The translations under genes and the position numbers were made by a program. Below, one piece after another: positions 1 through 64,000 of a DNA stretch of 64,000 nt; the first letter of the stretch is position 1; each line of letters begins with the position of its first letter. The DNA comes from Porphyromonadaceae bacterium H1 (GTDB taxonomy: Bacteria > Bacteroidota > Bacteroidia > Bacteroidales > Paludibacteraceae), in assembly GCA_001653155.1 (NCBI GenBank), contig BDEJ01000016.1, forward strand, positions 1-64,000, given 5' to 3'. The notes under the pieces are model-generated. The model saw nothing but the letters and a program-made list of their open reading frames with translations, was not told the DNA's origin and ran no database searches.

Positions 1-701
1 ATTATGCCAGATCTGACACTTTCTTCACATAAACACTTGGGGCAATTCATATTTTTTTTACACAAAGATATAAATATATATTTAATTAGCAATACCCTTT
101 TTTCATATCCATCCCACTTTTAGGCTCCTTTCTGTGTATGCAAAGGGGCAGGTTAACTATGTACTCATACGACACTGCCACAAAATTATAATATTTTTTT
201 GGAATAAGATATATTTTTCCTGTTTTTTATTTCATATCTCGTATAAAATAAATTCGGAACTTTTTTGTCTCTTTAAACGAATATTGCACCTTAAAAAAAA
301 CAGTTTGAGAAAGATTGGGATTGCTGCAAGCAAAGTGCCTAAGTCCAAAGGGTATAAAGATTTAAAATGACACACATCTTAATTTATACTGTCGGTTAAG
401 CAACTCAATTCGGTAAGAAAAAAAAAAAAAAAGAAGAAAGATAAACGCATCCCCCGAAAGAAGTTTCTTCCGGGGGATTATCTTGTTCCCGCCTCTCATA
501 TCTCTCATGAGACTTACAGGCGCAACCAGCTATTTATCAATCAAATAAAAAAACTCAAAATCCTGCGCTCGGATAATCTCCCAAGTCTATTTTTGCATCC
601 GTTTTTTAGTCTTGCGAATCAATATTCCTCCGGCTTCGCTAAGAAGTCCTTTTGTACAGACAAACTTTCTGTAGGCAGGAAGAGGCTCAATGCGGCATTT
701 T
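1..701. other. Intergenic stretch without a convincing gene
   Basis: AT-rich DNA. The only sizeable open frame (134-370, plus) has a low-complexity, Phe/Ile/Lys-rich translation without domain or signal-peptide logic and is not accepted as a gene. The stretch holds a run of 15 A at 418-432, a near-perfect hairpin at 449-478, and a possible broken minus-strand reading frame at 530-715, each listed separately. Confidence 0.6.
449..478. terminator. Hairpin, possible terminator
   Basis: A 14-bp stem with one mismatch and a 2-nt loop (ATCCCCCGAAAGAA / TTCTTCCGGGGGAT). Read on the minus strand it is followed some 16 nt later by the complement of a 15-A run, so it could end leftward transcription from the gene at 702-1259. 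The T tract is not directly adjacent, hence modest confidence. Confidence 0.4.
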
Positions 702-715
702 TCATAATTTACCCT
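530..715 (-). other. Possible broken short reading frame or repeated intergenic element
   Basis: Read leftward from 715, one frame is open for 43 codons to a TAG at 587-589 and then for 19 more to a TAG at 530-532. The translation looks protein-like (for example ...LLSEAGGILIRKTKKRMQK, stop, TWEIIRAQDFEFFYLIDK), but there is no ATG in frame and it overlaps the end of the gene at 702-1259. It may be a decayed gene or a dispersed intergenic element. I cannot name a family. Confidence 0.25.
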
Positions 716-1259
716 TCATTTGCAGGGTTTTAAGGTCATAAATCCGGATCTCACTTTTGTCTCTGTTGTCGTATCGTTTGTTATCATTGGAGTCGGAATA
801 ACCCGTCACCACAAGACTTCCTGTGAACTCATCCACAACCCAATTTCTCGTAAAAAAATTAGTATCAGTTAATTGTATTTTTTCTTTTCCATCTGTCGAC
901 AATATAATGATTTGAATAGGATCATCCCAATCGATTCCATTTTTCATATTCAGATCAAAAATTTTTCCGGCAACAAGTATCCGGTTGATCCCCAAACTAT
1001 CTATTTTAATCTGCTGTACTTCTCTAATGTTACTATCTTCAGGGAAATCAACCCGTGTTTTTTCCGTTGTCTGCGTATTGATAAAAACAAGATAGTTTTC
1101 TGATTTTTTAAATACTTTATAATCATTCCGGATCGAGGCTATAACATATTCCGTTCCAAGGACTTTCATCAATTTATTGAAATAAACCTGATACGATTTC
1201 TCCTGAGCATAAGCATTTAAAAACCCAATAATCCCCATAATTAACAGTAGTTTTCTCAT
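702..1259 (-). CDS. Small secreted protein of unknown function
   Basis: 185 residues. The first 19 form a clear Sec signal peptide (MRKLLLIMGIIGFLNAYA) with predicted cleavage before Gln, giving a mature N terminus QEKSYQ. There is no lipobox Cys, so a soluble periplasmic or exported protein is expected. The C-terminal half alternates short beta-like strands with charged turns (IIILSTDGKEKIQL, GSLVVTGYSD, SEIRIYDLKTLQ), reminiscent of one or two blades of a beta-propeller, and has an Asp/Asn-rich loop (DSNDNKRYDNRDKS) that could bind a cation. No family is recognised with confidence. It is followed by a hairpin at 449-478 and preceded by a strong hairpin at 1304-1343, so it is probably transcribed alone. 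Confidence 0.6.
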   Translation of the reverse strand: MRKLLLIMGIIGFLNAYAQEKSYQVYFNKLMKVLGTEYVIASIRNDYKVFKKSENYLVFINTQTTEKTRVDFPEDSNIREVQQIKIDSLGINRILVAGKIFDLNMKNGIDWDDPIQIIILSTDGKEKIQLTDTNFFTRNWVVDEFTGSLVVTGYSDSNDNKRYDNRDKSEIRIYDLKTLQMKGKL

Positions 1260-1303
1260 AAGCTTTTCTCAAAATAATTTTACTTTCGGCCCTGCTTTAT
1301 TGA

Positions 1304-1343
1304 AACAATCTCTCCGACGGAAATTTCCGCCGGAGAGATTGTT
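1304..1343 (-). terminator. Strong hairpin terminator of the nfeD-floA unit
   Basis: A 17-nt arm (AACAATCTCTCCGACGG) pairs with CCGCCGGAGAGATTGTT across a short AT loop with one mismatch. It lies directly after the floA stop codon on the minus strand. The following T tract is weak. Confidence 0.65.
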
Positions 1344-1362
1344 CGGAATTTGTAAGCAGAAT

Positions 1363-2352
1363 TTATTCTTTTCCCTTGGGCTTAGTGCTGGCAGGCGCTT
1401 TCTCCGGTTTGGCTATGGCTTCACGCATGGAGGTGTCGGCTTCGATATTTTTCATGCGATAATAGTCCATAATGCCCAGGTTACCACTGCGGAAGGCTTC
1501 AGCCATGGCCTTAGGCACTTCGGCTTCGGCTTGAATAACTTTGGCACGCATTTCCTGGGTTTTAGCCTTCATTTCCTGTTCCGTAGCTACGGCCATAGCA
1601 CGACGTTCTTCAGCTTTGGCCTGAGCGATGTTCTTGTCGGCCTCTGCTTGATCAATCTGAAGTTGTGCACCGATATTTTTACCGATATCAATATCAGCAA
1701 TATCGATGGATAGGATTTCGAAGGCAGTTCCGGCATCCAGGCCTTTTTTCAGTACGAGTTTCGAGATTGAGTCGGGATTCTCGAGTACGCTCTTATGTGT
1801 TTCGGATGAGCCGATGGAGGATACAATCCCCTCTCCTACGCGAGCCAGGATGGTTTCCTCGCCGGCACCTCCCACGAGGCGTTTGATATTGGCGCGTACG
1901 GTAACACGCGCTTTGGCAATCAGCTGAATACCGTCTTTGGCAACGGCTGTTACCGGAGGTGTGTCGATAACCTTAGGGTTAACGGACATTTGAACGGCCT
2001 CGAACACATCGCGACCGGCCAAATCGATGGCCGTAGCCATACGAAAATCGAGGTCGATATTCGCTTTCGAGGCCGAAACCAAGGCATGTGTAACACGCTC
2101 GATATGCCCACCGGCCAGATAATGAGCTTCCAAGCCATCGCGGGTTACTTCACTCAAACCTGCTTTGTGAGCTTCAATCATACAAGACACAATTTTTCCG
2201 GGGGGAACCTTACGTATTCGCATGAGGAAAAGTTGCAAAAGCGAGATACTCACTCCGGAAACTTTAGCCGAAACCCAGAGTACAAAAGGTACGTAATAAA
2301 AGAACAGTAGTACGATAATACCGAGTACTATCAATCCGATAACTTCAATCAT
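1363..2352 (-). CDS. floA: Flotillin-like protein FloA
   Basis: 329 residues, the usual size of the bacterial FloA (YqfA, UPF0365) family of membrane-associated scaffold proteins linked to lipid-raft-like microdomains. It opens with one hydrophobic membrane segment (about residues 5-27) and continues with the conserved block [19 protein letters not shown], an SPFH-like core ([40 protein letters not shown]), and an Ala/Glu/Lys-rich helical tail ending in a Pro/Lys-rich stretch. It lies 49 nt after the stop of an NfeD gene, the partner typically encoded next to floA, and is followed by a strong hairpin. Identity is close to certain from sequence blocks and context; the exact membrane role here is inferred. 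Confidence 0.95.
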
Positions 2353-2401
2353 AAGCGTTTGTTTTGTTAAAAAAGTTAATATATAAATAAAATAAAAATG
2401 T

Positions 2402-2863
2402 TCACACGCGCTCCACCACGATGTTGGTATTCTTCACTTCGAGAACGACAACCGTTTGACCTTCGTCAATAAAATCGTCGTTCGTTTTTGCTTCGACCGT
2501 ACGTCCTGCTATTTTGACCTGTCCCATAGGAGCCAGACGCGAGACTGTAATCCCTTTGTCTCCCACGCGGATATCCATATCTTTGAGCGGTTCAATACGG
2601 CTGTCGATATCGGTTTTCAGAGAAATTCTTTCCAAAGTTTTGGATCTGATAAAAAGCCAGACGCCTAATCCCGCCACGACAAAACTACCGGCAAGAGTCA
2701 GATGCCCTGCCACAGGGCTTATGGTATAGGCATAGAACACCGCAGCTCCAGCAAAAAGAAGCGCAGCTACACCGGCCACCGATATACCCGGAAGGAAGAA
2801 AAGTTCAACAAGGAAAAATACGGCGCTTAAGAAAAGCAATAAAAGTACGATAGTTACATCCAT
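2402..2863 (-). CDS. NfeD-family membrane protein
   Basis: About 153 residues when started at [10 protein letters not shown]. The frame is open 18 codons further upstream, but that part would overlap the promoter elements at 2887-2918 and is not membrane-like. The protein has closely spaced hydrophobic segments ([20 protein letters not shown], then two more to about residue 75), followed by a C-terminal OB-fold typical of Nfe[21 protein letters not shown], then [16 protein letters not shown]. NfeD proteins are membrane partners of flotillin/stomatin proteins, and this one precedes floA by 49 nt in what looks like a two-gene operon. It is the short, protease-less NfeD form. Confidence 0.88.
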
Positions 2864-2886
2864 ACGAGTTTCGATATAAAGCGCGA

Positions 2887-2918
2887 TAAAAGTACAATTA
2901 ATTTCAAAATCATTCAAA
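2887..2918 (-). promoter_or_regulatory. Candidate promoter for nfeD-floA
   Basis: On the minus strand TTTG (2915-2918) and TACTTTTA (2887-2894) are spaced by 20 nt, close to the Bacteroidetes housekeeping -33 TTTG / -7 TAnnTTTG arrangement with one mismatch. It sits just ahead of the chosen NfeD start. Confidence 0.55.
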
Positions 2919-2923
2919 AAAAC

Positions 2924-4105
2924 TCAGTTCGAGTTTTCAGGCTCTTGCTTCTCCGAAGAAAGTTGTTCTCCTTTTCCTTCGTCGGGAGAGGATTTAATTT
3001 TAGCTCGAAAGGCAAAGGGAGAAAGCTCGGAAGCAAGTCTAAAGTTTTTTATCTTAGCCGCATCACGTATACGGGTAGAATCAACTGAGTTCAATATCTT
3101 TTTCGCATCGTTAAGAACAAAAAGGTATATCGTCACCTGATTATTTTTACGGTTTCGCTCGCTGGCAAACCAGCCTACTTTGTTCACTTCGTCAATTACC
3201 AACATATAATCGTCATAAGGCGAATTGAAAGGCATCCCGACATTCTCAGGGGGGAAATAGCGATTTTCCGAAGGGATGTAGCGACTGACAAAGATGTCGT
3301 AACCTCCGATCGAATTTTTGCCGTCCGAAGCAAAGTAAATAGTTATCCCATCGGGCATCAGAAAGGGATAGTTCTCATTCGCTTCCGAATTGATTTGCTC
3401 GCTCAGAGGCAGGGCTTCCGACCAGCCGCTCAACAATTTGTAGGAATAAAACAGATCCAGATTTCCTTTGTTCTCATTGGAAAAATAAAGCCTGTCGCGC
3501 CGCTGTGTCATGTAGAATATACGATCCACAGCCCGAGAACGCAGAGAAATACTATCCCGCTCAAAGTTTCCCAAATCGGAACTCAGGTGATAGTAGGACA
3601 GGAAATCATGCTTATCAACACTTATGCTATCGATGATGCTAATATCTTCCACCCGCGACAGAAGCTCCAGAGCCGTACGCGAGCGACGTATTTTATCCTG
3701 AATTTCAAGGCGTTCGGGATTCGTCTCCGTCAAACTCTCAAGGTATTTGTGATAAGCCTCAATAGCTGCATCAAACTGATAATCATCAACATATAACTCA
3801 GCCAGATAATAATATCGCTTTGTCTGCTTGGAGTCGGAAATTTGAAAGTAGTGAATGGCTTCTTCCGTCATTCCCAATTTATAGCAACAGTAGGCATATT
3901 TATACTTCAATTGCGGCGTTGTTTTCTTTTTCAGAAGCGTTTTGTATGCATCCAAAGCTTCACGGTAGGCTCCTTTATCGAGAAGTGCATCCGCAGTTGT
4001 CGCATTGGGAGATTGAGCCTCAAGAGCCAAAGGCAAACAGCAACATACCAGAAGGAATAAGTTCCGAGAGAAGAAAACAGGGAGTTTATAAAACAATCGC
4101 AACAT
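2924..4105 (-). CDS. Exported TPR and PD40 beta-propeller protein
   Basis: 393 residues. A signal peptide (to about residue 30, cut before Gln: LALEA|QSPN) leads into two or three tetratricopeptide-like helical pairs (ADALLDKGAYREALDAYKTL, YYLAELYVDDYQFDAAIEAY), then a PD40/WD40-like propeller part with RDRLYFSNENKGNLDLFYSY, PFLMPDGITIYFASDG and GWFASERNRKNNQ. This TPR-PD40 layout is known in Bacteroidetes envelope proteins such as PorE of the T9SS, but the C-terminal OmpA peptidoglycan-binding domain of PorE is absent here; the tail is a short charged region. It lies 7 nt after the AsmA-like gene and is probably co-transcribed with it. An envelope assembly role is inference. Confidence 0.7.
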   Translation of the reverse strand: MLRLFYKLPVFFSRNLFLLVCCCLPLALEAQSPNATTADALLDKGAYREALDAYKTLLKKKTTPQLKYKYAYCCYKLGMTEEAIHYFQISDSKQTKRYYYLAELYVDDYQFDAAIEAYHKYLESLTETNPERLEIQDKIRRSRTALELLSRVEDISIIDSISVDKHDFLSYYHLSSDLGNFERDSISLRSRAVDRIFYMTQRRDRLYFSNENKGNLDLFYSYKLLSGWSEALPLSEQINSEANENYPFLMPDGITIYFASDGKNSIGGYDIFVSRYIPSENRYFPPENVGMPFNSPYDDYMLVIDEVNKVGWFASERNRKNNQVTIYLFVLNDAKKILNSVDSTRIRDAAKIKNFRLASELSPFAFRAKIKSSPDEGKGEQLSSEKQEPENSN

Positions 4106-4112
4106 AATGATA

Positions 4113-6824
4113 TTAAAGCTGTTTCATTTTTTCTTCCCACTTAATAGCTTCCTCATCGGCTTTCCGATAAAGTTCATCAGCCTGTTTGCGCGCCTCCTCT
4201 ACCAATTTTTTCCCGGATAATTCAGCTACTTTTTTTGCGATCGGGTTCTCCGCTTTTTCTACCAAAGCATCACTTTGTTTTTGAGCTTCTTCCACTATTT
4301 TATCTCCTAAAGCCTTGGCTTCTGCCCGAAGTTTATCGGCTTGTTGCCGATACTCGCGAAGAGCGGCTTCTTTTTGTTTTTGGATTTCCGCATCGGCCTT
4401 TTCTTTTATTTCACCAACTTTCTTATCCACCTCAGCCTTTACTGCTGTCTTGGCCTCATCCAAAAAAGCGTTCACGGTTTCAGCAAGATCTACACGAACC
4501 ACTGGGCGTGTGAAAGTTCCTCCAATGGAAAAAGGAAGTGTCGAAAATCGTCCCATGTTCAAGACATCGGGTAAGCGTATCTTTCCTTGGAGAGCAAGAC
4601 TCTGATCTAAGCCCGAAGAACCACTTAAACTGATGTTAAAGTCACCGGCTTTAACATCGAAAGGTTGCATATTAAGTCTGCCGTCCTTGATGAAGAAGAG
4701 CAAAGAAAGATTTTTCAACAAGAGGTTTGAGAGCTCGGGCTTCTTCAACTGTGCAGCCAGTTCATTAAGTGCCGGTATCTCTTTGAGGCCAACCGTTTTG
4801 GTTGCCAAAGAGCCCTTAGCCGAAACGGTATTCAAATCAGGCATCATATCCTGTTTCAACAAGGTATTGAAGGACAACTTAGTAGAGAATTTACCGGTAG
4901 CCTGCTCAAAGACCGGAGCAAACTTACGTATTGTCTCCACTTGTTTAAATATTTCGGTAAAGAAAACATCGGTAATAGCGAAATCCATATTTACAAAAGG
5001 CTTTTCCAGGTCGGCAGTGCTGTATGTTCCCTTCAAACCAAGACTTCCTCCGAAAGCCTGCATAGTCATATCTTGAAATTTCATTTCGCCGTTTTCTACC
5101 CGCAACACGCCTTTCGCATTGTTGAAGCGCATGTTATCATAGAGCAATTCTTTGAAATTAGCCTGTAAAACGAAGTCGATGTTTTTAGGTACTTCTATCA
5201 GGGACAGGGCTTCTTCCTCCGTATCCACATCCTGTTTAGCATCCTGAGTTAAGACTTCCTCTTTCATGAAATCGTTTATGTTCAGATAATTGGAATTGAG
5301 AATCAGCTTCCCTTTTAGGGTCTGATCGCGAAGTGCATAGGCGAGAAAGTTTTCCAGTTTCCCGCTTGCCTGCATATCGTTTTTGCCTATCCGGAGCTGT
5401 AGAGCGGAAAGATCGGCATAACGGTTGTTAAACGAAAGCGCCGCACGAGGAATGATAACCTGCTGCGGAAGAGCACTCGTTGTCAGCGACAAGTCGGAAA
5501 TCGACATGTTTCCAGCGAAAGTAAATCTATCGAACTGATTTTTTTCGTAGTAGGACATGCGGCCGTTTAGGTTCAAATCAAGCGTAAAAACCCCGTTCAA
5601 TGAACTTCCCTCCTCCAAAGGATACACATCTTTAATCATGCCCAAATCAAGCTTTCCTTTTGCATTAAGCTTCAAATCGGGATCGGAAAGGGGTTGGGTA
5701 ACACGTGCGGTAGCTGAAAAAGGATTATTGCCCATCAGGAAAGAGAAGCGCGAAAGATCGATTTTCGTTAAATCCAACTCACCTCCGGGGTTGGAAACGG
5801 AGAGAGCAAGCTGAATATTTTGCACCGACTGAGGCAAGGCGGGATAGCGGAACCAAGCATCGGCCACGGAGAGATTAACATCGAAGGCCGGATACAGATC
5901 GCCCAGCATTTTTCCTTTTACAAAAGCGGATAAAGCAACTTTGCCATCAGCCGTTAGACTTTCAAACTGGCGAGAATATATGCTCGGAATGAGTGAGAGT
6001 ATGGACTTGAAATCGACCTCGGGAGCATTCAGTTTGAGATCCATATAAAAACCTTCGGGTTCGAGCAACTGGAAAGATCCGTCGAGCGAAAAAGCAATCG
6101 CATTAAAACGGGATGTATTTTTACTGAAAGTAAATATAAAATCATTTAAATTCGCATTGATGTCGGCATCCACCTCTGCCGTCGCCTTAGAGATATACTC
6201 AATACCTTCCATTCCGAAGCTGAGCGAAGCTATCCGAAGCTGCGTTTTTAACAAAGAGCTATCGGCAGCCAGATCGCCCGAGGAGGATAAATTGAAACCA
6301 AGTATTTCGGCTTGCATCTCCCCTTCATCATCCCGATAAGTCAAAGCGGCTTCTTCGATGGTAAATTTTTTCAGTTTAAAATTGAAGTTCATATCGGCGG
6401 TATCGGCTACTTGCTCCTTCTCCTCTTTGTCCTTCATTATGTCCCAGTTGCTACGCCCATCGGGTAAAGTATGTAAAAAGATACGCGGCTGTTCGAGCGC
6501 CAATTTCGTGATTTCATAACCTTTGTCGGAGAATAGGCTCGACAGGTTGATAACCAAGTCGATGCTTTTACCGGAAAACAAGGTATCTTTTTCAAAGGCT
6601 TCGGTACCGATTACCTGCAAGTCCTTGATACGGAAAGAAGCATGAGGAAAATTACGAATAAAACTCATGTCGAATCCACCAAAATCGACTTTGGCCGTAA
6701 GCATGTTATTAATTTCATCTTTAGCCAACTGCGTTATTTTTCCTTTAAACAAAACAGGAAGCAACAAAAGAAGAATGAACAGAGCGCCAACAAGAGATGC
6801 GCTTATTAGAATTCCTTTTTTCAT
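4113..6824 (-). CDS. AsmA-family envelope protein with coiled-coil tail
   Basis: 903 residues. It begins with an N-terminal membrane anchor (ISASLVGALFILLLLLPVLF) followed by the AsmA-type opening (FDMSFIRNFPHASFRIKDLQ, FSGKSIDLVINLSSLF) and long repeating beta-strand segments. This is the bridge-like architecture of AsmA/TamB-type proteins, which are thought to move lipids between inner and outer membrane. From about residue 790 the protein changes to a Lys/Glu/Ala-rich helix with coiled-coil character reaching the C terminus (VDKKVGEIKEKADAEIQK, AEAKALGDKIVEEAQKQ). The gene lies 13 nt after glgB and 7 nt before the TPR-PD40 gene. Family assignment is strong; substrate unknown. Confidence 0.85.
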   Translation of the reverse strand: MKKGILISASLVGALFILLLLLPVLFKGKITQLAKDEINNMLTAKVDFGGFDMSFIRNFPHASFRIKDLQVIGTEAFEKDTLFSGKSIDLVINLSSLFSDKGYEITKLALEQPRIFLHTLPDGRSNWDIMKDKEEKEQVADTADMNFNFKLKKFTIEEAALTYRDDEGEMQAEILGFNLSSSGDLAADSSLLKTQLRIASLSFGMEGIEYISKATAEVDADINANLNDFIFTFSKNTSRFNAIAFSLDGSFQLLEPEGFYMDLKLNAPEVDFKSILSLIPSIYSRQFESLTADGKVALSAFVKGKMLGDLYPAFDVNLSVADAWFRYPALPQSVQNIQLALSVSNPGGELDLTKIDLSRFSFLMGNNPFSATARVTQPLSDPDLKLNAKGKLDLGMIKDVYPLEEGSSLNGVFTLDLNLNGRMSYYEKNQFDRFTFAGNMSISDLSLTTSALPQQVIIPRAALSFNNRYADLSALQLRIGKNDMQASGKLENFLAYALRDQTLKGKLILNSNYLNINDFMKEEVLTQDAKQDVDTEEEALSLIEVPKNIDFVLQANFKELLYDNMRFNNAKGVLRVENGEMKFQDMTMQAFGGSLGLKGTYSTADLEKPFVNMDFAITDVFFTEIFKQVETIRKFAPVFEQATGKFSTKLSFNTLLKQDMMPDLNTVSAKGSLATKTVGLKEIPALNELAAQLKKPELSNLLLKNLSLLFFIKDGRLNMQPFDVKAGDFNISLSGSSGLDQSLALQGKIRLPDVLNMGRFSTLPFSIGGTFTRPVVRVDLAETVNAFLDEAKTAVKAEVDKKVGEIKEKADAEIQKQKEAALREYRQQADKLRAEAKALGDKIVEEAQKQSDALVEKAENPIAKKVAELSGKKLVEEARKQADELYRKADEEAIKWEEKMKQL

Positions 6825-6837
6825 ACGTAGTTCTCTT

Positions 6838-8865
6838 TTATTTGGTTGTTTTATTTTGTATTTTTTTCAGCACAAGTGCCGATCGTGCAGGAATATAGAA
6901 CTTCAACCACTCTTTCGGGCCGGGCTCTTCGAGATCGAATTGGGTGTGATGCAGTACTTTGTTATCCACCAATCCGAAACCTCCGTATTTTACTTCGTCG
7001 GTATTCAACAGGGTTTTATAGCTTCCTTTCTCGGCTAAAATTCCGTACTCGGGGTATGATTTACTTCCATTGAAATTAAATATAAAAATCAAATCGCCTC
7101 GTTGGTAAGCCAGCAGTTGGTCGCCTTCCTTATCCCAGAGTTGATAAATAGGCAAACGGTTGAATTCGGGCTGAGAAAGAATGACACGTATCATATCGTG
7201 CTCAAAAGTGTTGAGCGCACTATAGAGATAGTTCTCGTTGTCGACCAAATCCCATTGTCGGCGCGCGTACTTGTACGACCACCCGTTGCCTTCGCGTGGA
7301 AAATCCACCCATTCGGGATGTCCGAATTCATTCCCCATAAAAGTAAGGTAACCTCCGTTTATGGTAGTGGCGGTAATGAGACGAATCATTTTGTGGAGCG
7401 CAATACCTCGATCGACTAAAAGGGTTGTGTCGCCTTTTTGCATATGCCAATACATATCAGAATCTATCAGCCTGAATATAATTGTTTTATCTCCCACAAG
7501 AGCTTGATCGTGACTTTCGGCATAGCTCAATGTTTTTTCATCGCGACGTCGATTGGTCAGTTCCCAATATATGTGACCGACTTTCCAGTCTTCGTCTTTC
7601 ACTTCCTTGATGTATTTTATCCAAAAATCAGGAATATTCATGGCCAGTCGGTAGTCGAAACCGATGCCTCCCTTTTCAATTTTCACGGCCAGTCCGGGCA
7701 TACCGCTTACCTCTTCGGCAATAGTTATGGCCTGGGGGTTAACCTCGTGTATCAAGCGATTGGCAAGGGTGAGGTAACAAATGGCATCGCCGTCCTGATT
7801 CAGGTTGTAGTAAGCGCTGTAATCCGAGAAGTCTTCACCCAGGCCGTGGCTGCGGTAGAGCATAGAGGTTACTCCATCGAAGCGAAAACCATCGAATTTA
7901 TATTCTTCGAGCCAGAACTTACAGTTCGACAACAGGAAATGCAGTACGGCAGGCTTAGCATAATCGAAACAAAGCGAATCCCAAGCCGGATGTTCGCGAC
8001 GTGCTCCTCCGTGAAAGTATTGATAGGGTGTTCCGTCGAAACGCCCCAGGCCCTCCACTTCATTCTTCACAGCGTGCGAATGTACCAAATCCATAATCAC
8101 GGCAATGCCTCGCTTATGAGCGTCATCTATCAGGTGCTTCAGCTCGTCGGGGGTTCCGAAGCGCGAGGAGGCAGCAAAAAAACTGGAAACATGATAACCG
8201 TAAGAGCCATAGTAGGGATGCTCTTGTATGGCCATTATTTGGATGCAATTGTATCCCAAACGTGCTATTCGGGGCAGTACATTCAGGCGGAATTCTTCGT
8301 AGCTGGCCACTTTCTCTTCGGCACTGGCCATACCGATGTGACATTCGTAAACAAGTAAAGGGTTGGTTTTCGGGACAAACTTTTTTTGTTTGAATTTATA
8401 GGGATTCACCGGATCCCAGACCTGTGCACTGAATATTTTTGTATCGGCATCCTGCACAACGCGCTTAGCCCAAGCTGGGATGCGCTCACCGGATCCTCCT
8501 TCCCACTCGACATAGAGCTTGTAGTGCTGCAAATGCGTCAAGGCATACTGAGGCATAAAGATTTCCCAAATACCATCAGCGATTCTTTTCAGTTGATAGT
8601 CGGGATGCTTTTGCCAGTTGTTAAAATCTCCGATAAGATACAGAGCGGTAGCATTGGGCGCCCATTCGCGAAAAACCCAACCATCGGAGTTTCGATGAAG
8701 ACCGAAATAGAGATATCCGGTAGCAAAATCGGAAAGAGACTTGTTGTTTCCAATCAGTTTCTTTTCGGTTTCCAGAAAATATTCGTGGCGGCCGGCTACG
8801 GCTTCCGCGTAAGGAGCCAGATAGGGATCTGAAGCTACGAGGGCTAATTCGTTCATGAGAGACAT
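6838..8865 (-). CDS. glgB: 1,4-alpha-glucan branching enzyme
   Basis: 675 residues. GH13 branching enzyme that forms alpha-1,6 branches in glycogen in the cytoplasm. The N-terminal CBM48 domain (NSDGWVFREWAPNATALYLI, GDFNNWQ) is followed by the catalytic barrel with the GH13 signatures: VIMDLVHSHA, FDGFRFDGVTSM with the nucleophile Asp near residue 327, ITIAEEVSGMPG with the acid/base Glu near 384, and ESHDQALVGDKT with the third acid near 452. The C-terminal beta domain ends in a short Lys-rich tail. The family length agrees with Bacteroidales and eukaryote-like branching enzymes. No other glycogen gene is adjacent; it is followed closely by the AsmA-like gene. Confidence 0.95.
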   Translation of the reverse strand: MSLMNELALVASDPYLAPYAEAVAGRHEYFLETEKKLIGNNKSLSDFATGYLYFGLHRNSDGWVFREWAPNATALYLIGDFNNWQKHPDYQLKRIADGIWEIFMPQYALTHLQHYKLYVEWEGGSGERIPAWAKRVVQDADTKIFSAQVWDPVNPYKFKQKKFVPKTNPLLVYECHIGMASAEEKVASYEEFRLNVLPRIARLGYNCIQIMAIQEHPYYGSYGYHVSSFFAASSRFGTPDELKHLIDDAHKRGIAVIMDLVHSHAVKNEVEGLGRFDGTPYQYFHGGARREHPAWDSLCFDYAKPAVLHFLLSNCKFWLEEYKFDGFRFDGVTSMLYRSHGLGEDFSDYSAYYNLNQDGDAICYLTLANRLIHEVNPQAITIAEEVSGMPGLAVKIEKGGIGFDYRLAMNIPDFWIKYIKEVKDEDWKVGHIYWELTNRRRDEKTLSYAESHDQALVGDKTIIFRLIDSDMYWHMQKGDTTLLVDRGIALHKMIRLITATTINGGYLTFMGNEFGHPEWVDFPREGNGWSYKYARRQWDLVDNENYLYSALNTFEHDMIRVILSQPEFNRLPIYQLWDKEGDQLLAYQRGDLIFIFNFNGSKSYPEYGILAEKGSYKTLLNTDEVKYGGFGLVDNKVLHHTQFDLEEPGPKEWLKFYIPARSALVLKKIQNKTTK

Positions 8866-8932
8866 TCTTCTTTTAGAGATTTAAGACCGCCATCCGAAGC
8901 AACTCAATGCCTGAGGATGCCGGTTTATATCA

Positions 8933-9619
8933 TTATGTTATCAGCAAATCGACCGTATAATTCAAAAAACGATTCAGCGGATAAGCCGTTTTCAATATGC
9001 GGGCTACCCGGGTGGCCAGGAGCTCCTCGGCCATCCACTTGTCCTCCACCGGAAACTCGACGATATAATGTTTCAATTTGAGAAACTCAGCTTCAGGAAA
9101 GTCTTTCGGGAAACCCGGAGGCAGTTTTTTCAATTTATCCTTATCGAAGAAAACCGGAAAAAGTTCAGCAAACTCCTTGCTCAAACGTATTTCGTTAAAT
9201 TCATCAATATTTTCATACACACTCCTGCGCAGCGCTTTCAATATGTGTGCTTCGGGGCACCACAAACCGGCTGCAAGAAAAGAGGCTCCGGGCTCAAGAT
9301 GCAGGTAATAACCGGCACGTGGACTTTTCCGTCCGCCGCCCGATGCAATGTAGGCGCCGAAATGTGTCTTATAAGGAGTTTTATCGGACGAGAAACGTGT
9401 ATCGCGGTAAATGCGAAAAAGACAATTCTTTGCATCCACGTTTTTAATATCTTCGTCAAATCCGGATATTTCGGAAACAAGCTCTCGAACCCTAAGCTCG
9501 AAAGCCTCACGGGCAGCAAGATAGCGTGTTTTATTAGCGGCAAACCACTCTCGATCGTTATGCTCTTTCAGGTCGGAGAGAAAAGCCAAAACTTCCCTTA
9601 TGGGCATCACCTCTTCCAT
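8933..9619 (-). CDS. DUF2461 family protein (TIGR02453)
   Basis: About 229 residues when started at MEEVMPIREV. The frame is open to 9649, but a -7 element (9647-9654) covers that region, so a downstream start (9619 or 9607) is preferred. Family blocks are clear: FLSDLKEHNDREWFAANKT near the N terminus, CLFRIYRDTRFSSDKTPYKT and FGAYIASGGGRKSPRAGYYL in the middle, and a helical C-terminal half. DUF2461 proteins are widespread, cytoplasmic and of unknown biochemical role. The gene lies 67 nt upstream of glgB on the same strand and may be read with it. Confidence 0.85.
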   Translation of the reverse strand: MEEVMPIREVLAFLSDLKEHNDREWFAANKTRYLAAREAFELRVRELVSEISGFDEDIKNVDAKNCLFRIYRDTRFSSDKTPYKTHFGAYIASGGGRKSPRAGYYLHLEPGASFLAAGLWCPEAHILKALRRSVYENIDEFNEIRLSKEFAELFPVFFDKDKLKKLPPGFPKDFPEAEFLKLKHYIVEFPVEDKWMAEELLATRVARILKTAYPLNRFLNYTVDLLIT

Positions 9620-9646
9620 AAATTCAAAATAAAATTTTGAGAGAGG

Positions 9647-9654
9647 CAAATGTA
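9647..9654 (-). promoter_or_regulatory. Candidate -7 element for the DUF2461 gene
   Basis: TACATTTG on the minus strand, an exact TAnnTTTG match, 28 nt before the chosen ATG. No convincing -33 TTTG was seen. Confidence 0.45.
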
Positions 9655-9795
9655 AGCTAAAAAATCGAAATATAAAAATATGTTGCTGCTAAAAATCGAA
9701 GCCAAGGCAGGCAGTCGAAAGCTCCGGGCTATAGCCGCGAGACCCGGTTTTCAAAAATTCGCAGTTTCCCGCATTAATTTCCCACAGGAAATACG

Positions 9796-9803
9796 TATTT
9801 TTG
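9796..9803 (+). promoter_or_regulatory. Candidate -7 element for pheS
   Basis: TATTTTTG, an exact TAnnTTTG match followed by CAGC, 40 nt before the chosen start. It overlaps an alternative TTG start at 9801 and thereby argues against it. Confidence 0.5.
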
Positions 9804-9842
9804 CAGCATCAACCAGCAATGCACATCCCAAAAGAGCCAAAA

Positions 9843-10862
9843 ATGAGAACTAAAATAGCACAGCTGCGAGCGGAAATCGAAGCATTAACAGCCTCAAATG
9901 CCGAGGAACTGGAGAAACTCCGTATTCGCCTCTTAAGTAAAAAAGGAGAAATAACGAGCTTGTTCAACGACTTTCGCAACGTAGCCAACGAAGAGAAACG
10001 CGAGATGGGCGTTTTGCTCAACGAACTGAAGCAGGCTGCCCAAGAAAAAATAAACACCCTGAAAGAATCCTTTGCCAAGCGGCAAGAGGACAACACAGTC
10101 GGCGACTTGACACGCAGCGCCCTTCCCCTAAAGATCGGCAGCCGCCATCCCCTCTCGCTGGTAAAGCACGAAATCGCAGCTATTTTCTCCCGTTTGGGCT
10201 TCAGCATAGCCGAAGGTCCCGAAATTGAAGACGACTGGCATGTGTTTACGGCACTCAACTTCCCCCTCGAACATCCGGCACGCGACATGCAGGATACTTT
10301 TTTCGTTGAGCGTAACCCCGACATACTCCTGCGTACGCACACCTCTTCGGTGCAAGTACGGGTAATGGAAAATCGCAAGCCTCCGATACGCCTCATTTTC
10401 CCCGGACGCGTGTATCGCAACGAAGCCATCTCCTATCGAGCACATTGCTTTTTCCATCAGGTAGAAGGGCTGTACATCGACCGCGAAGTGTCTTTTGCTG
10501 ACCTCAAGCAGGCTTTGCTTTATTTTGCACGCGAAATGTTCGGATCCGAAACGCGCATACGCCTCCGGCCTTCTTACTTTCCTTTTACCGAGCCCAGTGC
10601 CGAGATGGACATCTCATGCAACATCTGCCACGGGAAGGGTTGTGCTTTCTGCAAGCACAGTGGATGGGTGGAAATACTCGGATGCGGCATGGTAGATCCG
10701 AATGTATTGAAAAACTGCGGTATCGATCCCGAACAATATTCAGGCTACGCTTTCGGCATGGGAGTAGAACGCATAGCCAACCTCAAGTACCGCACCAAGG
10801 ATTTGCGTCTGTTCTCCGAAAACGACATTCGCTTTCTGGAACAGTTCCGAGCAGCTTTCTAA
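9843..10862 (+). CDS. pheS: Phenylalanyl-tRNA synthetase alpha subunit
   Basis: 339 residues from ATG at 9843, which gives the normal family N terminus; the frame is open upstream only through a promoter element. PheS is the catalytic subunit of the alpha2-beta2 enzyme that charges tRNA-Phe. The N-terminal coiled coil (residues 1-85) is followed by the class II core: motif 1 region LSLVKHEIAAIFSRLGFSIA, motif 2 RLIFPGRVYRNEAISYRAHC with nearby FFHQVEGLYID, and motif 3 GYAFGMGVERIANLKY. The loop CNICHGKGCAFCKHSGW carries four Cys, which may bind a metal. The gene stands alone; pheT is not in the window. A strong terminator follows at 10889-10932. Confidence 0.97.
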   Translation: MRTKIAQLRAEIEALTASNAEELEKLRIRLLSKKGEITSLFNDFRNVANEEKREMGVLLNELKQAAQEKINTLKESFAKRQEDNTVGDLTRSALPLKIGSRHPLSLVKHEIAAIFSRLGFSIAEGPEIEDDWHVFTALNFPLEHPARDMQDTFFVERNPDILLRTHTSSVQVRVMENRKPPIRLIFPGRVYRNEAISYRAHCFFHQVEGLYIDREVSFADLKQALLYFAREMFGSETRIRLRPSYFPFTEPSAEMDISCNICHGKGCAFCKHSGWVEILGCGMVDPNVLKNCGIDPEQYSGYAFGMGVERIANLKYRTKDLRLFSENDIRFLEQFRAAF

Positions 10863-10888
10863 AAACAGCCTCCCGAAAGCTAAGCCCC

Positions 10889-10932
10889 AAAAAAGAACCT
10901 CCTGCCCCTTTTCCGGGGAGCAGGAGGTTTTT
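10889..10932. terminator. Rho-independent terminator after pheS
   Basis: Stem CCTCCTGC / GCAGGAGG with inner CCC/GGG pairing, preceded by an A run and followed by TTTTT, so it could act in both directions. Confidence 0.85.
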
Positions 10933-10980
10933 CGTAGATAAAAATCCACGAAAAGCAATCGATATTTTTCAAAAAAGTCC

Positions 10981-10988
10981 TATATTTG
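10981..10988 (+). promoter_or_regulatory. Candidate -7 element for the BspA-like gene
   Basis: TATATTTG followed by CAGC, an exact match to TAnnTTTG. A -33 TTTG at the usual distance was not found. Confidence 0.4.
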
Positions 10989-11272
10989 CAGCAATCTTCA
11001 TCCCGATTGAGAACAATAAGACCGTAAGCAGGCATCCGACCGACTTCAAAACCTTTTAAAAGCCAAGTCCCCTACCGGCTTGCGGGAAGACTCCGAAAGA
11101 ATCAGTTAAAAGCAACTGATTATCAGAAAAAAAAATCAAGGAAATCGCCCGAAAATAAAAGAAAAAATCCTTCGGAGTACCCAAAATTCAGGAAATAAGG
11201 CATCATATTTGTAGAAAAACAAAAGCCTTAGAAAACGAAAATCCCAATAAAAACTAATAAAAGCAGAGCATT

Positions 11273-14200
11273 ATGAAAAGAAATCTATTCGCCACAAGCA
11301 TCGCTTTTGTAACAGCAGTATGTATTACTGCAACAGCACAAACAAATTATGACTTTGCACACAACGGCCTGTTCTACAAGATTGTGAACGCTTCTCTTAA
11401 GCAAGTCAGTGTGGTTCACGAGCTGGACGACATCAACGACGATACGAATAGCTTCTACAGCACTCTCCCCACAGGAAGCATCGTTATCCCCGGAAACATC
11501 AACCACGCAGGCGAAAACTATCAGGTAGTAAGTATCGAAAACGAAGCCTTCTTCAACTGCTCCATTACATCGGTGGTAGTCGAGAGTGGAGTAACCCGGA
11601 TAGGTTCAGCGGCTTTCAGCAGCTGTAAAGAGCTCCGAACCATCCAGCTACCGGAGGGTTTAAAAACAATCGAAGCCAATGCCTTTATGCAATCGGGCCT
11701 CACCTCGATTCGGATTCCGGCAAGCCTCAGCGACATAGGAAACCGCGCTTTCTACCACTGCGGCAACCTGCAAAGTATCGAAGTAGCGGCGGGAAATGCG
11801 CAATATGCCTCCGAAGCCGGTATCCTTTATAACAACAATAAGGAAACCCTCATCTGCTACCCCTGCGGGCGAGCCAGCACCAGCTTCACAATTCCAGACA
11901 ACGTGAAGAAAATAGAAAATCATGCATTCGCTTACAGCCGTCTTATAGAAACATTGCACATCGGAAAAGTAGAAAGCATCGGAGGCAGTGTATTCGAAAA
12001 TTCGGAAAAGCTGAAAAACATCCACATAGGGGAAAGTTTGAGCAGCATCCATTCCAACAGTTTCAGTAATTGCCCCACGCTGGAGACCTTCGAAGTATCG
12101 AACAATAACATCAACTATGCGAGCTTTGAAGGCGTTCTGTTCAACAAGACTAAAAGCGACTTGTTGCAATATCCTTCAGGAAAAAGAGACGAAGGCTACA
12201 AGCTTCCCGAGGGTGTAACGAGAATCGATAAAAGCGCTTTTAGTCGAAGTCGATTCCTGAAAAAAATCGAACTATCTTACGGCCTCAAAACTATCGGGGC
12301 GGGAGCTTTCAGCTACTGCAACGAACTCGAAACGATAATCTTCTCAAAAAGCATCAACGAAATACAAAGCAATGCCTTTCAAGGTTGCCTGAAGCTCAGA
12401 AGCGTTCTTGTAAATTGGGAGCAGCCTCTACCTATCGACCCAAGCGTATTCAGTAGAATAGCCTTAAACACAGTAACCCTCACGCTACCCTCCGGGACAA
12501 GCGATGCTTATAAAAGAGCCCCTGTGTGGAAAGATTTCAAGAAACCTTTCCTCGAAAGTTTGTACTACAGTTTTAAATCCGGAAAGCTCTACTACCGCAT
12601 AACCAACATTTCGAAACGGGAAGTGGAAGTATCGCGCGAACTGAGAGATTTCAACCTAAGCACCTACTCCTATTACAGCTCTATGAGTACACAACCTTCG
12701 GGAGGTGTTGACATACCAGCCGAGGTGGAGCATGCCGGTCAAAAATACTCGGTACGAAGCATCGGAGAACATGCCTTGAATGCCTGTACCATGTTAAGCT
12801 CCCTAAAGATACCCGGCAGTATAAAGACCATAGGAAACTATGCCCTCTACCGATGCAGCAAGCTGGAAAGAATAGAAGTAGCAAACGGTAACGAAGACTT
12901 CAAGTCCGTCGAAGACGTACTCTACAACAAGAGTGGAAGCATGTTGCTCTGCTACCCGGCCAACAAGGCAGGAGGTCTTTTCAGTCTTCCTGCGGGAGTC
13001 GAAAAAATAGCCAAAGGAGCTTTCTCCGAATCGAAACACTTAAATTCGTTGCTATTGCCGGAGGGTGTAAAAAGCATCGACGAACACGCCTTCTTCTCCT
13101 GCAACAGCTTGGAGTCGGTAAACCTCCCTTCAAGCATTATCCAGATTTTCCCCTACGCTTTTCAGGAAACAACAGCCCTGAAAGAATTGTCCGTGGGCAT
13201 GAATCCTCCCCTGTCTGTTAGCGGCAATGTATTCAGCGGACTCAAACTTAACAGCATACAACTTTCCGTACCGCGAGGCACAAAAAACCTCTATGAATCT
13301 GCCAAGGTATGGAAAGATTTTGCTCCGATTGTAGAACAATACTACGACTTCAAATTCGGCGATCTCTACTACAGAATTACCGATGCCGGAGCAGGAAATG
13401 TCGAAGTATCGCGCGAAATCCGGGAAGCGTTACCCGCTACCGGGTTCTACTCGAGGGCTGCCAACCAACCCGCCGGAGATGTGGTAATACCGGATCAGCT
13501 GCCTTACAAAGGCAAATCCTATCGGGTGACCTCCATTGAAAACGGCGCTTTAGGCCTCTCCTGCCTGAAGTTGCGGAGCGTAAAGCTTCCCGCCACACTC
13601 AGCCAAATCAACGACGATGCCTTTACGGGAGCTCATGAACTAAGCCAAATAGAAGTAGTTGCCGGTAACCAACACTACAGCTCGAAGGAGGGCGTACTTT
13701 ACAACAAGGCAAAAACAAGACTCATACACTATCCTGCAGCCAAAGCCGAACCGGCTTTCAGCATAGAGCAGGGCGTAGCTGAGTTGGCTAAAAATGCCTT
13801 TACTGCTTGCCGTAACCTGGAAAGCCTCAGCATACCTGCCACAGTAAGCAGTCTGGGCGAAGCGATAACCGTATTCAACGATTGCAGCAAACTGAAAAGC
13901 ATACAGGTAGCCTGGAGCACAGCTCCTCTGCTGAAAGCCGCACAATTCGGCAATCTCGATTTAAGTACCATCAGACTGAAGGTTCCAAGCGGGACAAAAG
14001 GAGAATATCAGACAGCTGAGGTCTGGAAAAACTTCAACCCCATTGAAGAGGTCACCGGACTTGGTAGCCACAGCCCAAGCAAACCGTGTGTATGGACCAG
14101 CCCCGGAAAGCTCCATCTGATTGCCGACCAAGATGAAATGCTCAGCATCTACAACACAAAGGGCATAGAACTGTACCGTTTACAGTTACAAGCGGGTGTA

Positions 14201-14278
14201 AACTACACACGCAGCCTACCGGCAGGCATTTACCTGTTACGGACAGAAACAACAATTAAAAAGATTAGTATTCAATAA
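11273..14278 (+). CDS. BspA-like leucine-rich repeat surface protein with T9SS-like tail
   Basis: 1001 residues. A signal peptide (to residue 22, cut before Gln: ATA|QTNYDF) is followed by BspA-type LRR_5 repeats, seen as SIENEAFFNCSITSVVVESG, RIGSAAFSSCKELRTIQLPE, and many more. The protein is built of three related modules that each restart with a block like YRITNISKREVEVSRELRDF: about residues 23-430, 431-687 and 688-925. Residues from about 927 resemble a T9SS type A sorting domain (MLSIYNTKGIELYRLQL, LPAGIYLLRTE, ending KKISIQ). BspA-like proteins are known as adhesins or matrix-binding proteins in Tannerella and relatives; T9SS cargo is cell-surface attached or released. The ligand is unknown. 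A strong terminator follows. Confidence 0.88.
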   Translation: MKRNLFATSIAFVTAVCITATAQTNYDFAHNGLFYKIVNASLKQVSVVHELDDINDDTNSFYSTLPTGSIVIPGNINHAGENYQVVSIENEAFFNCSITSVVVESGVTRIGSAAFSSCKELRTIQLPEGLKTIEANAFMQSGLTSIRIPASLSDIGNRAFYHCGNLQSIEVAAGNAQYASEAGILYNNNKETLICYPCGRASTSFTIPDNVKKIENHAFAYSRLIETLHIGKVESIGGSVFENSEKLKNIHIGESLSSIHSNSFSNCPTLETFEVSNNNINYASFEGVLFNKTKSDLLQYPSGKRDEGYKLPEGVTRIDKSAFSRSRFLKKIELSYGLKTIGAGAFSYCNELETIIFSKSINEIQSNAFQGCLKLRSVLVNWEQPLPIDPSVFSRIALNTVTLTLPSGTSDAYKRAPVWKDFKKPFLESLYYSFKSGKLYYRITNISKREVEVSRELRDFNLSTYSYYSSMSTQPSGGVDIPAEVEHAGQKYSVRSIGEHALNACTMLSSLKIPGSIKTIGNYALYRCSKLERIEVANGNEDFKSVEDVLYNKSGSMLLCYPANKAGGLFSLPAGVEKIAKGAFSESKHLNSLLLPEGVKSIDEHAFFSCNSLESVNLPSSIIQIFPYAFQETTALKELSVGMNPPLSVSGNVFSGLKLNSIQLSVPRGTKNLYESAKVWKDFAPIVEQYYDFKFGDLYYRITDAGAGNVEVSREIREALPATGFYSRAANQPAGDVVIPDQLPYKGKSYRVTSIENGALGLSCLKLRSVKLPATLSQINDDAFTGAHELSQIEVVAGNQHYSSKEGVLYNKAKTRLIHYPAAKAEPAFSIEQGVAELAKNAFTACRNLESLSIPATVSSLGEAITVFNDCSKLKSIQVAWSTAPLLKAAQFGNLDLSTIRLKVPSGTKGEYQTAEVWKNFNPIEEVTGLGSHSPSKPCVWTSPGKLHLIADQDEMLSIYNTKGIELYRLQLQAGVNYTRSLPAGIYLLRTETTIKKISIQ

Positions 14279-14300
14279 AAAATGAAGCATCACTGATTAA

Positions 14301-14346
14301 CAAAGCAGGCTGTCTCGACCCAATGCGAGACAGCCTGCTTTGTTTT
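14301..14346. terminator. Strong bidirectional terminator
   Basis: A perfect 17-bp stem (CAAAGCAGGCTGTCTCG / CGAGACAGCCTGCTTTG) with an 8-nt loop, followed by TTTT on the plus strand. It lies between the convergent BspA-like gene and superoxide dismutase gene and can serve both. Confidence 0.92.
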
Positions 14347-14423
14347 ATTTCGCTAAGGAGGAACCGGTAACTTCTTCCAATGTCCCCTTGTTGTTCAAAG
14401 GGATGGACATAAGCTCGGAGGAT

Positions 14424-15095
14424 TTATTTCAGAACTTCGTCCACTTTCCGCCAGTTTACAACATTCCAAAAAGCTTCGACATAAGCGGCTCTTTGAGATT
14501 GATAGTTGAGGTAGTAGGCATGCTCCCAGACATCCAAAGCGAGAACGATGCGCATGTCCCGAGCCACAAAGGGCATAAGCGGGTTATCCTGATTAGGGGT
14601 GGAAAGCACGGAGAGTTTTCCGTCTCGGTCTTGCAACAACCAGACCCATCCCGACCCGAAACGTCCCATGGCAGAGCGGGCAAAAGCCTGCTTGAAAGCT
14701 TCGACAGATCCAAAATCGCGGATGAGGGCTTTTTCCGTTCGGGAAGACATACGGGTAGTGCCCGGCTCGGCCAGCATTTCCCAAAACAAGGAATGGTTGT
14801 AATGTCCTCCCGCGTTGTTACGAACCGTCGTACGAATAGTTTGGGGAAGCTTGTCAATATGAGCAAGCAATTCCGTCACATCCTTAAGTTGCCATTCGGG
14901 ATAAGCTTCGAGGACTTTGTTCAGATTATTTACATAAGCAGCGTGGTGCTTGTTGTAGTGGATATACATCGTAAGGCTATCGATGTGTGGTTCCAAGGCT
15001 GCGTAACGATAGGGTAAATCCGGGAGTTTGTGTTGCCCTGTTGCGGGTAGGGCCCATCCGATCATAAGGAGGAGCGGGAAAATAAGTCGTTTCAT
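14424..15095 (-). CDS. Exported Mn-type superoxide dismutase
   Basis: 223 residues. Fe/Mn superoxide dismutase, which turns superoxide into hydrogen peroxide and oxygen. Unusually it starts with a complete signal peptide (MKRLIFPLLLMIGWALPATG, cut before Gln), so the enzyme should act in the periplasm or outside rather than in the cytosol. Metal ligands are all present: the first His in MYIHYNKHHAAYV, the His of GGHYNHSLFW, and Asp and His in LALDVWEHAYYLNYQ. The GGH stretch and the Gln in TPNQDNPLM resemble the Mn-specific type more than the Fe type; cambialistic use is possible. It is followed by a strong terminator and appears to be a single-gene unit. Confidence 0.93.
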   Translation of the reverse strand: MKRLIFPLLLMIGWALPATGQHKLPDLPYRYAALEPHIDSLTMYIHYNKHHAAYVNNLNKVLEAYPEWQLKDVTELLAHIDKLPQTIRTTVRNNAGGHYNHSLFWEMLAEPGTTRMSSRTEKALIRDFGSVEAFKQAFARSAMGRFGSGWVWLLQDRDGKLSVLSTPNQDNPLMPFVARDMRIVLALDVWEHAYYLNYQSQRAAYVEAFWNVVNWRKVDEVLK

Positions 15096-15199
15096 CTGTT
15101 ACGTTGATTTTTTAAAATTGCTGATTTGTTTGAAGTTTTTACAGGGAGACAACAAGGCAACAAGGGTATTTGTTCAGAAAAAACTGCGGCAAGAGTCTT

Positions 15200-17416
15200 C
15201 TATTTCCAGCTGTAAAGCATTTCATCCATCAGCAGGGCCTGCTCCGAAGCATCGATTCCGTTGCTGCTTAGGTAGAGGGCATCGGCTTCAAGTTGCTCGA
15301 GGAAGAGCTCCCAGTTTTCATCCCGGAGCTTCCATGCTTTTTGGTAGTAGGCAAGCGCATCGGCAAAACGCCTCCGGCAGCAAGCCACATGTCCGGCCCA
15401 AAAGAAATCGGATAGCTCCGGCTGCGCTTCGAGAAGCTTATCGACGTAATACTCTGCCTGCGACAAATCGCCGGCCAGCAAAGAGCTCGCCACGATGGAG
15501 CGCCAGAGATTCATACGCAACTCCGGCCGGATACTGTCTTCCAAAGCATGGTAGAGCGAGAGGGCTTCCTTGTAGGCTCCCAACTCCACATGGCAACGCG
15601 CCATATTCATCCGAAGGACTTCCTGTCCCGGCTTCAGAAAATCGGCATGCGCATAGTACTTCAGAGCCTTTTCCCACTGTCCCGACAAGCGGTAGCACAA
15701 GGCAATCTTCCGAAGCGTCCACAGGTCGTCGGGCTGTATCAGGTCGGCTTTCAGGTAGGCCTCCAAAGCTTTATCGAACTGCGAAAGCTTCTGACAGGCG
15801 TATCCGATTTTCTGATAGAGCGCCGCATCGCTGTTGTTCTCCTCGGAAAGCTGATAAAACAACTCTAAAGCCTGCGGGTAGAGTTTCTTGGAGAAATAAT
15901 AAGCCGCCGTATTCTCTTTCACATCGCTACCGGCTGCCAAGAGGCTAAACAAATACGAGCGATGCAAAAGCAAGGAATTGCCGAACATGTTCGAGAAATC
16001 AGCCCGGTGTTTGTGCAGGTTAAAAAAGCGGTATAAGTCCTGGATGTATTGCTTCGAAATATTTTTTCTCAGCCTGTCGGGCTTCAGCAAAGCTTCGTCT
16101 TTCGACAATTCTTCCATCTGCTCCGCTTCTGCCTGAAAGGAGCTTTTCAGGATGTTGCGCTGGGTTTCCGGCATCTGCAGGATGCTGAGGCAAAAGGAAT
16201 ATTTGTCGGAATTGCAGATGGCGGTACTATCCATAAAAGTCGAGATAAGACTCTTCTCGGAGGAGGCAAACAGGGCCGATACTTGGGAATGAGCCGGATC
16301 GAAAGGCAGAAACCAGTTGGAAGTTTCCGAAAAGAAAGGATAATTCTTGAGCATCGAAAAGGTGCTCATATATATATCCGCTCCTTCGAGCTGCAAATCC
16401 GTCAACTCCTGAAGCTTTTCGCCAATTCCGCTACGGTCGAGCATCTCTTGCCACTGCGGATTTTCTTCTTCACCGTCCTCGGAAATCAACGACAGTTTCT
16501 GCAAATCCATGTTGTCTTTGGCCAGGCGGGACATTTTGGCTATCTCGGGGATTATTTCATCCTGCATCCTCTTCGAAATCTTTTCCGTCTCAGTGGTTCC
16601 AATAATCTGTATGATGATGTTCTGAAGACTTTCGGCCAGCAAAGCATCATCCACCAGAAGCATCAAACGATCCCTCAGAGCCGGAAAATAAGGCAGCCAA
16701 GCATTGTATTTCAGCAATACAAAGCACAAACCAAGCAAAGCCCGCTGAGCGATTTGCTGATTGCTCGAACGCGCCGCCTCGAAAAGGATGAAAATCTTTT
16801 CTTCGTCAAACATCCTCCAGAGGTTCAAGCTCAGAGCCGACACCAAAAGCTTCGATTCAAGACGGTCTTTATCAGCTTCCGACAGCAAGTCTTGTACGAA
16901 ATCCTTTTCATCGGGAGTTAATCCGGTCTTCAACCAAAAAAAGGAGAAGAGAAAAGAACACTCCGACTCGTAGCTCAAACGCAGCCGGCGCAACTCTTCC
17001 GTGTCGGCATGAGGCGTTTCGGTTAAAAGCCTACTCCGAAGGTGAAAGTTCCGAAGCGCATCCCTGAGTTCGGTAAGTGTTTTTTTATTCTCGTAAGTAA
17101 AGTAACGCTTCGTCGTATATTCATAGTTAGATGAGTTGCCGGTGAGAATCTCCTCACGAAGTTCGGAAAGCAATACGAAGAGTTTTGCAACCAATGCATT
17201 ATAAATGCTTTTCCGCTGCGGATCTTCCACTCCATCAACATAGTATTGCAGCAAGTAGCGGTAGTTCTGTTGCAAAAGCTCGTAACGATCGCTATAGCTC
17301 CCGTTTTGCAGGCAGGCGATCAAAGGCTGCAGTTCGTCAAAAGCCTTCTTCAACCGACCTTTCAATAGTAAACGGACAGTCGTTTTATAAGCTTCATGTA
17401 CTTGTGATACGTTCAT
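15200..17416 (-). CDS. Large cytoplasmic tetratricopeptide repeat protein
   Basis: 738 residues without signal peptide or membrane segment. The C-terminal third holds clear TPR units (ALYQKIGYACQKLSQFDKAL, DDLWTLRKIALCYRLSGQWE, KYYAHADFLKPGQEVLRMNM, MARCHVELGAYKEALSLYHA), while the first two thirds are alpha-helical and Leu/Glu/Lys-rich without a recognised domain. TPR proteins are scaffolds for protein interaction; the partner is unknown. It starts 26 nt after the Crp/Fnr-type regulator gene and is probably its operon partner, so it may belong to the stress or redox response that regulator governs (inference). Confidence 0.75.
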   Translation of the reverse strand: MNVSQVHEAYKTTVRLLLKGRLKKAFDELQPLIACLQNGSYSDRYELLQQNYRYLLQYYVDGVEDPQRKSIYNALVAKLFVLLSELREEILTGNSSNYEYTTKRYFTYENKKTLTELRDALRNFHLRSRLLTETPHADTEELRRLRLSYESECSFLFSFFWLKTGLTPDEKDFVQDLLSEADKDRLESKLLVSALSLNLWRMFDEEKIFILFEAARSSNQQIAQRALLGLCFVLLKYNAWLPYFPALRDRLMLLVDDALLAESLQNIIIQIIGTTETEKISKRMQDEIIPEIAKMSRLAKDNMDLQKLSLISEDGEEENPQWQEMLDRSGIGEKLQELTDLQLEGADIYMSTFSMLKNYPFFSETSNWFLPFDPAHSQVSALFASSEKSLISTFMDSTAICNSDKYSFCLSILQMPETQRNILKSSFQAEAEQMEELSKDEALLKPDRLRKNISKQYIQDLYRFFNLHKHRADFSNMFGNSLLLHRSYLFSLLAAGSDVKENTAAYYFSKKLYPQALELFYQLSEENNSDAALYQKIGYACQKLSQFDKALEAYLKADLIQPDDLWTLRKIALCYRLSGQWEKALKYYAHADFLKPGQEVLRMNMARCHVELGAYKEALSLYHALEDSIRPELRMNLWRSIVASSLLAGDLSQAEYYVDKLLEAQPELSDFFWAGHVACCRRRFADALAYYQKAWKLRDENWELFLEQLEADALYLSSNGIDASEQALLMDEMLYSWK

Positions 17417-17442
17417 GGCAACGGAGCATTAGGGCAAAAGAC

Positions 17443-18144
17443 TTATCCCATCTTACTGATTCGTATCAAAGCTTCTTCGTCAATAATTTTAAGCTTCCGG
17501 CCGTCCATAGCTATGATATGTTCGGAGACAAAGTTGGCCAGCGTCCGAATGGTGTTGGACGTATTCATGTTTGAGAGGTTGGCCAGGTCTTCGCGGGAGA
17601 GGTAAATGCTGATGGTAGCTTGATCCTCCTCCAAGCCGTAGTTTCGTTTCAAGAGGAGGAGGGCCTCTGCCAAGCGTCCGCGGATGTGCTTTTGGGTCAG
17701 ATTCACGGTACGGGCATCCGAATCGGCCAAATCCTTAGCCAAATCCTCCAGATAATAATAGCAAAAAGCATTATTATGCCGCAATACGGACAGAAACAGC
17801 TCGGCTTTGAACATATAGACAATAGCGGGTTCAAAAGCCTTTACATTGGTGCTGTAATTATCTCCGGCAATGATAGCTCGATATCCGAAAGTATCTCCCG
17901 GCTTGAGCATCCGTATGATCTGCGACCGGCCTCCTACCCCATCCTTGTAAACCTTTGCCTTCCCACTGACTAGAATCATCATATGAGTGGGAAGACTTCC
18001 TTCGGCATGTATCATCTCGTTTTTCTTAAAATGATGCACGGAGTAATTGCTTCGCACGAATTGTCTCTCGTCTGTGGTTAACCCTTGCCAGAGCGGGAAA
18101 ACATCCTCAATAGGAAGTATTTTTTCTTTTTGTTTCTTCAGCAT
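17443..18144 (-). CDS. Crp/Fnr family transcriptional regulator
   Basis: 233 residues. The N-terminal cyclic-nucleotide-binding-like beta roll (HHFKKNEMIHAEGSLPTHMM, LVSGKAKVYKDGVGGRSQII, MLKPGDTFGYRAIIAGDNYS) is followed by the long dimer helix and a C-terminal winged helix-turn-helix (YLSREDLANLSNMNTSNTIR, TLANFVSEHIIAMDGRKLKI). No N-terminal Cys cluster for a 4Fe-4S centre is seen, so it is not a classic oxygen-sensing Fnr, and the Arg/Ser pocket of cAMP-binding Crp is not clearly present. The effector is unknown. It is the first gene of a probable two-gene unit with the TPR protein and is divergent from the DUF4105 gene. Confidence 0.88.
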   Translation of the reverse strand: MLKKQKEKILPIEDVFPLWQGLTTDERQFVRSNYSVHHFKKNEMIHAEGSLPTHMMILVSGKAKVYKDGVGGRSQIIRMLKPGDTFGYRAIIAGDNYSTNVKAFEPAIVYMFKAELFLSVLRHNNAFCYYYLEDLAKDLADSDARTVNLTQKHIRGRLAEALLLLKRNYGLEEDQATISIYLSREDLANLSNMNTSNTIRTLANFVSEHIIAMDGRKLKIIDEEALIRISKMG

Positions 18145-18175
18145 ACTTTTAGGTGTACTTGCGAGAAATATTGCG

Positions 18176-18183
18176 CAAAAGTA
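18176..18183 (-). promoter_or_regulatory. Candidate -7 element for the Crp/Fnr gene
   Basis: TACTTTTG on the minus strand, an exact TAnnTTTG match 31 nt before the ATG, followed by GCGC. Confidence 0.5.
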
Positions 18184-18227
18184 GTCATTTTTTCATTATA
18201 AACGCTGGTATAAGCAAATAATAAGAT

Positions 18228-18235
18228 TAAATTTG
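18228..18235 (+). promoter_or_regulatory. Candidate -7 element for the DUF4105 gene
   Basis: TAAATTTG followed by CAGC, an exact match 43 nt before the ATG at 18279. It is divergent from the Crp/Fnr promoter 45 nt away. Confidence 0.5.
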
Positions 18236-18278
18236 CAGCATTTTACGAATTCGTTTTTCGCGAAGCTAACATATTGAT

Positions 18279-19538
18279 ATGAGCCTATTGAAAAGGATAA
18301 CTTTCGTCTTTTTATTTCTAAGCCCGATGCTGCTTGTGAAAGCAGCAAGCCTTTCTCCCAGTGAATCGATGCAAATCAGCCTCCTTACCTGCTCGCCGGG
18401 AAAAGTAGCCTACGAGAAATTCGGCCATACGGCCATCCGTATCTTTGATCCGGCACAAGTTGTCGATGTGGTTTTCAACTACGGAGTTTTTTCTTTCGAA
18501 ACGAATAACTTTTACTACAAATTCATAAAAGGAGAAACGGATTACATGCTGGGAGCTGCCCAAACGGCGGATTTCCTCGCTGCATATGCGCTACGCAACT
18601 CAAGTGTAACGGAACAGGTCTTAAATCTTACGCAGAAGGAGAAAGAAAAATTAGTGGAAATGCTCACAGTCAACTACCAACCGGAAAACCGCAGTTACCG
18701 CTACAATTTTGTATACGACAACTGCTCTACGCGGGCGCGGGATGTGATTATGAACAGCATCGACGGCATCTCGGTTTTTTCCGACAAACACGTCGAATTA
18801 AAAACCTACCGTGAGTACGTCGAGCAGTACGTAGGCTGGAACACTTGGCTGATGTTTGGTATCGATATTGTTTTTGGAGCCAGCTCGGATGTATATGCCA
18901 CGCGCATGACCAGTATGTTTCTTCCCGAGATTTTGATGAAAGAGTTCCGGAATATCGAGATTGTAGTGCCGGGACACAACAAAGTACGACCAATCGTAAG
19001 CGCCGAACACAACCTCGTAGATCGTAATGGAGAAGAAGACGATTATCTTGAAGGAGGCTTCTTCTACTTTCTCCCGACACCGCTGGGAGTGTCCTTTATG
19101 CTGTTGCTACTCGGCATTTTTATTATCTATTTCGACCTAAAACGGAAGCATCGCAACAAGCTCTTCAATTTCGTACTGCTGCTCCTCTCCGGATTAGCCG
19201 GCCTTATCGTCGTTTACCTGTCTTTCTTTTCCCTCCACCCGATGGTTCAGAAAAATTACAACCTGCTGTGGTTAAATCCACTGAACCTTGTGGCGGCCTT
19301 ATGCATGTGGTATCGACCGGCATACCGTTTTCTCTTTTTCTATTTCATCGGAAACAGCGTATTGTTATTGGCTGCACTCGTACTCTTTGCTCTCAACCTG
19401 CAAAGTAACAACATGGCTTTCATTCCTTTAATAGTCCTGCTATTGATACGTTCCATACATTGGATTATAGGAAGGAAAAATGCAAGTTTTAAAATAATTT
19501 TAAGAGACTCGAAAAGAATAAGAAACCGTAAACGATAA
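18279..19538 (+). CDS. DUF4105 periplasmic-domain membrane protein
   Basis: 419 residues. A signal peptide (to about residue 22) precedes a periplasmic DUF4105 domain (also called Lnb N-terminal domain): ISLLTCSPGKVAYEKFGHTA, FNYGVFSFETNNFYYKFIKG, RYNFVYDNCSTRARDVIMNS. The conserved His (FGHTAIRIF) and Cys (DNCSTR) could form a Cys/His active site, but no activity is established for this form. From about residue 268 five or so hydrophobic segments make a membrane domain, ending in a basic tail (ILRDSKRIRNRKR). It precedes the glutaminyl cyclase gene by 8 nt, so the two are very probably one operon working in the envelope. Confidence 0.82.
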   Translation: MSLLKRITFVFLFLSPMLLVKAASLSPSESMQISLLTCSPGKVAYEKFGHTAIRIFDPAQVVDVVFNYGVFSFETNNFYYKFIKGETDYMLGAAQTADFLAAYALRNSSVTEQVLNLTQKEKEKLVEMLTVNYQPENRSYRYNFVYDNCSTRARDVIMNSIDGISVFSDKHVELKTYREYVEQYVGWNTWLMFGIDIVFGASSDVYATRMTSMFLPEILMKEFRNIEIVVPGHNKVRPIVSAEHNLVDRNGEEDDYLEGGFFYFLPTPLGVSFMLLLLGIFIIYFDLKRKHRNKLFNFVLLLLSGLAGLIVVYLSFFSLHPMVQKNYNLLWLNPLNLVAALCMWYRPAYRFLFFYFIGNSVLLLAALVLFALNLQSNNMAFIPLIVLLLIRSIHWIIGRKNASFKIILRDSKRIRNRKR

Positions 19539-19546
19539 ATTTTACC

Positions 19547-20533
19547 ATGCTTAGGCCCCAATACCTCCCTTGTATACTTTTGCTCTGTATTTTATTGTGC
19601 AACTGCGGCGCCTCCGCATCCCGAAAGACAGAAGCATCCGAAACAGAGCAGCTCTCTTTTCCCTCTTTTTCAGCCGATTCAGCCTATGTTTTTATAGAAC
19701 GGCAGGTGGCTTTCGGGCCTCGTGTTCCTAATACAACGGCTCATAAGCGCTGCGCCGCTTACCTCAGCAAGGAATTGAAACGTTTCGGAGCCGAAGTGTT
19801 CGAGCAAGCCGCCGAGCTCAAAGCTTTTGACGGCACAAAGCTGCAAGCCGTCAATATAATCGGCAGCTTCAATCCGACGCAAAGCAAACGCATACTCCTC
19901 TGTGCCCATTGGGACTCCCGGCCCTGGTGTGACCACGACCCGGAGCCTCAAAACCGTAAACAGGCCGTATCCGGAGCCAACGACGGAGCAAGTGGCGTCG
20001 GGGTACTTCTGGAAATAGCCCGTCTCATAGGCAAACAGCCACCCTCCGTGGGTATCGATATGATCTTCTTCGATGCAGAAGACTACGGAGCCCCTCAAGA
20101 TGCGAAAACCGACATGCAAGATTCCTGGTGCCTTGGCTCTCAATATTGGGCTAAACATCCACACCGAAACGGCTATCGTGCCAGCTACGGCATTTTACTC
20201 GATATGGTGGCTGCCCCTGGGGCCACTTTCTACCGCGAACAAATATCAGAATATTTTGCTCCGAACATCGTGGAAAAAGTCTGGAAAGAGGCACAGCGTC
20301 TCGGCTTCGGTCATTATTTTGTAAATAAGAAAGGAGGCGCCATCACCGACGATCACCTCTATGTGAACCGGATATCGGGAATTCCCTGCATCGACATCAT
20401 CCAGTTTGATCCTCAATCGCAGAGTGGGTTTGGACACTATTGGCACACCGTAAACGATACCATGGAAAACATCGACAAAGCGACTCTCCACGCAGTAGGC
20501 AGTACTCTTATCCACGTATTGTACAAAGAGTAA
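19547..20533 (+). CDS. Periplasmic glutaminyl-peptide cyclotransferase (M28-like, PgQC type)
   Basis: 328 residues. It resembles the zinc-dependent, animal-type glutaminyl cyclase of Porphyromonas and Tannerella, which turns N-terminal Gln of exported proteins into pyroglutamate. The N terminus is a short lipoprotein-like signal (LLLCILLCNCGASASRKT). The M28 fold shows LLCAHWDSRPWCDHDPE, metal ligands in SGANDGASGVGVLLE and DMIFFDAEDYG, and the final His in GHYWHTVNDTMENID. An aminopeptidase is the alternative, but the WDSRPW and DSWCLGSQYWAKHPH segments fit cyclases. The window itself supplies likely substrates: seven exported proteins with Gln after the cleavage site. Probably co-transcribed with the DUF4105 gene. 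Confidence 0.88.
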   Translation: MLRPQYLPCILLLCILLCNCGASASRKTEASETEQLSFPSFSADSAYVFIERQVAFGPRVPNTTAHKRCAAYLSKELKRFGAEVFEQAAELKAFDGTKLQAVNIIGSFNPTQSKRILLCAHWDSRPWCDHDPEPQNRKQAVSGANDGASGVGVLLEIARLIGKQPPSVGIDMIFFDAEDYGAPQDAKTDMQDSWCLGSQYWAKHPHRNGYRASYGILLDMVAAPGATFYREQISEYFAPNIVEKVWKEAQRLGFGHYFVNKKGGAITDDHLYVNRISGIPCIDIIQFDPQSQSGFGHYWHTVNDTMENIDKATLHAVGSTLIHVLYKE

Positions 20534-20703
20534 GAATAAGCCTTGACAAGTAGCTGAAAATCCCTTGCCTTAGAGTATATTACCGCATAAAATCCTCTTC
20601 CGAAATCACAATACAGAAGAGCCCCTTCCTTCATCAGGGCATTAAGGCCTCTTGACGGCATCTTTAAGATCTCTTACTCGACAGCGTTAAAGCCTCACAC
20701 AAC

Positions 20704-20737
20704 ACAAAAAAAGCGGCTGCCCTTTCGGACAGCCGCT
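20704..20737 (-). terminator. Terminator of the second BspA-like gene
   Basis: Stem AGCGGCTGCCC / GGACAGCCGCT with one mismatch; on the minus strand it is followed by a T run (complement of 20706-20711). It lies just after the stop of the gene at 20773. Confidence 0.8.
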
Positions 20738-20772
20738 CTCGTTTCTATGTTTTCTGTAGTTGTGCGGAGCAT

Positions 20773-23172
20773 TTATTGAATGGCCACTTTTCCGGCAGCT
20801 TTACCCACACGTAAAATGTAAATACCTACAGGCAGTTCAACATGATGTTTGCCTGCGCTCAGTTGCGCTGCGTAGTGTAAAGTACCAAGTAGATCGTAAA
20901 CTTCCACTTTCATATCCTGCGGCAGAATAATACTCATTCCACCGGGAAGTGCAAGAACGTCTACTCCTTCACTTTGCAGTGAGGCCAATCCGGACGGTTT
21001 TCCGAGTTGCTTCAGTACTACGGTTTTCTTAACGCTGCCAACAGCCACAGTAAGAGTAGCGTTACGTGGGTTGGTACTCGAATTGGCAGCAGCTTTCAGT
21101 TTGAGACTTCCGTTACCGGAAGCATTGGCGGCGCCAACGAAACTCAACCACGTAGCTCCACTCGAAATACTAGCCGTCCAGGCAGCATTCGATTTTACGG
21201 TGATGGTTTCGGTTGATCCCCCGGCCGTATATTCGATGGTCTCAGGTGTTACCACGAGCGAAACGGCAGCAGCAGCTTGAGTAACGGTTATGGTTTTCTT
21301 AAGCGAACCTGAAGTAAATACGATTGAAGCATCGCGGCTTGATGCGAATGTATTGGCCGCAGCTTTTACCTTCACGCTTCCGTTACCCGTAGCATTAGAA
21401 GCTCCATCGAAGCTCAACCACGTGGCTCCGCTCGAAATAGCAGCCGTCCAGGCGCCGCTTGCTTTTACCGTAAGGGTTTGCGTAGCTCCGGCAGCCGTAT
21501 ATTTCAAGTTCGCAGGAGTTACCTCTAAAGTAGGGGCCGAAGAGGCTTGATTTACTTTAATAGTCTGTGTCTTGCTTCCGGCTCTCACGGTAACTGTGGC
21601 GGAACGAGCTTCGCCTTTATTCACCAACGCCTTCACTTTCAAACTACCGTCGCCCGTACCGGCATCATTCCCTTCGAAACTCAACCAAGCTTGGGCTTCG
21701 GGGTTAACTTCGGCAAACCAAGTAGTGTTACTCTTTATTGTAAGTGTTTCCGTCGAAGCTGCTGCAGCAAAATCCAGTTTCGTGGGGCTTACCGTAAGGG
21801 TAGCAGCCGTTTTACCTCGTTGAATCAACGTATAGGTCTTTTTTACATTTCCGGCAGTAAATACCACCACAGCCGAACGCTCCACACCGGTAGAGTTATC
21901 CGTAGCTCTCAGAGTAATAGAGGCATTACCTGATCCGGAACTGGAGGATTGGAAGCTGAGCCACGAAGTAGCCGTCGGAGGTATGCTACCCTCCCAAGGA
22001 CGATTCGCAAGAACGGCCGTAGCCGGAGTTTGAGTTATCTCAGAAATAGTTTCATCTACCGGTGCAACAATAAGTTCTACTTTTTTCTGAACCACTTGTA
22101 CCTTCACTGGATTTTTCAGTCCGATACCGGTAAAGGTTATGGTAGCCGTACGTTCTTTATCATCGGGATTCACCTCAGCCGTTATAGTCATCGAAACACT
22201 ATTGGAGCCCTGGTTTTCTGCTGTGGAAAGCTTCAGCCACGAGGCCGACGGAGTAGCCTTCCAGCGTATGTTGGAGGTAATCGTTATACTCTGGCTTTGT
22301 CCTCGGGCTTCAAAAGTCAGGGTACTTGCATTTGGAGTTACACGTTCGGAACCAGCCTCTACAACCGGCCGGAAACCATTCCACACACTTGTACCCATAT
22401 AGGAATTTCGAGCACCTGTGGGTACCGTCAATTGCATATTGGATCTGTAGTAAAAAGCATAACCATTTTCAACATTCGGAGGGGTTGAACCCTTCATAAT
22501 CACATTCCCTCCTACATGGCCAGTAACCGTAGCATTAATTTGATGAAATGCATATTGCTTGATACTGGTTACCGAAGCAGGTATGATCAGATTCCGCAGG
22601 TGCTTGTTACCATAGCCCACATAATGAATGATGCTTGTCACTCCGGAAGGAATTTCAAAGCTTTCATCTTTTTTTCCATAAGGATATTCCCGCAACTCGG
22701 TTTGCTTTTTGTTGTACAATACCCCATCAGCGGAGCTGTAATTCTTGTTGTCCTTATGTACTTCTATGGCAGGCAAGCTATCACAGGTATAAAAAACGTA
22801 GTCGTGTAAAGAATTAACAGAAGACGGAATTGTTATTTTCTTCTTCAACACAGAGTTATAAAACACATAAGAGCCCATTTTCAATAAAGAATTCGGCAAC
22901 TTTACCTCTTCCAATTTCTTCATATAAGAAAAAGCGTAGTTACCAATACTGGTTACTCCCTCCGAAACAACGATCTTCTTAATCTGGTCCCGGTAAGGAT
23001 ACCAAGGCTGACTGTTAGAGCTAAAATCCGTCATATCTCCAAGACCTCGTATTTTTAACTCGCCATCCAACAAGCTATACGAGAGGCTTCCCCCTGGTAT
23101 AGGGCCACTCTGTGCACTCAAGCTTACTACCGAGAATAAGCCGATAAACAATGAAAGAATAATTTTTTTCAT
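20773..23172 (-). CDS. Surface protein with LRR_5 repeats, five BACON-like domains and T9SS-like tail
   Basis: 799 residues. Signal peptide cut before Gln (LSLSA|QSGPI). Residues about 25-275 are BspA-like LRR_5 repeats (VTSIGNYAFSYMKKLEEVKL, PSSVNSLHDYVFYTCDSLPA). Then come five tandem Ig-like BACON domains of about 85-90 residues, each with the pattern of LxVxPxxLxF..., ITSNIRWKATPSASWLKLST, and an end such as RTATITFTG...VQVVQ; the last two are close copies (ISSGATWLSFDGASNATG and ISSGATWLSFVGAANASG). BACON domains are found in Bacteroidetes carbohydrate or mucin-associated proteins. The final 75 residues look like a T9SS sorting domain (MKVEVYDLLGTLHYAAQL, LPVGIYILRVGKAAGKVAIQ). Ligand unknown. 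Confidence 0.87.
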   Translation of the reverse strand: MKKIILSLFIGLFSVVSLSAQSGPIPGGSLSYSLLDGELKIRGLGDMTDFSSNSQPWYPYRDQIKKIVVSEGVTSIGNYAFSYMKKLEEVKLPNSLLKMGSYVFYNSVLKKKITIPSSVNSLHDYVFYTCDSLPAIEVHKDNKNYSSADGVLYNKKQTELREYPYGKKDESFEIPSGVTSIIHYVGYGNKHLRNLIIPASVTSIKQYAFHQINATVTGHVGGNVIMKGSTPPNVENGYAFYYRSNMQLTVPTGARNSYMGTSVWNGFRPVVEAGSERVTPNASTLTFEARGQSQSITITSNIRWKATPSASWLKLSTAENQGSNSVSMTITAEVNPDDKERTATITFTGIGLKNPVKVQVVQKKVELIVAPVDETISEITQTPATAVLANRPWEGSIPPTATSWLSFQSSSSGSGNASITLRATDNSTGVERSAVVVFTAGNVKKTYTLIQRGKTAATLTVSPTKLDFAAAASTETLTIKSNTTWFAEVNPEAQAWLSFEGNDAGTGDGSLKVKALVNKGEARSATVTVRAGSKTQTIKVNQASSAPTLEVTPANLKYTAAGATQTLTVKASGAWTAAISSGATWLSFDGASNATGNGSVKVKAAANTFASSRDASIVFTSGSLKKTITVTQAAAAVSLVVTPETIEYTAGGSTETITVKSNAAWTASISSGATWLSFVGAANASGNGSLKLKAAANSSTNPRNATLTVAVGSVKKTVVLKQLGKPSGLASLQSEGVDVLALPGGMSIILPQDMKVEVYDLLGTLHYAAQLSAGKHHVELPVGIYILRVGKAAGKVAIQ

Positions 23173-23413
23173 AAAATTACAGTTTAAAAATTAATAATAT
23201 TGAGATTCTTTTTGAATATGCAGGAGATTCTTTTCCTGTATGTTATATGTATTAAGAGCTAAGCAAAAATTATGCCTTTTTCACATCTTTTCAAGCACTA
23301 AGATCGGGAAACAGGTGTTTCTTTAATGATGGTATCGGAACTTTTTTATGAATAAGGTCATTGTCTCGAAGAAAGTCGAGATGCGATGCGCATTTTGACG
23401 CGCTTTGAACCGA

Positions 23414-23421
23414 CAAAAGTA
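23414..23421 (-). promoter_or_regulatory. Candidate -7 element for the LRR-BACON gene
   Basis: TACTTTTG on the minus strand, exact match, about 240 nt before the ATG. The distance makes the assignment tentative; a nearer near-match (AATTTTTG) lies at 23264-23271. Confidence 0.35.
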
Positions 23422-23537
23422 CAACAAAAAAATCAATTTTCTAAATTTTATGTTAGAAATTATGCAATTTATTTCATCTATCAGAGTTTGAGGCATAGAC
23501 AAAGCCTGAGTAAAGACTGTTTTTGTCAAAACTTTTT

Positions 23538-23545
23538 TATTTTTG
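23538..23545 (+). promoter_or_regulatory. Candidate -7 element for the RelA/SpoT gene
   Basis: TATTTTTG followed by CAAA, an exact TAnnTTTG match 53 nt before the ATG. Confidence 0.5.
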
Positions 23546-23597
23546 CAAAAGGATTTTCAATTTTCCTCGGTCAGTACCGAATTAAACCGTATTTGCC

Positions 23598-25781
23598 ATG
23601 GCTCTTTCCGTATCCCGGTCAACTACCTTATTGTACCGGCAATTGCTTAACAACTACCTTCAACTATTCTCTGTGGAAGAATGGAGTTTGCTCAAATCGA
23701 TAATCCGCTCTAATTATCAAGAGATGAGCCTCACAAGCCATTCTTATTCGCTGGCAGACCGAATTCAAGTATCAGGCATTGTTTTGGAAGAGATGGGGCT
23801 TGGAAAGACAGCGCTTCTCTGCGTCTTGTTGCTTGATTTCTTTGAAAACGGGCAAGTGGAGATTAAAGATATCGAACAGGCCTTCGGGGTTAAGCTGCAA
23901 GTTATTTTAAAGGGACTTTCGCGCGTAAACGAACTGTATCGGAAACACAGTTCGATGGATACGGATAACTTTCGTCAACTCCTTCTGAGTCTCGCCGAAG
24001 ACCTGCGTGTCATTCTCATCATCATAGCCGAACGCTTGAACATGATGCGCAATGCCGATAATTATTCCGAAGCTCAAAGACTCGAGAACGCTCGAGAGAG
24101 TGCTTTTCTCTATGCTCCGATGGCTCACCGAATGGGGCTCTACGCCATAAAAACGGAACTGGAAGACCTCTCGCTGAAATACAGCAACAGGGAGATATAT
24201 CGGGACATAGCTCAAAAACTGAATGAGACAAAACGCTCCCGGGATCAGTACATTTCGGAGTTCATCGAACCTCTGAAAGTGAAATTACAGGAAGTTGGTT
24301 TTCCTTTCGAGATAAAAGGGCGTACGAAATCCATACATTCTATCTACAATAAAATAAAGAAACAAAATACGCCTTTTGAAAACATCTACGACCTGTTTGC
24401 CATACGGATTATCTTCGAGACCCCAGCCGACAAGGAAAAACAAGCCTGTTGGCAAGCCTACTCCATCGTGGCCGATATGTACCAGCCGAACCCGAAGCGC
24501 CTGCGCGACTGGCTCTCGATTCCCAAGTCGAACGGCTACGAAAGCCTGCACACAACGGTATTAGGACCTCAAGGCAAATGGGTGGAGGTACAGATACGCA
24601 GCCGGCGGATGGATGAGGTTGCCGAAAAAGGCTTGGCTGCCCATTGGAGGTACAAGGGTATCAAAAGCGAAAACGGGATGGACGAATGGCTGAAAAGCAT
24701 CCGCGAGATACTCGAGAATCCGGAATTGAATGCCGTGGATTTCATGGATGAGTTCAAGCTGAATCTTTATGATAAAGAGGTTTTCGTATTCACTCCCAAC
24801 GGTGACCTGCACAAGCTTCCCAAAGGAGCTACAGCGCTTGATTTTGCCTTTTCGATACACTCGAATCTGGGTGTCAAATGCGTCGGGGCCAAAGTAAACG
24901 GCCGCAACGTAGCGATAAAATATGTACTGAAAAACGGCGATCAAGTAGAAGTTCTCACCGCTCCTACACAAAGGCCGAACCCGGCCTGGCTACAAATTGC
25001 ACACAGCTCCAAAGCCAAAAACAAAATACGCCAGGCACTCAAAGAAATCCAGTTCAAAGATGCGGAAACAGGACGGGAGCTCCTGTTAAGACGCTTCAAG
25101 AACTGGAAAATAGAATTAGACGACGGACGCATATCGCGGCTGGCTAAAAAGAAAAGCTTCAAAACCGTGAGCGATTTTTACCAAGCTATTGCGCAGGAGA
25201 AAATCGACATCCACGAAATCAGAGAGCTTTACCTCGAGCAGGAAAAGCGCGACAATACAAGCGGAACGGAGGCCCGTACGGCCGAAACTTTCACACGGGA
25301 AGTGAACGCTCTCCCCGAAACTGCAGCCAAGGAAGACGTATTAGTCATCGGAGAAGATCTGAAGAACGTCGATTTCAAATTAGCCAAATGCTGCAACCCC
25401 ATCTACGGCGACGAGGTATTCGGGTTTGTCTCCGTTTCGGGTGGTATTAAGATACACCGAAACGACTGTCCCAATGCACCACAGATGATTGCCCGGATGG
25501 GCTACCGCATTGTGAAAGCACGCTGGTCGGGCAAATCGTTGGGAGCCAAATATCCCATCACGCTACGTGTGGTGGGACACGACGACATCGGCATCGTCAG
25601 CAACATCAGTTCTATCATTTCCAAAGAAAAAAATGTCGTACTCAGAGCCATATCCATCGATAGCAACGCCGGGCTCTTTCAAGGGCACCTCACCGTGATG
25701 GTGAATGACAACAAAGACCTGGAGGACTTAATCAAGAAAATAAAAAATACCAAAGGTGTAAAAAATGTATCGAGGAACTAA
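23598..25781 (+). CDS. RelA/SpoT-type (p)ppGpp synthetase with degenerate hydrolase domain
   Basis: 727 residues. Domain order is HD-like, synthetase, TGS, linker Cys motif, ACT. The synthetase is intact: RTKSIHSIYNKIKKQNTPFE, YDLFAIRIIFE, DWLSIPKSNGYESLHTTVLG, WVEVQIRSRRMDEVAEKGLA, AHWRYKG. TGS follows (VFVFTPNGDLHKLPKGATAL), then KCCNPIYGDEVFGFVSVSGG and a C-terminal ACT domain (ITLRVVGHDDIGIVSNISSI). The hydrolase part lacks the canonical metal site: the usual LHDxxED is LLDFFENG and the usual LADRLHNMR is IAERLNMMR. The protein is therefore probably a synthetase without ppGpp hydrolysis, i.e. the RelA-like paralogue of the two found in Bacteroides. The motif before the synthetase loop reads RLRD. 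Confidence 0.9.
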   Translation: MALSVSRSTTLLYRQLLNNYLQLFSVEEWSLLKSIIRSNYQEMSLTSHSYSLADRIQVSGIVLEEMGLGKTALLCVLLLDFFENGQVEIKDIEQAFGVKLQVILKGLSRVNELYRKHSSMDTDNFRQLLLSLAEDLRVILIIIAERLNMMRNADNYSEAQRLENARESAFLYAPMAHRMGLYAIKTELEDLSLKYSNREIYRDIAQKLNETKRSRDQYISEFIEPLKVKLQEVGFPFEIKGRTKSIHSIYNKIKKQNTPFENIYDLFAIRIIFETPADKEKQACWQAYSIVADMYQPNPKRLRDWLSIPKSNGYESLHTTVLGPQGKWVEVQIRSRRMDEVAEKGLAAHWRYKGIKSENGMDEWLKSIREILENPELNAVDFMDEFKLNLYDKEVFVFTPNGDLHKLPKGATALDFAFSIHSNLGVKCVGAKVNGRNVAIKYVLKNGDQVEVLTAPTQRPNPAWLQIAHSSKAKNKIRQALKEIQFKDAETGRELLLRRFKNWKIELDDGRISRLAKKKSFKTVSDFYQAIAQEKIDIHEIRELYLEQEKRDNTSGTEARTAETFTREVNALPETAAKEDVLVIGEDLKNVDFKLAKCCNPIYGDEVFGFVSVSGGIKIHRNDCPNAPQMIARMGYRIVKARWSGKSLGAKYPITLRVVGHDDIGIVSNISSIISKEKNVVLRAISIDSNAGLFQGHLTVMVNDNKDLEDLIKKIKNTKGVKNVSRN

Positions 25782-27462
25782 GCTAATTTTTATACTTCTC
25801 CTGCTCGGTGTAACAGCTTCCGAAGGACAAAACCTACTCAGCCCGAAATGGCAGCTAAGCATGGTACAAGAAGGACAAAACATCGTTCATCCCGTCAACC
25901 TGTTGCTGTCATGGGAAAGACAAGGGTTCAGTCAGTCGAGCCCGGCCGGCATACTGAGCAAGAGTTTTTCGCTCCCCAAAGGCCAAGAGGATGTTTCTTA
26001 TGTGTTAGAACTAAAATTAATGCTTGACATTGAGAGCATTTATATAAATCAACATAAAATCGGAGGCGATATCCCCGCAGATTTCATCTGGTCGCGAAAG
26101 CCCAAGTATAAAAGCAGCTTTTTTAAGATACCGCCTGTATTTTTACACTACGGCGGTGAAAACAAAATCGATATAAAAGTATCGAACTACGCTTATACGG
26201 GCGGTAAAAGCCATAATAAGATTTTGTTATATCCCGAGAAAGAAAGGCCGGCTTCAAGCCTCAATTTCTCCTTTGCACAAAAAGATCATTTATTTACAGA
26301 GGCAAAAAAAGTTTCCGTACTCGTAACAACACAAGCCAATAAGGCCGGAGTTTTAGAACTGACATTACGAAACGACCTGCAGGAGCTTATCAAAACAAAG
26401 GAGATAAAGGTAAACAAGGGCAAAGCAACTCACTCCGTATCTTTTGAGCACGACGGCTTAGCTCCGGGATTTTACCAGCTTACAGGCATACTACACGACA
26501 AAGGCTACACGGGAGCAACAAGCTTTTTTACCCTCTCTCCCACCTCAATCTGCCACACACATACAACTCCTCCGGACGATTACGACATTTTCTGGAGAGA
26601 GGCAATGCAGGAGTTAAATAAAATCGAGCCTCAATACAGCATCCGAAAAGTAGACAGTCTTTGCACGCAGAATAGAAACGGCTACTTGGTAGAAATGCAA
26701 TCGATGGGCCATAAAACCATCGGATGTTATTACTTCGTCCCCAAAGAAAAAGGGAAATATCCGGCATTGATCAACTTCCCCGGTTATGGCTACGGATTCG
26801 AGGAGTTAGATGAGTTTTTAGAGGTGAAAGACAATATCATCGAGCTGGCTGTATGCGTACGCGGACACGGTATAAGCCGGAAAGCCTTGGAGCCGGCACA
26901 GCCCGTCCCGGGTTTTCTGGGATATAAGCTCTGCGACAAAGAGCAAAGCGCCTATCGAATGATTTATATGGACTGCATCCGCGCCTTACAGTTTATACTG
27001 ACGCGCGAAGAAGTAGATCAATCGAAAATCGGAGTACTGGGCGGAAGTCAGGGAGGAGGTTTGGCTATCATGACGGCAGGATTGATGCCTCAACATGTGA
27101 AGGCACTGGCCTATTCGAATCCTTTTCCGGTAGACATGAAGAATGCCCGTAGAGTACGCCGGCTCATAGAAAATGAAATTCAAAACTACCTGAATTTTTA
27201 CAACAACGCCTGCTCACTCGAAACGGTTTACAGCAATTTCGAGTACATAGACGCCCAATACTTTTCGAATAAAATTACCTGCCCCACATGTTACATCACG
27301 GGATTGGAAGACGACGACTGTCCTTCGCGCCTCGGCTTCGCAGCTTACACACAGATAAAGGCCCCCAAAGAATTCAAAGTTTTTCCGAATGACAGCCACA
27401 TCGGCGAATCGGACTGGAAGAAAGAAATGATGCTGTTCTTCAAAAAACAGTTCGGATTTTAA
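25765..27462 (+). CDS. Secreted acetylxylan esterase / CE7-like alpha-beta hydrolase
   Basis: 565 residues; the start overlaps the end of the RelA/SpoT gene by 17 nt. The signal peptide (LIFILLLLGVTASEG) is cut before Gln. Residues about 25-270 form a beta-rich N-terminal part; from about residue 275 the AXE1 hydrolase domain follows: DDYDIFWREAMQELNKIEP, YPALINFPGYGYGFEELDEF, nucleophile elbow VLGGSQGGGLAIMTAGLMPQ with the Ser, Asp in CYITGLEDDDCPSRLGFAAY, and His in FPNDSHIGESDWKKEM. The CE7 family removes acetyl groups from xylo-oligosaccharides and cephalosporins; the natural substrate here is unknown. The translational overlap suggests coupled expression with the stringent-response gene. 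Confidence 0.86.
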   Translation: MYRGTKLIFILLLLGVTASEGQNLLSPKWQLSMVQEGQNIVHPVNLLLSWERQGFSQSSPAGILSKSFSLPKGQEDVSYVLELKLMLDIESIYINQHKIGGDIPADFIWSRKPKYKSSFFKIPPVFLHYGGENKIDIKVSNYAYTGGKSHNKILLYPEKERPASSLNFSFAQKDHLFTEAKKVSVLVTTQANKAGVLELTLRNDLQELIKTKEIKVNKGKATHSVSFEHDGLAPGFYQLTGILHDKGYTGATSFFTLSPTSICHTHTTPPDDYDIFWREAMQELNKIEPQYSIRKVDSLCTQNRNGYLVEMQSMGHKTIGCYYFVPKEKGKYPALINFPGYGYGFEELDEFLEVKDNIIELAVCVRGHGISRKALEPAQPVPGFLGYKLCDKEQSAYRMIYMDCIRALQFILTREEVDQSKIGVLGGSQGGGLAIMTAGLMPQHVKALAYSNPFPVDMKNARRVRRLIENEIQNYLNFYNNACSLETVYSNFEYIDAQYFSNKITCPTCYITGLEDDDCPSRLGFAAYTQIKAPKEFKVFPNDSHIGESDWKKEMMLFFKKQFGF

Positions 27463-27508
27463 TGCTCTGTAAAAAGCAATAGAGATCGGTTACAGCCAAA
27501 TTATTTCG

Positions 27509-27516
27509 TACTTTTG
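27509..27516 (+). promoter_or_regulatory. Candidate -7 element for ribE
   Basis: TACTTTTG followed by CAGC, exact TAnnTTTG match 42 nt before the ATG. The short leader leaves no room for an FMN riboswitch. Confidence 0.5.
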
Positions 27517-27557
27517 CAGCACATTCAAAGCACAATGAAATAAAAACCACAAGAACT

Positions 27558-28157
27558 ATGTTTTCAGGAATTATCGAAGAAGCGGCCGAAGTAGTGGCGC
27601 TCAATCGCGAAGGAGAGAACCTGCACCTAACTCTGAGCTGTTCCTTCACCGGGGAGTTGAAAATAGACCAGAGCGTAGCCCACAACGGAGTATGCCTCAC
27701 GGTGGTGTCGAAGACGGAAAAGACCTACACCGTAACAGCTATACAGGAAACCCTTGAGCGCTCCAATCTGGGTCTTCTCAAAGTCGGTGATAAAGTAAAC
27801 CTTGAACGCAGCATGTGCCTCAACGGTCGTCTGGACGGGCATATCGTACAGGGTCATGTCGATCAGACGGCTCGATGCAGCGAAATACGCGATGCCGACG
27901 GGAGCAAATATTTTCGTTTCGAATACGATTTCGACCCCGAAACAGCCCGACGGGGTTACATCACCGTAGATAAAGGCTCCGTGACGGTAAACGGAGTGAG
28001 TCTTACCGTATGCCGCCCTACGGACAACAGCTTCGAGGTCGCCATAATACCCTATACCTACGAGCACACCAATTTCCAGCAATTGGAACCGGGCTCGGTG
28101 GTAAATATTGAGTTCGATATTATCGGAAAGTATCTCAGCCGGCTGGCGAAATTCTAA
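27558..28157 (+). CDS. ribE: Riboflavin synthase alpha chain
   Basis: 199 residues, normal family length. It makes riboflavin from two molecules of 6,7-dimethyl-8-ribityllumazine in the cytoplasm. Two lumazine-binding repeats are visible: the first starts MFSGIIEEAAEVVALNREGE and contains VAHNGVCLTVVSKTEKTYTV; the second starts LDGHIVQGHVDQTARCSEIR and contains KGSVTVNGVSLTVCRPTDNS, ending in VVNIEFDIIGKYLSRLAKF. No other rib gene is adjacent. It has its own -7 element and a strong terminator, so it forms a single-gene unit. Confidence 0.96.
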   Translation: MFSGIIEEAAEVVALNREGENLHLTLSCSFTGELKIDQSVAHNGVCLTVVSKTEKTYTVTAIQETLERSNLGLLKVGDKVNLERSMCLNGRLDGHIVQGHVDQTARCSEIRDADGSKYFRFEYDFDPETARRGYITVDKGSVTVNGVSLTVCRPTDNSFEVAIIPYTYEHTNFQQLEPGSVVNIEFDIIGKYLSRLAKF

Positions 28158-28164
28158 ACGCAAG

Positions 28165-28194
28165 GAGCAGCATCTTTCGATGCTGCTCTTTTTT
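28165..28194 (+). terminator. Rho-independent terminator after ribE
   Basis: Perfect 10-bp stem GAGCAGCATC / GATGCTGCTC with loop TTTC and six T. It also lies just behind the convergent cyclophilin gene, with less T on that side. Confidence 0.93.
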
Positions 28195-28196
28195 AA

Positions 28197-29033
28197 TTAA
28201 TTCAAAACCTCGACCCGAAGAATCTTTATATCTTCCGAAGGACGGTCTTGGGGATCAGTTGGCGTTTCAGATATTTTCATGACCACGTCAAGGCCCTCTT
28301 CCACCTCGCCGAAAACGCTATACTCTCCATCCAGATGAGGCGTACCGCCAAGCGTTAAGTAGCCCTTGCGTTGCTCCGGAGTAAAACGGTAGGCCTGCGT
28401 AGTCTCCAACTCCCGATGTACGTCGGCCAGAATCGTATCACGCAGCTGGTCCAGTTTCTCACGCTCGCCGGAGAGACGGTATTTCTTTATTTCATCCTGA
28501 TAATCGGACGCTTTGGACTGGAAAAGCTCCAGTTCCTTCCGTTGAAAGCGTTGTCTTTCCATAGCTTCGAGTTCGGCTTCCGAAAAAGGGCGGCCGATTA
28601 CCAAATAAAACTGGCAACCCGAAGAACGGCGTTCCGGGTTTACCGAATCGCCTTGGCGGGCAGCAGCCAAAGCTCCTCGCTTGTGGTAGTAACGCGGATA
28701 AACAAACTCGGCCGGGAGTGTATATCCAACATCGCCCGTACCCAAGGAGGTCTCCCGCTTGGCCTTTTTGGATAGCGGATCGCCGGCTTGAATCATGAAG
28801 TCCTTTATCACACGATGAAAGAGCGTTCCCTCATAAAAACCCTCTTGGGCCAGCTTGATAAAATTATCGCGGTGTGCAGGTGTCTCGTCGTAAAGTCGCA
28901 CAACGATAACACCCCCTGTGGTCTCCAATTTAACCCGATAAGGCCCCGATGCCTCTTTAGGACGGGCCTTGCATGAATTGAACAATCCCATAAACGTAGT
29001 AAATACTAAAACAAGGTATATAAATTTTCGCAT
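28197..29033 (-). CDS. Cyclophilin-type peptidyl-prolyl isomerase lipoprotein
   Basis: 278 residues. A lipoprotein signal (LVFTTFMGLFNSCKARPKEA) puts it in the periplasm, membrane-anchored. The cyclophilin core is evident: RLYDETPAHRDNFIKLAQEG, FYEGTLFHRVIKDFMIQAGD, GYTLPAEF, GCQFYLVIGRPF, and after an insertion GGTPHLDGEYSVFGEVEEGL. About 65 residues of charged helix (near 150-215) interrupt the domain before its last strands, longer than in standard cyclophilins. It should catalyse cis-trans isomerisation of prolyl bonds in exported proteins. A 21-bp tandem repeat lies upstream. Confidence 0.9.
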   Translation of the reverse strand: MRKFIYLVLVFTTFMGLFNSCKARPKEASGPYRVKLETTGGVIVVRLYDETPAHRDNFIKLAQEGFYEGTLFHRVIKDFMIQAGDPLSKKAKRETSLGTGDVGYTLPAEFVYPRYYHKRGALAAARQGDSVNPERRSSGCQFYLVIGRPFSEAELEAMERQRFQRKELELFQSKASDYQDEIKKYRLSGEREKLDQLRDTILADVHRELETTQAYRFTPEQRKGYLTLGGTPHLDGEYSVFGEVEEGLDVVMKISETPTDPQDRPSEDIKILRVEVLN

Positions 29034-29060
29034 AAGAAACTTTTCTTCGAAAAAGAGCTA

Positions 29061-29068
29061 CAAAAATA
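29061..29068 (-). promoter_or_regulatory. Candidate -7 element for the cyclophilin gene
   Basis: TATTTTTG on the minus strand, exact match 27 nt before the ATG, placed between the tandem repeat and the gene. Confidence 0.45.
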
Positions 29069-29152
29069 GGATTTCTTCTCGAATATTCGAGAAAAGAATC
29101 ACCAAACAAGCTTTGGAATACTGTGGATAAACCTCCAATTCGAATAACCGGG

Positions 29153-29164
29153 CTCTAATTAGAG
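29153..29164. repeat. Perfect 12-bp palindrome beside the tandem repeat
   Basis: CTCTAATTAGAG is its own reverse complement and stands 30 bp left of the first full repeat unit. The core TAATTAGA resembles part of the repeat unit, so it may be a degenerate copy or a protein-binding site. Confidence 0.4.
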
Positions 29165-29193
29165 TTGGAACAGCAGCTAATTCAATTAGACGA

Positions 29194-29400
29194 GCGTCCA
29201 TTGCGATTAGATGGGCGTCCATTGCGATTAGACGAGTGTCCATTGCGATTAGACGAGCGTCCATTGCGATTAGATGGGCGTCCATTGCGATTAGACGAGC
29301 GTCCATTGCGATTAGACGAGCGTCCATTGCGATTAGACGAGCGTCCATTGCGATTAGACGAGCGTCCATTGCGATTAGACGAGCGTCTAATTCGATTCGA
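29194..29400. repeat. 21-bp tandem repeat (minisatellite), nine full units plus a degenerate end
   Basis: Unit GCGTCCATTGCGATTAGACG plus A, repeated without spacers from 29194 to 29382, then a diverged part unit to 29400; a degenerate copy also precedes it (29184-29193). Seven units end GACGA (one of these begins GTG instead of GCG) and two end GATGG. Each GACGA boundary carries the inverted repeat GACG-AG-CGTC. Since 21 is a multiple of three, two frames are open on each strand (for example MDARLIA repeats on the minus and RPLRLDE on the plus strand), but no start signal, signal peptide or domain supports a gene, and the differences between units change amino acids. Probably a variable-number tandem repeat. 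Confidence 0.9.
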
Positions 29401-29409
29401 TGGCGGGGA

Positions 29410-30126
29410 TTAAAGACTTTCGTTCACTTGCTTCCAAGCCTTATCCATGAGTTCGGGAATGCGGTCGGGGAGAAATTCCTTCACGTCGATGGGCTTTTTG
29501 ATATGCAGGCGTATGGTGCCGGGATTCAGACGCAAGGTATGGCGCGGGATCCGTTCGAAGCTTCCCACGAGGGTAGCCGGCACAATAGGTAAAGCCAAAT
29601 CGGAAGCGATGCGGAAAGCTCCCCGTTTGAAAGGAAGCATCTTGCCGTCGTGGCTACGTGTTCCTTCGGGAAAAATAACCACCGACACGCCGTTACGCAG
29701 TTGCTCCTTAGCTTTTTCAATACTTTTGGAGGCAGCCAAAGGACTCGAACGGTCGATGAAAATATGTCCGGCAGCCTGACAGGCCAAACCGACGAAAGGA
29801 ATCCTTCGTAATTCAATTTTCATCACCCATTTGAAGATGTTAGGCAGCCAACCGTAAACGGTAAATATATCGAAATAACTTTGATGGTTAAGAACAAAGA
29901 CGTAGGATTGCCGGGGATCGATATGCTCCAAACCCTCTACCTCTACCTGTACCCAAAGCAAATAGCACATAAGCCGCCCCCACAGGCGAGCGGGGAAGTA
30001 GGAAAAGGCCGTATTGGGGAAAAGAGGAGAGACAAGAACGGTAATAACTGAAGTCAGTATCGTAATGAGTGCCAAAAGAGGTAAGGCAATCAGAATGACA
30101 TAAACGGCGTAACAAAAACGTTTCAT
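29410..30126 (-). CDS. plsC: 1-acyl-sn-glycerol-3-phosphate acyltransferase
   Basis: 238 residues. It adds the second fatty acid during phosphatidic acid synthesis at the cytoplasmic membrane. The N-terminal hydrophobic segment (YVILIALPLLALITILTSVI) anchors it. Catalytic motifs are NHQSYFDIF (H-x4-D), followed by WVMKIELRRIPFVGLACQAA, then FPEGTRSHDGKMLPFKRGAF for glycerol-phosphate binding and PIVPATLVGSFE. The stop codon lies only 10 bp from the degenerate end of the 21-bp repeat; the frame beyond the stop stays open through the repeat, so loss of the stop would append a long repetitive tail. Confidence 0.92.
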   Translation of the reverse strand: MKRFCYAVYVILIALPLLALITILTSVITVLVSPLFPNTAFSYFPARLWGRLMCYLLWVQVEVEGLEHIDPRQSYVFVLNHQSYFDIFTVYGWLPNIFKWVMKIELRRIPFVGLACQAAGHIFIDRSSPLAASKSIEKAKEQLRNGVSVVIFPEGTRSHDGKMLPFKRGAFRIASDLALPIVPATLVGSFERIPRHTLRLNPGTIRLHIKKPIDVKEFLPDRIPELMDKAWKQVNESL

Positions 30127-30145
30127 GAATACGAAAATAGAATAA

Positions 30146-30167
30146 ACTCCGCAAGCAACAACGGAGT
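30146..30167 (-). terminator. Weak terminator after the oxidoreductase operon
   Basis: 6-bp stem ACTCCG / CGGAGT with a 10-nt loop; on the minus strand it is followed by a T-rich stretch. It lies between the gamma subunit gene and plsC. Confidence 0.4.
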
Positions 30168-30217
30168 CTGTGAGAACTAAATTCTTAAGCGCATCTTCGG
30201 GAGTTTATCCACGCTAC

Positions 30218-30760
30218 TTAGAGTTTAACAATTAATTCGGCTCCCGCCTGAAGCGCTTTTTCATTCATCGGTATGAGATGGTGATGGCGTTCGGGCAAGG
30301 TTTTTTTCAGGCCCTTCAGTACATTTTTAATCTCGACGATGGGGCGTATTTTAAGTACAGCACCGAGCATAAGCATGTTCATCATTTTCGCAATATTGTT
30401 CACAGCGGCATATTCGGTAGCATCCACCCGATAGATGTGGATATCTTTCCGGTCGGGGAAGCGTGTGATGCCGTTTCCGTCGAAAATAAGGCTGCCACCG
30501 GGCTTTATTTTGTTTTCAAACTTATCGATGGAGGGCTGGTTCAACAAGATAGCGGTATCGTAAGTATTCAGCACCGGCGAGCTGATGCGTTCGTCGCTCA
30601 AGATGACCGTCACGTTGGCTGTTCCTCCGCGTTGTTCGGGGCCGTAAGCAGGCATCCAGCTTACTTCCTTATCCTGCATCAATCCCGAATAGGCCAATAT
30701 TTTACCCATCGAGAGGACACCTTGTCCGCCAAAACCGGCAATTATAATTTCTTCTTTCAT
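30218..30760 (-). CDS. 2-oxoacid:ferredoxin oxidoreductase, gamma subunit
   Basis: 180 residues. Gamma subunit of a four-subunit 2-oxoacid (2-oxoglutarate or branched-chain 2-oxoacid) oxidoreductase. The family start EIIIAGFGGQGVLSMGKILA, the segment WMPAYGPEQRGGTANVTVIL and LNQPSIDKFENKIKPGGSLI are typical. It is the last gene of the operon ferredoxin-alpha-beta-gamma on the minus strand, 58 nt after the beta gene. The gamma subunit helps CoA binding and complex stability; it has no Cys cluster of its own. Confidence 0.9.
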   Translation of the reverse strand: MKEEIIIAGFGGQGVLSMGKILAYSGLMQDKEVSWMPAYGPEQRGGTANVTVILSDERISSPVLNTYDTAILLNQPSIDKFENKIKPGGSLIFDGNGITRFPDRKDIHIYRVDATEYAAVNNIAKMMNMLMLGAVLKIRPIVEIKNVLKGLKKTLPERHHHLIPMNEKALQAGAELIVKL

Positions 30761-30818
30761 TTCTTGAGTTATTCAAAAGTTTTAGGATTAACAGAGGGAA
30801 GATTTCACCGAAGGGCTC

Positions 30819-31571
30819 TTATCTGTCTTTCAAATCACCCATGGGATACTTGGGAAACATATTTTCCACCATCCATTTGTTGGATTCGTCGGGAGTCATT
30901 TTCCAACCTGAGTTGCAGGTCGAAACCACTTCAATTACCGAAGTTCCTTTTTCGAGCATGGAGTTTTCAAAAGCCTTACGCAGGGCTTTTTTCGTTTTCC
31001 GGACAGCGCCGAGGCTGTGTACGCTTTGGCGGGTCACATAGCAGGTTCCGTCCAATTCGGCAAGCAGCTTGGTCATATCCAAGGGATAGCCATTGAGGGG
31101 AACGCTACGCCCTGAAGGCGAGGTGGCCGTCTTCATCCCGTCGAGAGTCGTGGGCGCCATCTGCCCCCCCGTCATGCCGTAAATACCGTTGTTGATAAAA
31201 ATAATAACGATATTCTCCCCCCGGTTGCAGGCATGAATGGTTTCGGCTGTTCCGATAGCCGCCAAGTCTCCATCGCCCTGATAGGTAAACACGTATCGGT
31301 CGGGCAACAAGCGCTTAACAGCGGTAGCCAATGCCGGTGCACGTCCGTGTGCGGCTTGCTGCCAATCGATATCGATGTATTTATAAGCAAATACTGCACA
31401 GCCCACCGGAGCAATACCGATGGTCTTATCCTGAATATCCATCTCATCGATCACCTCGGCCACTAATTTATGAACAACTCCGTGGCTACATCCGGGACAA
31501 TAATGCATGGTCAAATCGGTCATTACCGGTGTTTTCCGGTAAACCAGATTGGCAGAATCGATTATATTCAT
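30819..31571 (-). CDS. 2-oxoacid:ferredoxin oxidoreductase, beta (TPP-binding) subunit
   Basis: 250 residues. It carries the thiamine-diphosphate site: YQGDGDLAAIGTAETIHACN followed by VIIFINNGIYGMTGGQMAPT. Cys residues in HYCPGCSHGVVHKLVAEVID and IAPVGCAVFAYKYIDIDW fit binding of a 4Fe-4S cluster near TPP, as in this family. With the alpha subunit it decarboxylates a 2-oxoacid to an acyl-CoA and passes electrons to ferredoxin, a route common in anaerobes. The gene lies 11 nt after the alpha gene and is clearly co-transcribed. Which 2-oxoacid is used cannot be read from the sequence. Confidence 0.92.
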   Translation of the reverse strand: MNIIDSANLVYRKTPVMTDLTMHYCPGCSHGVVHKLVAEVIDEMDIQDKTIGIAPVGCAVFAYKYIDIDWQQAAHGRAPALATAVKRLLPDRYVFTYQGDGDLAAIGTAETIHACNRGENIVIIFINNGIYGMTGGQMAPTTLDGMKTATSPSGRSVPLNGYPLDMTKLLAELDGTCYVTRQSVHSLGAVRKTKKALRKAFENSMLEKGTSVIEVVSTCNSGWKMTPDESNKWMVENMFPKYPMGDLKDR

Positions 31572-31582
31572 TGTAATACGAT

Positions 31583-32683
31583 TTAAACGTTTTCTTTGAT
31601 TAACTTTGTTTTCAGGGCCTCAAAAACTTCATCGGGAGCGGGAACAATGCCTCCGAGACGCCCGAAAAACTCGACGGGAACAGCCCCATTTACCGCCAAT
31701 CGAACATCGTCCAGCATCTGGCCGGCACTCATTTCTACGGTAAGCACACCGCGGCCACGTCCGGCTATGCGCGCTATGGCTTCGCTTGGATAGGGATAAA
31801 GGGTTATCGGACGCAAGAGTCCGACTTTAATGCCTTGTTCACGAGCGGTTTCAACCGCCTTCTGGCACACGCGCGCCGTAGAGCCGAAAGCCACAATGAG
31901 GTATTCGGCATCGTCGCAATGTAAAGTTTCGTAGCGCACCTCGTTTTGCTCCACTTGACGATACTTGGCTTGCAAATGCAGATTGACCGCTTCCATCTCC
32001 TCCGGAAGCAGACAGAGCGAGGTGATGATATTTTGTTTCTGCCCTCGAAGCTTACCGAGGGTAGCCCAAGGATATTTCCGGCGTATTTCCTCCTCGGTCA
32101 TTCGAGCTTGGTAGGGCGGTAATACCACTTTTTCCATCATCTGGCCGATGATACCGTCCGCCAGAATCAAAGCCGGATTTCGGTATTTGAAGGCCAACTC
32201 AAAAGCCAGCATGGTAAAATCGGCCATTTCCTGTACCGAGGCAGGTGCGAGGGTTATGAGCTTATAATCGCCATGTCCTCCCCCTTTGACACTTTGGTAG
32301 TAGTCGGCCTGGCTGGGCTGTATCGTTCCCAAGCCGGGACCGCCCCGCATGACATTCACCACCACACACGGTAGTTCGGCGCAAGCTATGTAAGAAAGTC
32401 CCTCCTGCATCAAGCTCATACCGGGGCTGGAGGAACTGGTCATGGCTTTCTTACCGCATCCGGCAGCACCGTAGACCATGTTGATGGAAGCCGTCTCGCT
32501 TTCGGCTTGCAGCACTACCATCCCCGTGCTCTCCCAAGGGCGGAGATCCATCAAGGTTTCCATTATTTCAGACTGAGGCGTGATGGGATAACCGAAATAT
32601 CCGTCGCAACCGCAGCGGATGGCCGCTTCGGCGATGGCCTCGTTGCCTTTCATCAAACGAATTTCTTCTTGTTCCGTACGCAT
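31583..32683 (-). CDS. 2-oxoacid:ferredoxin oxidoreductase, alpha subunit (VorB/KorA type)
   Basis: 366 residues. Contains the pyrimidine-side TPP half-site and substrate domains: LMKGNEAIAEAAIRCGCDGY, FGYPITPQSEIMETLMDLRP, VLQAESETASINMVYGAAGC, TSSSSPGMSLMQEGLSYIAC and the C-terminal GLLRPITLYPYPSEAIARIA. In Bacteroidales annotations this form is usually called 3-methyl-2-oxobutanoate dehydrogenase subunit VorB, but a 2-oxoglutarate enzyme is equally possible. It lies between the small ferredoxin and the beta gene in one operon (34 and 11 nt gaps). Confidence 0.92.
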   Translation of the reverse strand: MRTEQEEIRLMKGNEAIAEAAIRCGCDGYFGYPITPQSEIMETLMDLRPWESTGMVVLQAESETASINMVYGAAGCGKKAMTSSSSPGMSLMQEGLSYIACAELPCVVVNVMRGGPGLGTIQPSQADYYQSVKGGGHGDYKLITLAPASVQEMADFTMLAFELAFKYRNPALILADGIIGQMMEKVVLPPYQARMTEEEIRRKYPWATLGKLRGQKQNIITSLCLLPEEMEAVNLHLQAKYRQVEQNEVRYETLHCDDAEYLIVAFGSTARVCQKAVETAREQGIKVGLLRPITLYPYPSEAIARIAGRGRGVLTVEMSAGQMLDDVRLAVNGAVPVEFFGRLGGIVPAPDEVFEALKTKLIKENV

Positions 32684-32717
32684 TGTTTCTTCTTTGGCAG
32701 AATAAATTAAGGTAATT

Positions 32718-32942
32718 TCAAATTTTCACTTTATAAACCGTAATGCAGGCATCCGGACAGACGTATGCACAAGCGGCACAACCGACACAATCATCGGGCG
32801 AAGACATAAACGAATAATTATAACCTTTGGCGTTGGCCTCCTTCGAAAGCGAAAGTACATCGCTGGGACAGGCTACCACACACAGATCGCAACCTTTGCA
32901 CTGTTCGGTATCGACAACTACAGCTCCTTTTACTTTTGCCAT
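32718..32942 (-). CDS. 2x[4Fe-4S] ferredoxin subunit of the 2-oxoacid oxidoreductase
   Basis: 74 residues with two full 4Fe-4S motifs: CKGCDLCVVACPSD and CVGCAACAYVCPDAC. As the delta subunit it takes electrons from the alpha/beta catalytic core and hands them to soluble ferredoxin. First gene of the operon, 34 nt ahead of the alpha gene and preceded by a -7 element. Confidence 0.94.
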   Translation of the reverse strand: MAKVKGAVVVDTEQCKGCDLCVVACPSDVLSLSKEANAKGYNYSFMSSPDDCVGCAACAYVCPDACITVYKVKI

Positions 32943-32981
32943 AAATTTAAAATTACAGGATGTGTTTTAAGTATTTTCACA

Positions 32982-32989
32982 CAAAAGTA
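32982..32989 (-). promoter_or_regulatory. Candidate -7 element for the oxidoreductase operon
   Basis: TACTTTTG on the minus strand, exact TAnnTTTG match 39 nt before the first ATG of the operon. Confidence 0.5.
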
Positions 32990-33147
32990 GGTATAAGCAG
33001 GCAAAGAAAAAAAAGAATTTAAAGATAATTACACAAAAAAGAGCAAGGCCCGAAGATGCCGGAACAAGAGAGGCATTAAACCCGATACTTAAATAGGCTC
33101 GCAGGGCAAGCCAAAGCAGGAAAATAAAAAATCGCAAGAAAACCGAA

Positions 33148-33178
33148 TTTTAAGATAGAAAACAAATCACTACTTTTG
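33148..33178 (+). promoter_or_regulatory. Candidate promoter for the PUL sigma factor
   Basis: TTTT (33148-33151, one mismatch to TTTG) and TACTTTTG (33171-33178, exact) are spaced by 19 nt, matching the Bacteroidetes housekeeping promoter. The sigma/anti-sigma pair is thus probably made constitutively from this site. Confidence 0.55.
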
Positions 33179-33215
33179 CAGCATCCTGTCAAGATACTCT
33201 CAAAAACACAGCGGC

Positions 33216-33773
33216 ATGTTGAAAGACCCAGTCAACGAGGATAATATTTTGTTTCTTTTGATAAAGAACAGAGACCAGGAAGCCTTTACAAGCGTATATC
33301 AAAAATATCATGCCTATCTCTATGCTTTGGCTTTAAAGTATCTGAAAGATACCACAATGGCAGAAGAAGCCGTACAACACATCTTCGTAAAGCTTTGGGA
33401 TACGTCGAAAAATATAGACGTAACAATCAATCTGAAGAACTACCTCTATACGATGATAAAGAATCACATCATAAATCAATTCCGAAAAAACCGAAGCAGC
33501 ATTTCACTGAATTATGCCAACGCACAATTAGAGATCACGGAGGAAGATGATGTGGAAGAAAAGCTGGAGGAACGGGAAAGGCATCGCATGCTTTATAAAG
33601 GTATCGACATGCTTTCTCCTCAAAAACGCGAAATATGCAAGCTAAAGCTCGAAGGCAAGTTGAGCAACGAAGAAATTGCGCAACAAATGCATCTTTCCAT
33701 ACACACGGTGAAGTCGCATTATCAGGAATCGGTGAAAATACTCCGGCATTATTTTGAAAAAACAGAAAGATAA
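33216..33773 (+). CDS. ECF-type sigma-70 factor (Bacteroides expansion family 1)
   Basis: 185 residues, normal for ECF sigma factors. Region 2: DQEAFTSVYQKYHAYLYALA and EEAVQHIFVKLWDTSKNIDV; linker helix NLKNYLYTMIKNHIINQFRK; region 4 with helix-turn-helix: RLMSPQ-like stretch MLSPQKREICKLKLEGKLSN and EEIAQQMHLSIHTVKSHYQE. It stands directly before a FecR-type anti-sigma gene and a SusC gene with STN domain, the standard trans-envelope signalling set, and should direct RNA polymerase to the SusC promoter when the glycan is sensed. Confidence 0.93.
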   Translation: MLKDPVNEDNILFLLIKNRDQEAFTSVYQKYHAYLYALALKYLKDTTMAEEAVQHIFVKLWDTSKNIDVTINLKNYLYTMIKNHIINQFRKNRSSISLNYANAQLEITEEDDVEEKLEERERHRMLYKGIDMLSPQKREICKLKLEGKLSNEEIAQQMHLSIHTVKSHYQESVKILRHYFEKTER

Positions 33774-33815
33774 AAACCATTTCTTTGCCCTCTTCAGGTG
33801 TCAATACATAAAGCA

Positions 33816-34823
33816 ATGAGCAAAATCATGCGCCCAAACGACAGCAAAACGATAAAAAACATATATGCAGGCAAGTCTTCCGCAGCCAAGGCACGGAAGC
33901 TGGTCGCCTGGTTTTCCTCCTCTGTAGAGGGATGCCAAGCCTTATCGGATATGCTGGATCGGGATGCTTATCTCATCGAAGAAGAGCTCGACCTGCAAAA
34001 CAGGCCTTCGGAGTTTCAGTCCGAAAAAATGCTGGAACAGATCAACGGCTATATTCGAAAGCAACGCATCCGCAGGCATTCCATCAAAGCAGCGGCCATT
34101 CTTTTGCCCTTTTTCCTGTTGGCAGGCCTCACTTTTTACACAAACAGACAGGCCGATTTGTTCGGACAAGCCGAAACAGCCGAGTTATACGTACCCAAAG
34201 GGAAAAAAGCGCATATTTTCTTTCAGGATGGTAGCGAGGTAATACTAAATGCCGACAGTAAAATACGCTATCCGAAAAAGTTCGGCCTCTTCAAACGGAA
34301 GCTTCAACTCGAAGGAGAAGCCTATTTCAATGTTGCAAGTAATAAGTTTCGCCCTCTCGAACTCAGTTGCGAGAACCTGTGTGTAGAGGTATTGGGTACA
34401 TCGTTCAACGTCAGCGCCTACGAAAACGACAAAAAAATCAGAGTGGTACTTGACGAAGGAAAAATAATCTTCCACGACAGAAAATCCCAAAACCAACAAA
34501 AACTCAGTCCGGGTCAACAAATAACTTATAATAAGGCTACGGGAAGTTATTCGGTCGAACACTTAGCGAAATCATCCGATGCCTCGCTTTGGAAAGAAGA
34601 TATACTTCATTTGCAGGATTGCGCCCTCAACGAAGTTCTGAAAATACTGGAACGCCGCTACGACATCAGCTTTACGGTAAGGCATCCGCTGGCGCATAAA
34701 TTCTCATTCACACTGACGACACAGGAAACTCTGCTGCAAAACATTCTGAAAGAACTACAAAAAATTGCTCCGCTGCAATTCAAAATACAAGGTAAAAACT
34801 GCGAAGTTTATTATCGAAAATAA
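33816..34823 (+). CDS. FecR-type anti-sigma factor
   Basis: 335 residues from ATG at 33816 (the frame is open to a GTG at 33798; the later ATG at 33828 is also possible). N-terminal cytoplasmic part about 95 residues, one membrane helix (IKAAAILLPFFLLAGLTFYT), then the periplasmic FecR domain (ELYVPKGKKAHIFFQDGSEV, ILNADSKIRYPKKFG, LQLEGEAYFNVASNKFRPLE, LSPGQQITYNKATGSYSVEH) and a C-terminal DUF4974 secretin/TonB-like domain (LHLQDCALNEVLKILERRYD). It binds the sigma factor in the cytoplasm and senses the STN domain of the SusC partner in the periplasm. 42 nt separate it from the sigma gene. Confidence 0.93.
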   Translation: MSKIMRPNDSKTIKNIYAGKSSAAKARKLVAWFSSSVEGCQALSDMLDRDAYLIEEELDLQNRPSEFQSEKMLEQINGYIRKQRIRRHSIKAAAILLPFFLLAGLTFYTNRQADLFGQAETAELYVPKGKKAHIFFQDGSEVILNADSKIRYPKKFGLFKRKLQLEGEAYFNVASNKFRPLELSCENLCVEVLGTSFNVSAYENDKKIRVVLDEGKIIFHDRKSQNQQKLSPGQQITYNKATGSYSVEHLAKSSDASLWKEDILHLQDCALNEVLKILERRYDISFTVRHPLAHKFSFTLTTQETLLQNILKELQKIAPLQFKIQGKNCEVYYRK

Positions 34824-34843
34824 GATTTTGACAACAAGTTCCC

Positions 34844-34869
34844 AAACGAAATTCGTCTTCGTTTTTTTT
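34844..34869 (+). terminator. Short terminator or attenuator between anti-sigma and susC
   Basis: Stem AAACGAA / TTCGTTT with a 7-nt loop running into eight T (34862-34869). It would separate the constitutive regulator transcript from the inducible PUL transcript. Confidence 0.6.
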
Positions 34870-34952
34870 AACCCTTCTCCCATTCTTTTTGCCGGGTCGT
34901 GTGTCTAAGTTAAAACAGCATAATGTAATCTTTAAACTAAAAACTATACAGT
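34870..34952 (+). promoter_or_regulatory. SusC leader, likely site of the ECF sigma-dependent promoter
   Basis: 83 bp between the regulator terminator and the susC ATG. It has no TAnnTTTG element, in contrast to most gene starts in the window, but contains a GC-rich block GGGTCGTGTGTCTAAG at about 34895-34911 after TTTTTGCC. This could be part of the alternative promoter read by the cognate sigma factor. Assignment is inference from position. Confidence 0.35.
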
Positions 34953-37900
34953 ATGGGAAGACACTCTTTTAAAAGGCATATCATAGTCCTTATCGGGGTT
35001 TCGATGCTATGCCACGGTCTGACATCAGCGCAGACGGTAAGCCTCTATTTCAAGCAAGCCAAGCTCAAGACGGTACTCGAAAGCATCTCGGAACAAACGG
35101 GTTATGCACTGGCCTACAGCAAAGAAGCTGTTAATTTGAACGACACGGTTAACGTCAACATCGACAACAAAGATGTTTCCTTGGTTTTAGAGCAACTTCT
35201 CGGCTCCCGGAATATGGCCTACGAAATCAAAGACCGGAAAATTTACCTCCTTCACAAAAGCCTTGAAAAACGGCAGGAATCCCAGGCTCCTTCATCTCCC
35301 AAATTGATACGGATCGAGGGGCGTGTAAACGATTCGGAAGGGAAAGCGATACCGGGGGTAAGCGTCGTGGTTCCGGGAAGCAGCATCGGTACCGCGACCG
35401 ATATAGACGGAAGATACAGCCTGAGCCTTCCCAAAGGCTCTAAACTGAGGTTTTCCTACATCGGTTTCAACTCCGAAGAATTCAGCATCAACGACCAAAG
35501 CAGGCTTGACGTGGTACTCGAAGAAAACTCCGAAATTCTCAACGAGGTAGTTGTAATCGGCTACGGAACGGCGAAAAGGAAAGACCTTACAACCGCCGTA
35601 TCGACAATATCGGCTCAAGACTTGGACGAGCGCCCTATCACATCGGCGGCACAGGCCATTCAGGGAAAAGCGGCCGGGGTACATGTGTATCAGCCGAATG
35701 GCGCTCCCGGGGCCGCTATGGTGGTGCGTGTGCGCGGAACCACCTCCTTCAACGGAAGCAACGAACCGCTTTATGTCGTGGATGGCGTTCCTGTCGATAA
35801 TATCGATTTTCTCGCGCCTAACGATATTGCCAACATGCAAATTCTGAAAGATGCCTCATCGGCAGCTATTTACGGATCACGAGCTGCCAATGGTGTTGTA
35901 TTGATTTCGACCAGACAAGCCGGTAAAGGCGCAAAAATTGCAGCCAACATGCAATTCGGGATCAATCGAGTATCCAACCGGATTCAATCGCTAAATGCAC
36001 GACAATACAAAGAGCTGATCGACGAACTTCGTCCGGGTGCGATTCCCGAAGGAACAAGCGACAAGACAGACTGGTTTAATGAAGTATACGGCGATGGACT
36101 CACTCAAAACTACCAGCTTCAGGTATCTGATGGCAACGATAAAACGCGCTATTTCATATCCGCAGGCTATCTGGATGAAAAAGGCGTGCTGAGTTCGGCG
36201 TTTTTCCGCAGATTTAACTTCCGCAGCAATATTGAAAGCCAGATAAGGAAATGGCTTCATGTGGGTCTAAACGTCTCGTATTCCGACAACACAAGCAATT
36301 CCGTTACCACGGGAATGGGCTCCAACCGCGGAGGGGTTGTTTTGGCGGTAGTCAACCTGCCCACAGCCGCAACAATCAAAGACGAAACTACCGGCTTGTA
36401 CAACAGGCTTTTCTTCGGACAAAACATAACGAATCCGATCGAACAGATTGAAAACGGAAAAAATAACCAGTCGAACGAAAACCGCTTAATCGCATCGGGA
36501 GCAGCCACCATCACATTTTTACCACAGTTAAATCTGAAATCCTCATACAGTTTGGATCGCCGCAACGGGAAGGTCACAGGCTTTACCCCACCCTCACACG
36601 GCCCCGACAGAAACGATTGGGGAAATGCCTGGGACAACCGGAGCGAGAATGTACTTATGGTTTTTGACAATGTATTGACCTACAAAGATACCTTCCGGAA
36701 TAAGCATAATGTTGAGGCCATGCTCGGTTCGTCGTGGACAGACTCGAAATGGTCCCGCAGCTACATCAATGCCTCCCACTTCAAGGACGCCAGCATTCAA
36801 ACACTGAATGCCGCTAACAAAATCGCTTGGGACAATACGGGCTCCAACGCTTCGGAATGGGCTATTTTATCAGCTTTCGGTCGGTTATCGTACAACTTCG
36901 ACAGCAAATACCTCTTTACCTTCAATGTCCGCAGAGACGGTTCATCCAAATTGCACCCCGATCACCGTTGGGGTACCTTCCCTTCCTTGTCGGGGGCATG
37001 GCGCATTTCGTCGGAGCCCTTTATGCAGCAATTCGATTGGCTGAACGACCTGAAACTGCGAGCCGGCTGGGGACAAACGGGTAACCAATCGGGTGTAGGA
37101 GATTATTCCTATCTGCAATACTACAACATCAAGCGGCAAGCATGGTTTGAGGCCAGCAAGACGGACGCCTTGCCGCTTATATCGCAAGCCAACTTGCGTA
37201 CGGCCGACCTCACATGGGAAACCACCACGCAAAGTAACATAGGAATAGACCTCACGATGCTGAACAGCCGATTGACACTTGCCATGGACTATTACTATAA
37301 GTACACTACGGACATGCTGATGTATGTATCTTTGCCGGAGGGAGCAGCTGCCGCAAACAGCATCGTGCGTAACGAAGGTGAAATGACGAACCGCGGATTT
37401 GAATTTTCAGCCCATTCCCGAAACCTTATCGGTGAATTTACCTGGAATACCGATTTCAATATCTCACTGAACAGAAACCGGTTGGAAAAGCTGGAATTGC
37501 AACAAATATACTACGATGCCGAAACGACGGATGCTTTCCATCAAACGCGCGTAGTACGCAACGAAGTAGGTCGTCCCTTAGGCGGATTCTACGGATACAT
37601 CAGCGATGGAGTGGATCCTGAAACGGGAGAGTTAATGTATCGCGATATGAATGAAGACAATCGAATCACATCCTCGGATAAAACTTATATCGGCGATCCC
37701 AATCCCTTGTTTACATACGGACTTACCAATACCTTCTCATACAAAGGCTTCAACCTGAATGTGTTTATACTCGGATCCGCCGGAAACGACATATTCAATG
37801 CCTCAAAAGGGGATACACAGGGAATGTACGACTTGAAAAACCAATCGACGGAAGTGTTGAGACGTTGGCGTACGCCCGGACAGATAAGCGATATACCTAA

Positions 37901-38189
37901 GGCGGGCTTCAATTTGCAGCCGTCCACCTACTTTATTGAAGACGGAAGCTATTTGCGTGTGAAAGACATTACGCTTTCCTACAATTTTACGGGCAGCGTG
38001 CTGAAAAGAGCCGGCATTTCGCGCCTACAACCTTACCTCACGGCTTCCAACCTGCTGACATTGACCAAATATAAAGGCATGGATCCGGAAGTCAATCAGT
38101 GGGGAAACAGCGGCGCCGTACAAGGCATCGACTGGGGAACTTATCCGCACAGCAAAACCTTTGTTTTTGGAGTGAATGTTGAATTTTAA
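34953..38189 (+). CDS. SusC/RagA-type TonB-dependent outer membrane transporter with STN domain
   Basis: 1078 residues. Signal peptide cut before Gln (GLTSA|QTVSLY). Residues about 27-95 form an STN signalling domain (LKTVLESISEQTGYALAYSK, DVSLVLEQLLGSRNMAYEIK), followed by a carboxypeptidase-D-like regulatory domain (IEGRVNDSEGKAIPGVSVVV, YIGFNSEEFSINDQSRLDVV), the TonB-box/plug start (NEVVVIGYGTAKRKDLTTAV, YVVDGVPVDNIDFLAPNDIA) and a beta-barrel ending in YPHSKTFVFGVNVEF. The STN domain is the extra part found only in transporters that signal to a FecR anti-sigma factor, matching the pair just upstream. It imports oligosaccharides captured by the SusD partner; its stop lies 13 nt before the susD-like ATG. 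Confidence 0.95.
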   Translation: MGRHSFKRHIIVLIGVSMLCHGLTSAQTVSLYFKQAKLKTVLESISEQTGYALAYSKEAVNLNDTVNVNIDNKDVSLVLEQLLGSRNMAYEIKDRKIYLLHKSLEKRQESQAPSSPKLIRIEGRVNDSEGKAIPGVSVVVPGSSIGTATDIDGRYSLSLPKGSKLRFSYIGFNSEEFSINDQSRLDVVLEENSEILNEVVVIGYGTAKRKDLTTAVSTISAQDLDERPITSAAQAIQGKAAGVHVYQPNGAPGAAMVVRVRGTTSFNGSNEPLYVVDGVPVDNIDFLAPNDIANMQILKDASSAAIYGSRAANGVVLISTRQAGKGAKIAANMQFGINRVSNRIQSLNARQYKELIDELRPGAIPEGTSDKTDWFNEVYGDGLTQNYQLQVSDGNDKTRYFISAGYLDEKGVLSSAFFRRFNFRSNIESQIRKWLHVGLNVSYSDNTSNSVTTGMGSNRGGVVLAVVNLPTAATIKDETTGLYNRLFFGQNITNPIEQIENGKNNQSNENRLIASGAATITFLPQLNLKSSYSLDRRNGKVTGFTPPSHGPDRNDWGNAWDNRSENVLMVFDNVLTYKDTFRNKHNVEAMLGSSWTDSKWSRSYINASHFKDASIQTLNAANKIAWDNTGSNASEWAILSAFGRLSYNFDSKYLFTFNVRRDGSSKLHPDHRWGTFPSLSGAWRISSEPFMQQFDWLNDLKLRAGWGQTGNQSGVGDYSYLQYYNIKRQAWFEASKTDALPLISQANLRTADLTWETTTQSNIGIDLTMLNSRLTLAMDYYYKYTTDMLMYVSLPEGAAAANSIVRNEGEMTNRGFEFSAHSRNLIGEFTWNTDFNISLNRNRLEKLELQQIYYDAETTDAFHQTRVVRNEVGRPLGGFYGYISDGVDPETGELMYRDMNEDNRITSSDKTYIGDPNPLFTYGLTNTFSYKGFNLNVFILGSAGNDIFNASKGDTQGMYDLKNQSTEVLRRWRTPGQISDIPKAGFNLQPSTYFIEDGSYLRVKDITLSYNFTGSVLKRAGISRLQPYLTASNLLTLTKYKGMDPEVNQWGNSGAVQGIDWGTYPHSKTFVFGVNVEF

Positions 38190-38202
38190 AAAAGAATTAG
38201 CA

Positions 38203-39741
38203 ATGAAGACAAGATATGCATTATTGATTATTTCCGTTTTTTTAGTATCCTGCTCGTTACACCGTGACCCGAAAGATGTTTATTCGGACGTAACGGAAGG
38301 GGTAAGCCAAACGGAAAAGAAAGTAGCTTTCAAAGATAAGGCGGCGGTACTATCTCACAGGCAATTGTTGCTCGATCTTTATAAAAACGATGGACAAGAA
38401 CATTGGTTCCTTGACATGCTCTTGCTTGCCGAGTCCCATTCGGACAATGCCTATGCCGGAGCACCGAATGCCGAAACCACACCCTTTGAGGTGAACTCCA
38501 TCGAAGGTTCCAACTCCAACCTAAAGCGCGATTGGAACGGATACATGAAGAGTGTAGCGCAAACCAACAAGATGATAAACAACATCAACGAGGTAAACGA
38601 TCAGACGCTGACCGAAGCGGAAAAACTTCAATTTACGGCCGAAGCCAAAATCCTCCGCGCAATGATTTATTTCGATATGGTAAGAATATGGGGTAATGTA
38701 CCACTGGTTCTAAAAGAAGCCGGTGACATTACATCCGAAACCATCAAGGATGTTTATCCCGCCTACTTTCCAGCCCAAACCGATGCGCTAAGCGTGTACA
38801 AGCAGATAGAGGAAGATCTGCTCGAAGGATTGAAAGATGCTCCGGACAACAACGATGCGAACAAAACCCAAATATCAAAATCGGTAGCCCGCGCCATGTT
38901 GGCAAAAGTTTATGCCGAAAAGCCGTTACGCGACTACGACAAAGTAATCAAGTATGCAGATGAAGTGAAAAGCGATGGCTTTGAGTTGATAGAGAATTTC
39001 GGAGATCTGTTTGAAGTGAAACTTGCCAACCCGAATTTACCTCCTTCGGCGGATAACAAAGCCACCGATGCCAAACTTCGCAACAGCAAAGAGACGATTT
39101 ACGAAGCTCAGTTTTTCCCCGGAAATGCGAGCTGGGTAAGTTGGATGTTCGGACGTCCTTTGGACGAGTGGAATTTTTATTTCACCTGGGTCAAATGGAT
39201 TACTCCCTCGCGCGACCTTCTCCGAGCCTTTCAAAGTGAACCCGGTGACAAACGGTTGGAACAGACGGTAGTTTATTATCAATGCGCATGGAATGTGTAC
39301 TATCCGGCAACTAATTATCCTTTCATGTACAAATGCCGAAGCCGTTACAACAGTATTATAAAGCTACGCTATGCCGACATACTCCTGCTGAAAGCGGAGG
39401 CGTTAATCCACAAAGGCAACTTTAGTGAAGCCGCTGAAATTATCAATCAAACGCGCCGGCGCGCCGGATTGAACAACTTGCCCGCATCGGCTGCTGCAAG
39501 CAAAGAAAGCATACTGGAAGCCTATATGAAAGAGCGCCGTCTCGAATTTGCTTTGGAAGGACAACGCTGGTTCGACTTGGTACGTTTGGATAAGGTGGAA
39601 GAAGTGATGAATGCTGTATTTGCCAAAGACGAAGGTCGTCCCGCACAGGCTTATCCGTTTACAAAATTATCGTACGTTCTGCCCATCCCACAAGATGTTA
39701 TCGACCAAAATCCTAATTTGGTTCAAAATCCGGGGTACTAA
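38203..39741 (+). CDS. SusD/RagB-type glycan-binding lipoprotein
   Basis: 512 residues from ATG at 38203, which gives a proper lipoprotein signal (ALLIISVFLVSCSLHRDPKD); the frame is open a few codons upstream into the SusC end. SusD features: helical TPR-like core with QTNKMINNINEVNDQTLTEA, EAKILRAMIYFDMVRIWGNV, KSVARAMLAKVYAEKPLRDY, and the C-terminal block LRYADILLLKAEALIHKGNF with EYMKERRLEFALEGQRWFDL, ending LPIPQDVIDQNPNLVQNPGY. It sits as a lid on the SusC barrel at the cell surface and helps take up the oligosaccharide. Partner of the preceding SusC. Confidence 0.95.
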   Translation: MKTRYALLIISVFLVSCSLHRDPKDVYSDVTEGVSQTEKKVAFKDKAAVLSHRQLLLDLYKNDGQEHWFLDMLLLAESHSDNAYAGAPNAETTPFEVNSIEGSNSNLKRDWNGYMKSVAQTNKMINNINEVNDQTLTEAEKLQFTAEAKILRAMIYFDMVRIWGNVPLVLKEAGDITSETIKDVYPAYFPAQTDALSVYKQIEEDLLEGLKDAPDNNDANKTQISKSVARAMLAKVYAEKPLRDYDKVIKYADEVKSDGFELIENFGDLFEVKLANPNLPPSADNKATDAKLRNSKETIYEAQFFPGNASWVSWMFGRPLDEWNFYFTWVKWITPSRDLLRAFQSEPGDKRLEQTVVYYQCAWNVYYPATNYPFMYKCRSRYNSIIKLRYADILLLKAEALIHKGNFSEAAEIINQTRRRAGLNNLPASAAASKESILEAYMKERRLEFALEGQRWFDLVRLDKVEEVMNAVFAKDEGRPAQAYPFTKLSYVLPIPQDVIDQNPNLVQNPGY

Positions 39742-39849
39742 AACAAGGCGATCCCGGTTTTCAATCACACAGTGAAGCGCGAGTGGCACATCGGCTCAAG
39801 CAAGCTGCTTTGGAAACCGGATAAAACTAGAATTAAAAAAAGACAAGTT

Positions 39850-41235
39850 ATGAAACGAACATATAAATTAATTGCATTTATCGGCATGCTGACCCTCCTC
39901 CTTACTTCATGTCAACAAGACGAGTACGGGCCACGCAAGGAATCCATGCCTGTTTTTGAAGGGGTTGCGCTTAACCCGACAACTCTTACCTTCGGTGACT
40001 CGGTAATGCTCACCGCTACCATCAAAGACCCGAAAGTGAATCTGGCTTCGCTGGCTTACGAAATTACATCGGAGGGCAAAACGCTTGCCACAGGGACCGT
40101 TCCCCTCACCGGCAACGAGCAAAGCGTAAATCATCCGATATACATAGCTTTAATCAGCGGACAGAGCGACAATGCAGCCGTTCAGGTAAAGCTCACAGCC
40201 TTCAACATGCTGAAGAACCTCGCCAAGCATGAGATTAGCGGAATCAGTGGGAAGCGTCCGGTTTATCAACAGCTCTATCTGGTAACGAACAACGGCGCTG
40301 TTGAGACCTTGCAAGCCAAAAGCGACGGAAAATTCGAAAACGATAATCTGAACCTGCCACCTTCTTTCCGCTTCAAAATAGCCGAAAAACTTCATGCGGA
40401 CAAAAGCATCGACTTCTCGGGCGATGTTTACGGAAACGTGAACGGGAAGCTGGCACCGATTGATGCATCCGGCGAGTCGGCATTCATGCAGCTCACCAAT
40501 GGAGACTACGTGAAGACATTCTCCTTCGACAGTAAGTCCTTCCAAGCCTCGATGACAGGAAGCGGCGGAGACAGCGAAGGATTTGTATTGAGCGCTTTCG
40601 AGTATGTGGATGTTTCGGGTGAAGTCTGCTATACGCATAAGCGGAATCTCGAGAAAGGAAAGACTTATGCAACATTCGGAAAGCTGGCCGATGTACAAGC
40701 CGTTTACAATCTCGACTTTTTCGAACGCGTATCGGCCGGTAAGGTTAAATTCTTAGGCGAAACGGGCGAATATACCCTCTATTTCAATCCGGTACGAAAA
40801 GTCATGATTGTCGGAGTGGAAAAACCTTCCTATCCGAACTATCTGGTGGTTTGCGGGACGGGATTGGGTTATCCCACCCGCATCAGCTCCGAGGCCATAG
40901 CTGCCGTATATCCCGGCAGACAACGCACCCATACGAGCTGGGGATTCGGTCATGTGCTGCAATACATGCTGATGCGCCGTTTGAGCGAAAATGTGTATCA
41001 AGGAACTTTCTACACACCGGCTGACAGCGATCGGAACGCAGGTTTCAAACCATTCGAGAATACCGCTTGGAGCAAGGAAAAGAAAGCCAATATGTTCACA
41101 TTTACGGGAGAGAAAATCATATCGGGCGACAACAACTGGAACATCAAACCCGAAGCTGTTTCCGAACCGGGCGTTTACCGTTTTACAGTCGATTTGAATA
41201 CCAATACGGTTCACGTCGAAAAAGTAACACTATGA
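39850..41235 (+). CDS. SusE/SusF-like surface glycan-binding lipoprotein
   Basis: 461 residues from the ATG at 39850; the longer frame (GTG at 39772) adds a sequence that is not signal-like. Lipobox in IGMLTLLLTSCQQDEYGPRK, with acidic residues after Cys as in surface-exported Bacteroidetes lipoproteins. The N-terminal part is Ig-like (FEGVALNPTTLTFGDSVMLT, SLAYEITSEGKTLATGTVPL), followed by two or more beta-rich domains of the SusE/SusF type (LYLVTNNGAVETLQAKSDGK, LVVCGTGLGYPTRISSEAIA, YRFTVDLNTNTVHVEKVTL). It presumably binds the target glycan at the cell surface. Third gene after SusC-SusD in the PUL. Confidence 0.8.
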   Translation: MKRTYKLIAFIGMLTLLLTSCQQDEYGPRKESMPVFEGVALNPTTLTFGDSVMLTATIKDPKVNLASLAYEITSEGKTLATGTVPLTGNEQSVNHPIYIALISGQSDNAAVQVKLTAFNMLKNLAKHEISGISGKRPVYQQLYLVTNNGAVETLQAKSDGKFENDNLNLPPSFRFKIAEKLHADKSIDFSGDVYGNVNGKLAPIDASGESAFMQLTNGDYVKTFSFDSKSFQASMTGSGGDSEGFVLSAFEYVDVSGEVCYTHKRNLEKGKTYATFGKLADVQAVYNLDFFERVSAGKVKFLGETGEYTLYFNPVRKVMIVGVEKPSYPNYLVVCGTGLGYPTRISSEAIAAVYPGRQRTHTSWGFGHVLQYMLMRRLSENVYQGTFYTPADSDRNAGFKPFENTAWSKEKKANMFTFTGEKIISGDNNWNIKPEAVSEPGVYRFTVDLNTNTVHVEKVTL

Positions 41236-41382
41236 AAACAACGGGCAACAGATGCGAACCTCCATACAAATCACTAAAATATCGTAGGAAACAGCCATAC
41301 CGCGAGGTGTTTTGGCACACAACGATATAACTATATGGCACCTTCCATCTGCCCTCAGTGTAAAAAACAAAAAAATAACCAG
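41236..41382 (+). other. PUL intergenic gap before the GH30 gene
   Basis: 147 bp. A short in-frame extension of the GH30 frame from 41335 is not signal-like and is not accepted. No promoter, hairpin or small gene is evident, so the GH30 gene is probably read with the preceding genes. Confidence 0.4.
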
Positions 41383-42885
41383 ATGAAAACAATCTCGAAG
41401 TTAAACGTTGCAATACTCCTCCTGCTGTGTTGCTCTTTTACGGCCTGCGGAAACAGACATAAGGAAAAAATCGTTCCGGATGTGCCGGATATCCCGACGG
41501 CTTCGGACGTTAGCGTTTTCGTTACCACGGCCAGCCGCTCGCAAGATTTTAAAAAGCAATCGGCTACTTTCAGCAAAAAGAGCAACATGTCGCCCTCAAC
41601 CATCAAGCTGGATCCGGCTACCCGCTACCAGAGCATCGATGGTTTCGGATCGGCCATTACCGGTTCTACTTGTTACAACCTCTTGAAGATGAAAGCCGAA
41701 GAGCGGAGTAAATTTCTGAAAGAGACCTTCTCTACGACCGAAGGCATGGGGCAAAGCTACGTAAGAATATCCATCGGTTGTTCCGACTTTTCGTTAAGCG
41801 AATACACCTGCTGCGATAAACCGGGACTGGAAAACTTCGGCCTCACTTCGGAGGAAACGGAGTACGTCATTCCCATTCTGAAAGAGATACTGGCCATCAA
41901 TCCCGATTTGAAAATCATGGGCTCCCCCTGGACCTGTCCGCGCTGGATGAAGGTCAACAACCTGACGGAACGCAAGGCTTTCAACTCCTGGACCAGCGGG
42001 CAGTTAAATCCGGCTCATTACGCGGATTATGCCGACTATTTCGTGAAATGGATTCAGGCTTTCGGGCAACAGGGTATCAAGATTTTTTCGGTAACGCCTC
42101 AAAACGAACCCTTGAACCGAAGAAATTCTGCATCCCTTTTCATGGGTTGGGAAGAACAGCTCAATTTCGTGAAAAATCACCTTTCGCCTAAGTTCAAAGC
42201 CGCTTCGCTGACGACCAAAGTCTATCTCTTCGACCATAATTTCAATTACGACAATATGCCCGAACAGAACGACTATCCTGCAAAAATTTACGACGCAGGC
42301 ATCGACAACGAGGTTGTGGCCGGAGCCGCTTACCACAACTACGGAGGAAGCAAATCCGAACTGCTTGACATTCAAGCACGATATCCTCAGAAAGAGCTCA
42401 TCTTCACGGAGACATCCATCGGTACATGGAACGACGGTCGTAACCTGTCCGTCCGTCTGATAGACGACATGCGGGAAGTGGCTTTAGGTAGTGTAAACAA
42501 CTGGTGCAAAGGCGTCATTGTATGGAACCTGATGCTCGACAGCGAACGGGGCCCCAATCGCAAAGGCGGTTGTCAAACCTGCTACGGAGCAGTGGACATC
42601 GACCGTTCGAACTACTCGACCATTACACGAAACTCGCATTATTACATCATCGGACACCTCTCGGCGGTTGTAAAACCGGGAGCCGTGCGCATCGGGACAT
42701 CCGGTTTCTCCCAAGCGGGTTTCGAATGGGCGGCCTTTGAAAACAGCGACGGCAGCTACGCCGTGGTGCTACTCAACAGCAGCACTGCCGCTAAAACTCT
42801 GACCTTCGACGACGGCAAACGTCATTTCAGTTTTGACGTGCCCGCAACGTCAGTTGCATCCTTTCGCTGGAAAAAACAACTCTGA
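41383..42885 (+). CDS. GH30 family glycoside hydrolase (glucosylceramidase/endo-beta-1,6-glucanase-like)
   Basis: 500 residues from ATG at 41383, giving a lipoprotein signal (VAILLLLCCSFTACGNRHKE). GH30 marks: YQSIDGFGSAITGSTCYNLL, YVRISIGCSDFSLSEYTCCD, LKIMGSPWTCPRWMKVNNLT, acid/base Glu in FSVTPQNEPLNRRNS, nucleophile Glu in ELIFTETSIGTWNDGRN, and the C-terminal beta sandwich from the HYYIIGHLSAVVKPGAVRIG segment onward. Together with SusC/D, two binding lipoproteins and a GH3 this matches the layout of the B. thetaiotaomicron locus for fungal beta-1,6-glucan, where a GH30 enzyme cuts the backbone. Other GH30 activities (beta-glucosylceramide, beta-xylan) cannot be excluded from sequence alone. 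Confidence 0.9.
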   Translation: MKTISKLNVAILLLLCCSFTACGNRHKEKIVPDVPDIPTASDVSVFVTTASRSQDFKKQSATFSKKSNMSPSTIKLDPATRYQSIDGFGSAITGSTCYNLLKMKAEERSKFLKETFSTTEGMGQSYVRISIGCSDFSLSEYTCCDKPGLENFGLTSEETEYVIPILKEILAINPDLKIMGSPWTCPRWMKVNNLTERKAFNSWTSGQLNPAHYADYADYFVKWIQAFGQQGIKIFSVTPQNEPLNRRNSASLFMGWEEQLNFVKNHLSPKFKAASLTTKVYLFDHNFNYDNMPEQNDYPAKIYDAGIDNEVVAGAAYHNYGGSKSELLDIQARYPQKELIFTETSIGTWNDGRNLSVRLIDDMREVALGSVNNWCKGVIVWNLMLDSERGPNRKGGCQTCYGAVDIDRSNYSTITRNSHYYIIGHLSAVVKPGAVRIGTSGFSQAGFEWAAFENSDGSYAVVLLNSSTAAKTLTFDDGKRHFSFDVPATSVASFRWKKQL

Positions 42886-42959
42886 GCATCAATACTATAA
42901 AACACAGCCAAACAATAGCTGAAACCTGATTTACCATTTAAAATAAAAAAAACAGAACA

Positions 42960-44303
42960 ATGAGAAATGTAATATACCGGCTTTTTAGCCTGATTGTTAT
43001 TGCCGGATTCGTATCCTGCGTGAACGAAGTCAAAGAAATTCCGCAAGCCGGCAATCCCGTTTTGGAGGTAGAAAACACGTTTACCAACGTCCATTTCGGC
43101 GACTTACTACCCTTCAATGTCAGTGTAAGCGACGATGTGTCGTTATCGACTCTTACGGCCAAACTCTATTTTGGAGAAGAAAAAGTATCCCAAACCCTCA
43201 TCCGAACCCCAAACAACGGGAAATACTCGGGGCATATCAAGGTGCCTTTCCTCAAAGACATCCCCGACGGAACGGCTACGCTCGAATTTGTGCTGCTCAA
43301 CACCACAATGAAGAACGTTGTTAAGACATTCGAAGTACCTGTTTCGCGTGCAAAGTATCCTTATCTGATGCTGGTTACCGCCAACAGCACTTATTCGATG
43401 CTTCCTACCGGAAAAGCGAATGAATACGCCGTTAGCGAGCCCTTCCCTTCGACCGACTTGCCCGCCTACATCAAGACTCCGACGCTGGACGATAAAGGCG
43501 TCGAAATCAGCTTCGGCTGGGAGTCCGGCGCCATTACACAGGGAAGCAAGAAGGCCATCCCCTTCGTGAGCAAAACAGGAGGCATTTATACGGTTAGTTT
43601 TAACACAAAAACCTACGAAGCCGGCCCCTTCTTCGAGATATTGCTCAACGGCCAAAAAATGAACATGCTCGATAAGGAAAACTTCAGCATCGATGTTGAC
43701 CTGAAGCAAAAGCAAGAAGTTAAAATCGAAGGTTTGGACGACCTTGCCGAGTGGTGGATCGACGTTGATTACTTCCATACGAAATCCGCGGGAGTTTACG
43801 AATTTGTCCCCATTGACGGCAAATACCGCATCACGGCCAACCTGAAACTGAAGTATTTCAAAATAGAAGTGCTTGACGGCAATAATCCGGCGAAACTGAA
43901 AGCCGACGGAACGGGCGCCGTATGGATTATCGGCCAAAAGATCGGCAAACCTTCCGTAGCTGCACTCGAAGTGGGTTGGGATACCTCCAAGCCGCTCTGT
44001 ATGGCTCCAATGGGAGAAAAGAAATTCCAAATTACGCTTGTTGCCGGAAAAACCGTCAACGCCGATGAAATCAACTTCAAATTCTTCCACCAAAAAGGCT
44101 GGGGCGGTGAATTCAAATCCGAAACCCTGACCACCGAAAGCGATATTATTTTCATAGGCAAAGGAAGCGCCATCAATGGTCGCGACAACGGTAACCTCGG
44201 AATCGTGAGCGGCAAGCAGCTGGAAGCGAACGCTACTTACGTATTCACCATCGATGTTTCGGCCGGTATCGACAAAGCCGTGCTGAAAGTGGAAAAGAAA
44301 TAA
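42960..44303 (+). CDS. Second surface glycan-binding lipoprotein of the PUL (DUF5125-like)
   Basis: 447 residues with a lipoprotein signal (LFSLIVIAGFVSCVNEVKEI) and an acidic stretch soon after Cys. Beta-rich throughout: an N-terminal Ig-like domain (VHFGDLLPFNVSVSDDVSLS, DGTATLEFVLLNTTMKNVVK), a middle domain (YPYLMLVTANSTYSMLPTGK, AITQGSKKAIPFVSKTGGIY) and a C-terminal domain (AVWIIGQKIGKPSVAALEVG, NFKFFHQKGWGGEFKSETLT). It resembles the non-SusE binding proteins of GH30-containing beta-glucan PULs. No catalytic motif. Trp/Tyr-rich surfaces such as AEWWIDVDYFH may bind sugar. A hairpin follows before the GH3 gene. Confidence 0.75.
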   Translation: MRNVIYRLFSLIVIAGFVSCVNEVKEIPQAGNPVLEVENTFTNVHFGDLLPFNVSVSDDVSLSTLTAKLYFGEEKVSQTLIRTPNNGKYSGHIKVPFLKDIPDGTATLEFVLLNTTMKNVVKTFEVPVSRAKYPYLMLVTANSTYSMLPTGKANEYAVSEPFPSTDLPAYIKTPTLDDKGVEISFGWESGAITQGSKKAIPFVSKTGGIYTVSFNTKTYEAGPFFEILLNGQKMNMLDKENFSIDVDLKQKQEVKIEGLDDLAEWWIDVDYFHTKSAGVYEFVPIDGKYRITANLKLKYFKIEVLDGNNPAKLKADGTGAVWIIGQKIGKPSVAALEVGWDTSKPLCMAPMGEKKFQITLVAGKTVNADEINFKFFHQKGWGGEFKSETLTTESDIIFIGKGSAINGRDNGNLGIVSGKQLEANATYVFTIDVSAGIDKAVLKVEKK

Positions 44304-44317
44304 CAGGCTGCTGCAGG

Positions 44318-44349
44318 GTCCTCAAAAAGTTTGTTGATTTTTTGAGGAC
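44318..44349 (+). terminator. Hairpin between the binding protein and GH3 genes
   Basis: 11-bp stem GTCCTCAAAAA / TTTTTGAGGAC with a 10-nt loop that includes T residues. It could be a partial terminator lowering expression of the last PUL gene. Confidence 0.55.
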
Positions 44350-44402
44350 GCTGTTTGCCTTTCTTGTGGCAAAATAATGTTCATAGAAAAAATCCTAAGA
44401 AA

Positions 44403-46736
44403 ATGAAGAACAAAAATTTATCAGTTATTCTAATGCTATCGATTGCCTGTTGTGCAATTTCCTGTACCCGCCCGCAATCGAACCCAATAGAACAGCGTAT
44501 CGACAGTCTTCTTTCCCAAATGACGCTTGAAGAAAAAGTGGGACAAATGGCACAATACACCCTCGATGTAATCGGAAAAGGAGGAAATGCTTATTTCAGC
44601 GATGAGCCCTTTGAAATCGACCCGGCCAGGCTCGATACGCTGATTGGAATTTATAAAGTGGGCTCTCTATTGAATACCTCGAACAACCGTGCTTTCACGC
44701 GTGATGTTTGGGAGAAAACCATCCGAATTATCCAGGAGCGGGCATTGGCCGAAACCGGCATTCCGCTAATTTACGGTATTGATGCCATACACGGAACGAC
44801 TTACACGGCCGGAAGCACCCTTTTCCCACAAGAAATCGGAATGGCAGCAACCTTTAATACCGCCCTTATGGAAGCAGGTTCGCGGGTATCGGCCTACGAA
44901 ACGCGAGCCAGCAACATTGCCTGGACTTTTGCACCGACCATGGATCTGGGACGCGATCCTCGCTGGTCGCGCCATTGGGAAAGTTACGGAGAAGATAGCT
45001 ATCTGAACGCCCGTATGGCAGTAGCCTCCGTCAAAGGTTTCCAGGGGATGCAGCGTGACAGCATCGCTCCCGACCGCGTCGCGGCCTGCCTGAAACACTA
45101 CATGGGTTACGGCGTTCCCGTGTCGGGGAAAGATCGAACACCTGCTGTGATTGCAGAAAACGAATTACGGGAAAAATTTTTCGAGCCCTTCCGGGCATCC
45201 ATTGTCGAAGGCGGTGCGCTGTCGGTAATGGTCAATTCGGGAATTATCAACGGCGTTTCGACACACGCCGACCACCGCCTCCTGAGCGAATGGCTAAAAG
45301 AGGATCTCAACTTCGATGGTGTAGTGGTAACGGACTGGGCCGATGTGCAAAATCTCTTCACCCGCGACCGGCTTTCTACCAACTATCGTGAGGCAGTAAA
45401 AATGGCCGTAAATGCCGGTATCGATATGGTGATGGAGCCCTACAATTTGAACTTCTGCCCCACCCTCGTAGAATTGGTAAAATCGGGCGAAGTAAAACAA
45501 TCGCGCATCGACGATGCAGTACGGCGGGTTCTCCGCTTGAAATTCCGCCTCGGACTCTTCGAACGCCCTTACTGGAAAGCAGGCGACTATGCGGACTTTG
45601 GAAGTCCCGCACACGAAGCTGCCGCGAAAGCTGCCGCCGACGAATCGATTACGCTCTTAAAAAATGAAGACAATATACTACCCCTCAAACCGGGTGCACG
45701 CATCCTCGTTACCGGACCTAATGCTCATTCGATGCGTACCCTCAACGGAGGATGGAGCTACTCCTGGCAAGGCGAAAAAGTCGAGGAGTTTGCTCAGCAA
45801 TACAACACTATCTTCGAAGCTTTGCAAAACAAACTCGGAGACAAAAACGTACGTTACGAAGCAGGCGTAAGCTATAAGATGGACGGCTCATACTACGAAG
45901 AGAATCCTCCTGAAATTGCAAAAGCCCTTGCTGCTGCATCCGGAGTGGATTACATCCTGCTTTGCGTGGGTGAGAACTCCTATTGCGAAACTCCCGGAAA
46001 CTTAGACGAACTGAGTCTCTCCGAAAATCAAACAGCCTTGGCCCTGGCCTTGCAAAAGACAGGAAAACCCATGATTTTGGTACTGAACGAAGGCCGTCCG
46101 CGCTTGATTCGAAAGATTGAAGCGGGAGCCAAAGCCATACTTCAACTTTATTTGCCCGGCAACTTCGGCGGTGATGCCTTAGCCGATATACTTACCGGGA
46201 AGGTGAATCCGAGCGGACGCCTCCCCTACAGCTATCCGAAATTTGAACAAGGCCTTATCACCTACGACCACAAACCCAGCCAAAACATTGACGGTAAAAT
46301 GGAAGGGGCCTACGACTACGGAGCACAGACGTCGATACAGTATCCTTTTGCTTTCGGACTAAGCTACACCAGCTTTGAATACTCCAATCTGTCGATTGAC
46401 AAAAAAGATTTTATCTCGGGCGATGTGTTGCAAATCAGCGTAGATGTCAAAAACACCGGAAGCTTGGCAGGAAAAGAAGCCGTCTTGCTCTTCAGTAGCG
46501 ACCTGGCAGCCTCAATGACTCCCGATGTACGTCGTCTGCGCGCCTTCGAGAAAATCGATCTGCAAGCCGGTGAAACAAAGACCGTTACACTACAGCTTCC
46601 GGCCGACGAGCTTGCCTTTGTCAACGAGAAAGGGCGTTGGACGCTCGAAGCAGGCTCTTTCAAGTTACAGGTAGGCGACAAAATCGAGACAATCACCTGC
46701 AAGGAAACAAAAATCTGGGATAGCCCCAACAAATAA
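44403..46736 (+). CDS. GH3 family beta-glucosidase
   Basis: 777 residues from ATG at 44403, with a lipoprotein signal (LMLSIACCAISCTRPQSNPI) lacking acidic residues next to Cys, which would suit a periplasmic location. GH3 domains in order: barrel with MTLEEKVGQMAQYTLDVIGK, PLIYGIDAIHGTTYTAGSTL, KHYMGYGVPVSGKDRTPAVI and the nucleophile Asp in LNFDGVVVTDWADVQNLFTR; the second alpha/beta domain (ILVTGPNAHSMRTLNGGWSY, DYILLCVGENSYCETPGNLD); and a C-terminal fibronectin-like domain (ISVDVKNTGSLAGKEAVLLF). It should trim imported oligosaccharides to glucose. Last gene of the PUL. Confidence 0.94.
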   Translation: MKNKNLSVILMLSIACCAISCTRPQSNPIEQRIDSLLSQMTLEEKVGQMAQYTLDVIGKGGNAYFSDEPFEIDPARLDTLIGIYKVGSLLNTSNNRAFTRDVWEKTIRIIQERALAETGIPLIYGIDAIHGTTYTAGSTLFPQEIGMAATFNTALMEAGSRVSAYETRASNIAWTFAPTMDLGRDPRWSRHWESYGEDSYLNARMAVASVKGFQGMQRDSIAPDRVAACLKHYMGYGVPVSGKDRTPAVIAENELREKFFEPFRASIVEGGALSVMVNSGIINGVSTHADHRLLSEWLKEDLNFDGVVVTDWADVQNLFTRDRLSTNYREAVKMAVNAGIDMVMEPYNLNFCPTLVELVKSGEVKQSRIDDAVRRVLRLKFRLGLFERPYWKAGDYADFGSPAHEAAAKAAADESITLLKNEDNILPLKPGARILVTGPNAHSMRTLNGGWSYSWQGEKVEEFAQQYNTIFEALQNKLGDKNVRYEAGVSYKMDGSYYEENPPEIAKALAAASGVDYILLCVGENSYCETPGNLDELSLSENQTALALALQKTGKPMILVLNEGRPRLIRKIEAGAKAILQLYLPGNFGGDALADILTGKVNPSGRLPYSYPKFEQGLITYDHKPSQNIDGKMEGAYDYGAQTSIQYPFAFGLSYTSFEYSNLSIDKKDFISGDVLQISVDVKNTGSLAGKEAVLLFSSDLAASMTPDVRRLRAFEKIDLQAGETKTVTLQLPADELAFVNEKGRWTLEAGSFKLQVGDKIETITCKETKIWDSPNK

Positions 46737-46755
46737 TTGACTAAACTGCAGAAAG

Positions 46756-46804
46756 AAAATGACCTCCCAAGGAGATAAAAAACAGTCTCCGGGAGGTCAT
46801 TTTC
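46756..46804. terminator. Strong bidirectional terminator at the PUL end
   Basis: Stem AAAATGACCTCCC / GGGAGGTCATTTT with an inner GGAGA/TCTCC stem around an A-rich loop. It lies between convergent GH3 and gcvP and can end both. Confidence 0.93.
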
Positions 46805-46834
46805 TTATACATTTATGGGGAGATCCCCATTAAT

Positions 46835-49669
46835 TTAACGGCAAGCACAGAAAAGATTCCGGTCTCCGTAAGCGTTGTCGATACGTGCTACAGGAATCCA
46901 AAATTTATTCTCAGCCAGCCAAGCTGCAGGATAAGCAGCCTGACTGCGCGTGTAAGGATGCGTCCATTCATCGGAAGTAAGCAGATATTCGGGATGGGGA
47001 GCATTAATCAGGACGTTATCCTTCCGATCAGCCTGACCTTCCTCTATTTCAGCTATTTCGGCACGAATGGAAAGCATAGCTTCTGCAAAACGGTCGAGTT
47101 CGGCCAGCGATTCACTTTCGGTAGGTTCTATCATCAAGGTTCCGTGTACGGGAAAAGACAAAGTAGGTGCATGAAAACCATAGTCCATCAAGCGCTTGGC
47201 AATATCCGTTTCGCTAATTCCGGCACTTTGCTTAAAATTCCGGCATTCCAGAATCAGTTCGTGTCCGACCCGACCCTTTTTGCCCCGGTACACAATACCG
47301 TAGGCCTCACTCAATCGAGCCGCAAGGTAATTCGCATTCAATATTGCCGTACGCGTAGCGCGCGTTAATCCGGCTTCCCCCATCATTCGAATATAGGCGT
47401 AAGTAATTGTCAACAAACCGGCACTCCCGTAAGCTGCAGCAGAAACCCGTCCTTTTTCAGAATCGCCAGCCGGCAAAAAAGGCTTGAGATGCTCCGCCAC
47501 ACAAATAGGGCCTACCCCCGGGCCGCCTCCACCGTGGGGCATCGCAAAGGTTTTGTGCAGGTTCAAATGACAGACATCGGCACCAATACGCCCGGGATGC
47601 GTCAATCCTACCTGCGCATTCATATTGGCGCCATCCATATATACCTGGCCTCCGTAGCGATGTACGGCATCGCACATACACATAATATCTTCTTCAAAAA
47701 TACCGTGTGTGGACGGATAAGTAATCATACAAGCCGCCAGAGATTCGGTATGTTCCTGTGCCAGAGCCTCCCAAGCCTCGGTATTGACGTTTCCATCCGT
47801 ATCACAAGGTACTACTACGATTTCGTAACCGGCTTGAGCCGCACTCGCAGGATTTGTCCCATGTGCCGAAGCCGGAATTAGAATTTTATTACGATGTCCT
47901 TCACCTATCGACTCAAGATAGGCCCGTATGGTCATCAGACCGGCATATTCACCGGCAGCGCCGGAGTTAGGCTGCAAGCTGCAGGCGGCCATACCGGTGA
48001 TAATGCAAAGCTGACTCTCAAGAGCATCAATCAGGCTGCGATAGCCACGTAACTGCTCCGCCGGAGCCAAAGGATGCAATCCTCCCCATCGCGCATCACT
48101 CAACGCCGACATCTCGGAAGCGGCATTCAGCTTCATGGTACAGGATCCGAGGGGGATCATCGAGTGAGTAAGCGATATATCGCGTCGTTCAAGTTTCTTG
48201 ATATAACGCATCATATCCGTCTCGCTGTGAGAACGACAGAAAACCTCGTGCGTCAGAAAATCCGAATGCCGCTCGAAACTCTCATCAAAGGAACACAAGC
48301 CCTCAAAATCCTCCTCTTCGGCATAAAGCGGGTTATTTCCGGCTGCTTCGGCAAAAATATCTATCAGACGGTTTACAACATTCGCATCGCTCGCCTCGTC
48401 AATGCTCAAGCCCAAAGCATCTCCTTCGGGGTAGTAAAAGAAATTCACAGCATGCCTAAGAGCTATCTCTCTGAACTTTTCGACAGAAAGCGAAGCAGGG
48501 AGAATAATTTTAAGCGTATCGAAGAAATTCTCATTCTCTTGTGCAAAACCGTAAACAGGTAAAATCTCGTTGATGTAAGTAGCAATAGCATGAATGCGTC
48601 GAGCGATGCGACGGATGCCTTCGGCTCCATGATAAACCGTATAGAAACCGGCCATGGTGGCCATAAGAGCCTGTGCGGTACAGATATTGGAAGTAGCTTT
48701 CTCGCGTTTGATATGCTGTTCGCGAGTTTGCAAAGCCATGCGCAGAGCCGAACGACCGTTGGCGTCTTTACTGATTCCGATAATACGTCCGGGGATGTCA
48801 CGTTTATAAACCTCACGAGTAGCAAAGTAAGCCGCCGAAGGGCCTCCGTAAGCCATCGGTATGCCCCAGCGCTGAGTAGAGCCGAAAACAATATCAGCTC
48901 CCCACTCGCCCGGAGGAGTTAGCAGGGCAAGACTCAATATATCGGCAGCCACAGCCAGGCTACAACCCGCAGCCTGAGCCTTACTTGCAAAACTGCGGTA
49001 ATCCTCAATACGTCCTTCAGCATTGGGGTATTGAACAATGGCTCCGAAATGCTGTGTTCCGAAACGGAAGCTTCGATAGTCGCCCAGTTCTATTTCAATA
49101 CCTTGTCCCCAAGCACGCGTGCGAAGTACAGCAAGGATATGCGGGAAAACAAAGCGATCGACAAAAAGGGTATTGGCCCCGGCCGCTATCTGTTCCTTCG
49201 ACCGAAGAGCATGCATCATCGTCATAGCTTCGGCCCCGGCCGTAGCATCGTCGAGCAAAGAGGCATTGGCCAACGGCAGCCCCGTAAAATCAGCCACAGC
49301 CGTCTGAAAGTTGAGCAAAGCTTCGAGCCGCCCCTGAGAAATCTCTGCTTGATACGGAGTATAGGAGGTATACCATGCAGGATTTTCAAGTACGTTGCGA
49401 CGGATAACGGCAGGCATACAGCTGTCGTACCAACCCCGTCCGATGCAGGAAGTGTACAAGTCGTTCTGTGCGGCAAGTGCAGCTATATGTTCGGCATATT
49501 GCCTCTCACTCAGAGGTGATTCGAGGTCGAGAGGCTCTGTCAGTCGAATGTCGGCAGGGATGGTTTCGTCTATCAACTGATCGAGGCTTTTTACGCCAAT
49601 GCAATCCAACATACGCCGTTCGTCTTTCTCTGAAATGCCGATATGGCGTTTTTCGAATAAATCTTTCAT
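46835..49669 (-). CDS. gcvP: Glycine dehydrogenase (decarboxylating), P protein
   Basis: 944 residues, the full-length homodimeric form of GcvP. PLP enzyme of the glycine cleavage system that releases CO2 from glycine and passes the aminomethyl group to the lipoyl H protein. Family marks are FEKRHIGISEKDERRMLDCI at the N terminus, the N-terminal active region NASLLDDATAGAEAMTMMHA, the C-terminal half start SLTHSMIPLGSCTMKLNAAS and the PLP lysine in CHLNLHKTFAMPHGGGGPGV. gcvT and gcvH are not in the window. Transcribed alone from a near-consensus promoter at 49728-49759. Confidence 0.96.
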   Translation of the reverse strand: MKDLFEKRHIGISEKDERRMLDCIGVKSLDQLIDETIPADIRLTEPLDLESPLSERQYAEHIAALAAQNDLYTSCIGRGWYDSCMPAVIRRNVLENPAWYTSYTPYQAEISQGRLEALLNFQTAVADFTGLPLANASLLDDATAGAEAMTMMHALRSKEQIAAGANTLFVDRFVFPHILAVLRTRAWGQGIEIELGDYRSFRFGTQHFGAIVQYPNAEGRIEDYRSFASKAQAAGCSLAVAADILSLALLTPPGEWGADIVFGSTQRWGIPMAYGGPSAAYFATREVYKRDIPGRIIGISKDANGRSALRMALQTREQHIKREKATSNICTAQALMATMAGFYTVYHGAEGIRRIARRIHAIATYINEILPVYGFAQENENFFDTLKIILPASLSVEKFREIALRHAVNFFYYPEGDALGLSIDEASDANVVNRLIDIFAEAAGNNPLYAEEEDFEGLCSFDESFERHSDFLTHEVFCRSHSETDMMRYIKKLERRDISLTHSMIPLGSCTMKLNAASEMSALSDARWGGLHPLAPAEQLRGYRSLIDALESQLCIITGMAACSLQPNSGAAGEYAGLMTIRAYLESIGEGHRNKILIPASAHGTNPASAAQAGYEIVVVPCDTDGNVNTEAWEALAQEHTESLAACMITYPSTHGIFEEDIMCMCDAVHRYGGQVYMDGANMNAQVGLTHPGRIGADVCHLNLHKTFAMPHGGGGPGVGPICVAEHLKPFLPAGDSEKGRVSAAAYGSAGLLTITYAYIRMMGEAGLTRATRTAILNANYLAARLSEAYGIVYRGKKGRVGHELILECRNFKQSAGISETDIAKRLMDYGFHAPTLSFPVHGTLMIEPTESESLAELDRFAEAMLSIRAEIAEIEEGQADRKDNVLINAPHPEYLLTSDEWTHPYTRSQAAYPAAWLAENKFWIPVARIDNAYGDRNLFCACR

Positions 49670-49727
49670 GCTATTTAATTTACTGTGTTAGGATGGCCCC
49701 GGCAAAACCGGAGTCCTTGAGAAAGGC

Positions 49728-49759
49728 CAAAATTACGTCTTTTCTCCGAATGAAACAAA
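49728..49759 (-). promoter_or_regulatory. Near-consensus promoter of gcvP
   Basis: On the minus strand TTTG (49756-49759) and TAATTTTG (49728-49735) are spaced by 20 nt. Both elements match the Bacteroidetes -33/-7 consensus exactly; the leader is about 50 nt. Confidence 0.7.
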
Positions 49760-49927
49760 GCCCCAAGTAAGAAAATTCTCTGGCGGAACATGATGTAGCA
49801 AGAAAACAATTCGAAGCAGGAAAAAACAGTGTCAAGCCCAAGGACTTTCTCATCAAAAACAACAAAAAGTTTGATCGACAAAAACAAGGCAATAACAAAA
49901 ACAGAAAAGAAAATAAAAGACAAATAT

Positions 49928-49935
49928 TACTTTTG
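49928..49935 (+). promoter_or_regulatory. Candidate -7 element for the ribonucleotide reductase gene
   Basis: TACTTTTG, exact TAnnTTTG match about 190 nt before the GTG start. A weaker near-match (TAAACTTG, 50065-50072) lies closer. Confidence 0.4.
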
Positions 49936-50128
49936 GAAAACTTTTATTAGCCTGAAATTCCGTAAGAACAAATGCACCAAAAACTTACATTTTAAATTCA
50001 GAAACTTGTTGAAAAGTTTAGAAAAAAAGATATCAAAAAAATTGCAGCAAAAGAAATAAATACCTAAACTTGCAAACCAATTTAGCAATTTTCAAAAGAC
50101 AATCAACATCATTAAAAATCAGGGAAAA

Positions 50129-52690
50129 GTGGAAAATAAAACAGCAGAGAAGGCAACATTTCCTCTCGACAAAGTGCTTCAAGCCTCTTTAGAATATTTT
50201 AAAGGAGACGATTTAGCCGCCAAAGTATGGGCAACGAAATACGCTTTAAAAGATTCTTTCGGAAACATCTACGAGCAAACGCCGGACGATATGCACCGCC
50301 GCTTGGCGCGCGAAGTTGCCCGGATCGAAAAGAAGTACCCGAATCCACTTTCGGAAGAAGAGCTCTTCGAACTCTTTCGCGATTTTAAATACATTGTTCC
50401 GCAAGGCAGCCCGATGACCGGCATTGGAAACGACTTTCAGGTTGCCTCGTTATCCAACTGCTTCGTCATCGGTTTCGACGGCGATGCCGACTCCTACGGT
50501 GCCATCATCAAACTGGATGAAGAACAGGTACAGCTCATGAAACGACGCGGAGGGGTGGGCCACGACCTTTCGCACATCCGTCCGAAAGGTTCTCCGGTGA
50601 AAAACTCAGCCTTGACCTCTACGGGATTGGTACCTTTTATGGAGCGCTACTCCAACTCCACCCGTGAGGTAGCACAAGACGGTCGGCGAGGCGCCTTGAT
50701 GCTCTCCGTTTCTATAAAACACCCTGATTCCGAAGCCTTCATCGATGCAAAAATGGACAGCGGAAAAGTAACCGGAGCCAATGTATCCGTCCGTTTGCAC
50801 GACGACTTCATGGAGGCAGCCATCAACAAACGCCCTTACGTACAACAATATCCCATCGACGCTAAAAATCCTTGGTACAAGAAAGAAATCGATGCTTCGG
50901 AGTTGTGGAAAAAAATTATCCATAACGCCTGGCAGTCAGCCGAACCCGGTGTATTATTCTGGGATACAATAACACGGGAGTCAGTGCCCGACTGCTACGC
51001 CGATTTAGGTTATCGGACAGCCTCTACCAATCCTTGCGGAGAAATTCCGCTTTGTCCCTACGACAGTTGTCGCTTGTTGGCCGTAAACCTTTACTCCTAC
51101 GTCGTAAACCCATTCACTCCGGAGGCTTACTTCGATTTCGAATTATTCGAAAGACACATCGGACTGGCGCAACGTATCATGGACGATATTATCGACCTCG
51201 AAATGGAGAAAATCGATAGAATTATCGAAAAAATAAACTCCGATCCGGAAAACGAAGAAATCAAAAATACGGAATACCACTTGTGGCAAAAAATAAAGAC
51301 AAAAACATCACAAGGAAGACGTACCGGCGTAGGGACAACGGCCGAGGGAGACATGCTTGCGGCCTTGGGATATCGCTACGGTACGGATGAAGCAACCGAT
51401 TTCTCGGAAAGAGTACACAGAAGCGTAGCATTGGGCGCCTACCGTTCGTCGGTAACAATGGCCAAAGAGCGTGGAGCTTTTGCTATTTACGATGCGAAGC
51501 GGGAAGCCGGAAACCCCTACATAGAACGATTGCGCGAAGCAGACCCGAAACTCTACGAGGATATGATGACCTACGGCCGGCGGAATATCGCTTGCCTCAC
51601 CATAGCCCCCACAGGCACTACCAGCATCATGACTCAGACCACATCGGGCATAGAACCGGTATTTATGCCTGTGTACATGCGTCGGCGCAAAGTAAACCCG
51701 AACGATAAAAATGCACGTATCGATTTCGTTGACGACGAAGGCGATTCTTGGGAAGAATATGTAGTTTTCCACCACAAGTTCGCTACTTGGATGAAGACCA
51801 AGGGATTCTCGATCGACAAACACTACAGCAAAGACGAAATAGACGAATTAGTAGCCCAATCGCCTTATTATAAAGCCACAGCTAACGATGTCGATTGGCT
51901 GAAAAAAGTACAAATGCAGGGACGCATCCAAAAGTGGGTAGACCACTCCATCAGCGTAACCATCAATCTGCCGAACGACGTTAGCGAAGAACTCGTTGGC
52001 CAACTCTACGAAGAAGCTTGGCGTTGTGGCTGTAAAGGCGCGACCGTATATCGGGACGGATCTAGAGCCGGAGTACTCGTGTCTGTAAAAAAAGAGGAAA
52101 AGAAAGATGAGAAAAAAGAAAAATGCTTCTGTATCGACGAGCAGCAGTTGGTACGTCCCAAAGTACTCGAATGCGATGTAGTACGCTTCCAGAATGCTAA
52201 AGATAAATGGATTGCCTTTGTAGGTCTGCTCAACGGACGTCCTTACGAGATATTTACCGGTTTGGCCGACGACGAAGAGGGCATCCTCCTTCCGAAAACG
52301 GTTACACAGGGAAAAATCATCAAAACCGTGGACGAAAACGGCGCCAAACGTTACGACTTCCAATTTGAAAACAAGCGCGGTTACAAAACAACAGTCGAAG
52401 GACTTTCACACAAATTCGACAAAGAATTTTGGAACTACGCCAAACTCATATCGGGTGTCTTGCGCTACGGCATGCCCATCGACCAAGTGGTGAAACTCAT
52501 CGGGAGTCTGCAGCTTGATAGCGAATCCATCAACACATGGAAAGTAGGTGTGGAACGGGCTTTGAAGAAGTACATCCCCGACGGAACGGAGATAAACGGA
52601 CAAAGCTGCCCCTCTTGCGGGCAAAAAAGCCTCGTCTATCAAGAAGGTTGCCTCAGTTGTAAAAGTTGTGGATATTCTCGCTGCGGGTAG
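50129..52690 (+). CDS. nrdJ: Adenosylcobalamin-dependent (class II) ribonucleotide reductase
   Basis: 853 residues from a GTG start; the next Met is far inside the conserved domain. B12-dependent enzyme making deoxyribonucleotides without an iron or glycyl-radical cofactor. Core marks: VASLSNCFVIGFDGDADSYG with the first redox Cys, MKRRGGVGHDLSHIRPKGSP, the active-site loop STNPCGEIPLCPYDSCRLLA with the thiyl Cys and Glu, and CLTIAPTGTTSIMTQTTSGI. After KWVDHSISVTINLPNDVSEE and CGCKGATVYRDGSRAG comes a Lys/Glu-rich linker, then a TSCPD-like domain (EFWNYAKLISGVLRYGMPID), and a C-terminal zinc-ribbon Cys cluster (CPSCGQKSLVYQEGCLSCKS, CGYSRCG). A terminator follows at 52721. Confidence 0.95.
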   Translation: MENKTAEKATFPLDKVLQASLEYFKGDDLAAKVWATKYALKDSFGNIYEQTPDDMHRRLAREVARIEKKYPNPLSEEELFELFRDFKYIVPQGSPMTGIGNDFQVASLSNCFVIGFDGDADSYGAIIKLDEEQVQLMKRRGGVGHDLSHIRPKGSPVKNSALTSTGLVPFMERYSNSTREVAQDGRRGALMLSVSIKHPDSEAFIDAKMDSGKVTGANVSVRLHDDFMEAAINKRPYVQQYPIDAKNPWYKKEIDASELWKKIIHNAWQSAEPGVLFWDTITRESVPDCYADLGYRTASTNPCGEIPLCPYDSCRLLAVNLYSYVVNPFTPEAYFDFELFERHIGLAQRIMDDIIDLEMEKIDRIIEKINSDPENEEIKNTEYHLWQKIKTKTSQGRRTGVGTTAEGDMLAALGYRYGTDEATDFSERVHRSVALGAYRSSVTMAKERGAFAIYDAKREAGNPYIERLREADPKLYEDMMTYGRRNIACLTIAPTGTTSIMTQTTSGIEPVFMPVYMRRRKVNPNDKNARIDFVDDEGDSWEEYVVFHHKFATWMKTKGFSIDKHYSKDEIDELVAQSPYYKATANDVDWLKKVQMQGRIQKWVDHSISVTINLPNDVSEELVGQLYEEAWRCGCKGATVYRDGSRAGVLVSVKKEEKKDEKKEKCFCIDEQQLVRPKVLECDVVRFQNAKDKWIAFVGLLNGRPYEIFTGLADDEEGILLPKTVTQGKIIKTVDENGAKRYDFQFENKRGYKTTVEGLSHKFDKEFWNYAKLISGVLRYGMPIDQVVKLIGSLQLDSESINTWKVGVERALKKYIPDGTEINGQSCPSCGQKSLVYQEGCLSCKSCGYSRCG

Positions 52691-52720
52691 TTAGTCCGAG
52701 AAGCTTAAAACATAAATTAT

Positions 52721-52771
52721 GGAGTTGTCCGCCGGTCAAAGACTTTTCTCGGACAGCTCCTTTTCTTTTTT
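52721..52771 (+). terminator. Terminator after the ribonucleotide reductase gene
   Basis: 11-bp stem GGAGTTGTCCG / CGGACAGCTCC (one wobble pair) with an 18-nt loop, followed by TTTTCTTTTTT. Confidence 0.88.
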
Positions 52772-52802
52772 AGCGGGTTGCTAACTCTTTCCTTCCGGGA
52801 TG

Positions 52803-53825
52803 TTAAAGCTGCGAATAGTATTTTCGACCCTTCAGGTAGTATTCCCAAAGGATGCTGCGGGGATAAAGCAAGGACTTGGCGGCAAATTTTGATAAACGCA
52901 GATTTTCTTCTCTTTTGAAGCGAAAATCAGGTTTGATTCGCAAAAAACGATACCAAGCACGGAAAATACTCAAGGCATTCTTAGGCCTCCCTGAAAAGCA
53001 AAGTTGCAACGCAGCTAAAAAGTCAAGCAAGCTGCGCAACAAAAGTATTTTCCTAAAGCTTTTTGGGGGAAGATTCTTATACAGCAGGAGTAAGTTGTTT
53101 CGGAAATTAAGATAGGTTTTTCGAGGATGTTCGGCATGGAGCGCCCCGCCTCCGACGTGAAAAACAACACTTTGCGGAACGCAGACAATCTTACGCCCTC
53201 TGCTCTTGAGGCGCCAGCAAAGATCAATTTCTTCCATGTGGGCAAAAAAATCGCCGTCAAGGCCTCCGGCCGAGCGAAAATCTTCGGAACGAATCATCAA
53301 ACAGGCTCCGGTAGCCCAGAATATCTCAATGACTGTGTCGTACTGGCCGGTATCGCACTCCAAAGTAGTGAAAATCCTTCCGCGACAGAAAGGATAACCG
53401 TATCGATCTAAGAAGCCACCGGAAGCGCCCGCATGTTCAAAATGATCCGGACGAGCGAGGGAGCGTATTTTAGGTTGACAGGCCGCCACGTTGGGATGCT
53501 CTTCCATATAACGGATTAGAGGCGCTAACCAATCCCGAGCAACTTCTACATCCGAGTTCAGCAAAATAAAATAATCCGCCTCTAAGCAGCTCAAAGCCCG
53601 ATTATATCCTTCAGCAAAGCCGTAATTGCGATCCAGCCTGATAAGTTTCAGTTCCGGAAATGCTTCCCGCACAAAGGCACAGGAGTCATCGGTAGAAGCA
53701 TTGTCCGCCACCACGATCTCTACTCCGGGCAAGCGACTTCGCTCCACGAGCAAAGGCAGGAAACGACGGAGATAAGACAAGCCGTTCCAGTTGAGTATGA
53801 CTACTGATATCTTACTGTGTTCCAC
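52803..53825 (-). CDS. Family 2 glycosyltransferase
   Basis: 340 residues. GT-A fold at the N terminus: ISVVILNWNGLSYLRRFLPL, VEIVVADNASTDDSCAFVRE, YFILLNSDVEVARDWLAPLI with the metal-binding acidic residues, and MIRSEDFRSAGGLDGDFFAH, MEEIDLCWRLKSRGRKIVCV. The basic C-terminal part (NNLLLLYKNLPPKSFRKILL) may sit on the membrane. This branch resembles rhamnosyltransferase-like enzymes of cell-surface polysaccharide synthesis; the sugar is unknown. It lies 12 nt after the lipid A acyltransferase-like gene on the same strand, which points to an envelope glycan or lipid role. Confidence 0.88.
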   Translation of the reverse strand: MEHSKISVVILNWNGLSYLRRFLPLLVERSRLPGVEIVVADNASTDDSCAFVREAFPELKLIRLDRNYGFAEGYNRALSCLEADYFILLNSDVEVARDWLAPLIRYMEEHPNVAACQPKIRSLARPDHFEHAGASGGFLDRYGYPFCRGRIFTTLECDTGQYDTVIEIFWATGACLMIRSEDFRSAGGLDGDFFAHMEEIDLCWRLKSRGRKIVCVPQSVVFHVGGGALHAEHPRKTYLNFRNNLLLLYKNLPPKSFRKILLLRSLLDFLAALQLCFSGRPKNALSIFRAWYRFLRIKPDFRFKREENLRLSKFAAKSLLYPRSILWEYYLKGRKYYSQL

Positions 53826-53837
53826 GATGACCCCAAA

Positions 53838-54722
53838 TTATTCGTATTGCGGTGGATTGTTTCTACTGTGTTTCCAACGTTTGTGAGTCCACAGCCAGTA
53901 TTCGGGATGTTCTTCTATCTCGCGTTCGAGCAAACGCATATAAGTTTCGGTTATTTCAAATTCGCTTGTTTGCGAAGGGTCAAGTGTAATCGGAATAAAT
54001 TCCATGCTGTAATACCCTCGCTTGAGGCGCCTCACCTTACCGAACATCACAGGGAATCCTGTTTTTCGGGCAAGAGTTTCGCCTCCCAAAATAACCGGCG
54101 TATCTTGATTGAGAAAACGCGTATAATAGCGTATGTTGTCGCCTCCGGGACTTTGATCGGACAGCAAGCCGAAAACGGTACAAACACCATCTCGTTTTAT
54201 CTCCAATAAACTACGCAAAGTACTCTTTTGCAAAACATTAACAGTTTGGAAGCGCGAGCGCAACCGGAGCATAAAATCATTAAATCGACGGCTCCTGAGC
54301 TGCTGATAGACCTGTGTAACATAATATTTGCCTCCTGTGTGAAGGGAAAAACTCGAAAACCACTCCCAGTTCCCATAATGCGCCGTCATGAAGATAATGC
54401 TATTTCCTTTTTCAAACTCACGGGTAAAAACTTCGAGAGGGTAAAACTGGAAGCGGCGCTTCATTTCGGCATCGCTGATGTGCATTTTTTTGAGAGCCTC
54501 GATAAAAGTATCGCAAAAGAAACGGTAGAATTTCTTTTCGATTTCTCGTAGCTCTTTTACTGATTTTTCCGGGAAGGAATTACGCAGATTACTTCGCACA
54601 ACCCTCTTCCGATAAGCAAAAACATGGTAAACCATCAAGTATGCAAAGTCCGAAAGGAGGTACAACACACTCAAGGGCAGCCAAGTTATCAGCCACACAA
54701 AAGCATAAAAAAGCCAAAACAT
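53838..54722 (-). CDS. LpxL/HtrB-family lipid A acyltransferase-like protein
   Basis: About 294 residues from the ATG at 54722, placed 7 nt after the stop of the acidic small gene; the longer frame would overlap that gene. An N-terminal membrane segment (FWLFYAFVWLITWLPLSVLY) is followed by the family core NLRNSFPEKSVKELREIEKK, the catalytic H-x4-E in MTAHYGNWEWFSSFSLHTGG, RLRSRFQTVNVLQKSTLRSL, GLLSDQSPGGDNIRYYTRFL, TGFPVMFGKVRRLKRGYYSM and the closing EIEEHPEYWLWTHKRWKHSR. It should add a secondary acyl chain to lipid A at the inner membrane. Clustered with a glycosyltransferase. Confidence 0.9.
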   Translation of the reverse strand: MFWLFYAFVWLITWLPLSVLYLLSDFAYLMVYHVFAYRKRVVRSNLRNSFPEKSVKELREIEKKFYRFFCDTFIEALKKMHISDAEMKRRFQFYPLEVFTREFEKGNSIIFMTAHYGNWEWFSSFSLHTGGKYYVTQVYQQLRSRRFNDFMLRLRSRFQTVNVLQKSTLRSLLEIKRDGVCTVFGLLSDQSPGGDNIRYYTRFLNQDTPVILGGETLARKTGFPVMFGKVRRLKRGYYSMEFIPITLDPSQTSEFEITETYMRLLEREIEEHPEYWLWTHKRWKHSRNNPPQYE

Positions 54723-54729
54723 AAGGGGC

Positions 54730-55059
54730 TTATTCTTCGTTGTACACGCCGGTTTCTTTACCGTACTCAAACTCAGCATCGAGGATGAAGGCTATTTCCG
54801 CTTCATTCAAATCGATGTTGTCTTTCCGGGCAGCGCGGGTTATAAATCCGGCCATTTCTTCCTCATCAATCGAGGCCTCTTCGGCGGTATCTTCTTCGAT
54901 AAGACCTTTTTCGTCGTAGTAGTCGTAGATAACATCCAGAACGTATTGGATTTTATCTTCGTCGATGCGTTTTTTGAACTCTTCGGGAAGCTGTCGCAGG
55001 ATGAATGCTACAGCAGCATCGTCATCGTAAACGGGCAATTCGTTTGATTGTGTTTGCAT
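54730..55059 (-). CDS. Small acidic conserved protein of unknown function
   Basis: About 109 residues from MQTQSNELPVYDDDAA (an earlier start at 55086 would overlap the apt stop). Strongly acidic and helical, no signal peptide or membrane segment. Visible blocks are DAAVAFILRQLPEEFKKRID, YVLDVIYDYYDEKGLIEEDT and IDLNEAEIAFILDAEFEYGK, i.e. two similar helix-acidic-helix halves (FILRQL... and FILDAE...), which suggests an internal duplication. I do not recognise a named family. It sits between apt and the acyltransferase gene with short gaps (23 and 7 nt) and is probably in one operon with them. Confidence 0.7.
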   Translation of the reverse strand: MQTQSNELPVYDDDAAVAFILRQLPEEFKKRIDEDKIQYVLDVIYDYYDEKGLIEEDTAEEASIDEEEMAGFITRAARKDNIDLNEAEIAFILDAEFEYGKETGVYNEE

Positions 55060-55082
55060 AGCTTGGATTATTTTTGTTTGTT

Positions 55083-55607
55083 TCAAAATTTAATGAGGGC
55101 GTTTACTTCCACATCCTGCGGGAAGTATTCCCGTCCTTTCAATTCTTCGAGCTCAATCAGAAAATTGATGTATATTTTCTTCACTTTCATGCGTTTTATA
55201 AGGCGATAGGCTGCCAGCATAGTTCCTCCGGTAGCCAGCAAATCGTCGTGTATAAGAACGACATCCTCCTCACTCAAAGCATCTTTGTGTATTTGTATGC
55301 TGTCAAAACCGTATTCTTTTTCGTAGCTTTCCTCAATGGTTTCGGCAGGGAGTTTGCCGGGTTTCCGAATCGGCACAAATCCGGCATTCAGTTCAAGAGC
55401 CATGATAGGTCCCATAATAAATCCGCGTGATTCGATACCTACCACCTTCGTGATGCCTTTCTCTTTATAAATTCCAATCAACTCTTTGCTCAGTTGATTC
55501 AGATTTTCCGGTTCCTTGAAAAGGGTTGTTACGTCCTTAAACTGAATACCGGGAATAGGAAAGTCCGGAACGTTGCGTACGGACTTCTTCAAGTGCTCAA
55601 TACTCAT
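55083..55607 (-). CDS. apt: Adenine phosphoribosyltransferase
   Basis: 174 residues, normal length. It makes AMP from adenine and PRPP in purine salvage. Marks are VRNVPDFPIPGIQFKDVTTL at the N terminus, VVGIESRGFIMGPIMALELN, GFVPIRKPGKLPAETIEESY and the PRPP-binding site EDVVLIHDDLLATGGTMLAA. First gene of a probable leftward operon (apt, acidic protein, acyltransferase, glycosyltransferase), with a -7 element 21 nt before the ATG. Confidence 0.96.
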   Translation of the reverse strand: MSIEHLKKSVRNVPDFPIPGIQFKDVTTLFKEPENLNQLSKELIGIYKEKGITKVVGIESRGFIMGPIMALELNAGFVPIRKPGKLPAETIEESYEKEYGFDSIQIHKDALSEEDVVLIHDDLLATGGTMLAAYRLIKRMKVKKIYINFLIELEELKGREYFPQDVEVNALIKF

Positions 55608-55627
55608 TTATTTTGCTGTTTTTTCTG

Positions 55628-55635
55628 CAAATGTA
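55628..55635 (-). promoter_or_regulatory. Candidate -7 element for apt
   Basis: TACATTTG on the minus strand, exact TAnnTTTG match, 21 nt before the ATG. Confidence 0.5.
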
Positions 55636-55820
55636 GCTGTTTTTAAGCGGTCAACCGCATTTCTGCTCATAAAAGTTTGTAAAGTTTCGGAGCAAGCAAA
55701 AATTCTAACTCATTATCAGCAGTTTAAATTAAATAAAGTCGAAAGATAGGGATTTTTCCACTTAAACGACAAGCACTGCAAAGCAATTCCATATAAAGGT
55801 TAAGCGTCAAAGAGAAATTG

Positions 55821-55828
55821 TATCTTTG
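55821..55828 (+). promoter_or_regulatory. Candidate -7 element for folC
   Basis: TATCTTTG followed by CAGA, an exact TAnnTTTG match 48 nt before the ATG. Confidence 0.5.
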
Positions 55829-55875
55829 CAGAGAAATTTAAGAAGAAAACATACAGTTCTACAACATCATCCCGA

Positions 55876-57246
55876 ATGACCTACAAAGAAACATTAGACT
55901 ACCTTTACGCCCGTTTGCCGGTCTTCCACCGGATAGGAGCCGCTGCATACAAACCGGGATTGGAAAACAGCCTTCGGCTGATGGAGGCTTTAGGAAATCC
56001 TCAGCAGCAATATCCCTGCATCCATATTGCCGGAACTAACGGGAAGGGCTCGGTATCACATTTTTTAGCCGCTATTCTTCAGAAATCGGGCTATCGAACA
56101 GGCCTTTACACATCGCCTCATTTGGTGGATTTCGGAGAACGGATACGCATAAACGGATCGATGATAGATCCGGATTTCGTGGTCAACTTTGTAGCACAAC
56201 AAAAGCAACTTTTTGAAAGGATCAAACCTTCTTTCTTCGAGGCCACCATGGCCCTGGCTTTCGATTATTTCAGAGAGAAAAAAATCGACATAGCTATTAT
56301 AGAAACTGGCTTAGGCGGACGTTTGGACAGCACCAACATCATCAATCCGATCCTGTCGGTCATCACAAATATTAGTTTTGACCACACTCAATTTCTGGGT
56401 GATACACTCGAAAAGATAGCCGGCGAAAAAGCGGGTATTATCAAAAAACAAACCCCGGTCGTAATAGGCGAAACGCAAGCAGAAAGCCAAGTTATCTTCG
56501 AAAAAAAGGCAGAAGCCTTGGAGTCTCCATTGTTTTTTGCCGATAAGATTTACAAATTGCAACGCAAAAACAGAAACAGTAGAGGTGCTAAGATGCTGCT
56601 TCGGGTAAAAAACGAGAAAAAACAAACAGAGAAAGAACTGAGCGTGGGGCTTTCGGGCGACTATCAGCTAAAAAATGTGGGCAGCGTCCTATGTGCTGTC
56701 GACATACTGAACGATCTGATACACAGCAAAAAAATCACAATACAAGCCGGAGACAAAGGAATCTCCGATGGAGCCATCCGTGAAGGACTCGAAAAGGTTT
56801 GTGAAATAACAGGCTTTCAAGGACGCTGGCAAATTCTTGGAGAAAAGCCCCAAATGGTGGCCGACACCGGACACAACGAGGCGGGTATGCGTCAGCTCAA
56901 AGCTCAACTGGAGCGTCAAACTTACGAGCAACTGCACATAGTTATCGGAATGGTCAACGACAAAGATATACGTAGCATGTTAGCGCTACTTCCAAGTCGA
57001 GCAAACTATTATTTCACACAAGCTTCCACACTCCGGGCTTTAGCGGCAGAGAAGCTGCAGGCCGAAGCAAAAGCATACGGACTAACAGGCGAGGCATACG
57101 ATACGGTCGAAAGTGCGATACAGGCAGCTCTATCAAAAGCTACAAAGAAAGATTTTGTGTGTATTACCGGAAGTAACTTCGTAGTAGGTGAAGCACTGGA
57201 AGTGCTTGCATTTGAGAAGAAGAAAGCAAAACGACCTTCAAAGTAG
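55876..57246 (+). CDS. folC: Folylpolyglutamate/dihydrofolate synthase
   Basis: 456 residues. Mur-ligase-type ATP enzyme that adds Glu to dihydropteroate and folates. Marks are the P-loop CIHIAGTNGKGSVSHFLAAI, the substrate segment TGLYTSPHLVDFGERIRING, FEATMALAFDYFREKKIDIA, IETGLGGRLDSTNIINPILS, SFDHTQFLGDTLEKIAGEKA, and GFQGRWQILGEKPQMVADTG, HNEAGM in the C-terminal domain. Length is normal. It ends 9 nt before the methyltransferase gene, so the two are likely co-transcribed. Confidence 0.95.
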   Translation: MTYKETLDYLYARLPVFHRIGAAAYKPGLENSLRLMEALGNPQQQYPCIHIAGTNGKGSVSHFLAAILQKSGYRTGLYTSPHLVDFGERIRINGSMIDPDFVVNFVAQQKQLFERIKPSFFEATMALAFDYFREKKIDIAIIETGLGGRLDSTNIINPILSVITNISFDHTQFLGDTLEKIAGEKAGIIKKQTPVVIGETQAESQVIFEKKAEALESPLFFADKIYKLQRKNRNSRGAKMLLRVKNEKKQTEKELSVGLSGDYQLKNVGSVLCAVDILNDLIHSKKITIQAGDKGISDGAIREGLEKVCEITGFQGRWQILGEKPQMVADTGHNEAGMRQLKAQLERQTYEQLHIVIGMVNDKDIRSMLALLPSRANYYFTQASTLRALAAEKLQAEAKAYGLTGEAYDTVESAIQAALSKATKKDFVCITGSNFVVGEALEVLAFEKKKAKRPSK

Positions 57247-57255
57247 CTTAGAGCG

Positions 57256-58467
57256 ATGAAAGAATATCCACAACAAAGCATAGAGATAGACGAGGTAACA
57301 TTGCGCTTCATTTCCGAACATGCCGAAGAAGATATCGGGCAACTGTCTCTGAGCACAGCGAAACAAGGCGCCATCAATCGGGTTTTAGCCCTGAGCCAGA
57401 TAGAAGGCCGAAAGAAAATACGCGAAAAAATCCCTTCTTTTTATACCACAAAAGGCCTTTTCTACCCTCCTCGCCTGTCCATAGAACAGACATCCTCGGA
57501 AATTACAGCCCGTTACAAATCCTCTCTCTGTCAGGGGAAGCGACTCATCGATTTGACCGGAGGCTTTGGAGCCGACATTTTTTTCCTCTCGGAGCACTTC
57601 GAAGAAAGCTTCTACGTGGAACGCGATCCCGATTTGTGTCGCATTGCTGCACATAATTTTCACGTATTAAACAAACCCGAAATACGGATATTTTGCAGCG
57701 ACGCCCAAGATTTTATAACAAGAGAAGAGGCTCAGGCCGATTGGATATACATTGATCCGGCGCGGCGCAACAAAGCCGGACGGAAAACAGCCGCCTTGGC
57801 CGACTGTGAACCCAATCTGAAAGAATTATTTCCGCTCTTACTGCAACGTTCCGAAAAGATATTGATGAAGCTCTCTCCCATGATAGACATATCGGCCGTA
57901 TGCCGGGAGCTACCCGGAATTGCACAAGCCCATGTTTTGGCCCTGAATAACGAATGTAAGGAACTGCTCTTCGTTGCAGAACGCGAAGCCTCCTCGGAAC
58001 TGCGCATTTTTACCCGCAATTTCAAAAAGAACGGAGACTGCCAATCCTTCGACTTTGTACAAGATCAAGAAAAAAAGGCCCAATACAAGGAAGCAAAACA
58101 AGTGGGAAGCTACCTCTACGAAGCCAACACCGCTATCATCAAAAGTGGAGCCTTTCGCTTGATAAGCGAAAGCTATAACTTGGAAAAGCTTCATAAACAC
58201 ACTCACCTCTACACGTCAGACAAGCTGATAAAAAACTTTCCCGGGCGCAGCTTCGAAGTGAAAGCTTTGCACGGCAGCTCCAAACAAGATCGAAAAGAGC
58301 TCAATGCTCTCTCCAGAGCGAATGTATGTGTACGAAACTACCCTTTAAGTGCCGACGAACTGCAAAAAAAGCTGAAAATACTCCCCGGGGGCGAACACTT
58401 TCTCTTCGCTTGTACGTTATTGGATGAGAGCAAAGTAATTATCGAATGTAAACCCGTATCCGCTTAG
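57256..58467 (+). CDS. Class I SAM-dependent methyltransferase with THUMP-like C-terminal domain
   Basis: 403 residues. The helical N-terminal part includes KIREKIPSFYTTKGLFYPPR; the Rossmann methyltransferase core has motif I LIDLTGGFGADIFFLSEHFE with the acidic end FYVERDPDLCRIAAHNFHVL, and motif IV ADWIYIDPARRNKAGRKTAA. The C-terminal 90 residues (about 310-403) match the THUMP-like extension seen in Bacteroidetes homologues (DKLIKNFPGRSFEVKALHGS). Motif IV DPAR resembles RNA/DNA methyltransferases of this group, so a nucleic acid substrate is likely but unproven. It follows folC by 9 nt, which may link it to folate/one-carbon supply only by chance. Confidence 0.85.
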   Translation: MKEYPQQSIEIDEVTLRFISEHAEEDIGQLSLSTAKQGAINRVLALSQIEGRKKIREKIPSFYTTKGLFYPPRLSIEQTSSEITARYKSSLCQGKRLIDLTGGFGADIFFLSEHFEESFYVERDPDLCRIAAHNFHVLNKPEIRIFCSDAQDFITREEAQADWIYIDPARRNKAGRKTAALADCEPNLKELFPLLLQRSEKILMKLSPMIDISAVCRELPGIAQAHVLALNNECKELLFVAEREASSELRIFTRNFKKNGDCQSFDFVQDQEKKAQYKEAKQVGSYLYEANTAIIKSGAFRLISESYNLEKLHKHTHLYTSDKLIKNFPGRSFEVKALHGSSKQDRKELNALSRANVCVRNYPLSADELQKKLKILPGGEHFLFACTLLDESKVIIECKPVSA

Positions 58468-58523
58468 GCATAGTGTTTGCTTACTAAAAAACAAAATATA
58501 GATTACAAAAACAATAAGAATTC

Positions 58524-58973
58524 ATGAAAAAAATCGTATTGCTACTCATAAGCATGGCGGCATTTCTCTCCTGCGAAGGACCGATGGGCCCCGAAGGGCC
58601 AATGGGTCCGCAAGGGCCACAAGGCCCCGGAAATAATTGGAAAATTCAAAACTTCACCGTGGAATCTCCGGATTGGGTGTATGCCGAAGATCAAAACACC
58701 GGCCTCAACAAACATTATTTCTTCTCATTCCAATTTCCCGAGCTAAGTTCTTTTATCTATCGAGATGGCTTGGTTGTAAGCTACTTAGTTGATAACAACA
58801 GTCAGCAAACTCTTCCCGTAGTCCGTCATTTTGAGAATGATAAAAAAGAGAAATGGACACGCACCATCGACTATGAGATAGGTCAAGGTAAAATCACATT
58901 CTACGTAACCAATTCCGACTTTATCGACGAGCGTCCCGGGACTCTTAATTTCCGGGTGGTAATGATGTGGTAA
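58524..58973 (+). CDS. Small lipoprotein with a short collagen-like segment
   Basis: 149 residues. Lipoprotein signal ending LISMAAFLSCEGP; directly after the Cys come six collagen-type Gly-X-Y triplets (GPMGPEGPMGPQGPQGPG), then a globular beta-rich domain of about 110 residues (NWKIQNFTVESPDWVYAEDQ, LVVSYLVDNNSQQTLPVVRH, YEIGQGKITFYVTNSDFIDE). Such short collagen-like stems followed by a beta domain occur in Bacteroidetes lipoproteins; the Glu at +2 fits surface export. The stem could trimerise and hold the domain off the membrane, but at six triplets this is uncertain. Function unknown. Confidence 0.85.
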   Translation: MKKIVLLLISMAAFLSCEGPMGPEGPMGPQGPQGPGNNWKIQNFTVESPDWVYAEDQNTGLNKHYFFSFQFPELSSFIYRDGLVVSYLVDNNSQQTLPVVRHFENDKKEKWTRTIDYEIGQGKITFYVTNSDFIDERPGTLNFRVVMMW

Positions 58974-58998
58974 ACCTTCTTTCTCATTGCTTCAAATA

Positions 58999-59044
58999 CA
59001 AGCCGGCCTGCGACAGCCAAACAAGTCTCAGGCCGGCTTGTTTT
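58999..59044 (+). terminator. Terminator after the collagen-like lipoprotein gene
   Basis: Perfect 12-bp stem CAAGCCGGCCTG / CAGGCCGGCTTG with an 18-nt loop, followed by TTTT. Confidence 0.9.
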
Positions 59045-59073
59045 GTCCGGGACAAGGCTTTTTCATACCTTTG
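59042..59073 (+). promoter_or_regulatory. Promoter of the HAD phosphatase gene
   Basis: TTTG (59042-59045) and TACCTTTG (59066-59073) with 20-nt spacing match both consensus elements. The -33 element overlaps the T tract of the preceding terminator. Confidence 0.65.
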
Positions 59074-59095
59074 CCGGCGTTTAAAAAAAATCTGT

Positions 59096-59890
59096 ATGAC
59101 CCGAGCCGTATTTTTCGATATCGATGGAACCCTTGTCAGCTTCAACACACACTGCATATCCGAAGCCTCCAAAAAAGCCCTCGCAGAGTTGCGCCGCAAA
59201 GGAGTAAAAACCTTTATTGCAACCGGAAGACATCTGATGGCGATTAACATGCTCGAAGATTTGAGTTTCGACGGATACATCACCATGAATGGCGGTATCT
59301 GTCTGGCCGGCAAAGAAACAGTCGTGTACAGCCATCCCGTAAACCCCGAAGACGTTCGCGCACTGGTCCGCTACTTAGAAACAAGAGAAAGCTTTCCTGT
59401 CATATTCGTTCGTGAAAAAGACTCCTTCATTACCTGTCTCGATAGCGAGAGCGGCCGCGAAAAAGTCAATCGGATTTTGGAGATGCTCAACTACCCCCTA
59501 CCCCCTCGCCGCAATTTAAGCGAAGCCCTACAAGGAGATGTATTTCAGGTAATAGCCTTCTTTCCTGAAGAACAGGAAGCGGAAATTATGCAACACATGC
59601 CGCACTGTGAAACCACACGCTGGAATCCGCTGTTTGCCGACATCATTCCCCAAGGAAGCGGAAAACACATCGGCATCGACCGGATAATACAGCACTTCGG
59701 TATCGAACACAGTCAAACCATGGCTTTCGGCGACGGAGGCAACGACATCAGCATGCTTCGGCATGTTGCGACAGGTGTAGCCATGGGCAATGCCAAAGAC
59801 GAAGTAAAACAAAACGCCGACTACGTTACCTTATCGGTAGACGAAGACGGCGTTAGCCATGCCCTCAAACACTTCGGATTGATCGACTGA
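59096..59890 (+). CDS. HAD-superfamily (Cof-type) sugar-phosphatase
   Basis: 264 residues from ATG at 59096. The frame is open upstream to 58967, but that part crosses the terminator and promoter and is not conserved-looking. HAD motif I TRAVFFDIDGTLVSFNTHCI with the catalytic Asp pair, motif II in KTFIATGRHLMAINMLEDLS, the type IIB cap (GYITMNGGICLAGKETVVYS), Lys in GSGKHIGIDRIIQHFGIEHS and motif IV MAFGDGGNDISMLRHVATGV. Cof-type enzymes dephosphorylate sugar phosphates, PLP or flavin precursors; the substrate is not readable from sequence. Confidence 0.93.
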   Translation: MTRAVFFDIDGTLVSFNTHCISEASKKALAELRRKGVKTFIATGRHLMAINMLEDLSFDGYITMNGGICLAGKETVVYSHPVNPEDVRALVRYLETRESFPVIFVREKDSFITCLDSESGREKVNRILEMLNYPLPPRRNLSEALQGDVFQVIAFFPEEQEAEIMQHMPHCETTRWNPLFADIIPQGSGKHIGIDRIIQHFGIEHSQTMAFGDGGNDISMLRHVATGVAMGNAKDEVKQNADYVTLSVDEDGVSHALKHFGLID

Positions 59891-59900
59891 AGAAAAGCTC

Positions 59901-61517
59901 TCAGCGTACCGAAACTTTATACACCTTGCCGAGGAACTGCACCAAGTAAAGCCCCGGCTTTTCGACTGGCAGAAAGTCATCCGCAAACTTCTTTTCTTGA
60001 TACAGACAGCGGCCCAAGCTATCGTACAAGCGCAATGCTGCATCCCGGCTCTTCGTTTCGATGCGGATCCCTCCCGAGACACCGTAGACTCGGACAGCAT
60101 CATCGAACAATATATCCTCCACGTCATTCGGCTGACAAGTAGCACTCACAAGTACATTGCGCAGCTGCCAGGTAGCTGCTCCCGATTCGCTGCTCCGGTA
60201 GCGGAAAGCAATACGCAACTTCGCCTGCCCTGCGAAGGCAGACAAATCAACAGGCCCCGATCCGACATAGGTCCAATCCAGACCCGAAGGCCAAGTCGAT
60301 ATTTTCAACTGTGTCCAAGTAGCCGTTTCCGGATTTCCTCCTGCATAATCGCCGGAAACCCACAAACTCTGCTCCACCGTTTTATTTGCCGTAAAATACT
60401 TACCTGTATGCTCAAAACTTAGCTCCACAGCAGTCTTCCCGCGCAAATCCATCGAAGGGCCAATCAGCCAGGCCTCCGAAGCCTTGGGTCCGTTGGAATA
60501 AGCATTTGCCGCCATACAACGGTAGCTGCTCCATTTCCACACAGGCTCAGTACCGACAGCGCTTTTCAAAGTATAAGACTCAAAAGCTCCCGCATCCGTC
60601 GAGAAGCTCTCCTGCAGCAACTTGCAGGCATTGCCGCCTTCAAATCGAAAACGAAACGTTACCGGTACATGATCCGAAGTTGTGTGCTTAAAATTCGGTA
60701 TCGATGCTACGACCGAAGCCTCCAGCACAGCACTTTTATTCACATAAGCATCGAAAAGTTCGTTCGAAATCACAACGTTATCAATAAGCGGATTGTGATA
60801 AAAAAGAGACTGTAAATCAGCCGTGAGTCCTCGGTAGGAAGCTTTATCCTCCATAAAGTTCCGGTAAGGCGAGGCCCCGCAAGAGCCACACATCGAGCCC
60901 GTCAGATAATCGTTAAAATCACCCAATAACACAAGGCGTTCATCCCGATAAGGACTCCCATCCAACAAAGCCTTCAATCCTTCCGAAGCTGCTTTCCGTC
61001 GCTCATAACTCCCCTCATCCCGCATAGCCTTGGCATGTATATTAATCAGCGTAAGCGGCAAAGCCTTATCTCCCCAAAGCGCCTCCACACGGTAAAGCGC
61101 CGGATAGCGCCCTCCCGACCAGTTGTAAGCCGAACCACCCGAGCGAATCAGTTCGGAGTGCAACAAGCGAAGCTTCGCTTTCTTATAAACGAGAGCCTGA
61201 TTCTGACGACAATTCTCAGCCCGCCATGGCAGGATATGCCCCGCCCAATCGGCCCCCAATTTCGCCACGAGCAATTCCAACGTAGGTGAGTCCGCACTTG
61301 TCCCCACCTCCTGAAGCGCCATCACATCCGCATCCACGGCTCGTATCACGCGCGCCACGTTCTCCAGCTGCAAAGCTTCGTCCGTCGGACCAAACTCCCG
61401 ACAGCTCAACCATTCTACATTCCAAGTGCCCAGCTTCAACTCAAGCGAGCCTTCCGCCCTCAACAGCCCAATAGCGAGCCCAAACAGCATCAGCAGTCCA
61501 ACAAAGCTTCTTTTCAT
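59901..61517 (-). CDS. Secreted endonuclease/exonuclease/phosphatase protein with T9SS-like tail
   Basis: 538 residues from MKRSFVGLLM (an earlier in-frame Met lies 4 codons upstream). Signal peptide to about residue 22 (cut before Glu, not Gln). Residues 25-300 form an EEP/DNase I-like domain: KLGTWNVEWLSCREF, DADVMALQEVGTSADSPTLE, LTLINIHAKAMRDEGSYERR, RLVLLGDFNDYLTGSMC and HTTSDHVPVTFRF with the final His. Next comes a jelly-roll adhesin-like domain (choice-of-anchor J type; WKWSSYRCMAANAYSNGPKA, SEAWLIGPSMDLRGKTAVEL), and then a T9SS sorting tail (ALRLYDSLGRCLYQEKKFAD, EKPGLYLVQFLGKVYKVSVR). It is probably an extracellular nuclease or phosphodiesterase. It ends 10 bp from the convergent HAD gene. 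Confidence 0.88.
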   Translation of the reverse strand: MKRSFVGLLMLFGLAIGLLRAEGSLELKLGTWNVEWLSCREFGPTDEALQLENVARVIRAVDADVMALQEVGTSADSPTLELLVAKLGADWAGHILPWRAENCRQNQALVYKKAKLRLLHSELIRSGGSAYNWSGGRYPALYRVEALWGDKALPLTLINIHAKAMRDEGSYERRKAASEGLKALLDGSPYRDERLVLLGDFNDYLTGSMCGSCGASPYRNFMEDKASYRGLTADLQSLFYHNPLIDNVVISNELFDAYVNKSAVLEASVVASIPNFKHTTSDHVPVTFRFRFEGGNACKLLQESFSTDAGAFESYTLKSAVGTEPVWKWSSYRCMAANAYSNGPKASEAWLIGPSMDLRGKTAVELSFEHTGKYFTANKTVEQSLWVSGDYAGGNPETATWTQLKISTWPSGLDWTYVGSGPVDLSAFAGQAKLRIAFRYRSSESGAATWQLRNVLVSATCQPNDVEDILFDDAVRVYGVSGGIRIETKSRDAALRLYDSLGRCLYQEKKFADDFLPVEKPGLYLVQFLGKVYKVSVR

Positions 61518-61547
61518 AACAAATTCCATGAAATAATTTATTAAGAG

Positions 61548-61580
61548 AAAAAACGCGCTGCAACATCAGGTCGCAACGCG
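61548..61580 (-). terminator. Terminator after dnaA
   Basis: On the minus strand an 11-bp stem CGCGTTGCGAC / GTTGCAGCGCG (two wobble pairs) with a 5-nt loop is followed by six T (complement of 61548-61553). It separates dnaA from the nuclease gene. Confidence 0.8.
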
Positions 61581-61651
61581 AAATACTACTAAAAACACAA
61601 TAACAAGAGCTTCCTTTCCGCAACAAAACGAAGCGGATCAGCTTCTTTTCC

Positions 61652-63043
61652 TTAAGCTTTAAGTCTTTTTTCTATATCCTGTACGCTCGAACGGAAACTC
61701 TTATCAATCTCCATCAAATCGTTCACAATTTTGCAGGCATGCAAGACCGTAGCATGGTCGCGCTGTCCGATAAGTGCCCCGATAGAGGAAAGAGAATTCT
61801 TCGTTAAGCGTTTCGAAAGATACATAGCTATCTGCCGGGCCTGCACCACTTCGCGCTTCCGGCTACGTGTCGAAATGGCCTCAACCGACAACGAGAAGTA
61901 GTCGCAAACCACATCGCGTATTTTCTCCACACTTGTCACCTTCGAAGCCATGTGAACAACGCGGCTGATTGTCTTTTCTGCCAAAGCAATATCAATAGGC
62001 ATGTCCGTCAGAGTCGAGTGAGCCAAAATAGAAACCAGTACACCCTCCAAATCGCGTACATTGTCCGTCACATGCTCAGCGATAAAATCCACGACTTCTC
62101 CCGGAAAATCCAGCCCATCGCGATAGATCTTATGCTTGAGAATTCCTTTACGAAGTTCGAAATCCGGCTTCTCGATCTCTGCCGAAAGTCCCCACTTAAA
62201 GCGGGTAAGCAAACGCTGTTCCATACCTTGCATCACAACGGGGGAGCGATCTGAAGTCAGCACCAACTGCTTTCCTGTTTGATGCAAGTGGTTGAATATA
62301 TGGAAAAAGGTGTTCTGTGTTCCCGTCTTACCCGAAAACTCCTGAATATCGTCCAGAATAAGCACATCGATGGTTTGATAAAAATTCAGGAAGTCGTTCA
62401 CCGTATTATTCCTGACGGCATCCGTATATTGTATCTGAAAGGTATTGGCCGGAACATAAAGAACTCGTTTTTCGGGGTGCATCTGCTTGGTCATCACACC
62501 AATGGCATTGGCCAAATGCGTCTTTCCCACACCGGACTGCCCGTACACAAAGAGCGGATTAAAAATCGTTTTACCCGGGTCGTTTCCGATACTGATGCCG
62601 GCCGTACGCGCCAGCTTATTGCTGCTTCCTTCTATCAGATTATTGAAGTTGTAAGCCGGATTCAACTGAGGGTCTATCTCCTGAAGCTGAGGTTTTGCAT
62701 AAGGACTCACATAAGCCGAGGATTTGGCAGGCTGTTTGGGCTTCGGAGTCTCTTCCGCACTCGGAATCTGAGTCTCTCTTCCGCTCGATTTATCGATAAG
62801 CACACGATATTCCAAGCGCGTGCCTACTTTAACCTCGCGGTATAAAGTCATTCGCAGCAAGTCGATGTATTTTTCTTCAATATACTCGACGAAGAATTGA
62901 CTGGGAACCTGTAGAACAAATACATTGTTCTCATACTGCAAAGGCACTATAGGAGCAAACCACGTATTATACGACGTTTCGTTGATATTGTCCTTTATTA
63001 CTTTCAGACAACGATCCCACAACAATTGGAAATTCTGACTCAT
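61652..63043 (-). CDS. dnaA: Chromosomal replication initiator DnaA
   Basis: 463 residues from [20 protein letters not shown] (the frame is open 8 codons more). Domain I up to about residue 85, a variable linker with [20 protein letters not shown], then the AAA+ core [20 protein letters not shown] with Walker [21 protein letters not shown], Walker [21 protein letters not shown] and sensor [20 protein letters not shown], and the DNA-binding domain IV with [20 protein letters not shown] and [20 protein letters not shown]. It opens DNA at oriC. dnaN is not next to it, as usual for Bacteroidetes. No cluster of DnaA boxes is seen beside the gene. Confidence 0.97.
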
Positions 63044-63457
63044 AACACTAAAACCCAAAGGGAGCACGTCCCTAACAACTATATACTATAATCTGCTTGA
63101 TTTGGAATTCTGAAGGTATTTGGGGCTTTGTTTCCAAAATACCTTGGGAGTACAAAGTTCAGAAACTATTCCGACAAAAAAAAATCAGCGCACTGCCTCA
63201 ATCTTTTCAAAGAGGCTATCTCAATATATCTCAACACATTAAAAAAACATTCTTGTTTCTCAGAGCAATAGGGAGAGGAGAAAAATTTTAAGCTCTTAAA
63301 ATAAGCCATTTAACAGTTTTATCAAATAAAAAGCAAATGTAAAGAAAAGAGTCAAGAAAGCACTTGTTAATAAGAGACTTTTAGTTAATAAAATCGCGTG
63401 AAAAAGATTTTTTCACGCGATCCGTTATTTATAATGACTAAAAATAAAGCCGGAGAA
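63044..63457. other. Intergenic region upstream of dnaA
   Basis: 414 bp AT-rich DNA. It contains a small palindrome-like GGGA-GCACG-TCCC (63060-63072), the hairpin at 63393-63421, and no TTATCCACA box cluster, tRNA or credible gene. Confidence 0.55.
63393..63421 (-). terminator. Terminator of the MCE/MlaD-like gene
   Basis: Perfect 13-bp stem ATCGCGTGAAAAA / TTTTTCACGCGAT with a 3-nt loop; on the minus strand followed by a T-rich stretch. It lies 37 nt after the stop of the gene at 63458. Confidence 0.82.
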
Positions 63458-64000
63458 TTATTTGCGTCCGAATATCGAGAAATGGACATATTTTTTAGGG
63501 TTCTGTTGCAAATCGATAAGCAGCTTATTGGCATTGTCGGCCGTATTGGAAAGATTGAAATACAAATCTTTATCATTGATAAGCAAGCCTAAAGACCCCT
63601 CTTTGGCGTGCAGCTTTTCACTGAACAGCTGCAAGTTCGACAAGGTCTGAGTCAAAGAGTCGGACATAGCCACAAAGTCTATTTTTTTCAAACTACCGGT
63701 CAATTGTTTAAAGTCAGTGGTAAGTGCATGTACATCCCCAATGATGCGCGGGAAGTCCGTATCTATAATCCGGTTCAACTGAGAGCTGCCTCGTGCCAAA
63801 TGGGCTGTTGTAAGCTCGATAGAGGCCAATGTGTTCCGGAGCGACTGAGCTTCGGTTAATGCACGCAAAGAACGCAACAGAGAATCTGCTTGAATTACGA
63901 TACTTTCAATCTTCGGTGTTACATCCCGTTCAAGCACTCCCATCAGTCCGCTCGAGCTACTCGAAGGCAGGGTGTCGCCGGGTTGATGGTAGAGTTCCTG
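63458..64000 (-). CDS. MCE/MlaD-family lipid transport protein, C-terminal part (runs off the right edge)
   Basis: At least 180 residues; the frame is open to the window end, so the N terminus with membrane anchor and MCE domain is missing. The visible part is a helical, coiled-coil-rich tail: HQPGDTLPSSSSGLMGVLER, SLLRSLRALTEAQSLRNTLA, KLHAKEGSLGLLINDKDLYF, NADNANKLLIDLQQNPKKYV and HFSIFGRK. The segment GSLGLLINDKDLYFNLSNTA and the ending KKYVHFSIFG are typical of Bacteroidetes MlaD homologues, which form the periplasmic part of an ABC phospholipid transporter keeping outer-membrane lipid asymmetry. The other transporter genes lie outside the window. Confidence 0.85.
   Translation of the reverse strand, partial: QELYHQPGDTLPSSSSSGLMGVLERDVTPKIESIVIQADSLLRSLRALTEAQSLRNTLASIELTTAHLARGSSQLNRIIDTDFPRIIGDVHALTTDFKQLTGSLKKIDFVAMSDSLTQTLSNLQLFSEKLHAKEGSLGLLINDKDLYFNLSNTADNANKLLIDLQQNPKKYVHFSIFGRK

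What the first reader, a model, noticed from the sequence alone, without database searches (positions are those of the whole stretch)
29184..29412. 21-bp tandem repeat directly behind plsC, open in two frames on each strand
Nine full 21-bp units in a row, plus degenerate edge copies, fill the short gap between plsC and a cyclophilin gene. The unit length is a multiple of three, each GACGA boundary carries the inverted repeat GACG-AG-CGTC, and the plsC frame stays open through the array past its stop, so a stop mutation would give PlsC a tail of GRSSNRN repeats. Unit differences change amino acids, which argues for a non-coding variable repeat that could act on RNA structure, as a protein-binding array, or as a strain-variable locus.
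Basis: partly seen in the sequence, partly recalled or inferred. Interest (0 to 1): 0.6.

Follow-up and report, generated by a model that had tools for sequence, protein, structure and literature searches.

The report
Species-private 21-bp minisatellite beside plsC
A short stretch of repetitive non-coding DNA, about ten copies of a 21-letter unit, sits between two housekeeping genes of a bacterium (probably of the order Bacteroidales); it has one older sister copy in the same genome and looks like ordinary repeat DNA rather than a gene or a switch, though it is curious that unrelated repeats in this genome share the same 21-letter length.

Summary
The array is real: 9.7 copies of a 21-bp unit at 29185-29387, between plsC and a cyclophilin gene on the same strand. 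A diverged sister array (8.9 copies, consensus 17/21 identical) lies 91 kb away on the same contig. The array is absent from the same gap in the one congener held, and no comparable match was found in 357 other family genomes. Sister-array differences fall evenly on codon positions. No inverted ends or shared flanks. Best reading: a non-coding, lineage-private minisatellite of a kind known from Porphyromonas (BrickBuilt), with another unit and no mobile-element ends. Unexpected: in a non-random 35% sample of this genome, the ten minisatellites (unit above 9 bp, 3.5 copies or more) outside gene-sized ORFs all have period 21 (one as 42), in four unrelated families each at two or more loci. Copy-number variation could not be tested.

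The parts
29185..29387 (+). 21-bp tandem array (F1, array A), consensus ATTAGACGAGCGTCCATTGCG, 9.7 copies
   Evidence: TRF score 371; nine units within 2 mismatches
29174..29184 (+). degenerate left-edge copy (begins at 29174 in unit register)
   Evidence: unit listing in register
29388..29404 (+). degenerate right-edge copy, ending 5 bp from the plsC stop codon
   Evidence: unit listing in register
29410..30126 (-). plsC-type acyltransferase gene (238 aa); 22 bp separate its stop codon from the array
   Evidence: Pfam PF01553 E 1.4e-33; ORF
28197..29033 (-). cyclophilin-type peptidyl-prolyl isomerase gene (278 aa), downstream neighbour in the same direction
   Evidence: Pfam PF00160 E 1.1e-41; order kept in congener G001
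29061..29068 (-). TATTTTTG box beginning 35 bp before the cyclophilin start (34 bp in the congener): candidate promoter element; the Bacteroidetes consensus TAnnTTTG is recalled, not looked up

Best explanation
A non-coding intergenic minisatellite, private to this species among the genomes searched, grown and partly homogenised by replication slippage or unequal recombination between units, and present at two loci of the genome (a young homogeneous array behind plsC and an older diverged one 91 kb away). It sits 3' of plsC and upstream of what is probably the cyclophilin gene's own promoter, where extra DNA is tolerated, and most likely has no selected function. Shown: the array, its sister, its absence from the congener's gap and from the family searches, no coding signal, no excess RNA structure. 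Inferred: slippage as the mechanism, copy-number variability, neutrality, and how the unit reached the second locus (ectopic conversion or template switching; no mobile-element ends found).
For: Array and unit variants: the same two-change variant unit occurs twice (29195, 29258), as block duplication predicts; all 5 differences among the nine full units are transitions. Sister array L062:16571-16757, consensus 17/21 identical to A, 0 of 1000 shuffles as good. A sequence model of both arrays scores 37-72 bits on these two and at most 21.4 bits anywhere else in 358 family genomes, own included (with Infernal's stricter filters, which can lose weak matches). plsC-cyclophilin order kept but gap without the array in G001. 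Sister-array differences by codon position 9/9/10. Open frames, dyad and folding at chance level. Candidate cyclophilin promoter box between array and gene, shared with G001 in otherwise unalignable gaps. Other minisatellites outside gene-sized ORFs in the genome.
Against: Four sequence-unrelated families share the period 21, which simple slippage does not predict. In the sister array the differences are concentrated in some columns while ATTAGAC is nearly constant, which a binding site would also give. Folding of the whole gap is slightly better than dinucleotide shuffles (z -1.94, 3 of 100 as good), but that control destroys the repeat. Copy-number variation was not observed. The congener G001 is only about 55% complete and one genome, so 'private' rests mainly on the family searches.
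Confidence: 0.78

Rival explanations
1. A helically phased DNA-binding array: 21 bp is two turns of B-DNA, and a protein (regulator or nucleoid protein) binds each ATTAGAC-centred unit, tuning the neighbouring genes or local chromosome structure.
For: Period 21 without indels in A; ATTAGAC nearly constant in A and in the diverged sister array; conserved and variable columns differ clearly in the sister array; period 21 recurs in three other families.
Against: No solo copies elsewhere in the genome within 3 of 20 mismatches; absent from the congener's gap and the family searches; orientation relative to the neighbouring ORFs differs between A and its sister; the unit dyad is at chance level.
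Confidence: 0.1
2. The remains of a mobile minisatellite element like BrickBuilt of Porphyromonas gingivalis, whose ends have decayed.
For: Two loci without shared flanks; the F2 family in the same genome has a shared leader of about 110 bp and GTGTTGGGT/ACCCAACAC heptamers on its two sides; the paper reports BrickBuilt copies lacking leader, tail or both (PMC4596501 section 5).
Against: No terminal inverted repeats beyond chance for A (129 of 200 shuffles as good) or its sister (43 of 200); no significant flank similarity between them.
Confidence: 0.08
3. A small protein of heptapeptide repeats is encoded (for example MDARLIA on the minus strand or LDERPLR on the plus strand).
For: Open frames of 103 aa (-) and 82 aa (+); the minus frame that matches MDARLIA, and one plus frame, also stay open through the sister array.
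Against: Four open frames of six is the commonest value for shuffled units; the LDERPLR frame meets a TGA in the sister array; no codon-position bias in the sister array; not in the congener's gap.
Confidence: 0.02
4. The array is an RNA element: 3' UTR stabiliser or terminator of plsC.
For: It begins 22 bp after the plsC stop; units can pair with each other.
Against: Folding no better than column-permuted arrays on either strand; one Rfam match, far below its cut-off (17.7 against 55 bits); the sister array lies in the other orientation relative to its neighbours.
Confidence: 0.02

Closest known systems
BrickBuilt minisatellite/MITE of Porphyromonas gingivalis (PMC4596501; abstract, outline, sections 5, 6, 9 and part 1 of 2 of section 7 read)
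   Same: Order Bacteroidales (for our genome by inference); intergenic; abutting imperfect units of about two helical turns; several loci per genome; confined to one species and a near relative; assembly gaps at the arrays.
   Different: 23-bp unit, 19 loci in the type strain, leader and tail with IS5-like 12-bp inverted ends in the complete copies; here 21 bp, two loci, no such ends.
Intergenic heptanucleotide repeats of Xanthomonas and Nostoc (PMC4692102; passages only)
   Same: Intergenic tandem repeats; in Xanthomonas close to the next 5' neighbouring ORF (average 28 nt), here 22 bp behind plsC; length varies between relatives.
   Different: 7-bp G-rich unit, many loci; here 21 bp, not G-rich, two loci.
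Bacterial VNTR/MLVA loci in general (recalled)
   Same: Short array of near-identical units with edge degeneration, between genes.
   Different: Copy-number variation, which defines them, could not be tested here.

Membership tests
Bacterial minisatellite | Head-to-tail near-identical units of about 10-100 bp | tested here: met
Bacterial minisatellite | Here: non-coding location and no coding signal | tested here: met
   no ORF of 120 aa or more overlaps array A; codon positions 9/9/10 in the sister array; frames at chance. Array A itself has too few differences for the codon test.
VNTR locus | Copy number differs between strains | not testable with these tools
   one genome of the species at hand; metagenome scans capped at zero
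BrickBuilt | 23-bp unit AGAYCATARTATCCTCTCRTRTG | tested here: not met
   unit is 21 bp with no indels; consensus read from the paper
BrickBuilt | Leader and tail with terminal inverted repeats | tested here: not met
   129 of 200 shuffles as good; the paper notes copies without them
BrickBuilt | Dispersed over several loci | tested here: met
   two loci
CRISPR | Repeats separated by unique spacers | tested here: not met
   units abut without spacers
REP/palindromic element | Dyad stronger than chance | tested here: not met
   1397 of 3000 shuffled units as good
Structured RNA | Folding beyond that of matched repeats, or an Rfam family | tested here: not met

The most novel reading that the evidence does not exclude
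This genome has a process that makes or keeps tandem arrays at exactly 21 bp whatever their sequence: four unrelated families (F1-F3, F5) outside gene-sized ORFs, each at two or more loci, all have period 21. It could be set by the helical repeat, through a phased binding protein or a replication enzyme that slips by two turns, and array A is one product.
Probability: 0.12. Interest if true: 0.7.

Novelty: new member of a known kind. Interest (0 to 1): 0.33.

Why it matters
As a single locus it is an ordinary species-private minisatellite, useful at most as a strain marker. If the shared 21-bp period of unrelated arrays holds over the complete genome, it would give a clean natural case for asking what sets the unit length of bacterial minisatellites, a question that the heptamer literature also raises (PMC4692102, passages).

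Tried and rejected
Coding heptapeptide repeat (frames, codon positions, congener), RNA structure (folding with column-permuted controls, Rfam), palindromic element (dyad in shuffled units), MITE ends (inverted repeats, flank BLAST) and CRISPR were each tested and rejected, as told in the report. Origin from a plasmid or phage: no match by distant blastn in plasmids (array A, sister array) or phages (array A; the sister array was not tried there); an exact 18-mer scan of viral contigs hit two single sites, and TRF found no 21-bp array on those loci. Exact pattern scan of genome contigs: none (the own genome may be left out of that collection). The plsC scan of genome contigs gave 3 loci at 37-54% identity, no close species. 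Heptamer origin of the unit (21 = 3x7): its three thirds match each other at 2 of 7 positions each. F2 in 60 relatives: 3 places in 2 genomes within 3 mismatches, none in a 21-bp array. The ATTAGAC triple-pattern search hit 71 of 358 genomes; the places listed (a capped list) are mostly 7-bp arrays and chance, and the reversed control pattern also hits many genomes, so it is not evidence of relatives. Arrays around plsC in 28 other relatives: TRF on loci L012-L039 gave four with rows (L016, L019, L020, L029), none of them a 21-bp array above 2 copies. Literature: seven listings showed no title or abstract opening that describes a 21-bp intergenic array in Bacteroidales; that is not proof of absence from print.

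Full report
Observation. The array is as described: 29185-29387, period 21, 9.7 copies, 94% matches, no indels. Nine full units lie within two mismatches of GACGAGCGTCCATTGCGATTA, six of them exact. The 376-bp gap separates a plsC-type acyltransferase (PF01553) and a cyclophilin (PF00160), both on the minus strand. The plsC frame past its stop runs through the array as GRSSNRN until a TGA.

What is chance. For a 21-bp unit, any frame open in one unit stays open. Two frames are open on each strand; among 2000 shuffles of the unit, four open frames is the commonest outcome (771 of 2000). A dyad with arms of four, like GACG-AG-CGTC, occurs in 1397 of 3000 shuffled units. Folded as RNA, the array is not better than arrays whose columns were permuted identically in every unit: 13 of 60 (+) and 22 of 60 (-) fold at least as well. 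A fold of the whole gap against ordinary dinucleotide shuffles gave z -1.94, but those shuffles destroy the repeat. The same column-permuted test did favour structure on the minus strand of the unrelated F2 arrays (2 of 60 and 1 of 60). Rfam gave one match to the region, far below its cut-off.

A sister array. A strict search (up to 3 mismatches to the 21-mer) found only the nine units of the window. A search of the genome with the translated minus frame showed a second, diverged array on the same contig at C16:120571-120757; a degenerate pattern then gave 16 matches in the genome, nine in array A and seven in the sister. The consensus units are 17/21 identical, 0 of 1000 shuffles as good. ATTAGAC is nearly constant in both. 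The sister array is more diverged: 75% matches against 94%. Its 28 differences from consensus fall 9, 9 and 10 on the three codon positions, whichever frame is taken. The two arrays share no flanks, and neither has inverted ends beyond chance (129 of 200 and 43 of 200 shuffles). Relative to the neighbouring long ORFs they point in opposite directions. The 119-aa ORF after the sister array has no match in 40 other genomes, so it may not be a conserved gene.

Distribution. In the only congener held (G001, about 55% complete) plsC and the cyclophilin are neighbours too, with a 279-bp gap that holds no such array. A 27-mer pattern (up to 3 mismatches, too strict for the sister type) found the unit in 1 of 358 family genomes, the own one. 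A 63-position sequence model of both arrays scored 37-72 bits on the own arrays and at most 21.4 bits elsewhere; 54 other genomes have matches at E up to 0.1 each, best 2.1e-4, which is near what 358 searches give by chance; that run used stricter filters that lose some weak matches. Nothing in plasmids, phages or, for an exact pattern, genome contigs. The order Bacteroidales is inferred: the family member G020 coincides in contig length and position with a record labelled Prevotellaceae.

Position. TATTTTTG, a candidate promoter box (consensus recalled), begins 35 bp before the cyclophilin start in the window and 34 bp before it in G001, in gaps that do not otherwise align; G001 has a second such box 151 bp before the start. 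The array is thus probably outside the cyclophilin transcript and just 3' of plsC, where added DNA is tolerated (inference).

The wider pattern. I ran Tandem Repeats Finder on 992,437 of 2,840,316 bases of the genome: 65 stretches, namely the window, the rest of its contig (fetched because the sister array lies there), the first 20 kb or less of other contigs, and three stretches chosen because earlier results pointed there (on C7, C14 and C43); so not a random sample. Of 46 merged arrays, 23 have at least 3.5 copies: 9 are built on 7-bp units, 9 have a non-heptamer period of 21, one of 42, two of 63, one of 123 and one of 4. The two of 63 lie in an ORF of 678 aa and that of 123 in one of 327 aa; the 4-bp array is outside ORFs of 120 aa or more. 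The halves of the 42-bp unit are 15/21 alike, 0 of 1000 shuffles as good. The ten 21/42 arrays fall in four families, so named here: F1 (A and its sister), F2 (C7, C24), F3 (C10, C14, C34, C44; a pattern search of the whole genome adds two units at C63) and F5 (C41, C48). Consensus units of different families are no more alike than shuffles; those within F1 and F5 are 17/21 alike with 0 of 1000 shuffles. None lies in a gene-sized ORF; two are overlapped by ORFs of 125 and 178 aa that the repeat itself keeps open, and for those at contig ends only one neighbour is known. F2 copies share about 110 bp of leader; F3 copies at C10, C14 and C44 share about 200-280 bp on one side and lie before genes with the same signal peptide; F1, F5 and the C34 copy of F3 share no flanks with their kin.

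In samples of six relatives (504,849 bases) period 21 is not dominant: G001 shows 7, 8, 10, 11, 12, 15, 18 and 33 among others. But three arrays of period 21 or 21/42 occur there too, two weak ones in G002 (60% matches, one outside ORFs of 120 aa) and one in G033 inside an ORF of 310 aa. Four families are few, so the 21-bp period is an observation, not a law.

Assembly caution. F3 arrays lie at ends of contigs C10, C14, C44 and C63, so this assembly breaks in such repeats; the copy number of array A may be understated. The P. gingivalis paper reports assembly gaps at BrickBuilt sites (PMC4596501 section 6).

Verdict. A lineage-private, non-coding minisatellite with one sister locus: a new member of a known kind. 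Most likely it is no more than tolerated repeat DNA that changes length by slippage. The shared 21-bp period of unrelated arrays is the one thing a specialist might want to pursue.

Noticed in passing
L139:29-304 (C10), L271:14115-14432 (C14), L254:1-207 (C44): 21-bp F3 arrays directly before genes that share the signal peptide MKRKSLKTMAMCIIAAAGFLACKPGN (lipoprotein-like, by eye) but have different bodies in the two compared by eye (C10, C44), with 91-94% identical flanks, all at contig ends: a possible recombining gene family with a repeat as the joint.
   Followed up: partly
window 29076-29093: Perfect 18-bp palindrome TTCTCGAATATTCGAGAA just upstream of the cyclophilin TATTTTTG box; only exact copy in the genome, the other hits have 3 mismatches and are no more than the control pattern gives. 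Possible operator.
   Followed up: partly
L136:18320-18748 and L155:19333-19640: Both F2 arrays follow a shared leader of about 110 bp with a hairpin (GGGCGAAC..GTTCGCCC) and have heptamers of the GTGTTGGGT / ACCCAACAC type in opposite orientation on their two sides, like a MITE around a minisatellite; the F2 minus strand folds better than column-permuted controls.
   Followed up: partly
L156:1-5253 and L136: Nine 7-bp-based arrays (ACCCAAC/ACCTAAC/ACCCAAA and a few others) in the sample of this genome; several sibling-genus genomes have 7-bp arrays of ATTAGAC/TTTAGAC.
   Followed up: no
L057:118-190 and 1290-1360: A duplicated piece reading MKTFRHLARAFI(K/R)PGSRQDKRES lies before and inside the gap that holds the sister array.
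   Followed up: no
L258:17187-17438: Array of six 42-bp units, each two diverged 21-mers: a higher-order repeat, on the other strand than its F5 relative at L252:784-891.
   Followed up: partly
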